Shown: positions 1 through 38,703 of the stretch, piece after piece
Numbering within the stretch: the stretch's first letter is position 1
Layout of the letters: each line of letters opens with the position of its first letter
Source: a virus
Direction: 5' to 3' (one strand)
Length of the DNA: 38,703 nucleotides
Virus record (IMG/VR): IMGVR_UViG_3300025818_000055
Coordinates: 1-38,703 of that record
Position numbers and translations under genes: made by a program
Notes under the pieces: generated by a model
The model's database searches: none
What the model saw: the letters and a program-made list of their open reading frames with translations, nothing else
What the model was told of the DNA's origin: nothing

Positions 1-1
1 C

Positions 2-514
2 CAAGTAACGGGTCGGTGGCTTTACGAAGAATTGATGAACAGGAATGGTGCTATTGATTGGCCTTTAGACGCCACGGCAGACATGAGGGCGGCAGCAAGA
101 GGTTCTAGTAGACAGGCCGCCTCCGAAGCCCTAGCTAAAGCAGGCATCCCCGGCCTGAAATACCTCGACGGCATGAGCCGTTCCGATTATGGGCCATACT
201 TCCCAATCATTAGAGAAAGTGACGGCGCGGTTTATCAAAATGTTGTCGGGAGTGCGGATATAGCAGCAGCAAAGTTAGCTGAATTAAACAAGATGGGGGA
301 TGGTGAAGTCACATTCCGCCTTGGGGATATGGTTGATGACCGTACCCGCAACTACGTCACATGGGACCAAGACGTTCTAAACCGCATGAAGCTGTTGGAG
401 CGCAACGGCGAGACGTTCGGCGCCAACGCCTCCCCCGTTCCTGGGCTGTTGACGCAGGATGACGCGGTAACGCCCGCCATCGCCCGCGCGTGGATGGCAA
501 GGGGCGGAATATGA
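2..514 (+). CDS. Polyvalent ART-type virion protein, C-terminal part (5' truncated)
   Basis: The frame is already open at base 2, so the window starts inside the gene. The 171 visible residues match the C-terminus of the gene at 36497-37897: a block ending 'AGIPGLKYLDG', then a segment unlike the other copy, then a shared block 'RTRNYVTWDQDVLNRMKLLERNG'. In that full-length paralogue these blocks close an ADP-ribosyltransferase-like (ART) polyvalent protein, a class thought to be packaged in the head and injected. The tail after LLERNG (about 28 residues) is also different. It ends in an ATGA overlap with the next gene. The N-terminal catalytic part is missing here only because the sequence begins late; the cellular target is unknown. 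Confidence 0.75.
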   Translation, partial: QVTGRWLYEELMNRNGAIDWPLDATADMRAAARGSSRQAASEALAKAGIPGLKYLDGMSRSDYGPYFPIIRESDGAVYQNVVGSADIAAAKLAELNKMGDGEVTFRLGDMVDDRTRNYVTWDQDVLNRMKLLERNGETFGANASPVPGLLTQDDAVTPAIARAWMARGGI

Positions 515-816
515 CCGTCTCCGAGTTCCCCGTTCCGCGCACCGACGATGAACGCCTTAACGCCTCTCTGCGGGGCGTCTACACCGGCAAGACCAACAAC
601 GTGCTGGACGTGACGCTTACCGCGAACGCGGCCTCCACGACGGTCACGGACCCGCGCATCGGGCCTTATTCGGCGGCAATCTGCATCCCCGTCACGGCGA
701 ACGCGGCGGCTATCGCCATGCCGTACCGGACAAGCAACACCAACGGCAGCATGACGCTGGCGCACGCGAACGACGCGAACACGGATAAGACATTCAAGGT
801 GGTATTGGTCGGGTGA
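511..816 (+). CDS. Small conserved phage protein, beta-rich
   Basis: The ATG at 511 is chosen over an earlier in-frame codon at 490 because it overlaps the preceding stop as ATGA and has a purine-rich ribosome site (aaggggcgg) just upstream. The 101-residue product has a run rich in Thr, Ala, Asn and Val ('VLDVTLTANAASTTVTD', 'NGSMTLAHANDANTDKTF'). I recall similar small proteins in many tailed phages, usually near tail or fibre genes, with no proven function. The alternating polar/hydrophobic pattern suggests a beta-sandwich, perhaps a minor virion or decoration component. The function is inferred from position only. Confidence 0.75.
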   Translation: MTVSEFPVPRTDDERLNASLRGVYTGKTNNVLDVTLTANAASTTVTDPRIGPYSAAICIPVTANAAAIAMPYRTSNTNGSMTLAHANDANTDKTFKVVLVG

Positions 817-1214
817 ACAACCGGCAATATCGGGACTTCGGGCGGATCGTCTCTGTCCTGGCCCATACCGAAAACTTTCACGATTTACCGTTGCGGTTCG
901 TCCGTATGACCCTGGCCCCGAGCATCCAGCTTGGGAACTATCACATGGTTCCGCGCGAGGCGGGATTTTTCATTTGGGGCCTGCTGTCCGACGAGGCGAG
1001 CGAGCGCTACGAGCGCACCGGCACGATAGCGGCGGGCGACCTTAACAGCGGTAACAACCTTTGGATTTTCTACATGGCGGCACTTGGCAGCGCGTACCGG
1101 GTGGCAAGGGTCGCGCAAAAGGTGTTGACCGCGAAATACCGCCGACCGGGGCGCAGCCGCCGCCATTGGAAGGGCGGCAGAGTACAGGAGTGGAAGTGTG
1201 CGAAAATTGACTGA
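813..1214 (+). CDS. HlyC-like (toxin-activating lysine acyltransferase family) protein
   Basis: The start is GTG in a GTGA overlap with the previous stop. Read against HlyC from memory, the 133-residue protein follows that family along its whole length: 'LAHTENFHDLP' (family S-P-L-H-R-x-W) puts a His at position 23, the position of HlyC catalytic His23; 'TLAPSIQLGNYHM' matches L-P-A-I-x-x-x-Q-Y; 'WGLLSDEASERY' matches W-A-x-L-S-x-E-x-E-x-x-Y; 'LNSGNNLWIFY' matches W-x-S-G-D-x-x-W-F-I-D; 'HWKGGRV' matches the F-H-G-G-K block. HlyC proteins use acyl-ACP to fatty-acylate lysines of RTX toxins. Here the second catalytic residue, HlyC Asp92, aligns with Tyr87, so activity may be lost or changed. 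No RTX protein is visible; a neighbouring virion protein is the likeliest partner. Confidence 0.7.
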   Translation: MNNRQYRDFGRIVSVLAHTENFHDLPLRFVRMTLAPSIQLGNYHMVPREAGFFIWGLLSDEASERYERTGTIAAGDLNSGNNLWIFYMAALGSAYRVARVAQKVLTAKYRRPGRSRRHWKGGRVQEWKCAKID

Positions 1215-1866
1215 TCGGCTTTTGGCCGGGGAAGACATGCCGGACCGCTTTTGGTGCTTTGGCGACGATGGCGGTTCCAGTGACGGTTCCAGTGACGAGG
1301 GGCAGGGGCATCCGGGCCTAAGCGATGATTCCGCATCGAATACGCAGGGCATGGCCGGGCCATCAACAGGGCCGACCGGCGATTCGGGTTCCGGCGGCTT
1401 TGATGACGACAATTTTGACCCGAGCTTTAGCCCACCGACACCAGGGTTTGGTTTTGGCGATATGTCATTCGACATGCCCAATATAACCGCCGGAAAGGTG
1501 GGTCAAAAAGCCCTTGGTATGCTTGCAAGCATGGCCATTGGCGGGCTTCCCGGCCTTGCAATCGGCACGATGATCGGCAACGCGCCGCTCGGTCAGATGG
1601 GCGAACCGCAGGGCCATCCGGGCTTGAGCGACACCAGCGCGCTTGGCACCCAAGGCATGGCTGGCGGCTGGGGTTGGGGACAAAGTGATTCGCCCGGCGG
1701 CACCGACCCGCGTGTTTCTCGGCAATACGCCCAGCAAACGCTCTACACGCCGCCGCCGTCGCTCCTGAACCCGGTTCAGGCCACCCCGCCGACCTATGGT
1801 CAGCCGAAGCAGGGTTATTGGGCCGGCAACCAATTCATCATCCCGCCTTATGGCCTTCTCGGCTAG
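1198..1866 (+). CDS. Gly/Ser/Asp-rich virion-associated protein with internal repeat
   Basis: GTG start at 1198, seven bases after acaggag; it overlaps the previous gene by 17 bases. The 222-residue protein is low-complexity and acidic in its first half, then has a Gly/Ala-rich hydrophobic stretch (about residues 103-126, 'MLASMAIGGLPGLAIGTMIG') that could insert in a membrane, then a Pro/Gln/Tyr-rich tail. A repeat of about 18 residues, GHPGLSDxSAxxTQGMAG, occurs twice, about residues 38-55 and 140-157, on either side of the hydrophobic part. Its place before the ejection proteins suggests a minor virion protein that helps DNA cross the cell envelope. I do not recognise a named family. Confidence 0.7.
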   Translation: MRKLTDRLLAGEDMPDRFWCFGDDGGSSDGSSDEGQGHPGLSDDSASNTQGMAGPSTGPTGDSGSGGFDDDNFDPSFSPPTPGFGFGDMSFDMPNITAGKVGQKALGMLASMAIGGLPGLAIGTMIGNAPLGQMGEPQGHPGLSDTSALGTQGMAGGWGWGQSDSPGGTDPRVSRQYAQQTLYTPPPSLLNPVQATPPTYGQPKQGYWAGNQFIIPPYGLLG

Positions 1867-1875
1867 GAGAGTAAA

Positions 1876-2712
1876 ATGTCTGATAGCGGAAGCACCCCGA
1901 GCGGCACCCAAACCGTAGTTCAGAACAACAGCCCGTGGAGCGGCCAAGAGCCGTATCTGACCAAGGGCTTTGAGCGCGCGGAGTCGGACATTCTCAACAA
2001 GCCGACGCAGTATTACCCCAATTCAACGGTAGTGCCGTTCTCCAACCAGACCACCCAAGCCTTGGGGATGCAGGAGAACCGCGCGCTTTCCGGTTCCCCG
2101 GTGATGGGTGCGGCCAACCAGATGGCGCAGGGGACGTTGCAGGGCAACTACCTGAACGCCAACCCTTACCTGAACAGCGCCATTGACGCAGCCACCCGCC
2201 CGATGATCCAGAACTTCCAGGAGACGGTATTGCCGGGCATCCAGAGCGGTTTTGCGGGCCATGGGCGCTACGGCTCGGGCTTGCAGGGCCAGATGCAGGA
2301 GCGGGCCGGCGAGGCCCTCACGCGGCAGATTGGGGACGTTGCCGGGGCCATGTCGTATCAGAACTACGGCGACGAGCGCCAGCGCATGTTGCAGGCCGGG
2401 ACTTTGGCCCCGAGTTATGCGGCGAACGATTACAACGACATCGCCCAACTGGCCCAGGTCGGTCAGACGCGCGAGGCCCAGGCCGGTGCCAACCTCCAAG
2501 ACGACATCAACCGTTACTATCAGCAGCAGCAGGCGCCCAAGGACGCGCTCGCGCAGTATATGTCGATGGTGGCCGGCGGTTCGTTCGGCGGGCAATCGAC
2601 GAAGCAATCCCCGATCTATTCCAACCCTGTCGGAAACGCCTTGGGCATGGGCGCGACGGCGGCGGGCATCGCCGGGACGCTGTTCGGACAAAACGGCATT
2701 TGGCCGCAGTAG
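1876..2712 (+). CDS. Putative internal virion / DNA ejection protein
   Basis: ATG at 1876, preceded by ggagag and 9 bases after the previous stop. The 278-residue protein begins 'GTQTVVQNNSPWSGQEPYL' and contains 'YYPNSTVVPFSNQTTQAL', a pattern I remember from a very common phage family usually found near tail and ejection genes. The centre (residues 90-210) is Gln/Ala-rich and probably helical; the end is Gly/Ala-rich with a short hydrophobic segment 'ALGMGATAAGIAGTLFG'. Position between other ejection-type proteins supports an internal head protein delivered with the DNA. There is no catalytic motif. Confidence 0.7.
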   Translation: MSDSGSTPSGTQTVVQNNSPWSGQEPYLTKGFERAESDILNKPTQYYPNSTVVPFSNQTTQALGMQENRALSGSPVMGAANQMAQGTLQGNYLNANPYLNSAIDAATRPMIQNFQETVLPGIQSGFAGHGRYGSGLQGQMQERAGEALTRQIGDVAGAMSYQNYGDERQRMLQAGTLAPSYAANDYNDIAQLAQVGQTREAQAGANLQDDINRYYQQQQAPKDALAQYMSMVAGGSFGGQSTKQSPIYSNPVGNALGMGATAAGIAGTLFGQNGIWPQ

Positions 2713-2724
2713 GAGAAGAAGCGC

Positions 2725-3864
2725 ATGGCCATTGATCTTTCGAAGTACGGCCTGCTGGTTTCGCAGGGCGACAAGCAACAGGCGCTTTACCAGGGCCTTC
2801 TCGGGCTTGGCAGCCAGTTGATGGCCGGATCCGCGCCGTCCACACAGCCGGGCGGCTTTGGCCGTGGCATGGCTGCGGGCGGGCAGGCATTCCAGCAGGG
2901 CTACCGTGGTTATCTGAACGACGCCATCGGCAAGCAGATGCAGGGCCTTCAGGCTGTAAACATGCAGCAGCAGATGGAGGCGCAGCAGGCCGACGCCGAG
3001 CGCAAGGCACAGATGCGGCTTGCGCGGGACCGGCTTGTCAATACGCAGGCCATGGGCGGGCGTGATATGGCCGGCAAGCCGGTGGATCGCGGGGCCTTAC
3101 TGGCCCAGGCGTACCCCGACGCCTACGGCCAAGCTGCCGCGCGGGATATGTTCAGGGAGGTCACTCCTTATACCAATTACGGCAAGATTCAGTCCGACTT
3201 GGACGCGGGCGTCATCACGCCGGAACAGGCGCGGGCGGAGGCGTCCAGGCTTGTCTCGACCGAGCGAAAAACCGCCAAGGATGCCGCCGGGTATCTTCGC
3301 TATCTCGATGACGGCGCCCGCGTGTTCCCCGGCGTTGAAAAGCCGATGGACCCCGAAAAGGATAAGAGCTTCGACAACGAAACCAAACTTCGCGGCGAGT
3401 TCACCAAGGGCGCAGAGGATTTCCTGAAGGTCCGCGATGCGTACAGCCGTATCGTGGTTTCGGCGGATCAGCCCGATGCTGCCGGCGATTTGGCGATGAT
3501 CTTCAACTATATGAAGATGCTCGACCCCGGCTCGACCGTGCGGGAGGGTGAATTCGCCACCGCGCAACAGGCAACCGGCGTGCCGGGTCAGGTCGTGTCG
3601 ATGTACAACCGCGTCTTGCGAGGCGAACGGTTGAACACCGACCAGCGCGCGCAGTTCGTGAACAGGTCGCAAAAACTCTACGACCAGCAGGCCAAGCTAT
3701 ACGAGCGGCACAAGGATCGGTACGGCAACCTCGCCAAAATGTACAAGCTCGACCCGAACCGCGTCATTTACGACTTGGCCGGTGGTGTTCCGGGCCGCGA
3801 CTCCGCGCGCGATGCCATAGACGACCTTCCCCCGCTTCCCCCAGGCTTTCAGGTGATTAAGTAA
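2725..3864 (+). CDS. Putative ejection / DNA transfer protein
   Basis: ATG at 2725 after aggagaagaagcgc. The 379-residue protein has a short N-terminal Gly/Leu-rich part, a long charged and Gln-rich helical region (about residues 65-105), and a conserved core containing 'AGDLAMIFNYMKMLDPGSTV' followed by 'REGEFATAQQATGVPG' and 'NRVLRGERLNTDQRAQF'. That core recurs in many short-tailed phages in proteins annotated as ejection or internal virion proteins. It ends in a TAATG overlap with the next and larger protein, so the two are probably made in balanced amounts. No enzyme motif is seen. Confidence 0.75.
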   Translation: MAIDLSKYGLLVSQGDKQQALYQGLLGLGSQLMAGSAPSTQPGGFGRGMAAGGQAFQQGYRGYLNDAIGKQMQGLQAVNMQQQMEAQQADAERKAQMRLARDRLVNTQAMGGRDMAGKPVDRGALLAQAYPDAYGQAAARDMFREVTPYTNYGKIQSDLDAGVITPEQARAEASRLVSTERKTAKDAAGYLRYLDDGARVFPGVEKPMDPEKDKSFDNETKLRGEFTKGAEDFLKVRDAYSRIVVSADQPDAAGDLAMIFNYMKMLDPGSTVREGEFATAQQATGVPGQVVSMYNRVLRGERLNTDQRAQFVNRSQKLYDQQAKLYERHKDRYGNLAKMYKLDPNRVIYDLAGGVPGRDSARDAIDDLPPLPPGFQVIK

Positions 3865-5783
3865 TGCCCATCGCGCAGAACGATAAGGGCGAGACCGTTT
3901 TCCTCGACGCAAGCGGAAATTGGTCGCCGGCAAAGATGGCCACCAACCCGCAGACCGGGGAGTCCTTGGCGTTTGACGGCAAGGGGTGGGTGCACGTGCA
4001 GAGCAAAACCAAATACGGCTTTACCGACGCGCTTATGCACGGCGTCACCATGGGTGCAGGCCAGGAGGTTGGCGCCTTGGGTGCGGCTACCGGCGACGCC
4101 ATCGCCGCTGGACTAACCGGCGGATGGGATAAGTTCAACTTCGGCAAGTCTTACCAAGACGCGCTGAACAAGGATGAAACCGCGCGCAAAGCGTTCTTGT
4201 CGAACAACCCCGTTCTCGGAACGGCGACGGAAATTGCCGGCGGCGTTGCTTCCGGCGGTCCCGCCCTAGCAAAGACTGTCGGCATGAAGGCGCTCGAAAA
4301 GGTTCCCGCAACCATCAAAGGGTTGGTCGGTGGTGGCTTGATCGGCGCGGGCGCCGGAGCGCTGGAAAATAACAAGGACCGGACGGCGGGCGCGATAAGC
4401 GGCGGCATATTGGGCGGCGGTCTTGGCATGAGCGCGCCGATTATCACGTCACTTGCCGCCAAGTACGGGCAGCCGGTGGTCGATGCCGTCATGCGTCGAT
4501 GGGGCAACGGCCCGCGTTCTGCCGCGCTTCGCCGCCTGATGAAAGACCTGGACGACGACGCCATTACGCTTGACCAGTTCAAGGTGAAGCTGCACGACCT
4601 TGGCGATGATGCGGTGTTCGCGGATGCCGGTGGGCAGGCCGTCGCGACGCGAGCCGATGCAGCCGTGCAGATGTCGGGCGCGGCTCGGCAAAAGGCATCG
4701 CAAACGCTAGTCCCCCGCCAGCGCATCCAACACGAGCGCATCATTGACATGACTAACAAATACATGGGCACCGAGGGGAATTATCACACCAAAATCACCG
4801 ATCTGATGAAGGGCAAGAGCGAGCGTGCGGGTGATGCGTACAAAGCCGCTTATCAGATGCCGGCGGAAAGGTTGAACACGCCGGAAGTTCAAGGCCTTCT
4901 TCAGAACCCCGCAATCCAGGACGCCATGGAAGACGCAGCCAAACTTGCCGCGATCAAGGGAAAGAAACTGTCAATCCCCGATATGGAGTCCTTGGATTTC
5001 GTCAAGCGGGCGCTGGATGACAGGGTTTCGCGCGCGTACCGGACAGGTGACACGCAAATGGCGACGGCGTTGCGCGACCTTCGCAACCAGTACCGCGACG
5101 CCCTCGACGCGGCCAATCCGTCCTACGCCAAGGCGCGCGAGATTTACGCCGGGGACTCTGCCGTCGAGGAGGCGATGGAAGCGGGCCGCGCGTTCTTCCG
5201 TGGTGACGCCGACGAGGTTGTTGCGGGCTTCGCCAAGATGAAGCCGACAGAGCAGCAGGCATTCCGAGAGGGCGTTAGCCGCGAAATGCGCAGGGCAGTC
5301 GAGTCGAAAAAGGTTGGGGCGAATAAGATTCCCGACTTCCTAGATGTTCCCGACAAGCTGAACAGGCTTAAGGCGGTGTTCCCGAATGAACAGCTTTTCA
5401 AGCAGTGGGAAAACCGCATGAAGATGCTTGGCGTCAAGGCGGAAACCAACAGAGTGTTGGGCGGATCGCCAACGGCGAAGCGCACGGCGGCAATGGATGA
5501 GCTTGGGTTCGATCCCGCGCCCCTTACTGACGCTGCGAAGGGCGATTTCGGCAGCGCGGCGTTGGGTGCAGGCAGAAACATCATGCGCCGGATGCAGAAC
5601 CCGCAACCCGTTGCCGATGAATTGGGCCGCGTCTATTTCGAGTCCGACCCGGTGGTCAAAAGGCTTCTGTTGAAGCAGCTTGAAGACAGGGCGCGCGTAA
5701 ACATCCAGGGCGGCAACACATTGCAGGGCGGGTTGCTTGGTGCGTCGGGGCTGGCCGGAGGCCTGTTGGGGCCAAGGCTCTAA
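3864..5783 (+). CDS. Large putative ejection / internal virion protein
   Basis: The ATG shares one base with the preceding stop (TAATG). The 639-residue protein starts with a short domain ('GNWSPAKMATNPQTGESLAF'), followed by Gly/Ala-rich hydrophobic stretches at about residues 55-80, 115-150 and 170-205 of the glycine-zipper type that can form membrane channels. The remainder is helical and charged, and includes 'ETNRVLGGSPTAKRTAAMD', a stretch I recall near the end of phage ejection proteins. The C-terminus becomes Gly/Leu-rich again. The likely role is a head-stored protein that inserts into the host envelope during DNA entry. It is the last gene before a terminator at 5961. Confidence 0.7.
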   Translation: MPIAQNDKGETVFLDASGNWSPAKMATNPQTGESLAFDGKGWVHVQSKTKYGFTDALMHGVTMGAGQEVGALGAATGDAIAAGLTGGWDKFNFGKSYQDALNKDETARKAFLSNNPVLGTATEIAGGVASGGPALAKTVGMKALEKVPATIKGLVGGGLIGAGAGALENNKDRTAGAISGGILGGGLGMSAPIITSLAAKYGQPVVDAVMRRWGNGPRSAALRRLMKDLDDDAITLDQFKVKLHDLGDDAVFADAGGQAVATRADAAVQMSGAARQKASQTLVPRQRIQHERIIDMTNKYMGTEGNYHTKITDLMKGKSERAGDAYKAAYQMPAERLNTPEVQGLLQNPAIQDAMEDAAKLAAIKGKKLSIPDMESLDFVKRALDDRVSRAYRTGDTQMATALRDLRNQYRDALDAANPSYAKAREIYAGDSAVEEAMEAGRAFFRGDADEVVAGFAKMKPTEQQAFREGVSREMRRAVESKKVGANKIPDFLDVPDKLNRLKAVFPNEQLFKQWENRMKMLGVKAETNRVLGGSPTAKRTAAMDELGFDPAPLTDAAKGDFGSAALGAGRNIMRRMQNPQPVADELGRVYFESDPVVKRLLLKQLEDRARVNIQGGNTLQGGLLGASGLAGGLLGPRL

Positions 5784-5947
5784 AACCCCTTTGGCCATTC
5801 GCCATTCAAGAGGCGATAGCCAACAAGGAAGAAAAGACCACCGACAATAAAGCCGAACGCGAAGGTTTCGCCCATGGCCTTGAATCCGAGGCCCATGGCG
5901 ACCAGCGCGGCTACCACAATCAGGTTGAGTAAGCCCATTCGACTCAT
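5780..5947 (-). CDS. Small antisense membrane protein
   Basis: A 55-codon frame runs leftward through the only gap in the late block: ATG at 5947 preceded by aaggtgg at a suitable distance, and TAG at 5780-5782 overlapping the stop of the ejection gene on the other strand. The predicted protein has two hydrophobic helices, about residues 5-22 ('GLLNLIVVAALVAMGLGF') and 29-47 ('FAFGFIVGGLFFLVGYRLL'), joined by a short polar loop, with a charged end. The clean two-helix pattern and the ribosome site support a real gene. It could be a superinfection or lysis-control membrane protein, but no family is recognised. Confidence 0.5.
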   Translation of the reverse strand: MSRMGLLNLIVVAALVAMGLGFKAMGETFAFGFIVGGLFFLVGYRLLNGEWPKGF

Positions 5948-5960
5948 GCGCCCCACCTTA

Positions 5961-5980
5961 CCCCGCTTCGGCGGGTTTTT
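5961..5980 (+). terminator. Rho-independent terminator after ejection genes
   Basis: Stem cccgc (5962-5966) and gcggg (5971-5975) with a ttcg loop, followed by five T residues. It lies 180 bases after the large ejection gene and 28 bases before the tail-fibre gene, so it could limit read-through from the structural block into the fibre and lysis genes. Confidence 0.75.
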
Positions 5981-6007
5981 CTATGTGAAAACGACAGGAA
6001 CAAAACC

Positions 6008-6898
6008 ATGGCTGAAATCGAAGACCTTAGCACGACGGATGCGTCGAACACCGGGCGATTCCCTGAAGGGCAGACCTTTAGTTCTGTCAACAACGGCGCC
6101 CGCGCGCTGGAAGGCATGATCGCCAGATGGTACGCGGACACGAACGGGTCGATTGTTTCCAGCGGCACTGACACGGTTACGCTGTCTGCCGCACGGACGA
6201 TTTCGGCCTACGCCCAGGGCCAGGTGTTCATCTTCGAGGCGGGCGGCACCAACACCGGGGCGGTCACGCTCAACATCGATAGCGTCGGGGCTAAGGCGGT
6301 GGTGAAGCGCTACAACGTGGCACTCGCTGCTGGCGATATTGTGGCCGGTCAGATTGTCATGGTGGCCTACGAGGCGAGCGCCGACAACTTCCAGCTTTTG
6401 ACGCCGCCCGCAACGTCGATTGATTCCGCCAGCCTTGCGACTTCCGCTGAAACCAATACAGGAACCGACGCCACTCAAGCAGTCACGCCTGACGGCCTTG
6501 CCGGATCCAACTACGGCACGGCGATCTATCAGGTGCTTGTGTTCTCGGACGCCACCGATTGCGCTACCGGCGACGGCGCGGGCGACATCTTTCTCCGCAT
6601 CCCTTCGACGCTCAACGGCTTCGACCTGGTTGGTGTTGCAGCATCGTGTCAGACGGCTGGAACAACCGGCACGATGGATATTCAAATCCATAACGTCACT
6701 CAAGCCGCCGACATGCTGACCACGAAAATTACTATCGACAGTGGTGACACGGATAGCTCTGCGGCTACAACTCCTGCGGCCATCGACACCAACAACGATG
6801 ACGTTGCTACTGGCGACCAATTGCGGATCGACGTTGACGCAGTGCATACGACAGCGGCAAAGGGTCTGCTGGTCGAGATGCAGTTTAGGTTGCCGTAA
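6008..6898 (+). CDS. Tail fibre / receptor-binding protein
   Basis: ATG at 6008, just after the terminator, with acaggaacaaaacc upstream. The 296-residue protein starts with a helical segment common at phage fibre N-termini ('EGQTFSSVNNGARALEGMIA'), continues with Thr/Ala/Val-rich beta repeats (residues 50-130), and has the fibre motif 'GTDATQAVTPDGLAG' at about 156-170. The C-terminal half ('IPSTLNGFDLVGVAASCQTA' to 'GLLVEMQFRLP') looks like a compact beta domain of the type that ends fibres or decorates tails. Its role would be attachment to the host surface. The receptor cannot be read from sequence. It lacks an obvious chaperone-type C-terminal domain. Confidence 0.75.
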   Translation: MAEIEDLSTTDASNTGRFPEGQTFSSVNNGARALEGMIARWYADTNGSIVSSGTDTVTLSAARTISAYAQGQVFIFEAGGTNTGAVTLNIDSVGAKAVVKRYNVALAAGDIVAGQIVMVAYEASADNFQLLTPPATSIDSASLATSAETNTGTDATQAVTPDGLAGSNYGTAIYQVLVFSDATDCATGDGAGDIFLRIPSTLNGFDLVGVAASCQTAGTTGTMDIQIHNVTQAADMLTTKITIDSGDTDSSAATTPAAIDTNNDDVATGDQLRIDVDAVHTTAAKGLLVEMQFRLP

Positions 6899-6899
6899 C

Positions 6900-7592
6900 G
6901 TGCAGATAATCAATTTTATCCGCAAAACACTTATTGTCGATCCCTATTGGGCAAGCGTTATTTTTCAGTGTCATTGCGACGGTGCGGACGAGGCGACGAC
7001 ATTCACCGATGTTTCGGACAGTGGCAAGGCTATCGTTGCCAACGGTAACGCCCAAGTCGATACGGCGATCAAGAAATACGGCACCGGCGCGTTGTTGCTT
7101 GACGGAAGCGGGGATTACCTCTCGGTCGCGTCCGGTGTGCAGATCGACACCGATGACTTCACTATTGAATGTTGGGCATACCTGACCAGCGCGGCGGGCA
7201 CCAACCTGGCCTTGATGGGTACGCGCGACGGCGGCGCAGACGACACCGGCTGGCTGTTGAACATCGGTGGCACAGCTAAGCGGATGACCGTTAGAACTGA
7301 CAATACAGAAGTTATGACTTCTGGCACCGACATGACGATCAACACCTGGACGCACATTGCCTATACATGGGACGGCACGACCAACCGGCTCTATCAGGAC
7401 GGCGTGTTGGTCGCATCTAGCACAGGGTTTAGCCCGAATTTTTCTAGTGCGGCGACACTGTTCATCGGCCACGACGGTCGCGGCACAACGAACGATTGGC
7501 CGGGTTCCATTGACGACATTCGTATCACCAAGGGCGTGGCCCGGTACACGTCAGCATTCACCCCGCCGACAGCGGCTTTTCCGGATCAATAG
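6900..7592 (+). CDS. LamG / concanavalin A-like lectin-fold protein
   Basis: The frame is open from far upstream, but a GTG at 6900, two bases after the fibre stop, is the sensible start (230 residues). The body from about residue 20 is a LamG-like jelly-roll: 'DGSGDYLSVASG', 'FTIECWAYLTSAAGTNLALM', 'NTWTHIAYTWDGTTNRLYQD', 'GVLVASSTGF' and 'WPGSIDDIRITKGVARYT'. Domains of this type bind glycans and are common in phage fibres and adhesins. With the preceding fibre it probably forms the host-recognition set. No catalytic glycosidase residues stand out, so binding rather than cleavage is the likely role. Confidence 0.75.
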   Translation: MQIINFIRKTLIVDPYWASVIFQCHCDGADEATTFTDVSDSGKAIVANGNAQVDTAIKKYGTGALLLDGSGDYLSVASGVQIDTDDFTIECWAYLTSAAGTNLALMGTRDGGADDTGWLLNIGGTAKRMTVRTDNTEVMTSGTDMTINTWTHIAYTWDGTTNRLYQDGVLVASSTGFSPNFSSAATLFIGHDGRGTTNDWPGSIDDIRITKGVARYTSAFTPPTAAFPDQ

Positions 7593-7600
7593 GTGTCGTG

Positions 7601-7702
7601 ATGAGTATTAAAGAACGCCCTCAAAACGCATCACAAGAGACGGTCGGCAAGACTGCCGTCGCTATAGGCGGCTCAGGCGTAGCACAGGCGAGGGCGAAGT
7701 AA
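7601..7702 (+). CDS. Very small protein (33 residues)
   Basis: ATG at 7601, nine bases after the lectin gene; ends in a TAATG overlap with another tiny frame. The product (MSIKERPQNASQETV..., then a Gly/Ala-rich end) has a weakly hydrophobic segment 'GKTAVAIGGSGVAQARA'. Only tight packing between two overlapping genes supports it. No function can be suggested. Confidence 0.35.
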   Translation: MSIKERPQNASQETVGKTAVAIGGSGVAQARAK

Positions 7703-7821
7703 TGGCGAAGAAGGTCGAAAACACAAAACCAATCCGCCGCGTCACTAAGCGGCGCACCAAGCCCGCGCACTTGCGGCACCGGAAGAAGCTCGGACCGCGC
7801 TCTGACATGAGGTCGGCATGA
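7702..7821 (+). CDS. Very small, highly basic protein (39 residues)
   Basis: ATG at 7702 overlaps the preceding stop (TAATG) and the frame ends in an ATGA overlap with the next gene, which is good evidence that it is translated. About 17 of 39 residues are Lys, Arg or His ('RRVTKRRTKPAHLRHRKK'), so it may bind nucleic acid or acidic surfaces. No family is recognised. Confidence 0.45.
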   Translation: MAKKVENTKPIRRVTKRRTKPAHLRHRKKLGPRSDMRSA

Positions 7822-8171
7822 GCGAAGATACATCCAGCCGCAACGGCTTTGAACGTCACTTGCAGACCGGCATCGCCGTCGTGCTTACGGCGATTGTCGG
7901 TTGGGTCGGCGTCACTATCACTGATCTGGTCAAGGGCCAAGCGCGGATGGACGAGCGGGTCGCGTCGATCCAGGCGCGTATCGCGTCGATGGAGCGCAAG
8001 CTCGACAGCATTGATATGGCGGGGATCGGCGCGAGGATTGAGACGCTAAACCGCCAGTACGGCGAGCATGAAGCCCAGCTGCAATCGGTTTGGCCACGCA
8101 TGCGTGAGATGAAGGAACGGGTCCAGCGCCTTGAGGGCCGGGCGGGCATTACCGCGCCCTGGAAAAACTGA
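7818..8171 (+). CDS. Small membrane-anchored coiled-coil protein
   Basis: ATG in an ATGA overlap with the previous frame. The 117 residues comprise a short N-terminus, one transmembrane helix at about 18-37 ('GIAVVLTAIVGWVGVTITDL') and then a long heptad-like segment from about 40 to 112 rich in Arg, Glu, Met and Leu. Similar small one-helix proteins lie in phage lysis regions and are sometimes called holin-associated or spanin-like. It has no lipoprotein signal. It overlaps the next small membrane protein, and the two may act together. Confidence 0.7.
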   Translation: MSEDTSSRNGFERHLQTGIAVVLTAIVGWVGVTITDLVKGQARMDERVASIQARIASMERKLDSIDMAGIGARIETLNRQYGEHEAQLQSVWPRMREMKERVQRLEGRAGITAPWKN

Positions 8172-8464
8172 TGACGGCCCCGGCGTCAGACCGTCGGCAA
8201 GTCGATTGGGGCGGCCTAATTTCCAAGCTGCCGCTGATCCTTACGCTTGGCGGCATCGTGCTGGCGGTCGCGCAGGTTTATTTCCAAATGCAGTACGTGA
8301 CCTCGAAGGTCAACCCGGAGGCGGTCGCCAAGTGGGAGCGTGAAGCGGCTGAAACCCGGCTAAAGGCCGAACAGACCCAAGACATCAATAACCGGCGGTG
8401 GTGCTACTGGAAAGCGATAATCGCCGGCTCCGACGAGAATAAGAAGATGGAATGTTTCGACTGA
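8171..8464 (+). CDS. Small one-helix membrane protein
   Basis: TGATG overlap with the preceding coiled-coil protein. The 97 residues have one hydrophobic helix at about 20-40 ('PLILTLGGIVLAVAQVYFQM') followed by a charged helical region ('WEREAAETRLKAEQTQDINN') and two cysteines near the end. The layout (membrane anchor plus helical periplasmic or cytoplasmic stalk) resembles its neighbour and suggests an envelope or lysis accessory role. No named family is recognised. Confidence 0.65.
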   Translation: MTAPASDRRQVDWGGLISKLPLILTLGGIVLAVAQVYFQMQYVTSKVNPEAVAKWEREAAETRLKAEQTQDINNRRWCYWKAIIAGSDENKKMECFD

Positions 8465-8465
8465 C

Positions 8466-8876
8466 ATGAAAGGAACACCCCATGCAATTTATAAGTTCCT
8501 GGCCGGCCTCACGGTCGGCCTAATCCTCTCTACCCCCGCTCGCGCGGATGTGGACTGCTCGAAACTCCCGCCAATCTATCAGGCGCGGATTGTTCAATGC
8601 CTCGATGCGCTGGTAAAGACCCGCAACCCCGGCGTGACGCAGGAAGACCTTGGCCCCGATGCGGTCGAGCTTTTCATGCAGGGGTATAACGCCAGCCCGC
8701 CGGCCTCCCGTGCCATCGCTGATGTGGTGCGAATTTTCTCCAAGCCGGGGAGCGGCAAGCACTTTGTGATTGTCGGTTTTGCGGGCCGCACCGTGGACGC
8801 CCTGGAGGCGCCTAAGAGCGTCGTGAACACATGGCGGGCGGGCAAGCCGTGGGTCGATCCTAACAACAGCCTGTGA
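8466..8876 (+). CDS. Putative exported small protein
   Basis: ATG one base after the previous stop. The first 28 residues form a typical signal peptide: short basic start, hydrophobic core 'FLAGLTVGLILSTP' and an ARA-D cleavage site. The mature part (about 108 residues) has two cysteines close to its N-terminus ('DCSKLPPIYQARIVQCLDAL'), which could form a disulphide, and a C-terminal segment 'HFVIVGFAGRTVDAL'. Export and position among envelope genes suggest a periplasmic lysis or exclusion function, but I recognise no family. Confidence 0.65.
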   Translation: MKGTPHAIYKFLAGLTVGLILSTPARADVDCSKLPPIYQARIVQCLDALVKTRNPGVTQEDLGPDAVELFMQGYNASPPASRAIADVVRIFSKPGSGKHFVIVGFAGRTVDALEAPKSVVNTWRAGKPWVDPNNSL

Positions 8877-8884
8877 GGTGATTT

Positions 8885-10057
8885 GTGTACCAAATCGACC
8901 CGAACCTTGAGCAGTACAGCACACCGCGACAATGGGAAGTGCTGACCGCGCTCAAGGACCAAGGCTCGGAGCGCACGGCGGCAAAGGCGCTCGGCGTCGA
9001 TAAAGCATACATTAGTAAGGTCAAGGCGGCGGTGCTGAAAAAGGCCGCAGCTTACGGGTATTCCCCCGACCACGACATGATCCACTGTGCCGCGCCGGGG
9101 TTCAGGGTCAAGGGTACGTCTACGCTCTACGACATGCAGACCGGCGACGCCCGGATGCAATGGGTCAAGACCACGGCGGATCAGGAGCGGCAAGAACAAA
9201 TCCAGCGCGAGTTGGTCGAGGAACTTTGCTCGTCACTGCCGAAGATCAAGCCGGTAAAGCAATCGAAATTCGGGCGGGATGATTTACTCGCCGTCATCCC
9301 GTTTGGCGATCCGCATTTCGGCATGTATTCATGGGCCGAAGAAACCGGGAACGATTTCAACCTTGATATTGCGCGCCGGGACTTATGCGCCGCCGTTGAC
9401 CATCTTGTCAGGCTGTCCACGGCCAACCGCCTGCTGATCGCCAACCTTGGCGACTTCTTCCACGCCGACAACCTAGAGGGTAAGACGGCGCGCAGCGGCA
9501 ACGTCCTAGACATGGACACAAGGCTCCCGAAGGTCATCCGCGTTGGCGTCGCGGCCATGCGCCAGTGCATCGAGACGGGCCTGAAGACCCATCAAACGGT
9601 CGAAGTCGTCAACGCGATTGGAAACCATGACGACGTTCTTTCCATGGCGCTGGCGATCATGCTGGCCAACATCTACGAGAAAGAACCCCGCGTCGTTATC
9701 CACGACCAGCCAACCCCCCGCCATTATATCCGACATGGGAAAACCCTGATCGGCATCACCCACGGCCACCGCACCAAGGACCGCGACTTGCCCGGCATCA
9801 TGGCGACCGAGCGCGCGGCGGATTGGGGCGAGACGCGACACCGCTATTTCTACCGGGGCCACCACCACCACGACAGCCTTGACGAGTTCAACGGCTGCAA
9901 GGTCGAGCAGTTCCGCACCTTGGCCCCTGGCGACGCCTGGGCCGTCGGTGGCGGCTATCTGTCGGGCCGGGATATGAAGATGATTATTCACCACAACGAA
10001 TATGGTGAATGGGCGCGGCACATTTGCTCGATTGATCTTCTAGGGGATGTTGCGTGA
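8885..10057 (+). CDS. Metallophosphoesterase with N-terminal helix-turn-helix
   Basis: GTG start at 8885 after gaggtgattt. Residues 10-60 look like a helix-turn-helix ('QWEVLTALKDQGSERTAAKA' then 'LGVDKAYISKVKAAVLKKAA'). From about 135 the calcineurin-like phosphoesterase motifs appear in order: GDPHFG (141-146), GDFFHAD (189-195), GNHDD (246-250), then 'GITHGHR' and 'YRGHHHHDS'. These residues bind two metals in nucleases and phosphatases of the Mre11/SbcD type. The N-terminal DNA-binding part favours a DNA substrate. Such genes are frequent in phages, often near the late region; whether this one repairs DNA, degrades host DNA or regulates is not known. It ends in a GTGA overlap with the endolysin. 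Confidence 0.85.
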   Translation: MYQIDPNLEQYSTPRQWEVLTALKDQGSERTAAKALGVDKAYISKVKAAVLKKAAAYGYSPDHDMIHCAAPGFRVKGTSTLYDMQTGDARMQWVKTTADQERQEQIQRELVEELCSSLPKIKPVKQSKFGRDDLLAVIPFGDPHFGMYSWAEETGNDFNLDIARRDLCAAVDHLVRLSTANRLLIANLGDFFHADNLEGKTARSGNVLDMDTRLPKVIRVGVAAMRQCIETGLKTHQTVEVVNAIGNHDDVLSMALAIMLANIYEKEPRVVIHDQPTPRHYIRHGKTLIGITHGHRTKDRDLPGIMATERAADWGETRHRYFYRGHHHHDSLDEFNGCKVEQFRTLAPGDAWAVGGGYLSGRDMKMIIHHNEYGEWARHICSIDLLGDVA

Positions 10058-10428
10058 TTTATGCCCACTGGTCGGAGGTTCCAGAAGATGCGTGGCCTTG
10101 CAAGTTTTTTTCGCCGCGTGAAATCGCGTGCAAAGGCACTGGCGAGATATTGGTCAACACAGCGGCGCTACGCGCGCTGGATAGCTTTCGGGAAAAAATC
10201 GGACGCCCTTTTTCGCCAAACTCTGCATACCGATCCGCCTACCACAACGCGCGGTGCGGTGGAGTTCCCCTTAGCAGGCATCGATTGGGAGACGCCTTTG
10301 ATATTCCTCTCACGCTCGGAGAAAAGGACGCTCTACATCGGGCTGCTGTTGATAGCGGCTTTAGCGGCTTTGGGCTTAATTATCATTCTTTCATCCACAT
10401 AGATTTAGGGCCGGCGAGGGCTTGGTGA
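10054..10428 (+). CDS. Endolysin, M15-type peptidase
   Basis: GTG start in a GTGA overlap. The 124-residue protein carries the M15 D-Ala-D-Ala peptidase signature: 'NSAYRSAYHNA', then S74-x-H76-x-x-G-x-x-x-D83 in 'SRHRLGDAFDI', and H115-x-D117 in 'FIHID'. These residues bind the catalytic zinc. It would cut peptide cross-links in peptidoglycan during lysis. No signal peptide is present, so it needs the holin encoded next to it (10428-10886). A second reading frame of 113 codons with a C-terminal hydrophobic helix lies inside it (see findings). Confidence 0.88.
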   Translation: MIYAHWSEVPEDAWPCKFFSPREIACKGTGEILVNTAALRALDSFREKIGRPFSPNSAYRSAYHNARCGGVPLSRHRLGDAFDIPLTLGEKDALHRAAVDSGFSGFGLNYHSFIHIDLGPARAW

Positions 10429-10886
10429 TGTTTGACTTGTTGTTGACGGTTCTTAGCGGCGGCGCGACCGGGATTTTAGGTTCTCTCCTTGGCCGGGTGT
10501 TTTCGTTCGCCGAGTCCTGGGTGAAGGAAAAGGAAAAGGCAGCCGATCATGAGCGGGTCATGCAACTGACCCGACTGCAATACGAATTGGGCGCCAAGGA
10601 AAAAGAGCTAGAACATGAAATCCAGATGGACGTTGCCGCCTCAAATCTCCGCATGGCGTCCTATGAACACGACAGTAAGACCGGCAAGGCGTCTCAATGG
10701 GTGATCGATACGCTCCGCATGGTTCGCCCTGTGCTAACTGGCGTCCTTGTTGTGCTGACAGGGGTTATCTTCTTTTGGACCGATAATGCCGGCCAGCAGG
10801 AAAGTATTATTCAGTCCATCCTCTATATGACATCAAGCGCGGTGCTTTGGTGGTGGGGTGATCGGGCCGTGTCGGCGAAAAAGTGA
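10428..10886 (+). CDS. Holin candidate (multi-helix membrane protein)
   Basis: ATG at 10428, in a TGATG overlap with the endolysin stop, is preferred to an upstream TTG. The 152 residues have a Gly/Leu-rich amphipathic N-terminus ('LLLTVLSGGATGILGSLLG'), a charged coiled-coil centre (about 30-80), and two hydrophobic helices at about 100-117 ('MVRPVLTGVLVVLTGVIFFW') and 126-146 ('SIIQSILYMTSSAVLWWWGD'). This layout is common in phage proteins beside the endolysin that are annotated as holins. It probably forms the membrane lesion that frees the endolysin. Confidence 0.65.
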   Translation: MFDLLLTVLSGGATGILGSLLGRVFSFAESWVKEKEKAADHERVMQLTRLQYELGAKEKELEHEIQMDVAASNLRMASYEHDSKTGKASQWVIDTLRMVRPVLTGVLVVLTGVIFFWTDNAGQQESIIQSILYMTSSAVLWWWGDRAVSAKK

Positions 10887-11089
10887 TGGCGGAAATCATA
10901 AAGTTCCCCGCCGACCCGTCGCCCGACGAGGTTCTACAAGGCAGCCTGGGCCAGCTTGCGGAAATCCTGCTGATCGGCTGGGACCACGACGGGAACCTCG
11001 TTATTCGCGGGTCCGTAGAGATGGAATCCGCCGTGCTGCTTTTGGAGACGGCGAAGCACACGTTCATAAGTGAGATGTTCGAGGATTAG
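10886..11089 (+). CDS. Small hypothetical protein
   Basis: ATG at 10886 overlaps the holin stop (TGATG). The 67-residue product starts 'MAEIIKFPADPSPDEVLQ' and has a Gly/Trp/Asp-containing beta-like centre ('LIGWDHDGNLVIRGSVEM') and a helical C-terminus. Small proteins with this 'DGNLxIRGS...' pattern are found in phages and proteobacteria and could be soluble regulators; no function is known to me. It is followed two bases later by another membrane protein. Confidence 0.65.
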   Translation: MAEIIKFPADPSPDEVLQGSLGQLAEILLIGWDHDGNLVIRGSVEMESAVLLLETAKHTFISEMFED

Positions 11090-11091
11090 CA

Positions 11092-11538
11092 ATGTATGAC
11101 ATCATCCTGATCCTCGCCGCCACCGCTCTTGGTGCGGTTTGGCGCGTCACAGACGGCGGCTGGCATCGTCTCCCCGGCTCGACCATCCTGGGCTATGCGC
11201 TCTGCGTTGCGGTCGGCTTCGCCGCTGCAGGCTGGCTCGGCATCATCCCCGGTCTGATCGCCGGTCGCGGCGTGACGCAAGGCTATGATGGATGGGACAG
11301 CATGAAGGTCATGGTCATGCGCGGCAAATGGATCGGCCCCGCCGCCTTATTCGCCGCCTTAGCCCCGTCGCAGATCGGTTGCCCGCTGCCCTATGATCTG
11401 ACACCCTACGCCGGGCTGTACCTGTTCCTGCCGTTGCTGGCGAACGCCATGCAGCCGTTCGTGCGCCCGCACTGGGACAACCGGATTATCGAGGGCATTG
11501 AGGGCGGGCTTGTCATCGGCGGGCTAGCGTTGCTTTGA
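11092..11538 (+). CDS. Integral membrane protein, last gene of the lysis cluster
   Basis: ATG at 11092, two bases after the previous stop. The 148 residues contain about four hydrophobic helices (approximately 3-17, 30-58, 82-92 and 100-122, plus a Gly-rich end 'IEGGLVIGGLALL'). I recall similar proteins of this length in phages of alphaproteobacteria beside the endolysin. It might be a second holin, antiholin or exclusion protein. The rightward block stops here; the next genes run in the opposite direction, so the two transcripts converge at about 11530. Confidence 0.7.
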   Translation: MYDIILILAATALGAVWRVTDGGWHRLPGSTILGYALCVAVGFAAAGWLGIIPGLIAGRGVTQGYDGWDSMKVMVMRGKWIGPAALFAALAPSQIGCPLPYDLTPYAGLYLFLPLLANAMQPFVRPHWDNRIIEGIEGGLVIGGLALL

Positions 11539-11745
11539 AACTTTAAGGTAGTCGGCCCATGACCCATGATGACCACGTAACCAAGTTGGTTTTCCAAGTG
11601 GCGGGCGGGGACACCCACGAGCGAACGGCGCGGCCACAACGATGCGGCTACGCCTGAGCAGTTCCCCCCACCACCGCAGCCAACTGACGCAGGAAGAGTG
11701 TATCCCGGCTAATCGACCATATGCTTCGTGAAAGCCGTTTGCCAT
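11524..11745 (-). CDS. Small leftward hypothetical protein
   Basis: ATG at 11745 is preceded by an excellent ribosome site (taggaggattt), eight bases after the stop of the zinc-binding gene upstream. The 73-residue product is Arg/Trp-rich ('SWLRWWGELLRRSRIVV', 'WLRGHHGSWADYL') and shows no family I know. Its end overlaps the last rightward gene by 15 bases. The ribosome site argues for translation; the composition is unusual and I cannot exclude a decayed gene. Confidence 0.45.
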   Translation of the reverse strand: MANGFHEAYGRLAGIHSSCVSWLRWWGELLRRSRIVVAAPFARGCPRPPLGKPTWLRGHHGSWADYLKVSKQR

Positions 11746-11753
11746 AAATCCTC

Positions 11754-11981
11754 CTATTTAAACTTAATCCACTTCGCCGACGGAACATGCGACGTTATTA
11801 GATCAGCGAGACAATCATCGCAGATCGCCGCCTGCACCCTATCGCCGTCGTGTTTGCTGTCGTAGCCGAACACATGGTCGATTTCGAAGTGGTCGCTGCG
11901 GCCTTCGGTGTCCTTCCGGCACACATCGCAGATCAGCCCTATGGTGACCTGTTGCAGCACGGTTTTGAATTTCATTGGCAT
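11754..11981 (-). CDS. Small zinc-binding protein (two CxxC pairs)
   Basis: The frame can start at GTG 12032, but ATG 11981 has gagg at proper spacing and gives 75 residues starting MPMKFK. Two Cys pairs, CDVC (about 18-21) and CDDC (about 56-59), with 'FEIDHVFGYDSKHDGDRVQA' between them, form a zinc ribbon-like fold. Small bacterial and phage proteins with CxxC...YGSKHDG...CxxC are common; they probably bind zinc and perhaps nucleic acid. It follows a 68-residue leftward gene after a leader of about 170 bases and precedes another small gene with a strong ribosome site. Confidence 0.65.
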   Translation of the reverse strand: MPMKFKTVLQQVTIGLICDVCRKDTEGRSDHFEIDHVFGYDSKHDGDRVQAAICDDCLADLITSHVPSAKWIKFK

Positions 11982-12121
11982 GTCAAATCCTCGTTTGTCT
12001 GGTGGGCGGGTGGGGCCTGCCATGAACCCCACAAGACGCTCCGTCTTTCGAGACGTGCTACGGCCGGCAGAATATCACCGTGTCGCCGCCCATAATTACT
12101 CGTTTCTGTTGTTGAGGTGGT

Positions 12122-12149
12122 AGGCAGGGCGCTTAACGCGCCGCTGCCT
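12122..12149 (-). terminator. Strong hairpin just after a leftward stop codon
   Basis: Arms aggcagggcgc (12122-12132) and gcgccgctgcct (12038-12049 plus 100, that is 12138-12149) pair with one bulged G and a 5-base loop. The hairpin starts at the TAA (12149-12151) of the 68-residue leftward gene. It has no T tract on the leftward side, so it may slow polymerase, protect a 3' end, or control the next gene rather than terminate. Confidence 0.35.
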
Positions 12150-12355
12150 TACTCAGCCCGTGCCTTGGCGATGGCAACGCGGGTGGGTTCAATGTCTGGT
12201 GTTTCGCCGTCTTCGTTTTTCCACGCGCCTGTTTCGACGCACTTGACTGCCCATTGAAGCGCCGCCAGCAGTTCCGCGTTGACTTCGCGCAGGCGGTCGC
12301 GCTCGGCGGTGAATACGTCAAGAGCCTGCATCATCTCGTTGTGCTGCGTGTTCAT
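12149..12355 (-). CDS. Small helical hypothetical protein
   Basis: ATG at 12355 has a very strong ribosome site (aaggaggaacagc); the longer upstream frame is not needed. The 68-residue product is helical: 'ALDVFTAERDRLREVNAELL' then 'AALQWAVKCVETGAWKNEDG', ending 'EPTRVAIAKARAE'. Small coiled proteins of this kind are common in phage accessory blocks. A partner or target cannot be named. It is separated from the next upstream gene by 66 bases. Confidence 0.65.
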   Translation of the reverse strand: MNTQHNEMMQALDVFTAERDRLREVNAELLAALQWAVKCVETGAWKNEDGETPDIEPTRVAIAKARAE

Positions 12356-12421
12356 GCTGTTCCTCCTTGATTGGCGGGAGTGGGGCAACTAGGCCACCCG
12401 CACCCGGTTAACTTCTTGCTC

Positions 12422-12568
12422 CTAATCGGACTTGCGGAGCTTGGCCGCGAAGTCGCGCAGTTGTTTCACCTTTGGGGCGGGGACGTAGACGCAAACCTTC
12501 TTCATCCCCGCAGCCTTCATGCGCTCGTAGTGGTCGCGCTGGCGTTCCTTGGTAGATTTGGCGCTCAT
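12422..12568 (-). CDS. Small basic protein, possible ribbon-helix-helix type
   Basis: ATG at 12568 overlaps the stop of the upstream 176-residue gene (ATGA) and the frame ends with TAG at 12422. The 48-residue product, too short for usual gene length limits, reads 'MSAKSTKERQRDHYERMKAA', then 'GMKKVCVYVPAPKVKQLRDF', then 'AAKLRKSD'. A basic helix, a short strand (KKVCVYVP) and a second helix are the order seen in small Arc/CopG-like DNA-binding proteins that start with 'K..R..R...AG...V...VP'. It may regulate the leftward operon. The overlap and composition make it a credible gene. Confidence 0.65.
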   Translation of the reverse strand: MSAKSTKERQRDHYERMKAAGMKKVCVYVPAPKVKQLRDFAAKLRKSD

Positions 12569-13095
12569 GCACCCAACCCCTTGAATTTGCTTTCGGGCGT
12601 AAATTTCCCGTCAACGTAGATGCGCGCCGGGAATTGATTGAAAAGCGTCCCCTTGCTCGAGCGCTTTAAGATGATGTCCTGCCGAACAACGACGCGGTGA
12701 TCGCCGACGTTGCCGCGAATGACAAAGGTCGGACCGTTGACTTCGCAGACTTCGCAGTCGGTGAGGTCGCAAAGTTTCTTTTCGAGCTTGGCGACGAACT
12801 CGGCGACCTGATTTTCGGCGCACTTTTGCGCGAAGCCGTCGATGCGCTCCTGGCTGCGGACCATCGGATCGCTATAGCCTCGGCTGCGTCCACCGTGCTC
12901 ACATTTCGCGAAGGCATAGAGGCGGGACTGCTCGCGGCAACCATGATCCCATGCGTCGTTGCTGCGATAGGTGCCGACTTTGCCATATTCCGCCTCAAAG
13001 CGATCAAATGACGCATTGAGATGCTCTACGACCTGCGCCTTGATAACAGGCACGAATTGGTCGAATTCGTTCTTGATGTTGGTAATTGTAGACAT
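12565..13095 (-). CDS. Hypothetical protein, first gene of a leftward operon
   Basis: ATG at 13095 is chosen over an upstream TTG; ggagg lies 12 bases before it. The 176 residues include a helical N-terminus ('NIKNEFDQFVPVIKAQVVEH'), a Cys/His-containing middle ('WDHGCREQSRLYAFAKCEHG'), a Cys pair in 'CDLTDCEVCEVN', and a beta-rich C-terminus ending 'IYVDGKFTPESKFKGLGA'. The Cys and His residues could bind a metal. I do not recognise the family. It is downstream of a good promoter with a palindromic operator, so it may be under separate control. Confidence 0.65.
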   Translation of the reverse strand: MSTITNIKNEFDQFVPVIKAQVVEHLNASFDRFEAEYGKVGTYRSNDAWDHGCREQSRLYAFAKCEHGGRSRGYSDPMVRSQERIDGFAQKCAENQVAEFVAKLEKKLCDLTDCEVCEVNGPTFVIRGNVGDHRVVVRQDIILKRSSKGTLFNQFPARIYVDGKFTPESKFKGLGA

Positions 13096-13119
13096 ATCAA
13101 ATATCAACCTCCGTTATCA

Positions 13120-13156
13120 TCTAACGAAATATCCCATAGTTAGATTATAACGTCAA
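13120..13156 (-). promoter_or_regulatory. Leftward promoter with overlapping operator-like palindrome
   Basis: On the leftward strand TTGACG (13156-13151) and GATATT (13133-13128) are 17 bases apart, a sigma70-type pair. The palindrome TCTAAC / GTTAGA (13120-13125 and 13139-13144, 13-base spacer) brackets the -10 box. It drives the 176-residue gene at 13095 and the genes after it. A repressor bound to the palindrome would block RNA polymerase. Confidence 0.6.
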
Positions 13157-13172
13157 CAGGAAAATACGCTCG

Positions 13173-13361
13173 TTAGCGTGTGGCCGCGCCGTTCCATGTG
13201 ACGTGGAACCAGGGCGACCGTTCGTTGTGGCGATGCCAACAATCTGGCATCGCGTAGGCAATCGTTTGTCTGTCCGCTTCTCCATACGAGCGCGAGACAG
13301 TTTCGGCCTCGGGTTTCGGACGCTGCGGACGCAAAGCGTTGGCGTTGTCGGCGTCGGTCAT
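13173..13361 (-). CDS. Small hypothetical protein
   Basis: ATG at 13361 with caggag nine bases upstream gives 62 residues: 'MTDADNANALRPQRPKPEAE', then 'TVSRSYGEADRQTIAYAMPD' and 'CWHRHNERSPWFHVTWNGAA'. It is Arg/His/Trp-rich with no family known to me. An 11-codon frame at 13395-13360 (starting MSATETQEPGK) ends in an overlap with its start and could couple its translation to the PAPS-reductase-like gene upstream. It is the last gene before the promoter at 13150. Confidence 0.5.
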   Translation of the reverse strand: MTDADNANALRPQRPKPEAETVSRSYGEADRQTIAYAMPDCWHRHNERSPWFHVTWNGAATR

Positions 13362-13398
13362 TTTCCCGGCTCCTGGGTTTCGGTTGCGGACATTTCAT

Positions 13399-14235
13399 TC
13401 ACTCCGTACACATGCAATCAAGAATACCGGGGCCGTCATCAAAGAAATCGCCCTGGCGGCTCACGTTGTCGAACATCGCGGCGTAGCTTGGGCGGTCAGC
13501 CCGGAAGGTCGCGCCCCCGCCCTTGCCGCGCGGGATAGCCTCTTGATCTAACCACCATTTAGCTAGGTCAGGCCGGTCGCGCATAATGCCCTGAATGGTG
13601 GCTGCTGATTTAAGGAAACATAGATCGCAGTTGCCGTAGGGGGTGGTGCCATTGATGTTCGGAAGCGCCAAGTCGAAGCCCTGCGCCTGCCAGAATTTCC
13701 CTACGATTTCCGCCGTTACGTCTGCGTAGACCAGCGGCATGACGTTATGCCAGCGATCGCGCGTCGGCTTCATCTGCCGCACCGCCCGCCGGGGCTCATC
13801 GGCCCGAATGCCGATGATGTTGGACCAATGGTCATACCCAAGCCAATGGCGCATCATTACCTTGAAGCGACGCACTTTAAGCTCTGTCGTGCAAAACCTC
13901 TTTACGGGGTTCGGCAGGAAAGCCTTTCCTGCCGTTAATGCCACATAAGGCTCGCCGTTCCTAGCGGCTGAATTATGGCTGACGGTCTTGGTTTTGTGTT
14001 CGGCCTCCGGGTCGTACTCAAGCCAAGTGATTGGGACCGACCACTCCTGACCGCACCGTTGCACGAAATCTAGTGTCTCGGGCATTTCTTTTCCTGTGTT
14101 GGCGAATGCCACATGCACATTTTCTGGTAGCGCGCCGTCGAAAGCGTCGAGGATGTGCCAAAGTAGGTATCCAGACGTGCGCCCGCCCGAAAATGAGACC
14201 AGCGCTGGGCCTTCGATGCGGTAGGGATTAGGCAT
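13399..14235 (-). CDS. PP-loop protein of the PAPS reductase-like family
   Basis: ATG at 14235 has aaggag six bases upstream. The 278 residues open with 'ALVSFSGGRTSGYLL', the pyrophosphate-binding PP-loop (SGGRTS, about 16-21) of phosphoadenosine-phosphosulphate reductase-like ATP pyrophosphatases. Further on come 'AFANTGKEMPETLDFVQRCG', 'RFCTTELKVRRFKVMM', 'IIGIRADEPRRA', and Cys-rich parts 'NCDLCFLK' and 'DCMC' at the end that could hold a metal or Fe-S cluster. Family members activate a substrate by adenylation, in sulphate reduction, tRNA thiolation or DNA phosphorothioation (DndC). In phages the reaction is unknown. It overlaps the methyltransferase stop by 8 bases, so nucleic-acid modification is a reasonable guess. 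Confidence 0.8.
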   Translation of the reverse strand: MPNPYRIEGPALVSFSGGRTSGYLLWHILDAFDGALPENVHVAFANTGKEMPETLDFVQRCGQEWSVPITWLEYDPEAEHKTKTVSHNSAARNGEPYVALTAGKAFLPNPVKRFCTTELKVRRFKVMMRHWLGYDHWSNIIGIRADEPRRAVRQMKPTRDRWHNVMPLVYADVTAEIVGKFWQAQGFDLALPNINGTTPYGNCDLCFLKSAATIQGIMRDRPDLAKWWLDQEAIPRGKGGGATFRADRPSYAAMFDNVSRQGDFFDDGPGILDCMCTE

Positions 14236-15094
14236 CGTCTCTCCTTGTTTCAAAATCGGACATATCTATTTTCCCTTCCGCTTTGAGGATGGCGCGACCA
14301 ATCATTTCGGGGATTTGCGGGACGACAGCGTTTCCGAGGGCTTTAAGTCTGTCCACCCTTCGGGGAATCCCATTAGCCACTCGACCCACTGCGGGTTCAG
14401 GGAGCCACGGTTTATTTCCAAATCCGTCCCCTTCAACATTTTTGCGTGACCGCTGCCGCCGCACATCGCGTCTGACCCAGCCCTCGGCGTCGGCCAAAAC
14501 TTCTTTGTTTTCGTAGCCCCTCGCTCCACCGCATAATCCAACCTGTCCCGCAAATCCCCGTTCACCCCGCTCCCCTTCCCGTCCGTTGCTGAGGGCGTGG
14601 GCCACAATCCAAACTCTGTCTCGTCGGTGCGGGGCATCGACGGCACAAGCTGGAATAATTGTCGGCCACGCGGAGTAGCCTTCGCTTTCCAAGTCAGAAA
14701 GCACTTCGTCGAGGCCCATGCTGACGTGTCCAGCAACATTCTCAAACAATCCCCAAGTGGGCCTGACGGTAGCCATGAGCCTTTTAACTTCTGGCCAGAG
14801 GTGACGGTCATCTTCCTGGCCTCGTCGCTGCCCGGCGAAACTGAATGGCTGGCAGGGGTATCCCCCGACAACGCAATCAATTCTTCCAAGTCCATCTGTC
14901 TCCAGTTGTTCACAACCCAACTCCCTTACATCTGTGTAGCACGGCACGCCTGGCCAGTGCTTCCGCAGAACCTTCCGGCAGTAGGGATTAATCTCGCAGA
15001 ACACGACGGTTTCAAATCCGCCCGTCCGCTCAAGCCCGAGGCTGAAGCCGCCAATGCCGGAAAACAGGTCAAGGACTTTGAGCTTTTCATTCAT
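14228..15094 (-). CDS. dcm: DNA cytosine-5 methyltransferase
   Basis: With ATG 15094 as start (an upstream ATG at 15124 is also possible) the protein has 288 residues. The C5-methylase motifs are complete and in order: I 'DLFSGIGGFSLGLE' (9-22), IV 'GGYPCQPFSFAGQ' (catalytic Cys81), VI 'FENVAG' (117-122), VIII 'HRRDRVWIVAH' (156-166), and IX/X 'RLKALGNAVVPQIPEMIGRA' (249-268). It transfers a methyl group from S-adenosylmethionine to cytosine. The target-recognition part between VIII and IX is short (about 70 residues). No restriction enzyme is adjacent, so it is probably an orphan enzyme that protects phage DNA or alters gene expression. A second long frame overlaps it on the same strand. Confidence 0.92.
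   Translation of the reverse strand: MNEKLKVLDLFSGIGGFSLGLERTGGFETVVFCEINPYCRKVLRKHWPGVPCYTDVRELGCEQLETDGLGRIDCVVGGYPCQPFSFAGQRRGQEDDRHLWPEVKRLMATVRPTWGLFENVAGHVSMGLDEVLSDLESEGYSAWPTIIPACAVDAPHRRDRVWIVAHALSNGREGERGERGFAGQVGLCGGARGYENKEVLADAEGWVRRDVRRQRSRKNVEGDGFGNKPWLPEPAVGRVANGIPRRVDRLKALGNAVVPQIPEMIGRAILKAEGKIDMSDFETRRDDA
14302..14913 (-). CDS. Alternate-frame ORF inside the methyltransferase gene
   Basis: A 203-codon frame on the same strand, in another phase, lies entirely within the methyltransferase gene. It could start at GTG 14913, seven bases after aagggag. The product contains 'STKCFLTWKAKATPRGRQLF', 'QLVPSMPRTDETEFGLWPTP' and 'LNPQWVEWLMGFPEGWTDLK', wording that I recall from many phage proteins deposited beside or over dcm genes; 'VEWxMGxPxGWxT' also occurs in frame near the end of some phage C5 methylases. 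It may be an expressed overprinted gene, or simply the conserved shadow of the methylase. I cannot tell from one sequence. Confidence 0.3.
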   Translation of the reverse strand: MNNWRQMDLEELIALSGDTPASHSVSPGSDEARKMTVTSGQKLKGSWLPSGPLGDCLRMLLDTSAWASTKCFLTWKAKATPRGRQLFQLVPSMPRTDETEFGLWPTPSATDGKGSGVNGDLRDRLDYAVERGATKTKKFWPTPRAGSDAMCGGSGHAKMLKGTDLEINRGSLNPQWVEWLMGFPEGWTDLKPSETLSSRKSPK

Positions 15095-15163
15095 CGTCGC
15101 CCCGTGTCGCATTAACGGAGGCATCTAGGGAGATGGCGACAACTGCCATTTCAAGAAGGTCAC

Positions 15164-15367
15164 TCATCGCTGGCCTCCGTGAACGGGTTGGGCAAAAGCG
15201 CGTAAGTGCTTGGTTTTCCGTGGGCGGGAAGGCGGGAATTTGGGCGCTAAGTCATTGGCGCATAAGGCTTGGGGCACTCCGCCCCTGGGCACCACTATCC
15301 CCGAAAAACCGCAGAAATCCGCCACTTTCGCAAAGGTTTGGGCAACAGGTTTGGGCAAGTTGTTCAT
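15164..15367 (-). CDS. Small ORF overlapping the integrase stop
   Basis: ATG at 15367 overlaps the integrase TGA (ATGA), giving 67 residues starting 'MNNLPKPVAQTFAKVADFCG' and ending 'KTKHLRAFAQPVHGGQR'. It is Pro/Lys/Arg-rich with no clear fold. The region also holds a 13-base tandem repeat, so the frame may instead be part of an attachment-site region that merely stays open. The overlap favours translation, the sequence does not help. Confidence 0.35.
   Translation of the reverse strand: MNNLPKPVAQTFAKVADFCGFSGIVVPRGGVPQALCANDLAPKFPPSRPRKTKHLRAFAQPVHGGQR
15334..15359. repeat. Tandem 13-base repeat beside the integrase 3' end
   Basis: Two copies of aggtttgggcaaS (15334-15346 and 15347-15359) are head to tail, and a related gggttgggcaa lies at 15185-15195. 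Repeats at the 3' side of an integrase gene often are integrase or excisionase arm sites around attP. The core of attP itself cannot be identified without the host sequence. Confidence 0.5.
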
Positions 15368-16377
15368 GGTTTGCTCGCTTCCATCTTTATTTTTACACCA
15401 TCCGCCAGCCGCTTTTGGTCCGCGCCTCGGGTGTATCGCTCCACTTCCTTAAGGCTGTCGTGGCCCGTTATGGCGGCAATCTCATGCACGGTGCAGCCCA
15501 GGTGCGCTAGGCGCGTAGCTGCGGCCTTGCGGACGCCGTGAGCGGAACACAGGGGCAGCCCGGCGGCGTCGCATTGCTTGCGAAACCAATTGCCGAAACC
15601 GTTGGACGTGAACCCCTTGCCGAACTGCGTAACGAGGAACGTCAGGTCGCCGCACGGCGAGGCGTCGATGATTTCCTGTAGTGCCGTCAGAACCGGGATT
15701 TCCATCCGCTTGCCGGTCTTCTGTTGCGTCACTGTAAGCCAGCCGTCGCGGACGTGCTGCTTGCCCATCTTCACCACGTCGCCGCGCCGCTGTCCGGTGT
15801 AGAGTAGAAGCGCGAGCGCAAGGCGGGCCTTGGTGCCTATCGGGTGCGCTTCCTCGAACTGTTCGATCTCGCTCAATTCCCAAGTGTGGAATCCGCCCTT
15901 GTTCTTCGGCGCGAGATAGGCAACGTCGGCTGCCGGGTTGCGGTCCATTTCTTCATCTTCAACAGCCCACTTGAACATCTGGCGGAGCGCCTTGATGAGC
16001 CCGTTCGCGGCTTCCGGCCTGTCGGCCATCTTGTCGCGGATGCGGCGCAAGTGCTTTGCCCGTAAGACCGAATACCGCTTTTCGCCATGCTCTCGGCAGA
16101 ACCGCTCAAAAATATTCCGGCGCACCACCTGGGAACTTGTTTTCATGCCCTTGAACGCGGCGCTTTTGAGGTATTGCGACACAAGCCAACGGATCGTGCC
16201 GCGCTGGCTGGTTTCGCCCCGGCTTTCCGATGCGGCGATGTAGTCTTCCCAAAACTCCGGGGATCCTTCCGGCCCGCGCAACGCCACGCGCGGCCCCGGC
16301 CTGGACCGGCGATAGTAGAGCCGCACATTGCCGTGTCTGTCTGTCCACCGCTCGACGTATCTAACGGTCATCATCAT
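15364..16377 (-). CDS. int: Tyrosine recombinase / integrase
   Basis: The 337-residue protein (ATG 16377, with two more in-frame ATGs directly after) has an N-terminal arm-binding part, a SAM-like core-binding domain (about 60-150) and a catalytic domain with the expected residues: Arg197 in 'YTGQRRGD', Lys220 in 'QQKTGKR', His280-x-x-Arg283 in 'SAHGVRKA', His306 in 'TGHDS' and the nucleophile Tyr315 in 'VERYTRG'. It would join attP to the bacterial attB and, with an excisionase, reverse this. It overlaps the excisionase-like gene by 17 bases upstream. The presence of a full integrase marks the phage as temperate. Confidence 0.93.
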   Translation of the reverse strand: MMMTVRYVERWTDRHGNVRLYYRRSRPGPRVALRGPEGSPEFWEDYIAASESRGETSQRGTIRWLVSQYLKSAAFKGMKTSSQVVRRNIFERFCREHGEKRYSVLRAKHLRRIRDKMADRPEAANGLIKALRQMFKWAVEDEEMDRNPAADVAYLAPKNKGGFHTWELSEIEQFEEAHPIGTKARLALALLLYTGQRRGDVVKMGKQHVRDGWLTVTQQKTGKRMEIPVLTALQEIIDASPCGDLTFLVTQFGKGFTSNGFGNWFRKQCDAAGLPLCSAHGVRKAAATRLAHLGCTVHEIAAITGHDSLKEVERYTRGADQKRLADGVKIKMEASKP

Positions 16378-16612
16378 CCCATTCGCTCCCCTGGTTGTCG
16401 TTCGGGGAGACTTTACCGCTCACGCGGTCAATGGCCAAATCCAAGTCGTGCCGGTCGTACAGGATTCTCCGCGCGTTCAGCTTGACCGGCTCGACGCCGT
16501 AGATCTTGCCGATGTTATTCGGAGATACCCCGCAATAGGCGGCAGCGACGGCGACCGGCATCATCCGGGGCCATCCTGGCAGCCTATCGAGTGCGGGGCG
16601 GCGTGCGGTCAT
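16361..16612 (-). CDS. Excisionase-like small DNA-binding protein
   Basis: ATG at 16612 overlaps the previous stop (ATGA), giving 83 residues. The core 'PVAVAAAYCGVSPNNIGKIY' followed by 'VKLNARRILYDRHDLDLAID' resembles the AlpA/excisionase-type winged helix of the MerR superfamily: a helix-turn-helix, a short wing and 'YDxxDLDxAID'. It precedes the integrase and overlaps it by 17 bases, the usual place of an excisionase (recombination directionality factor). The Asp/Glu-rich tail 'EWDDDDR' is notable. It might also act as a regulator. Confidence 0.7.
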   Translation of the reverse strand: MTARRPALDRLPGWPRMMPVAVAAAYCGVSPNNIGKIYGVEPVKLNARRILYDRHDLDLAIDRVSGKVSPNDNQGSEWDDDDR

Positions 16613-17049
16613 CCCATCTTCGCCTTCAGCGCCGCCGCGCACATGGCTAGGGCGGGGGTGGCGCACACGGACTCATGGGATTTCCATCCGGGGGAATCGG
16701 ACGGCTCAAGATCAACGAACGCCCGCGCCTTGCCGTTCTCGATAAAGAACCCGCACTCCCATCCGTCATCCATCAACGTCACCGCCGCCGTCAGGTCGTA
16801 GGGGCGGGTGGTGTAGGGGGGGAGTTCTTGATTCCGCCGAAAGTCGGATTCGTTCTGGCCGCTTTTTGGGAACGTCTTGGCCCACCGCTCTTGCGAAAGC
16901 TCGGTGTGATAGCTGACAAAGCGGGCGCTGCTGTGGCGCCATACGCCAGCGACACTAACGGCTTCAGGGTGCAGCGCCTTCCAGATTAAAAGGTCAAGCT
17001 CGTCGCTGCCTTCCGTCGCGGCTTCGATCTTCGCGATTAGGTCATTCAT
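16609..17049 (-). CDS. Conserved phage protein of unknown function
   Basis: ATG at 17049 overlaps the stop of the upstream small gene (ATGA). The 146 residues start 'MNDLIAKIEAATEGSDELDL' and carry 'YDLTAAVTLMDDGWECGFFI' and the end 'ATPALAMCAAALKAKMG'. This is a pattern I recall in many phages of proteobacteria: an N-terminal 'I.ka..gs.eLD..IW', a 'YT.slDaA..L.' block and a closing 'atpALALcaAaLrA'. No function is established to my knowledge. It sits directly before the excisionase-like gene in the leftward operon. Confidence 0.75.
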   Translation of the reverse strand: MNDLIAKIEAATEGSDELDLLIWKALHPEAVSVAGVWRHSSARFVSYHTELSQERWAKTFPKSGQNESDFRRNQELPPYTTRPYDLTAAVTLMDDGWECGFFIENGKARAFVDLEPSDSPGWKSHESVCATPALAMCAAALKAKMG

Positions 17050-17210
17050 GCGATTTCCCGCGCCGCTCTCACACGCTCGGGCGTTCCCGGCCTGCCGATC
17101 TTCGGCGTATGTTTAGGCCCGACCAGATGCCGGCGTTTCAGCCGCAACCGCAGCCACCGGGACGCGCGGTGGCACATGGCTAGGAGCGTCTTCCAAACAG
17201 CACCTTTCAT
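17046..17210 (-). CDS. Small basic hypothetical protein
   Basis: ATG at 17210 (aaagg 12 bases upstream) gives 54 residues starting 'MKGAVWKTLLAMCHRASRWL' and continuing 'RLRLKRRHLVGPKHTPKIGR'. It is strongly basic and ends in an ATGA overlap with the next gene, which supports translation. An upstream in-frame TTG or ATG at about 17270 would lengthen it by 20-22 residues. A nucleic-acid-binding role is possible from charge only. Confidence 0.45.
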   Translation of the reverse strand: MKGAVWKTLLAMCHRASRWLRLRLKRRHLVGPKHTPKIGRPGTPERVRAAREIA

Positions 17211-17238
17211 TGTAACATCTTGCCTTTCTTCTTTGAGA

Positions 17239-17379
17239 CTATGGGGCGTTAACGGCTGCGTCCTGACCATGCCCAAGGGCCGAGCCTGAAAGGGTGGGCG
17301 CGGAGGCCGTGTGGGCCTCGCTGGCCAAGGGGGAGGCCAGCCAGCCGGCGGGAAAACCGACGCGCTCGCAATCTTTCAC
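17239..17379 (-). CDS. Possible tiny protein, Ala/Ser/Pro-rich
   Basis: A GTG at 17379 overlaps the stop of the preceding 33-residue frame (GTGA) and opens 46 codons ending TAG at 17239. The product is Ala/Ser/Pro-rich ('AGWLASPLASEAHTASAPTL'). It has two hairpins within its coding region (17303-17340), so it may instead be an untranslated structured leader. Support is weak. Confidence 0.25.
   Translation of the reverse strand: MKDCERVGFPAGWLASPLASEAHTASAPTLSGSALGHGQDAAVNAP
17303..17340 (-). other. Two adjacent hairpins
   Basis: gaggcc / ggcctc (17303-17308, 17314-17319, 5-base loop) is followed after one base by ctggcc / ggccag (17321-17326, 17335-17340, 8-base loop). They lie upstream of the small basic gene in the leftward transcript and could act as a processing or pausing element. 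There is no T tract. Confidence 0.4.
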
Positions 17380-17477
17380 AATCCCATTCCAATCAGCTCA
17401 ACGACGATGTACGCCGACGCGAGCAGTGCGGTCAGCGCAATGGCCTCAATAATCCACTCAAAAGTCCACATTCGCAT
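17376..17477 (-). CDS. Tiny membrane protein (33 residues)
   Basis: aagggagg lies just upstream of two ATGs (17477 and 17471). The product is one hydrophobic helix, 'WIIEAIALTALLASAYIVVE', with short ends. It overlaps the end of the upstream gene by 20 bases. Single-helix proteins this small occur in phages as lysis inhibitors or membrane regulators; nothing more can be said. The ribosome site and uniform helix support it. Confidence 0.45.
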   Translation of the reverse strand: MRMWTFEWIIEAIALTALLASAYIVVELIGMGL

Positions 17478-17685
17478 CGGCCTCCCTTGGCAACCCGTTC
17501 ACCATGTCAGACCGAATGGCGTAAATCGTGGCCGCACCAGCCGCGATGTCTGGGCGCTCGGAAATTCTCTCGATCCACACTTCACAGAAATAACCGCGCC
17601 CCATCCAATACGCCTTGATTTTGGCCGCGAGGTCTTCCGCGCCGGATTTGGTCAGTGTGTCTTTTGCGACCCAATTTTTACTCAC
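17458..17685 (-). CDS. Small hypothetical protein
   Basis: The GTG at 17685 overlaps the preceding stop (GTGA); this is preferred to the much longer open frame upstream, which runs against other genes. The 75 residues, starting 'VSKNWVAKDTLTKSGAEDLA', contain 'KIKAYWMGRGYFCEVWIERI' and 'IYAIRSDMVNGLP', an alpha-beta pattern seen in small conserved phage proteins with 'A..L...I..YW..rGy.v.v'. It could bind another protein; function unknown. Confidence 0.6.
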   Translation of the reverse strand: MSKNWVAKDTLTKSGAEDLAAKIKAYWMGRGYFCEVWIERISERPDIAAGAATIYAIRSDMVNGLPREADANVDF

Positions 17686-17804
17686 GGCAACAACTCCGCG
17701 ACCTTGCAGGGCTTCATGCCGTTGCGGATCAGCCAGCAAACGGCGGCGTGGCGCGTCAGGCGCCCGGCTTGGATTTCTTCGCGCAAAATCTCGACGTAGG
17801 TCAT
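17682..17804 (-). CDS. Tiny helical protein (40 residues)
   Basis: ATG at 17804 overlaps the stop of the upstream gene (ATGA), and its own stop overlaps the next start (GTGA). The product, 'MTYVEILREEIQAGRLTRHA' then 'AVCWLIRNGMKPCKVAELLP', has two helices that resemble a helix-turn-helix fragment. The overlaps on both sides are good evidence that this short frame is translated. It may be a regulator. Confidence 0.55.
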   Translation of the reverse strand: MTYVEILREEIQAGRLTRHAAVCWLIRNGMKPCKVAELLP

Positions 17805-18013
17805 GGCAGTGCAAGCGCCTCCACATGCGCCCGATGGGCGTCTTTGACGATTTCCAATTGATCTTCCAGCAACGCTATGTCGGCGTCGTGGTCGCGGGCT
17901 TTGTCGAGGGCTTCGATGGCTTGTTTGATGCCGCAAGCGGCAATGCTCAAAAGGTCGCGGTCGCGCTCAAAAAGCGCGGCCTCGGCTTTGAGTTGTGGCT
18001 TGGCGAATTGCAT
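17801..18013 (-). CDS. Small helical protein, first gene of the leftward operon
   Basis: ATG at 18013 with ggaggg six bases upstream gives 70 residues, starting 'MQFAKPQLKAEAALFERDRD' and continuing with Ala/Leu/Asp-rich helix ('AIEALDKARDHDADIALLED'). It is first behind the promoter at about 18040-18065 and its ribosome site is part of an inverted repeat, so it should be tightly regulated. A coiled-coil anti-host or anti-repressor factor would fit, but that is a guess. Confidence 0.6.
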   Translation of the reverse strand: MQFAKPQLKAEAALFERDRDLLSIAACGIKQAIEALDKARDHDADIALLEDQLEIVKDAHRAHVEALALP

Positions 18014-18017
18014 GTGG

Positions 18018-18065
18018 TCCCTCCAATCGATGGAGGGATAGTACACATATTTTTTACACAGTAAA
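18018..18065 (-). promoter_or_regulatory. Leftward early promoter with two operator-like palindromes
   Basis: Leftward -35 TTTACT (18065-18060) and -10 TACTAT (18043-18038) are 16 bases apart; the start would be near 18031. Palindrome tccctcca / tggaggga (18018-18025, 18031-18038) covers the start site and ribosome site. A second palindrome tttac-aca-gtaaa (18053-18065) covers the -35. The repressor gene ends 40 bases away, and the half-site gtaaa is repeated at the rightward promoter. Confidence 0.55.
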
Positions 18066-18102
18066 GAAATAAATTACATTATGAACAAAATTTTTTACCC
18101 GC

Positions 18103-18450
18103 CTAGTCGCGTTCCTTCAAAAGTTCTCGGATTTCAATAAGCACGCCAAGAATTGCGTCCAATTTATCATCATTTTTTATAAGCGCCCGCTCCCCTGGCG
18201 CCGTACCAGTAAGCGGCCCCGTCGAGGCTATGGTGCGAAGATCGAGCCCCCGGCGTTCTAGAATAGTCTGCACTTTTATCGCCAATTCAGTCGGTAACGT
18301 GACGCCCTTATAAGCGTGTTCGTAATGGTAGAGCTGTTGTTTCGATATATTAAGCAAGCGCGCAAATTCGCCCTGCTTCAAACCGGCCATTTCCCGGAGT
18401 GGACGCAGATTAAAGGCCTGGATAACGGCGACTGTGTTGTGTGTCGTCAT
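18103..18450 (-). CDS. Xre-family repressor (CI-like)
   Basis: ATG at 18450. The 115 residues contain a classical lambda-repressor-type helix-turn-helix: 'LREMAGLKQGEFARLLNISK' and 'QQLYHYEHAYKGVTLP' (about 18-55). The C-terminal part is helical ('DDKLDAILGVLIEIRELLKE') and may dimerise. No S24 peptidase domain (Ser/Lys dyad) is present, so release of repression by RecA-driven self-cleavage is unlikely; an antirepressor or another signal would be needed. It is divergent from the Cro-like gene, which is the usual layout of a lysogeny switch. Confidence 0.8.
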   Translation of the reverse strand: MTTHNTVAVIQAFNLRPLREMAGLKQGEFARLLNISKQQLYHYEHAYKGVTLPTELAIKVQTILERRGLDLRTIASTGPLTGTAPGERALIKNDDKLDAILGVLIEIRELLKERD

Positions 18451-18472
18451 GTTCTGCCATGCGTCATGTTAG

Positions 18473-18501
18473 ATTTTAGCATGTTTCGCCCCCCCCATTT
18501 G
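18473..18501 (-). promoter_or_regulatory. Probable repressor maintenance promoter
   Basis: Leftward -10 TAAAAT (18478-18473), 16-22 bases before the repressor start, has no good -35 at 16-18 bases. This is typical of promoters that need activation. A run of eight C (18489-18496) lies in the spacer. The motif catgtt recurs at 18448, 18465 and 18480. Confidence 0.4.
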
Positions 18502-18521
18502 GGCATGCCGTAAAAATACAC

Positions 18522-18549
18522 TTGACGGCGTAAAGTAAAAATGTACAAT
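18522..18549 (+). promoter_or_regulatory. Rightward early promoter of the Cro-like gene
   Basis: TTGACG (18522-18527) and TACAAT (18544-18549), 16 bases apart, form a strong sigma70-type promoter. The expected start is about 18556, right at the ATG at 18557, so the message is probably leaderless. The half-site gtaaa occurs at 18510, 18530 and 18535. Confidence 0.7.
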
Positions 18550-18556
18550 CGCCGCC

Positions 18557-18757
18557 ATGGATCACATTCATCACATTATTGAAAAGTTCGGCGGCGTTCG
18601 CCCCATGGCCCGCGCGCTCAATCTTTCGCCTATGGCGGTTCAAAACTGGAAGCGCACTGGTTTTATCCCGGCTCGGCGCCAGCCAGAGGTTATCGCCGCC
18701 GCGAGTAAGGTCGGTGCTGAAGTGCGGCCCCAAGATTTTTTCAAACAAACGGATTAA
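18557..18757 (+). CDS. Cro-like regulator (YdaS/Cro superfamily)
   Basis: ATG at 18557 has no ribosome site and lies about 8 bases after the -10 box, pointing to a leaderless message. The 66 residues have a helix-turn-helix like the YdaS/Cro group: 'IIEKFGGVRPMARALNLSPM' followed by 'AVQNWKRTGFIPARRQPEV'. It faces the Xre repressor and should be the first lytic gene, repressing the repressor and tuning early transcription. The C-terminus 'VRPQDFFKQTD' resembles the end of other YdaS-like proteins. Confidence 0.8.
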   Translation: MDHIHHIIEKFGGVRPMARALNLSPMAVQNWKRTGFIPARRQPEVIAAASKVGAEVRPQDFFKQTD

Positions 18758-18807
18758 CGAGCGGCTTTCCATGCCGCCGACAAAACCACACAAAGGGGAA
18801 TCACAAA

Positions 18808-19239
18808 ATGAGCTTTCAGACAGAACAAAACCGGGACAGGGCGCGGCAAGTATTCCGCAGCTTCACCGGGCGCGAAGGGATGCCGGTAAAAGACCTGGCT
18901 CGCGTCACTGGTATTTCTGAAAACCAGATCAACGCCGACCGCGATACGCTCCGAGATGGGTCGATCCCGTTTCCGCGCCTCTCTATATACGGCCAGATTT
19001 TTGGCGCTCCGTTTTGGGCCGCGATGATCGGCCCGGACGGCTTCGCAGTGTTCCGCACCGACAGGCGCGAAATATGCCCGCGCCATCACCTGACCGAAAC
19101 TCTGCAATTCGGCGGCATCTTCTCGGAAATCATGGAAGACAACATCATTGACCACCGCGAAAAGATGGTGGTCATCCCCAAGCTGCGCGACCTCGGTGCG
19201 AAGCACTTCACGCTGGCGCGCGTCTTGGAGGCGGCATGA
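18808..19239 (+). CDS. Putative early regulator with helix-turn-helix
   Basis: ATG at 18808 with aaagggg upstream. The 143 residues begin 'MSFQTEQNRDRARQVFRSFT', then a helix-turn-helix 'PVKDLARVTGISENQINADR', and a second part 'FTLARVLEAA' at the end. Being second after the Cro-like gene it occupies the place of CII or similar regulators. The middle ('PFWAAMIGPDGFAVFRTDRR') is not familiar to me. It may choose between lysis and lysogeny or prepare replication. Confidence 0.65.
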   Translation: MSFQTEQNRDRARQVFRSFTGREGMPVKDLARVTGISENQINADRDTLRDGSIPFPRLSIYGQIFGAPFWAAMIGPDGFAVFRTDRREICPRHHLTETLQFGGIFSEIMEDNIIDHREKMVVIPKLRDLGAKHFTLARVLEAA

Positions 19240-19418
19240 CAAATTTCGGCGTGGCTTTCTTCCTTTCACGCGCCGAAGGCGGCGGGCTGTTGTTTGAAAG
19301 CCTCCAGCCCGCCGCCGCTTCTCCCTGGGGCCGTTCCTCCCTTCGGCCCTCCCCCGCCGGCTTGGAGCCGGCCACCTCGGCGGGCGGCTTCGGTCGCCCG
19401 CCACTTTCTTTTAGGTGA
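19236..19418 (+). CDS. Doubtful short ORF over structured region
   Basis: ATG at 19236 overlaps the previous stop (ATGA), giving 60 residues, but the second half ('WGRSSLRPSPAGLEPATSAG') is Pro/Gly/Arg-rich and comes from three GC-rich hairpins. If translated, ribosomes would melt the hairpins and prevent termination; if not, the region is an untranslated attenuator. I favour a leader role over a functional protein. Confidence 0.25.
   Translation: MTNFGVAFFLSRAEGGGLLFESLQPAAASPWGRSSLRPSPAGLEPATSAGGFGRPPLSFR
19278..19316 (+). other. Long GC-rich hairpin
   Basis: A perfect 12-base inverted repeat, ggcggcgggctg (19278-19289) and cagcccgccgcc (19305-19316), with a 15-base loop. It lies 39 bases after the stop of the helix-turn-helix gene. 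It is not followed by T residues and may be an RNA-stability or pausing element. Confidence 0.6.
19379..19412 (+). terminator. Rho-independent terminator / attenuator
   Basis: Stem ggcgggcg / cgcccgcc (19379-19386, 19395-19402) with an 8-base loop, followed by actttctttt. The left arm can instead pair with cccgccg at 19353-19359, and a further hairpin gccggct / agccggc (19356-19372) competes. This is an attenuator-like arrangement between the regulatory and replication genes, in the position of lambda tR1. Confidence 0.6.
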
Positions 19419-19421
19419 TTA

Positions 19422-19745
19422 ATGCCGAGTGCCTCGAAAAACAAAGGCGCGCGCGTAGAGCGCGAGATGGTCGCAAAGCACCTAGAGTTGGGCGTTCACG
19501 CGCAGCGTATCGATGCGCGGCTCGGCCAATTCGGCGCCGATAAGTCACACGACGTTGATGTGTACGCTCGCGGTCGTGACGCCGCGCCGCTCTGTGGAGA
19601 GGTAAAGGCGCGGAAGAACGGCGAGGGCTTCGCCACGCTAGAGCGTTGGTTGGGCGACAACGACATGCTTTTTCTGAAGCGCAACAACGCCGAGCCGATG
19701 GTGGTGGTGCCGTGGCGTGTATGGGCGGAGATGGTGAAGCGATGA
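19422..19745 (+). CDS. Holliday junction resolvase-like nuclease
   Basis: ATG at 19422, ten bases after the terminator T tract, with aggtgatta upstream. The 107 residues match the Hjc-type nuclease pattern: 'KNKGARVEREMVAKHLELG' with conserved Glu, 'DKSHDVDVYARG' supplying the catalytic Asp, 'PLCGEVKARKNGEGFATLE' supplying E-x-K, and 'RWLGDNDMLFLKRNNAEPMV'. These PD-(D/E)xK proteins cut branched DNA, here replication or recombination intermediates before packaging. The following genes overlap it and belong to the recombination module. Confidence 0.8.
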   Translation: MPSASKNKGARVEREMVAKHLELGVHAQRIDARLGQFGADKSHDVDVYARGRDAAPLCGEVKARKNGEGFATLERWLGDNDMLFLKRNNAEPMVVVPWRVWAEMVKR

Positions 19746-19933
19746 CCCGTTCAATGCAACGCACTCAAAAGGTCAAAACTCAATTCGGCACGATGTATAT
19801 CCACATCGAGTTCGACCAAACCGCCCGCCCGGTCGGCGGCTGGATCAGCACCCCCGGCAAGGAGCCGGAAAGCCAAATTCATCGACTTGTCGAAATCCTC
19901 TCGGACGGACTTAACGAGGCGCTCAAGCCATGA
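19742..19933 (+). CDS. Small TSCPD-like protein
   Basis: The ATG at 19742 overlaps the previous stop (ATGA); the longer frame upstream is not used. The 63 residues, 'VKTQFGTMYIHIEFDQTARP' through 'VGGWISTPGKEPESQIHRLV' to 'EILSDGLNEALKP', resemble the TSCPD domain (T-x-x-G-x-x-Y-V, 'P.K', then a helix with 'R....S..L'), a small domain found alone in phages or at the end of some ribonucleotide reductases. Its biochemical role is not established. It is followed by another overlapping small gene. Confidence 0.65.
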   Translation: MTRSMQRTQKVKTQFGTMYIHIEFDQTARPVGGWISTPGKEPESQIHRLVEILSDGLNEALKP

Positions 19934-20106
19934 CGACAGTGCCATTCATCGTCACCACACAGGACGACCTTGAGCTTCGCGTCATCAACGCGGACAAGCC
20001 GAATGATTTTCAATCCTGGCCGCTGAAGCGCCGATACGCCCTATACCTCGCGCGTGAGCTAATCCGCGCGGTGATGGAGACGGAAGCTAGGTCTGCGGGG
20101 GAATAA
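19930..20106 (+). CDS. Small hypothetical protein (58 residues)
   Basis: ATG at 19930 overlaps the TSCPD-like stop (ATGA) and the frame ends TAA at 20104-20106. The product begins 'MTTVPFIVTTQDDLELRVIN' and ends with a helix 'RRYALYLARELIRAVMETEA'. The overlap is good support for a real gene. The next gene starts 98 bases later, after a stretch with no clear feature besides the aaaggag ribosome site. No family is recognised. Confidence 0.6.
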   Translation: MTTVPFIVTTQDDLELRVINADKPNDFQSWPLKRRYALYLARELIRAVMETEARSAGE

Positions 20107-20204
20107 CCAATACCTCGCCGGTCAATCGCTTCACCGTGTCGGGCCTAGCACCGCTACCCCGACAAAACGAAGCGGCGGTAACTGACTAAAGGAGCATCAA
20201 AGCG

Positions 20205-20672
20205 ATGCAAAATCTCAACATGAACCACCTGGCGAGTATGACGCCGGATGGCGTGGCGGAACTTCCGCCCGCGATCCTCGCTGACCTCGCCAGGGAAATC
20301 CAAGAGGCGCAAGACCGCCTCAAGAAAATCAAGGCGACTTACGACGACGGCCTTGAAGCAAAGTACGGCAAGCTCGCGGCCACGCTGCGTGCTGGCCACG
20401 GCAAGGACACCGGAGCCGTCGTTATCACCGATGGCGCCTATTCCATCGTGGCCGACCTCCCCAAGAAAGTGAAGTGGGACCAAGCCGCCCTGGTCGCGGC
20501 GCTCGACAATATGCCTGACGAAGCGGCGCGGCACTTCGCTAAGGTCGAGGTCAAGGTGGACGAGCGGAAGTTCATCGCCGCTACGCCCGACGCTCAGCGC
20601 GCGTTGATGCCGGCCCGCACCGTCGAAACCGGCAAGCAGACGTTCAAGATTAAGGGAGGCGATGATGAGTAA
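20205..20672 (+). CDS. Conserved protein of the recombination module
   Basis: ATG at 20205 after aaaggagcatcaaagcg. The 155 residues comprise a helical N-terminus with 'EIQEAQDRLKKIKATYDDGL', then 'KDTGAVVITDGAYSIVADLP', 'KKVKWDQAALVAALDNMP', 'KVEVKVDERKFIAATPDAQR' and 'ARTVETGKQTFKIKG'. I recall this family as the gene directly before the Sak4-like ATPase in many phages. It probably belongs to the recombination or replication complex; its activity is unknown. It overlaps the next gene by 11 bases, so their translation is coupled. Confidence 0.75.
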   Translation: MQNLNMNHLASMTPDGVAELPPAILADLAREIQEAQDRLKKIKATYDDGLEAKYGKLAATLRAGHGKDTGAVVITDGAYSIVADLPKKVKWDQAALVAALDNMPDEAARHFAKVEVKVDERKFIAATPDAQRALMPARTVETGKQTFKIKGGDDE

Positions 20673-21546
20673 ATTTCAGATCATCACCGCCGACCAGCGC
20701 GCGGCGGAACAGTCGGGGATCAAGGGCGTCATCTTCGGTCCAAGCGGCATCGGTAAGACTTCGCTGGTGTGGACGCTAGACGCAGGGAAGACGCTTTTCT
20801 TCGACCTCGAAGCCGGCGCGCTAGCCATCGAGGGCTGGAACGGTGACACGATCCGACCCAGGACTTGGCAAGAATGCCGAGACTTCGCCTGCTTCATCGG
20901 CGGTCCCAACCCGGCGCTGCCGGCGGAAGCCGCATACAGCCAAGCGCACTTCGATGCGGTCTGTCAGGAGTTTGGCGACCCGGCGCAGCTCGACAAATAC
21001 GATACCGTATTTATCGACAGCATTACGGTCGCCGGCAGGCTTTCCTTCGCTTGGTCGAAACAACAGCCGCAAGCGTTCTCCGACCGCACCGGGAAGCCGG
21101 ACGTTCGCGGCGCTTACGGCCTGCACGGCCAAGAGATGATTGGTTGGCTGACGCACCTTCAGCACACGCGGAAGAAAAATGTCTGGTTCGTCGGCATTCT
21201 CGACACCAAGACCGACGACTACAACCGCACGATCTACCAGCCACAGATCGAGGGCAGTAAGACCGGCCTGGAGCTTCCCGGCATTGTCGATCAGGTCATC
21301 ACCATGACCGAAATCGCGTTTTCGGAGACGCAAAAGGCCCGCGCCTTTGTCTGCCAGACCATCAACGATTGGGGCTACCCCGCGAAGGACCGCAGTGGCC
21401 GGCTCGACATGATCGAAGAGCCTCACCTCGGGAAGTTGATGGCTAAAATTCGCCAGCCGAAAACCAGAGGACCGGAGCAGCTTGTTTCCACACTCCCCGC
21501 CCCGGTCCCCACTCCCACGATCAACCAAGACACACAGGAGCAGTAA
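20662..21546 (+). CDS. Sak4-type RecA-like recombinase ATPase
   Basis: Start at ATG 20662 (a second ATG follows directly). The 294-residue protein has Walker A 'FGPSGIGKTSL' (about 25-35), an acidic strand 'LFFDLEAGALAI', Walker B 'YDTVFIDSITVAGRL', and RecA-like features 'RGAYGLHGQEMIGWL' and 'HTRKKNVWFVGILDTKTDDY'. It matches the single-domain Rad51/RecA-like Sak4 group that anneals or pairs single-stranded DNA in phage recombination. The DUF669-like gene directly after it is the typical partner, thought to be a single-strand-binding protein. The C-terminal tail is Pro/Gln-rich. Confidence 0.85.
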   Translation: MMSKFQIITADQRAAEQSGIKGVIFGPSGIGKTSLVWTLDAGKTLFFDLEAGALAIEGWNGDTIRPRTWQECRDFACFIGGPNPALPAEAAYSQAHFDAVCQEFGDPAQLDKYDTVFIDSITVAGRLSFAWSKQQPQAFSDRTGKPDVRGAYGLHGQEMIGWLTHLQHTRKKNVWFVGILDTKTDDYNRTIYQPQIEGSKTGLELPGIVDQVITMTEIAFSETQKARAFVCQTINDWGYPAKDRSGRLDMIEEPHLGKLMAKIRQPKTRGPEQLVSTLPAPVPTPTINQDTQEQ

Positions 21547-21549
21547 ATT

Positions 21550-22176
21550 ATGGATTTCAACCACGCACAAAAGCAATTCGAGAATGGCGGCGACTTCGAA
21601 GTCATTCCCGAAAACACTATCGTTGACCTCGTAATGACGATCCGCCCCGGCCACGCTGGCGACGGCGGTTGGCTGACCCAGGGCAAGCCCTCGGCGTCGT
21701 CCAACACCGGATGGCTCTATCTCGATTGCGAGTTCACCGTCATCGGCGGGCCGTTCGACAAACGGAAAATCTGGCAAAACATGATGTATCAAAACCCGTC
21801 GCCGGTTGACGCCGGTAAGGCGGAAAAGACGCAGAACATCACGCTCGCCAACCTTCGCGCCATTCTCGAAAGCGCACGGGGGATCCATCCCGCCGACGAA
21901 AGCGAAGCCGCCAAGAACGCCCGCCGTATTTCCGGGTGGGCCGACTTCAACGGCATCCAGTTCAAGGCCAAGCTCAAGGTCGAGAAAGGGCGCGACAACT
22001 ACCCCGACAAAAACCAGATCAAGGCAATCATCACGCCTGATATGGCCGAGCACAAGGGCGCGACGGTAACGCCGATGCCTGCGCCCGCACAGTCTGTCGG
22101 GCAGGCCGCGCAAACCGTGGTCACTCAACAGGCCACGGCACAAGCCGCCGGGACCGTCCCCGCATGGGCGCGGTGA
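21550..22176 (+). CDS. DUF669-like, putative single-strand DNA-binding partner of Sak4
   Basis: ATG at 21550, three bases after the Sak4 stop, with aggagcagtaaatt. The 208 residues show the DUF669 pattern: 'MDFNHAQKQFENGGDFEVIP', 'NTGWLYLDCEFTVIGGPFDK', 'RKIWQNMMYQNP', 'ARRISGWADFNGIQFKAKLK' and 'GRDNYPDKNQIKAIITP', then a low-complexity Ala/Gln/Pro/Thr tail ending 'VPAWAR'. An OB-type fold with an unstructured acidic-poor tail is typical of phage single-strand-binding proteins. It should coat DNA for the recombinase and the primase-helicase. Confidence 0.8.
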   Translation: MDFNHAQKQFENGGDFEVIPENTIVDLVMTIRPGHAGDGGWLTQGKPSASSNTGWLYLDCEFTVIGGPFDKRKIWQNMMYQNPSPVDAGKAEKTQNITLANLRAILESARGIHPADESEAAKNARRISGWADFNGIQFKAKLKVEKGRDNYPDKNQIKAIITPDMAEHKGATVTPMPAPAQSVGQAAQTVVTQQATAQAAGTVPAWAR

Positions 22177-22436
22177 AAAACAAGGGGGGCGCTTCGGCGC
22201 CCCCTTCAATTCACGACGAATTGCAGCGCGAGGCCACGCAGGCAGCGACAGAGGCGATATTTCCGATCCTCGAAAACGCCATCGAACACAACCCGGAGCG
22301 CCCAATTAACACGCTCACGCGGGAGGAAATCGAGTTCATGGCGGTCGCCGCCATCGTCGGGTGGGTACTCAAGCGCGCCGAGCAGGAAAAGGTCTGGAAA
22401 GACCGCCTGCCGGAAACGATGGAGTTTTTCGCATGA
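22164..22436 (+). CDS. Small conserved phage protein
   Basis: ATG at 22164 overlaps the previous gene by 13 bases. The 90 residues are mostly helical: 'SIHDELQREATQAATEAIFP', then 'TREEIEFMAVAAIVGWVLKR' and 'LPETMEFFA' at the end. A hydrophobic segment (about 57-68) may be buried rather than membrane-spanning. The next gene follows with an ATGA overlap. It has no motif I know; position suggests the replication module. Confidence 0.65.
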   Translation: MGAVKNKGGASAPPSIHDELQREATQAATEAIFPILENAIEHNPERPINTLTREEIEFMAVAAIVGWVLKRAEQEKVWKDRLPETMEFFA

Positions 22437-22633
22437 TCGACAAAACCCTTTTGGATAACGCCGGCCTGGATCAAGCCGTCAAAAACATGGCCGAAGTGCT
22501 GGCGGAAATCGGCTTCGACAAAGCCCCGGCCAATTGGACAAAAGAGCAAATCTACACTCTCGCGGAAGTCGCCGCCGAAGGCTTCATCAAAGAGGCCGGT
22601 TATGTTCAGATGGCGGTGCCGCATGACCATTGA
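22433..22633 (+). CDS. Small conserved phage protein
   Basis: ATG at 22433 overlaps the previous stop (ATGA). The 66 residues 'MIDKTLLDNAGLDQAVKNMA', 'EVLAEIGFDKAPANWTKEQI' and 'YTLAEVAAEGFIKEAGYVQM' form two or three helices. I recall similar 'LDxA...LA.IGFDKPL..W...E...L...A.eGF' proteins beside phage recombination genes. No function is known to me. It overlaps the nuclease gene by 11 bases. Confidence 0.65.
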   Translation: MIDKTLLDNAGLDQAVKNMAEVLAEIGFDKAPANWTKEQIYTLAEVAAEGFIKEAGYVQMAVPHDH

Positions 22634-23351
22634 TTTCAACCACCGCCCCAAGCCCGGCGAAGTCATCAACCAACTCATCGACGCCGCGCTTGTCGCGGAA
22701 AACAATAAACAGCCGCGCCGGGAATACCTCGGCGCCAGCGGCATCGGACGCGAATGCGAACGCCAGATCCAGTACGACTATGCGGGCGCGCCGAAGGAAA
22801 AAAATTTCGACGGCATCACGCTCCGCAAGTTCGCCGCCGGACACTACTACGAAGACGACACCGCCAAGCTACTCAAGGCCGCTGGCTTTGAATTACGCAC
22901 CCAAAAACCAAGCGGCGGGCAGTTCGGCTTCGAGGCCCTGAACGGCAAGTTTTCCGGCCACGCAGACGGCGTGTTCGTCGCGGGACACAATGTTCTGAAA
23001 TATCCGGCCTTATGGGAACACAAGGCGGTCGGCAACAAATCGTTCGCCAAGCACTTAAAAGAAAAGGTCGCTAAAGCTAACCCGACCTACGCAGCGCAGA
23101 TCGCAATCTATCAAGCCTATCTCGACCTGACCGAAAATCCCGCCGTGTTCACGGTGCGAAACACCGACACCCAGGAACTCTATTTTGAGTTGGTCCCGTT
23201 CGACGCCAAACTCGCGCAGGAAACCAGCGACAAGGCGCTCCGCATCATCCAGGCAACCGAAGCGCAAGAACTCCTGCCGCGCGTAGCGCAAAATCAAGAC
23301 TTCTATCTCTGTAAATGGTGTGACTTTCAAGACCGCTGTTGGGGGCAGTAA
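22623..23351 (+). CDS. Cas4/RecB-like PD-(D/E)xK exonuclease
   Basis: The ATG at 22623, inside the end of the previous gene, is preferred to an earlier frame extension. The 242-residue protein has the RecB/Cas4 nuclease motifs: 'GRECERQIQYDY' with Cys45, His75 in 'AAGHYYEDD', Asp115 in 'GHADGVF', E132-x-K134 in 'WEHKAV', and Q-x-x-x-Y in 'YAAQIAIYQAYL'. Three cysteines near the end ('FYLCKWCDFQDRCW') with Cys45 suit the Cas4 iron-sulphur cluster. It likely resects DNA ends for Sak4-mediated recombination. No CRISPR array is present, so a Cas4 name refers only to fold. Confidence 0.85.
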   Translation: MTIDFNHRPKPGEVINQLIDAALVAENNKQPRREYLGASGIGRECERQIQYDYAGAPKEKNFDGITLRKFAAGHYYEDDTAKLLKAAGFELRTQKPSGGQFGFEALNGKFSGHADGVFVAGHNVLKYPALWEHKAVGNKSFAKHLKEKVAKANPTYAAQIAIYQAYLDLTENPAVFTVRNTDTQELYFELVPFDAKLAQETSDKALRIIQATEAQELLPRVAQNQDFYLCKWCDFQDRCWGQ

Positions 23352-25256
23352 ATGGACAATGTTTTCGACTTCAATACGGCGCCACGGCTAACGCCAGCGC
23401 CGCAACGGATCGACGCGGATGAAATCACCCGCGCGCTCAAACTACGGATCAGGGATTATGTCACCCGCCTATTCCCGCGCATCGCCATAAGACGCGGCGA
23501 GGGCCGCATTGGTAGCCTCAACGGCGAACCGGGCGAAAGCCTGTCAATCACCTTGGAAGGCCCCGACGCTGGCCTCTGGATCGACCACGCCACAGGCGAA
23601 AGCGGCAACCTGATCCAGCTTTGGGAACAAGCCGAAGGCGTCGGCTTCACCGAAGCCTGCGACCAACTCGCCGCCTGGCTCGGCTGGTCCGACCGCGCAT
23701 TCCAGCCAAGCCCAAAAGCCAAGGCCCGCGCACAACAGCCGGAACGCCAGGACGAACCCCTCGGCGCCCCCTCCGGCGCCTGGAACTATCTCGACAAGGA
23801 CGGCATCATTATTGCCACCGTCTACCGCTATGAACAAAACGGCAATAAAACATATCGCCCATACGACGCCACCACCAAGCGCCACGCGCCGCCCGAAGGG
23901 CTGCGCCCGCTCTACAACATCCCTGCGCTTCTAAAAGCCGAAAAAGTCATCCTCTGCGAAGGCGAAAAAACAGCCGACGCCATCAACGCCGCCGGCTTCA
24001 CCGCCACCACAATGATGAGCGGCGCCAAAGCCCCACCCGAAAAAACCGACTTCTCACCGATCCTCGGAAAACAAATCACGCTTTGGCGCGATAACGACCA
24101 AGCCGGCGTCCAATGGCAGGAAGAACTAATCTCATATTTAAGGGGCCTAGGATGCGTTTTAAGCGCCGTAGAGCCGCCTCACGGCAAGCCGGATAGGTGG
24201 GACGCCGCAGACACCGACGCGGATGAAATCAGGGCCATACTGGGCGCCGTCACGGCCCCTAAAAGCCGCTTCCAATTCCGCAAGGCCGACGCACTCAAAA
24301 AAGCCCCGCCGCCGTCCTTCCTGCTCGACAATTTCATCATCGAAAATACCTTCGCCTGCCTTTACGGCCCATCCGGCGCCGGCAAATCCTTTGTCGCTAT
24401 CGACATCGCCCTCGCCATCGCCCACGGCAAGCCGTGGCAAGGCCACAACGTCAAACCCACCACCGTCGCATACATAGCCGGTGAAGGCGCCGGAGGCTTC
24501 GGTGCGCGCATCGCCGCATGGGACCAAAAACACAACCTCGACACCGAAACCGCGCCATTCCACTTCCTGGGCGAAGCCGTCAACCTCCTCGACGCCAAGC
24601 AAGACCTGGCCGACCTCTACGCCGCCCTGGATAGCATCAACCCCGGCTTGGTCATCATCGACACCCTCGCCCGCGCATTCGCCGGAGGCGACGAAAACAC
24701 CGCAAAAGACATGATGGCGTTTGTCGCTAACTGCGGCGCGATCCAAGCCCGCTACAATTGCACGGTCCTCGTTATCCACCATTCCGGCAAGGACGCCGAA
24801 AAAGGCGCCAGAGGTTCCAGCGCGTTCCGCGCCGCCCTCGATACCGAAATCCAAATTACCAAGATCGAGGGCATGACCAATATCACCCTCAAAACCACCA
24901 AGCAAAAAGACGCCGAGGAAGCCCCACCAATACGCCTCCGGCTCCAACAAATCGAATGCCCGGTCGGTCCCGACGGTGAGATCAAAAAGTCCTGCGTCGT
25001 TATGGAAGACGAAGGGCTGTTCGCTGGCCGGCGGCAAAAATTATCCCAAAATCAAGTCGCAATCATACAATTTTTAGAGAACATAAACGGGGCAACAATT
25101 CGCGAAATAGTAAGCGAAACAGGCGTGGCAAACACCACTGTCGAGACGAACCTCGCAAAACTACTAGAGTGGGGATTTGCCGAGCTAATTCCCCACACTC
25201 GACCGGCTGAATACCGCAGAAAACAGCCACTTGAAAACGAGAGTGGGGAAATCTAG
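23352..25256 (+). CDS. Primase-helicase (Toprim plus RecA-like ATPase)
   Basis: ATG directly after the nuclease stop. Domains of the 634-residue protein: N-terminal primase-like part (about 65-110, 'GLWIDHATGESGNLIQLW') without the zinc cysteines of CHC2 primases; Toprim with Glu203 in 'ILCEGEKTADAI' and DND at 247-249 in 'LWRDNDQAG'; RecA-like helicase (RepA/AAA_25 type) with Walker A 'GPSGAGKSF' (339-347), Walker B 'LVIIDTLAR' (Asp437) and 'VIHHSGKD'; C-terminal winged helix (about 575-625). It should open and prime the origin. The last codons lie in a cluster of short repeats (see 25166). Confidence 0.87.
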   Translation: MDNVFDFNTAPRLTPAPQRIDADEITRALKLRIRDYVTRLFPRIAIRRGEGRIGSLNGEPGESLSITLEGPDAGLWIDHATGESGNLIQLWEQAEGVGFTEACDQLAAWLGWSDRAFQPSPKAKARAQQPERQDEPLGAPSGAWNYLDKDGIIIATVYRYEQNGNKTYRPYDATTKRHAPPEGLRPLYNIPALLKAEKVILCEGEKTADAINAAGFTATTMMSGAKAPPEKTDFSPILGKQITLWRDNDQAGVQWQEELISYLRGLGCVLSAVEPPHGKPDRWDAADTDADEIRAILGAVTAPKSRFQFRKADALKKAPPPSFLLDNFIIENTFACLYGPSGAGKSFVAIDIALAIAHGKPWQGHNVKPTTVAYIAGEGAGGFGARIAAWDQKHNLDTETAPFHFLGEAVNLLDAKQDLADLYAALDSINPGLVIIDTLARAFAGGDENTAKDMMAFVANCGAIQARYNCTVLVIHHSGKDAEKGARGSSAFRAALDTEIQITKIEGMTNITLKTTKQKDAEEAPPIRLRLQQIECPVGPDGEIKKSCVVMEDEGLFAGRRQKLSQNQVAIIQFLENINGATIREIVSETGVANTTVETNLAKLLEWGFAELIPHTRPAEYRRKQPLENESGEI

Positions 25257-25320
25257 GCCAAATCCCCACACTCACGGTCCCCCAAATCCCCACTCTCACC
25301 TCTCTATAGGAGAGTGGGGA
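25166..25320. repeat. Cluster of six GAGAGTGGGGA-type elements
   Basis: Forward copies: 25166-25175 (10 bases), 25239-25249, 25310-25320. Reverse copies: 25190-25200 and 25263-25273 (tccccacactc) and 25287-25297 (tccccactctc). The last pair forms a perfect 11-base stem with a 12-base loop. The first three copies are inside the end of the primase-helicase gene. Spacing is irregular and orientations alternate. An origin of replication or a multi-site operator before the late genes are both possible. Confidence 0.7.
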
Positions 25321-25354
25321 ATGGGGACAGACGGGAAATCAGGAGCGAAAAAGT

Positions 25355-25792
25355 ATGAGCCAAATCGAATTGATTAAGCCCGACCCCGGCGAGCCTCACG
25401 CCATCGAGGAAACTGGTATTGCCGGCGTCTACCGCACCCGCCGGCTATCCGTGTTTGAACGCTGGCAAAGGGAAGGGAAGATCGAACCGCGCCACTTGAA
25501 CGCGGCCAACATCTTCAATATTGAATTCTACAACGCCTGCCTGACCGACAACTACGCCACCATGCAGTTCGGGCGCATCCCCAGTGGGTCAGTACCGGAA
25601 CGCGCAAGGCAGATTGCCGACGCCCGCAAGCGCATTGCAGAGGCGTGCCGAGCCGTGGGCCAGATCGGCGCATCATGGCTATGGGATTACGTCGGGTTGG
25701 AGAAACCCCTGAAGGCCGCGCCGGATCGCCGGGAAGCCGTTGGGACGCTACGGATAGTCCTCGACCTCCTGGCCGCGCACTATCGCTTGTGA
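25355..25792 (+). CDS. DUF6456-like putative regulator
   Basis: ATG at 25355 after the repeat cluster, with aggagcgaaaaagt upstream. The 145 residues contain a helix-rich start ('GVYRTRRLSVFERWQREGKI' and 'EPRHLNAANIFNIEFYNACL') and a C-terminal part 'LWDYVGLEKPLKAA' to 'LRIVLDLLAAHYRL'. The closing 'DxV..G..L......R.....L...LD.LA.HY.L' is like DUF6456 proteins of alphaproteobacteria and their phages. They are suspected DNA-binding regulators. The position before a winged-helix gene and the terminase favours late-gene control. Confidence 0.65.
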   Translation: MSQIELIKPDPGEPHAIEETGIAGVYRTRRLSVFERWQREGKIEPRHLNAANIFNIEFYNACLTDNYATMQFGRIPSGSVPERARQIADARKRIAEACRAVGQIGASWLWDYVGLEKPLKAAPDRREAVGTLRIVLDLLAAHYRL

Positions 25793-26166
25793 AGGTGCTT
25801 GACAAAGTGGCCGGTGATTTGGTAGAAATGAGTAATCTAGGTTTGGTGCGCCAGCGGGAAGCCGCGAGGCGCTTTTTTGTTAAGGTCAGCGTGACGCGGC
25901 CATACGTCCTGACAGACGGGGAGCGTAAAAAACGCATCCCGCCAAAGCAGGCCGCAGCGCTGTTCGCGCTCATGTGCAAACCGCTAGTTAGCGTGGCAGA
26001 CCTGTCCGAAATTTTTTGGCCAAACCCAGACGCAATGCCAGACACCTGGGTCAGCGCCGCAAAGCAGCACATTCACCATTTGCGGCGAGCTTTACTAGAG
26101 TTCGGGGTTGATGTCGAAAACGTCTATGGGCGCGGCTGGCGGTTGCCAACCTTGCCAAACAGGTGA
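25789..26166 (+). CDS. Winged-helix DNA-binding regulator
   Basis: GTG at 25789 overlaps the previous stop (GTGA); the long open frame upstream is not used. The 125 residues end in a winged helix of the OmpR/PhoB C-terminal type: 'PKQAAALFALMCKPLVSVAD', 'LSEIFWPNPDAMPDTWVSAA', 'KQHIHHLRRALLEFGVDVEN' and 'VYGRGWRL'. There is no receiver domain. Small proteins of this type often sit just before the terminase genes, so it may switch on late transcription, perhaps through the repeat cluster upstream. Confidence 0.7.
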   Translation: MKVLDKVAGDLVEMSNLGLVRQREAARRFFVKVSVTRPYVLTDGERKKRIPPKQAAALFALMCKPLVSVADLSEIFWPNPDAMPDTWVSAAKQHIHHLRRALLEFGVDVENVYGRGWRLPTLPNR

Positions 26167-26181
26167 CGGAACAAGCCTAGA

Positions 26182-26352
26182 GTGATCTTCGACTACTACT
26201 GCGAATGCGGACACGCCTGGAAGCGGGACGTGCGGGGCGGAAGCCTGCCCCTATCACATCCGCATCCAACCGACTGCCCGCGCTGCGGCTCGATCTATTT
26301 TCAATGGAAGCGCAACAACCCGGAGGGGATTGCGAGTGGAGACGAAACCTAA
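26182..26352 (+). CDS. Small zinc-ribbon protein (56 residues)
   Basis: GTG at 26182; frame ends TAA at 26350. Two Cys pairs ('YYCECGHAWKRDV' and 'DCPRCGSIYFQWKR') form a rubredoxin-like zinc ribbon (CxCGH...CPRCGS). It overlaps the small-terminase start by 17 bases and follows the winged-helix gene by 15. Zinc ribbons of this sort bind DNA or proteins; a role in regulation or packaging is possible. Confidence 0.6.
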   Translation: MIFDYYCECGHAWKRDVRGGSLPLSHPHPTDCPRCGSIYFQWKRNNPEGIASGDET

Positions 26353-26761
26353 CGGCGATTTAACGGGTTTCGATAATCGGGGGAAGTTTGCCCCTGGTAA
26401 CAAGCTCGGCGGGCGCCCCAAGGGCAGCCGCAACAAGCTAGGCGAGGCGTTCATAGCCGCGCTGCACGATGATTTCCAGCAACACGGCGTTGACGCCATT
26501 GCTACCGTCCGCAGGGACAAGCCCCATGAATATCTGAAGGTCTGCGCTTCGCTGCTGCCGAAAGAGTTCACCGTCAACGTCAATCCAATCGAGGAAATGA
26601 CGGACGATGAACTCCTTGAGCGTATCCGCGACATTACCGGCGAAGTCACCATACTTGACGCGCCCGCAGGCGGTGGAGTTGGCGACGATCCGGGCGGAAC
26701 TGGAACGGCGCAGGAAGCGGAACCGGCTGGCGGATTACCGGCCATACCCGAAACAGCGTGA
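26336..26761 (+). CDS. Small terminase subunit-like protein (DUF5681 type)
   Basis: GTG at 26336 has cggagggg seven bases upstream and is preferred to the TTG at 26330. The 141 residues show the motif 'FAPGNKLGGRPKGSRNKLGE', then 'DFQQHGVDAIATVRRDKPHE', 'YLKVCASLLPKEF' and 'MTDDELLERI'. The GRPKGSRN block and 'PxEYLKxxASLLPKE' are typical of DUF5681-like proteins encoded just before the large terminase, which are thought to recognise phage DNA for packaging. It overlaps the large terminase by about 90 bases. Confidence 0.75.
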   Translation: METKPNGDLTGFDNRGKFAPGNKLGGRPKGSRNKLGEAFIAALHDDFQQHGVDAIATVRRDKPHEYLKVCASLLPKEFTVNVNPIEEMTDDELLERIRDITGEVTILDAPAGGGVGDDPGGTGTAQEAEPAGGLPAIPETA

Positions 26762-27320
26762 TTTCCATGAGGCCGGCGCAGAACACCGCGAGCGGCTGTT
26801 CATGGCGGGTAACCAGCTGGGGAAGACGGTTGCCGGCGGCTTCGAGGTCGCCATCCATGCGACGGGGAAGTATCCCGATTGGTGGACGGGGCGACGGTTC
26901 GTTGAGCCTACCAAGTGGTGGGCATCCGGTGTGACGGGCGAAAGCACCCGAGACAACCCGCAGCGCGTCCTTATCGGCCCGCCACAGCGCGAGGGCGAGT
27001 GGGGGACAGGGGCCATACCGGGCGACGACATCGTTGCTACACAGCGCGCCAGGGGCGTTCCTGATGCCCTTGATAGCGTGGTCGTGAAGCACGTTTCAGG
27101 CGGCGAGAGTGTGATTGCGTTCAAGTCCTATGAGAAGGGCCGCGAGAAGTGGCAGGGCGAGACGCTGCATGGGGTTTGGTTCGATGAAGAACCGCCGCTC
27201 GACATCTACACCGAGGGCATGACGCGCACTAACGCGACGGGCGGCATGGTGCTGGTCACGTTCACCCCGCTGCTCGGCATGTCGGAGGTTGTTCGCATGT
27301 TTTTGAACGAGGGCCAATGA
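26673..27320 (+). CDS. terL: Terminase large subunit, ATPase half (split gene)
   Basis: The start is uncertain: the frame is open from 26607, but GTG at 26673 (starting VELATIRAELERRRKRN) fits the family start. The 215-residue product has the packaging ATPase motifs: 'PYPKQRDFH', Walker A 'MAGNQLGKTVAG', and Walker B with catalytic acid 'LHGVWFDEEPPLDIY', followed by coupling motif 'VLVTFTPLLGMSE'. It stops with TGA at 27318 where the family normally runs on to the nuclease. The next gene starts in ATGA overlap in the -1 frame. Either the two halves work as separate chains, or a frameshift or sequencing error divides one gene. Confidence 0.82.
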   Translation: MELATIRAELERRRKRNRLADYRPYPKQRDFHEAGAEHRERLFMAGNQLGKTVAGGFEVAIHATGKYPDWWTGRRFVEPTKWWASGVTGESTRDNPQRVLIGPPQREGEWGTGAIPGDDIVATQRARGVPDALDSVVVKHVSGGESVIAFKSYEKGREKWQGETLHGVWFDEEPPLDIYTEGMTRTNATGGMVLVTFTPLLGMSEVVRMFLNEGQ

Positions 27321-28072
27321 CCCGCCACGTCACGCGGATGACGATTGACGACGCCGAGCATTACACAGACGCCGAACGCGCCGCGATTATCGCGAGCTAC
27401 CCGGCGCACGAGCGCGAGGCGCGGGCCAAGGGCATCCCGACACTAGGCAGCGGGCGCATCTTCCCGGTCGAGGAAAGCGCCATCAGCACGGACCCGATAG
27501 ACATCCCGCCGCATTGGGTACAGATCGGCGGCATTGACTTCGGATGGGACCACCCCACGGCTGGCGTCAAGCTGGCTTGGGACCGGGACGCGGACACGGT
27601 TTACGTCACCGCAGCCTATCGGGCGCGGGAGGCCACGCCGGTTATCCACGCGGGCGCCTTGAAGGCTTGGGGCCGCGCGCCGGATGGGACGCAATGGCTG
27701 CCCTGGGCGTGGCCCCACGACGGCTTACAGCACGACAAGGGAAGCGGGACACAGCTTGCGGAGCAATACCGCGAGCAGGGCCTGGACATGCTCAAGGACC
27801 GGGCAATGTTCGATGATGGTTCTAGCGGCGTCGAGGCTGGGTTGATGGACATGCTCGACCGGATGCAGACCGGGCGCTTCAAGGTGTTCTCGCACCTGTC
27901 CGAATGGTTCGATGAGTTCCGCCTTTACCACCGCAAAGACGGGAAGGTGGTCAAGGAATACGACGATCTAATGAGCGCGACGCGCTACGCAATCATGTGC
28001 CTTCGCTTTGCCGTCACGTCGCGGCAGGGCTGGAAGGCAGAACTGAAATACGACAACCGAGGTATCATTTGA
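27317..28072 (+). CDS. terL: Terminase large subunit, nuclease half (split gene)
   Basis: ATG in an ATGA overlap with the ATPase half. The 251 residues match the C-terminal RNase H-like nuclease: 'MTIDDAEHYTDAERAAIIAS', 'GIPTLGSGRIFPVEESAI', 'IGGIDFGWDHPTAGV' with the first catalytic Asp, 'WPHDGLQHDKGSGTQLAEQY', and 'KEYDDLMSATRYAIM' with the final Asp pair. It would cut concatemers at the start and end of packaging. Together with the upstream half the total length (about 466-488) equals a normal single-chain enzyme. It ends in a TGATG overlap with the portal gene. Confidence 0.83.
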   Translation: MTRHVTRMTIDDAEHYTDAERAAIIASYPAHEREARAKGIPTLGSGRIFPVEESAISTDPIDIPPHWVQIGGIDFGWDHPTAGVKLAWDRDADTVYVTAAYRAREATPVIHAGALKAWGRAPDGTQWLPWAWPHDGLQHDKGSGTQLAEQYREQGLDMLKDRAMFDDGSSGVEAGLMDMLDRMQTGRFKVFSHLSEWFDEFRLYHRKDGKVVKEYDDLMSATRYAIMCLRFAVTSRQGWKAELKYDNRGII

Positions 28073-30084
28073 TGGCCAAGCAGAAGAAGCCGATGACGGA
28101 AACGGAGTTGCGCGCCGCTGCGGAAGCCGCAATCCGTGAATGCGTCGGCTTTTCCTCGTCGGAAATCGTCAGTGAGCGCGAGGAAGCGCTCAAGCGGTAC
28201 TATGGCGAGGAATACGGCGACGAGATTGCCGGGCGTTCAAGCGTCGTATCGCGTGACACGCTCGAAACCGTCGAATGGATGCTGCCGTCGCTGCTTCGCA
28301 TCTTCGCATCCGGCGACGTGGTGAAGTACGAGCCGAGCGGCCCCGAGGATGAAGCTGTTGCCGAGCAGGCGACCGACTACGCGCAATTCATCTTCAACGC
28401 CGACAACAACGGCTTCCTGGTGTTCCACGATTGGTTCAAGGACGCGCTGTTGCAGAAGGTCGGCGTCGTCAAGCACTGGTGGGAAAAGACCGAAAAGAAG
28501 GTGGTCGAGTCCTACGCGGGCCTGACCGACGAGGAAGTCCTGAAGCTCGTTGACGACGACGTTGAGGTTCTGGAACATACCGAAGTCGAGATTGAGGAAG
28601 AACTCGGCGTCACGCTGCACGACATCAAAATCCAGCGCACCATGGACGATGGCCGGGTTCGCATCGAGTGTGTGCCGCCCGAGGAATTCCTGATTTCCAG
28701 CCGGTCCAAGACGATCAAGGACGCCATCTTTGTCGGCCACCGCGTTCGCAAGACGCGCAGCGAGCTAATCGAGATGGGTTTCGACCGCACCAAGGTCGAG
28801 GCGTTGGGCGACGAGGGCGATACGGACTTCCAGACCGGCGAGCGCGAGACGCGCATGGCGGACGAGGAATTCAACCAAGGCGCCAACGCGACCGACGATT
28901 CCACGGCCTATGTGACCTATACCGAGGGCTACATGCGTTGCGACCTGAACCGCGACGGGCTGGCGGAACTGGTCAAGGTATCGCTTGGCGGCGTGGGTCA
29001 GGTCGAGTTGCTGGCGCACGAGGAAGTTGACCGCGTGCCGTTCTCCGACCTTTGCCCGATCCGCACGCCGCACAAGTTCTTCGGCCTGTCCATCGCGGAC
29101 TTGGTTGATGACATCGCCCGGATCAAGACGGCGCTGATGCGCGGGATGCTGGACAACCTGTATTTGACCAACAACCCCGAGCGAGAGGTTGACACTAACC
29201 AAATCGTCAACATGGACGATTTTCTAACCTCGCGCCCCGGCGGCATTAAGCGCGTCAAGGCTATTGGCGCCTCGCGTGAAATCGTGGTGCCGTTCACCGC
29301 CGCCGCGTCCATGCCGATGGTCGAAATGCTCGATAACATCAAGCAGATGCGGACGGGCAGCGCGCCGGCCACCCAGGTTGACGCGGAAGCATTGCAGAAC
29401 CAGAGCGCCACGGCGGCGACATACGCCCATGACGCATCGGCGCAGCGGGTCGAGTTGATTGCGCGCATCTTTGCCGAGACGGGCGTGAAAGACCTGTTCC
29501 GCAACATTCTGAAGATCATCACGTCGCACCAAGACAAGGAGCGGGTTATCCGGCTCCGCAATCAGTGGGTGCCGATGGATCCGCGCTCGTGGAATGCCGA
29601 GATGGACGTGTCTATCAACGTCGGCTTGGGCCACGGCAACAAGCAGGGCCAGGCCGCGATGCTGAACCAGATACTTCAGTACCAGATCATGGGGCTACAG
29701 CAGGGCGGCATCGGCATGGTGACGCCGAAGCACGTTTACAACACGCTTGAGAAACTGGTGAACGTGGCGGGCTTCCGCAATGTGGACCCGTTCTTTGCCG
29801 ATCCTGGCGACGGTCAGATGCAGCAGGGCCAGCAGCAAGACCCGGCTGAAGCCCAAGCGATGCTGGACGCCCAGGTCGAGCAGAAGAAAGCGGAAATCAA
29901 GGCCGGCGTCGAATACCAGACCAAGACGGCGCAAATGCAACTGGACGCGGAATTGAAGCGCGAACAGATGCAGATGGAAATGCAGTTGAAGCGCGAGCAG
30001 ATGCTCATGGAGGCACAGTTGCAGCATGAGCGGTCGATGGGCGGCATGGCGTCCCCCGTTCGCATGGGCGGAGCGATAGGTTGA
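28072..30084 (+). CDS. Portal protein
   Basis: ATG at 28072 in a TGATG overlap; the frame upstream to 27997 is inside the terminase. The 670-residue protein has 'SVVSRDTLETVEWMLPSLLR' near the start, 'DLCPIRTPHKFFGLSIADLV', 'GMLDNLYLTNNPEREVDTNQ' and 'RVELIARIFAETGVKDLFRN', all usual for portals of short-tailed phages of this type. The C-terminal 80 residues are a Gln/Met/Lys/Glu-rich coiled helix with a short repeat (LKREQMxMExQL), fitting a portal barrel. It forms the ring at the head vertex through which DNA enters and leaves. Confidence 0.88.
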   Translation: MAKQKKPMTETELRAAAEAAIRECVGFSSSEIVSEREEALKRYYGEEYGDEIAGRSSVVSRDTLETVEWMLPSLLRIFASGDVVKYEPSGPEDEAVAEQATDYAQFIFNADNNGFLVFHDWFKDALLQKVGVVKHWWEKTEKKVVESYAGLTDEEVLKLVDDDVEVLEHTEVEIEEELGVTLHDIKIQRTMDDGRVRIECVPPEEFLISSRSKTIKDAIFVGHRVRKTRSELIEMGFDRTKVEALGDEGDTDFQTGERETRMADEEFNQGANATDDSTAYVTYTEGYMRCDLNRDGLAELVKVSLGGVGQVELLAHEEVDRVPFSDLCPIRTPHKFFGLSIADLVDDIARIKTALMRGMLDNLYLTNNPEREVDTNQIVNMDDFLTSRPGGIKRVKAIGASREIVVPFTAAASMPMVEMLDNIKQMRTGSAPATQVDAEALQNQSATAATYAHDASAQRVELIARIFAETGVKDLFRNILKIITSHQDKERVIRLRNQWVPMDPRSWNAEMDVSINVGLGHGNKQGQAAMLNQILQYQIMGLQQGGIGMVTPKHVYNTLEKLVNVAGFRNVDPFFADPGDGQMQQGQQQDPAEAQAMLDAQVEQKKAEIKAGVEYQTKTAQMQLDAELKREQMQMEMQLKREQMLMEAQLQHERSMGGMASPVRMGGAIG

Positions 30085-30335
30085 CTTCCGAAGACGAGGC
30101 CCGCTTGGGCGAAACCGCCGCGCTTCTGATGCGCGATGACGTATTCAAGAAAATTATCCAAGAGTCCGAGGACGAATACCTCGCCAAACTCTTGAAGTGC
30201 GACCCGGCTGATGATGTTGGCCGGTTTCGGTATGCGGAGGCCATTAAGGTCGTCCGCAAGGTACGCCGCCAACTCGAAACCTACATCGAGAGCGGCAAAC
30301 TGGCCCGCCATCAAATCGCGGCCATAAATCGTTAG
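30081..30335 (+). CDS. Small protein between portal and scaffold
   Basis: TTG at 30081 overlaps the portal stop (TTGA). The 84-residue product is helical and charged: 'MTSEDEARLGETAALLMRDD', 'VFKKIIQESEDEYLAKLLKC' and 'YAEAIKVVRKVRRQLETYIE'. A small gene with this kind of content (often ending 'lA...i..ir....') follows the portal in many podoviruses. It may help in head assembly. The TTG start is unusual but the overlap leaves little choice. Confidence 0.7.
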   Translation: MTSEDEARLGETAALLMRDDVFKKIIQESEDEYLAKLLKCDPADDVGRFRYAEAIKVVRKVRRQLETYIESGKLARHQIAAINR

Positions 30336-30348
30336 GGACTTTTCCCCC

Positions 30349-30370
30349 ACCGCAGTGATGCGGCGGTTTC
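30349..30370 (+). terminator. Weak hairpin with short T run
   Basis: accgc (30349-30353) pairs with gcggt (30363-30367), 9-base loop, followed by ttc. Alternatively ccgc pairs with gcgg (30360-30363). It lies between the small head gene and the HNH gene, so it might set a boundary of an inserted gene. The stem is short. Confidence 0.3.
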
Positions 30371-30388
30371 CCATGGAAGGATATAGGT

Positions 30389-30799
30389 GTGGGCAGAAAG
30401 AGGATTTACACGCCCGAGGAGTGGCGCGTTCGGAAGCGTGAGCTTCACAAAAAATACAGGTTGAAAGATTTAGAAAAAATTCGCGCTCAAGCCCGGAAAA
30501 GCTACCACAAAAATAAGCACAAATATCGAAAGCATTGGGCGAAGCGAGATGCGTTGCGCCGCGGCGCAGACGGCAGCTTTAGCGATGGTGATATTGATAG
30601 GATTCGAGCGGCGCAGCGCGGGAGGTGTGCGTGCTGCCGGGTAAGATTAGAAAAATATCACATTGACCATATCGAGCCTCTTTCATCCGGCGGATCAAAT
30701 TATCCGTCAAATATTCAACTTTTGTGCCCCCACTGCAATCAAAGCAAGGGGGCAAAACCACCCGCCGCCTTTATGAGGTCGCGCGGGTTTTTGTTGTAA
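30389..30799 (+). CDS. HNH endonuclease, probably a homing-type insert
   Basis: GTG at 30389 after aaggatatag. The 136 residues have a Lys/Arg/Tyr-rich N-terminus (residues 1-58) and then an HNH domain: Cys80 and Cys83, 'YHIDHIEPLSSGGSNYPSNI' with the H-N pattern, and 'LLCPHCNQSKG' with the second Cys pair (113 and 116). It is clearly richer in A and T than both neighbours and separates the small head gene from the scaffold gene, which normally are close. Free-standing HNH genes in such positions are usually mobile; a role in DNA packaging with the terminase is another possibility. Confidence 0.85.
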   Translation: MGRKRIYTPEEWRVRKRELHKKYRLKDLEKIRAQARKSYHKNKHKYRKHWAKRDALRRGADGSFSDGDIDRIRAAQRGRCACCRVRLEKYHIDHIEPLSSGGSNYPSNIQLLCPHCNQSKGAKPPAAFMRSRGFLL

Positions 30800-30816
30800 C
30801 GTAGGAGTTTTTAAAT

Positions 30817-31806
30817 ATGACCGACACCAACCCGGAAGGGAGTGCCGAAAGCAATCTGCTGTCCGCAGCAGACCGTATCGCGAACCTATTGGACAGCCCC
30901 CCGGCTGCACCCGAGGCCAGCGAGGATCAGCGCGAGGACGAGGCGCAAGCCCAACCCGAAGCGCAAGCCGACCCGGAGGATTACCCCGAAGGCGAGGCAA
31001 CGGCGGAAGGCGAGGAGGCGGAAGCCACCGACCCGGAGGCACCTGAAGCTGAAGACGAGGGCGACCAAGAACCCCCGCGCACCTGGAAAGTGGGTGATGC
31101 GGAGGTCACCGAGGACGAGCTTGTCAAAGGCTACATGCGCCACGCCGATTACACGCGCAAGACGCAAGAGGCTGCTGCGATCCGCAAGGAAACCAAAGCG
31201 GCCCAGGATGCGATTGCGCATGAGAGGCAGCGTTACGTTGAAGCGCTGCAATTCTTCGAGTCCCAAATTCCGAGGATGGAAGCCCCATCGCCGGAATTGT
31301 TGGATTCCGACCCCGTTGAATACCTTCGCCAGAAAGACGCCTACGACCGCTCCGCGTTGCAGCGCCAAGCTGCGGCCATCGAGCGGCAGCGCGTCGAACA
31401 GCAGACGGCTGCGGAGCGCGAGCAAGCCGCTAGGGCACTCGTCCAGGCCGAGTCTGAAAAGCTGGCAGAACGCATACCCGAATGGAAGTCCACCGAGCAG
31501 CGTCAAAAGCTGGTTCAGGAAATCCAACAGGAAATGCGGGACAGGGGATTCTCCGACACGGAAATCGGTCAGTTGGCCTATGCCCACCACTTCGAAGTCG
31601 TCCGCGACGCCATGAAGTGGCGGCAGCTTCAGAGCAAGAAGCCGGCTGTCGATAAGAAGGTCCGAGAGGCCCCCAAGGTGGTCAAACCGGGACCGGCGAC
31701 CAACAGGAACTCCAAGGAAGAATTGCAGGCCAAAACCCGCGCCCGCCTCAAGAAGTCGGGCCGCGTCGAGGACGCGGCTGCGGCGATCCTTGCAATGTCC
31801 AATTAG
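30817..31806 (+). CDS. Scaffolding protein
   Basis: ATG at 30817, just before the coat gene, with aggagttttta upstream. The 329 residues are highly acidic in the first 90 (Glu/Asp/Ala/Pro-rich), then 'KVGDAEVTEDELVKGYMRHA' followed by 'DYTRKTQEAA', then a long coiled-coil region (about 120-270), and a basic C-terminus 'KTRARLKKSGRVEDAAAAIL'. The acidic-coiled-basic layout and the place directly before the major coat gene are typical of scaffolds: the basic end binds coat subunits and the protein leaves before packaging. The 'GYMRHADYTRKTQE' motif is common in phage scaffolds. Confidence 0.83.
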   Translation: MTDTNPEGSAESNLLSAADRIANLLDSPPAAPEASEDQREDEAQAQPEAQADPEDYPEGEATAEGEEAEATDPEAPEAEDEGDQEPPRTWKVGDAEVTEDELVKGYMRHADYTRKTQEAAAIRKETKAAQDAIAHERQRYVEALQFFESQIPRMEAPSPELLDSDPVEYLRQKDAYDRSALQRQAAAIERQRVEQQTAAEREQAARALVQAESEKLAERIPEWKSTEQRQKLVQEIQQEMRDRGFSDTEIGQLAYAHHFEVVRDAMKWRQLQSKKPAVDKKVREAPKVVKPGPATNRNSKEELQAKTRARLKKSGRVEDAAAAILAMSN

Positions 31807-31818
31807 GAGTAGACCACA

Positions 31819-32775
31819 ATGACGCTTACGACCAACGGCTTCACCACCTTTGCGGCGGTGGGCAACCGGGAAGATTTGGCTGACGTTATCCACGACATCA
31901 GCCCGACCGACACCCCGTTCATCAGCATGGCCAAGAAAGGCAAGGCCAGCGCTGTCCTTCACGAGTGGCAGACCGACGTACTGGCCTCCGCTTCGTCCAC
32001 CAACGCGCAGCTTGAAGGCGATGACATTTCGCCGGCGGCTTCGGTTGCAACGACCCGCGTGCAGAACTACTGCCAGATTTCCCGTAAGTCCCTGGCGGTG
32101 TCCGGTACGCAGGAAGTCGTGGACAAGGCTGGCCGTTCTTCGGAAGTCGCTTACCTCCTGGCGAAAGTCGCCAAGGAACTGAAGCGCGACATCGAGAGCG
32201 TTGTCACGCAGAACCAGGGCTACAACGCGGGCGCCACGACCACGGCGCGGAAAACCCGCTCCCTGGAGTCGTTCCTGACGACCAACACCAGCCGGGGCAC
32301 TTCGACCGACACGGCAGGCGCCGACTCCACTGGTGCCGATCAGGCCGCGACCGACAACACCGACAAGCGGGCCTTTACCGAGGCGCTGCTGAAGACGGTG
32401 ATCCAGTCGGTTTGGTCGAGCGGCGGCGACCCGTCCGTCCTGATGGTCGGCCCGGTCAACAAGCAGTACGTCTCGGCCTTCACCGGTCGCTCGTCTGCTC
32501 GCCAGAACATCGCCGAAGACAAAATCCAGGGTGCGGCCTCGCTGTACGCTTCGGACTTCGGTGAGCTGAAGGTGGTCCCCAACCGCTTCCAGCGTGAGCG
32601 CTCGGCCTTCGTGCTCGATCCCGAGTACATCAAGATGGCCTGGCTCCGTCCGTACAAGACGGAAAACCTCGCGAAGATCGGCGACTCGATGCGCAAGTTC
32701 ATCGTGGCGGAATACGCCCTTGAAATGTGCAACGAGGCGGCGCACGGCGTGGTTGCCGACTTGATTACCACCTAA
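31819..32775 (+). CDS. Major capsid protein (SU10 / DUF5309 type)
   Basis: ATG at 31819 with aggagtagaccaca. The 318 residues follow the SU10-type coat: 'NREDLADVIHDISPTDTPFI', 'EWQTDVLASASSTNAQLEGD', 'NYCQISRKSLAVSGTQEVVD' and 'EVAYLLAKVAKELKRDIESV', then 'VLMVGPVNKQYVSAF', 'YASDFGELKVVPNRF' and 'MAWLRPYKTENLAKIGDSMR'. This is a HK97-fold coat of many short-tailed phages. It has no obvious protease-target N-terminal delta domain, in agreement with a separate scaffold. A strong terminator follows, as expected for the most abundant gene. Confidence 0.9.
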   Translation: MTLTTNGFTTFAAVGNREDLADVIHDISPTDTPFISMAKKGKASAVLHEWQTDVLASASSTNAQLEGDDISPAASVATTRVQNYCQISRKSLAVSGTQEVVDKAGRSSEVAYLLAKVAKELKRDIESVVTQNQGYNAGATTTARKTRSLESFLTTNTSRGTSTDTAGADSTGADQAATDNTDKRAFTEALLKTVIQSVWSSGGDPSVLMVGPVNKQYVSAFTGRSSARQNIAEDKIQGAASLYASDFGELKVVPNRFQRERSAFVLDPEYIKMAWLRPYKTENLAKIGDSMRKFIVAEYALEMCNEAAHGVVADLITT

Positions 32776-32782
32776 CCTTGGG

Positions 32783-32813
32783 CGGGGGGCTTCGGCCCCC
32801 CGTTTCCTCTTTT
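32783..32813 (+). terminator. Rho-independent terminator after the coat gene
   Basis: Eight-pair stem cggggggc / gccccccg (32783-32790, 32795-32802) with a ttcg loop, then tttcctctttt. It lies just after the coat stop. Partial termination here would give more coat than tail mRNA. Confidence 0.85.
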
Positions 32814-32822
32814 GGAGTACCC

Positions 32823-33125
32823 ATGAGCAACCGAAAAATCCTTTTGGACTCATACGGCAACAGAAAAGAAGTGTTTCATTGGAGCGAGAACGCTCCCGAC
32901 GATTTCACAATCCAGACCGTCGAGGATTGCGAGCCGATAGTTAAGGCGGCGAGCATCATGGCCGACGAGGCGCCGGGGAAGGATTTCCGGCACGCGGCTT
33001 ACATCCCCCAGGCGGTGATGGATGAGGCTTTCCGGGATGGATGGTTTCACGACAAGGAAGCCTGGAAGAAGTGGGCGAACGACGGATTGAATGCCCGGTT
33101 CCGCACTTGGAAGGGGCGCCTCTGA
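32823..33125 (+). CDS. Conserved head/tail region small protein
   Basis: ATG at 32823 with ttggagtaccc upstream; the longer frame starts inside the coat gene. The 100 residues contain 'DCEPIVKAASIMADEAPGKD', 'FRHAAYIPQAVMDEAFRDGW' and 'WANDGLNARFRTWKGRL'. The order 'DCEPI', 'R.vA.IP..V.d.a...GW', 'lND..n..fRT..GRL' is widespread in phages near the coat protein. It may be a head completion or assembly factor. It overlaps the glycosyltransferase start by TGATG. Confidence 0.72.
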   Translation: MSNRKILLDSYGNRKEVFHWSENAPDDFTIQTVEDCEPIVKAASIMADEAPGKDFRHAAYIPQAVMDEAFRDGWFHDKEAWKKWANDGLNARFRTWKGRL

Positions 33126-33826
33126 TGGATTTGAAAATCGCGGTTTGCGTCCCGTCCAATGGCATGTGGACGGCCAAGACATCTTGGAGCATTGCCAAGA
33201 TGGTGGATTGCTTCAACGCCTGCGAATACGACCACAAGAAAGAGGTCGAGATAATCTCGGCTACCGGGTCGATGCTGCCCGAGGTTCGCGCCAAAGCGCT
33301 GGCCAAGGCGTGGAAGTGGGAAGCGACGCATGTTTTGTGGGTCGATTCCGATATGTACTTCCCGCACGACACCATCCAGCAGATGTTGTCGCACGGCAAG
33401 GCGGTGGTGGCGGCGAATTACGTTCGTAGGACGCTGCCGACGCTGCCGGTGGCTTACGTCGAGAACGACGAGCATGTCGGGCCGTGCTTCACCAAGGAAG
33501 ACAGCACCGGGCTTGAGAAGGTTCGCCACGTCGGCATGGGCCTGATGATGACGGACATCAACGTTTACGACGCGATTGAATTGCCGTTTTGGAACTTCAC
33601 CACGATCCCGCCGCATAACGTGGTGTGGCAGGGCGAGGATACGTATTTCTGCCGCAAGCTCGAAGCCGCCGGCATCGATATTTGGGTAGACCACGATCTA
33701 TCCAAGCTGGTCGAGCATGTCGGCCTGATGCCGTTCACGCACCAGATGGCTGACGCGACGGCCTCTGCGGAAATGGAGATTCTAAATCTTCGCCGTAGCG
33801 AGTTGGCCAAGGAACATGGCGCATGA
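33125..33826 (+). CDS. Phage glycosyltransferase (GT-A type)
   Basis: ATG at 33125 in a TGATG overlap. The 233 residues carry a GT-A nucleotide-sugar fold: N-terminal strand 'KIAVCVPSNGMWTAKTSWSI', 'SATGSMLPEVRAKALAKAWK', a D-x-D motif at 74-76 in 'LWVDSDMYFPHD', and 'KAVVAANYVRRTLPTLPVAY' plus 'GEDTYFCRKLEAAGIDIWVD'. The sugar and acceptor are unknown. It is encoded between the coat and adaptor genes, so glycosylation of a virion protein is a likely role; modification of DNA or of the host surface are alternatives. It is followed by an overlapping partner gene. Confidence 0.8.
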   Translation: MDLKIAVCVPSNGMWTAKTSWSIAKMVDCFNACEYDHKKEVEIISATGSMLPEVRAKALAKAWKWEATHVLWVDSDMYFPHDTIQQMLSHGKAVVAANYVRRTLPTLPVAYVENDEHVGPCFTKEDSTGLEKVRHVGMGLMMTDINVYDAIELPFWNFTTIPPHNVVWQGEDTYFCRKLEAAGIDIWVDHDLSKLVEHVGLMPFTHQMADATASAEMEILNLRRSELAKEHGA

Positions 33827-34383
33827 GGCGGGTTGCGATTGTCGGCGGTGCGCCGACGACGGCCCACGAGGCGCCTTACGACGATCCGGCCTGGGAGATT
33901 TGGGGCCTGCCGTGGCAATGCCGCAAGCGGGTCGATGTCTACTTCGAACCGCACGACTATTGGGCGACGGGGGGCTACTACCCGAAATGCACGACGCGCC
34001 CAGAGATTGTCGATTGGCTGAACGGGTTGGGCGCCACGGTCCACATGGCCAAGGCGGAACCGGAAGTCACGTTATCCAAGGCGATCCCTTGGGACGCGAT
34101 AACCAAGAATACAGGCAAGGCGAGCGGGACAGATAACCCGTACATCGAAAGCACCATCGGCGTCATGCTGGCGGTTGCCTGCCTTGAAATGCAGCCGGGC
34201 GATAAGGTCGGGCTGTGGGGCGTCGATCTGGACGTGAACGGCGAATACGCCTTCCAGCGTCCGAATGCCGAATACTACATCGGGTTTTTGCGTGGCCGTG
34301 GGGTGAACGTTTTCGTCCCCCGCAAGTCCGCGCTGTTGTCGTCAGCTTATCCGCAACACGGGCGTTATGGGGTTGTTCAGTAA
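33823..34383 (+). CDS. Conserved phage protein linked with the glycosyltransferase
   Basis: ATG at 33823 overlaps the glycosyltransferase stop (ATGA). The 186-residue protein begins 'MRRVAIVGGAPTTAHEAPYD', a Rossmann-like strand and Gly-rich turn, then 'WEIWGLPWQCRKRVDVYFEP', 'STIGVMLAVACLEMQPGDKV' and 'NAEYYIGFLRGRGVNVFVPR'. I recall this 'VAIVGsAp.s...aPy.D..weIWG' family in phages, often by the same kind of glycosyltransferase or adaptor, with unknown function. It may make or bind the sugar nucleotide. The pairing is an inference from gene overlap. Confidence 0.68.
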   Translation: MRRVAIVGGAPTTAHEAPYDDPAWEIWGLPWQCRKRVDVYFEPHDYWATGGYYPKCTTRPEIVDWLNGLGATVHMAKAEPEVTLSKAIPWDAITKNTGKASGTDNPYIESTIGVMLAVACLEMQPGDKVGLWGVDLDVNGEYAFQRPNAEYYIGFLRGRGVNVFVPRKSALLSSAYPQHGRYGVVQ

Positions 34384-35013
34384 ATGGCAATTACGACCTA
34401 CACCGAATTGAAGACGGCGGTTGCCACTTGGCTGGCGCGGTCTGACCTGACTTCGGTTATTCCCGACTTCATCACGCTTGCCGAGGCGGAATTCCAGCGC
34501 TCGATCCGCGACCGCCGCATGGTGACGACTTCCGACCTTTCCACGTCCGCAGGCACCGCCACGGTTGCCCTGCCCGCCGATTTCCTCGAAGCCCGCACCT
34601 TGATCCTGCAAAGCACCCCATACCGGACGCTGACCTACGCGACGCCCGCGCAGATCAACCGGAACTGGCCGAGCGCTTCGGACACCGGCACCCCCTCGCA
34701 ATACACAATTATCGGAACGAATCTCAAGCTCGGCAAAATCCCCGATGCGGTCTACACGCTGGAGCTTGAGTATTACCAGAAAATCCCCGTGCTTTCGGGG
34801 TCCAACGCTGACAACTGGCTCCTTCTGGCGTACCCGGACATCTACCTTTTCGCATCATTGGAACAGGCGGGTTTTTACACCAAGAACGACCGGCTTGTCA
34901 GCGTTGCGAATGCGGGGCTTCGGCGTGGCATGGACTCGCTTGAGGCTGAAGGTATGCGGTCATCCTGGGGCGGCGGGCCGCTCGCCGCGGCGGTGGATTC
35001 GACGGTCAGATGA
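34384..35013 (+). CDS. Head-tail adaptor protein
   Basis: ATG directly after the previous stop. The 209 residues follow the phage adaptor pattern: 'TYTELKTAVATWLARSDLTS', 'VIPDFITLAEAEFQRSIRDR', 'ALPADFLEARTLILQSTPYR', 'TLELEYYQKIPVLSGSNADN' and 'WLLLAYPDIYLFASLEQAGF'. This family (P22 gp4/SU10 adaptor type) forms a ring under the portal that closes the packaged head and receives the tail. The next gene starts in an ATGA overlap. Confidence 0.85.
   Translation: MAITTYTELKTAVATWLARSDLTSVIPDFITLAEAEFQRSIRDRRMVTTSDLSTSAGTATVALPADFLEARTLILQSTPYRTLTYATPAQINRNWPSASDTGTPSQYTIIGTNLKLGKIPDAVYTLELEYYQKIPVLSGSNADNWLLLAYPDIYLFASLEQAGFYTKNDRLVSVANAGLRRGMDSLEAEGMRSSWGGGPLAAAVDSTVR

Positions 35014-38703: not shown

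Follow-up and report, generated by a model that had tools for sequence, protein, structure and literature searches.

We identified a cluster of short repeats arranged around a hairpin that is very likely the replication origin of the phage under study. It occupies positions 25165-25320 of the window, by which we mean the whole stretch of viral DNA analysed (IMG/VR record IMGVR_UViG_3300025818_000055, 38,703 nucleotides). This assignment is inferred from computation on sequences, without replication or binding data. An initial annotation, made from the sequence alone, had preferred an origin bound by its initiator. This reading was supported and agreed with every test that we made; the replication start and the binding are inferred only.

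The same annotation had reported six copies of a 10-11 base element within 155 bases, three per orientation, three of them inside the coding end of the helicase gene and one pair forming a perfect 11-base stem. All of these claims held. The coordinates of the six copies were confirmed (Table 1). When the region was dinucleotide-shuffled 1000 times, no shuffle had more than three copies and none equalled the observed six (0/1000). Three copies precede the stop of the gene at 23352-25256, and iterons 5 and 6 make up the stem. When 300-bp intervals were slid along the whole window, five to six copies were found only in those starting at 25000 and 25100. Within the 38.7-kb record, exact GAGWGTGGGGA was confined to the cluster, and the reversed pattern had 0 matches. 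An overlapping seventh copy with two mismatches (25317-25327) had not been noted previously, nor had the CTCTCTATAG centre and the GC-skew minimum described below. An Rfam search of the window returned no match. Two near-copies of the element, GGGAGTGTGGA and GGGAGTGGGGA, lie on the minus strand at 21487-21516, near the 3' end of a Sak4-like gene, and may be due to chance.

Table 1. Positions in the window of the initiator gene, the iterons and the central element.
Feature	Positions	Strand	Description
Primase-helicase	23352..25256	+	634 aa; TOPRIM primase, RSF1010-RepA/T7-gp4-type hexameric helicase, C-terminal winged helix
Winged-helix domain	25020..25253	+	putative origin-binding domain; recognition helix at about residues 594-606 (TVETNLAKLLEWG)
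Iteron 1	25165..25175	+	TAGAGTGGGGA, 10 of 11 match; within helicase coding end
Iteron 2	25190..25200	-	GAGTGTGGGGA; within helicase coding end
Iteron 3	25239..25249	+	GAGAGTGGGGA, exact; within helicase coding end
Iteron 4	25263..25273	-	GAGTGTGGGGA
Iteron 5	25287..25297	-	GAGAGTGGGGA, exact; left arm of central palindrome
Iteron 6	25310..25320	+	GAGAGTGGGGA, exact; right arm of central palindrome
Central element	25300..25314		CTCTC-TATAG-GAGAG; family-wide core CTATAGG at 25304-25310

The architecture of the site is shown by computation. The perfect 11-bp stem of iterons 5 and 6 encloses a 12-nt loop, with the CTCTCTATAG centre at 25300-25309, and when folded as single-stranded DNA this stem-loop has an energy of -11.8 kcal/mol (z -3.7).

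The gene that carries half of the iterons encodes a protein matching Pfam AAA_25 (1e-41), together with a sub-threshold Toprim_3 match and a weak MarR_2 match. Searched against the PDB, the family profile matched RSF1010 RepA (1g8y, 1e-14) and the primase half of T7 gp4 (5e-9). Structure models were built from window and contig proteins only. The AlphaFold2 model of the full helicase (pLDDT 83) resembled Twinkle, T7 gp4 and RepA in Foldseek, with RepA at rank 8-11. The winged helix that the initial annotation had placed at the C-terminus also held, as a prediction of good confidence: modelled alone with AlphaFold2, the last 78 residues fold as a winged helix (H-H-H-E-E, pLDDT 83.6) similar to MarR/ArsR/AspA-type winged helices (TM about 0.7). 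No dedicated iteron-plasmid Rep domain (Rep_3 and similar) was matched by Pfam in proteins P0001-P0005. Directly upstream lie a Sak4-like annealing protein and a Cas4-type exonuclease, which with the helicase constitute a replication-recombination module. Downstream, the product of 25355-25792 has a weak DUF6456 match, and a small gene overlapping it by a few bases (25789-26166) has the look of a winged-helix regulator, with no Pfam or PHROG match. As a separate observation, in four relatives (L128, L113, L126 and L109) the iterons in the coding end encode low-complexity tails, enriched in T, G, Q, D and R, that extend past the winged helix.

We then compared about 140 loci with homologous helicases, drawn from IMG/VR, GTDB genomes, phages and plasmids. 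Relatives were searched for by helicase peptide, so the collection was blind to the repeats. Because searching directly with the window protein alone yielded no close relative, the relatives used are distant, mostly 23-40% identical to the window helicase. Clusters were measured as copies of some 10-mer between -150 and +250 of the helicase 3' end. At least four copies were present at 58.5% of 135 helicase ends compared with 2.7% of 564 other long-ORF ends on the same contigs, and at least five copies at 33% compared with 0.5%; by this measure, about 40% of relatives had fewer than four detectable copies. With the loci dereplicated at 70% identity, no other site within 5 kb equalled the cluster at the helicase end in about 41 of the 79 lineages, and one cluster per locus was the rule. 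The letters of the repeats are specific to each lineage (CATCCGAAA, TCGTCCGG, AACCTTAC, GTGTGATTG, CGTGGTCAA, TTGCGGAAGC, AACTACACAC and others), and the genes downstream are unrelated between relatives, the 116 downstream ORFs falling into 41 similarity groups. These data tie the cluster to the helicase rather than to the genes downstream. No cluster or centre was found behind the genes for the distant AAA_25 proteins of KingVeVeVe, Trine, SS3e, Vibrio 1218 and Pseudomonas 5371. The initial annotation had held that non-conservation of the element in relatives would refute it; the letters are indeed not conserved, but position, arrangement and central hairpin are.

This hairpin is the second element that recurs in the relatives, as a palindrome centred on CCTWTAGG with a C-rich left arm, a TWTA-type loop and a G-rich right arm. 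It emerged from unbiased k-mer counts, in which CCTATAGG occurred at the helicase ends of 17 of 79 lineages and at 0 of 329 control ends (p=1.7e-13), and CCTTTAGG at 11 of 79 compared with 1 of 329. The centre commonly lies 30-100 bp past the helicase stop, and the iterons nearest to it are in opposite orientation at 34 of 36 scorable loci (34:2). Covariation in the stem is shown by compensatory changes across the family: inner stem pair 2 is paired in 30 of 35 cases (17.3 in shuffles) and pair 3 in 26 of 35 (12.1 in shuffles). Murrayvirus coliphages likewise have covarying stems, CCCCCCC/GGGGGGG, CTCTC/GAGAG or CCCTGT/ACAGGG, around a TTATA-type loop; sortregn, sortsyn and IME_EC2 belong to this group. 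With other repeat letters and the shared central hairpin, the same layout recurs in many related viruses, prophages and plasmids, laboratory phages of E. coli among them.

A hairpin specific for the fused TOPRIM primase was considered, and this idea was weakened by two findings. Hairpins are equally frequent with short homologs of less than 510 aa (22/34), which lack room for a fused primase, and with long ones (62/101), and one is also present alongside a PriCT_2-type primase (L141). Both findings speak for strand opening or helicase loading as the hairpin's task, more than for a task linked to the TOPRIM primase; any such role of the hairpin, in strand opening or in priming, is inferred.

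The association was also tested in reverse, by scanning 2.9 million viral contigs for the DNA pattern CACNCCTWTAGGNGTGTCC alone. Among the 63 contigs that matched, 49 encode a recognisable helicase homolog; in all 49 the pattern lies within -300 to +500 of the helicase stop, typically at +82 to +88, and in 47 the orientation is the same. The remaining 14 comprise seven in which the helicase may have been cut off, since the pattern is close to the contig end, and seven with the centre beside other ORFs. The pattern CCCCTWTAGGGG with TCACA gave a similar picture (17 contigs, 13 with helicase, 13/13 at +63 to +73), whereas a composition-matched scrambled core matched three contigs, none with helicase. 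A scan of IMG/VR with another pattern, CCGGTTNCCTWTAGGNAACCGG, found no match. As a side observation, seven loci (L195, L207, L208, L209, L225, L232 and L253) carry a CACCCCTWTAGGGGTG centre and GGACA-type or similar repeats without a recognised family helicase alongside; these may be origins that function in trans or serve a different initiator.

Were the iterons bound by the winged helix of the helicase itself, covariation between iterons and recognition helix would be expected. With similarity of the ATPase core controlled for, iteron similarity did correlate with similarity of the recognition helix (r=0.12, partial Mantel p=0.0017) and more weakly with that of the whole tail (r=0.08, p=0.013); for distant pairs only, the whole-tail correlation was not significant. 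Saturation of most pairs keeps the helix-iteron correlation small, although it is significant. We derived class rules by eye at loci whose clusters were strong and then tried them on held-out loci. Class B, which joins [KR][KR]KAF to GGGACA or CGGACA, gave 42 observed against 3.5 expected on held-out loci and spanned distant cores. Class C, [ST]xGKR with TGTGAT, gave 68 observed against 7.8 expected, in a set that is not independent because its loci are close mutual relatives; part of the whole locus set is phylogenetically clustered as well. Class A, xRxR[FV] with TCCGG or TCCGA, was weak on held-out loci (15 against 8.1 expected). Two proteins with a core similarity of only 0.30 share both KD[KR]SN[LF] and CGTGGT. 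The covariation itself is shown. Since the letters of the iterons follow the recognition helix, the C-terminal winged helix is the likely binder, an inference from covariation without binding data.

Several features of the site are origin-like. The cumulative GC-skew minimum of the window falls at the cluster (25,582), and a larger local skew change is found at only 1.5% of positions; the main genes on either side of the minimum run in the same direction. GC skew had been proposed as a check in the initial annotation, and support from relatives was modest: in 17 records the same statistic had a mean rank of 0.31 (expected 0.5), with several minima kilobases away. We regard skew as supporting evidence and not as proof of an origin. 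In one relative (L059), the predicted origin just after the helicase stop combines four exact TTATCCACA DnaA boxes with GGACA iterons and the central hairpin, and these boxes independently suit the origin reading. One exact TTATCCACA box is present in another (L032); elsewhere in the family DnaA boxes are uncommon, and the window has none.

In the mechanism that we propose, the initiator acts at an origin that overlaps the end of its own gene and continues immediately downstream, and the iterons would be bound by the C-terminal winged helix of the primase-helicase. The two opposed iterons around the CTATAG-centred palindrome would bring about head-to-head placement of two helicase assemblies, and opening or extrusion of the central hairpin would give single-stranded DNA. 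A RepA-type ring may then load on the exposed strand, where the primase would start. Origin function, iteron binding and head-to-head loading are all inferred. Counting against the mechanism are the modest skew support in relatives, the small helix-iteron correlation, the rarity of DnaA boxes, the relatives with fewer than four detectable copies and the seven contigs whose centre has no recognised helicase beside it.

Other explanations for the cluster were weighed. The initial annotation had offered operators for late regulators as an alternative, controlling the genes just downstream (25355, 25789) or the late operon. In its favour, two small genes follow the repeats, one of them resembling a winged-helix protein, and inverted operators are common. 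However, the cluster is kept in relatives whose downstream genes are unrelated, the 25355 protein had no match among 143 relatives, many of them bearing repeats, and the repeat letters track the recognition helix of the helicase; moreover, no sigma-70-like promoter was found at the site and half of the copies lie inside the upstream gene. We therefore consider operators unlikely, and this alternative was not supported. Also unlikely in our judgement is a regulatory, partition or copy-number site for the helicase winged helix, comparable to P4 crr, with the true origin elsewhere. P4 alpha binds ori plus a second site, and all the binding evidence, which comes from covariation, fits this explanation just as well. 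Against it stand the single cluster per locus, the GC-skew minimum and the DnaA boxes of L059 at the site, and a central hairpin that resembles a strand-opening or priming element.

A packaging (pac) site is suggested by the nearby Terminase_6N gene, which starts at 26607, about 1.3 kb downstream, but the element stays with the helicase as downstream genes change and is also found on plasmids, which makes this explanation very unlikely. Just as remote is a transcription terminator, for which a strong hairpin just past a gene could speak, or a fortuitous repeat: the hairpin has no T-run and no terminator-like match, and both the shuffles and the recurrence in unrelated lineages contradict chance. 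An origin recognised by the adjacent helicase remains our preferred reading.

This arrangement has parallels in known replicons. In SaPI Rep/ori and SCCmec Cch2, the helicase gene is followed directly by iterons that the C-terminal domain of its product recognises (Ubeda 2007, cited in PMC7581432), and two hexamers have been proposed (PMC7581432). The window helicase similarly has a C-terminal winged-helix domain and iterons at the gene end. In contrast, the SaPI and SCCmec helicases are of DUF927 or D5/Primase_Cterm types; no SF3, D5 or DUF927 helicase domain was found in the window protein, which instead has the AAA_25/RepA RecA fold and is related to RepA and T7 gp4. Also unlike those systems, some of its iterons fall within the end of the coding sequence, and the opposed iterons are separated by a conserved CTWTAG palindrome. 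P4 alpha likewise joins a TOPRIM-type primase, a helicase and an origin-binding winged helix in one protein and binds origin repeats (Ziegelin and Lanka 1995; Yeo 2002, cited in PMC4234260). The P4 helicase is of SF3 type, unlike that of the window, and P4 is not known to have a 3'-adjacent hairpin origin of this kind. By sequence, no solved helicase is closer than the hexameric RepA of RSF1010, but in that replicon RepA, RepB and RepC are distinct polypeptides and recognition falls to RepC (PMC4234260), whereas the window has primase (RepB in RSF1010), helicase and winged helix in one ORF. The multifunctional orf904 of pRN1 has a C-terminal winged helix and an essential stem-loop downstream of the gene (PMC4234260); it differs in primase type and in its SF3 helicase, and its origin lacks iterons. 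Repeats and a stem-loop have also been reported for Bordetella phage BIP-1 (PMC4234260). The layout resembles those of SaPI Rep and P4 alpha, and what appears new is the T7-gp4/RSF1010-RepA-type helicase and the combination of iterons with a conserved hairpin. We found no description of an iteron and hairpin origin with a RepA/T7-gp4-type helicase in the open-licence literature; subscription literature was outside the scope, and the novelty is thus provisional.

We lean, by a narrow margin, towards a bolder reading: that the site represents a widespread and previously undescribed class of origins of phages, prophages and plasmids. In this class, lineage-specific iterons would stand head to head around the recurrent CCTWTAGG hairpin and be read by the winged-helix tail of a RepA/T7-gp4-type helicase, iterons and recognition helices codiversifying under a partly readable code while the hairpin stays fixed. 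If true, a primase-helicase like T7 gp4 and Twinkle would act as its own origin-recognition protein. Phages may then diversify origin specificity by coevolution of helix and iteron with a constant strand-opening element, and this could underlie the compatibility of co-resident elements. Most phages have no mapped origin, and the signature predicts one for many uncultured phages, prophages and satellite-like plasmids. It also does so for named coliphages with E. coli MG1655 as a host, where the prediction is open to direct testing.

Two individual loci deserve mention. On a 17-kb Klebsiella plasmid (L191, CP018459.1), which has the appearance of a phage satellite, a capsid gene accompanies a RepA-type helicase whose gene end bears eight TGCGGC-type iterons. 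Coliphage KMB41 (L259, OR539216.1, 1-739) has its helicase gene labelled as a cobalt-zinc-cadmium resistance protein (CusA/CzcA), an apparent misannotation.
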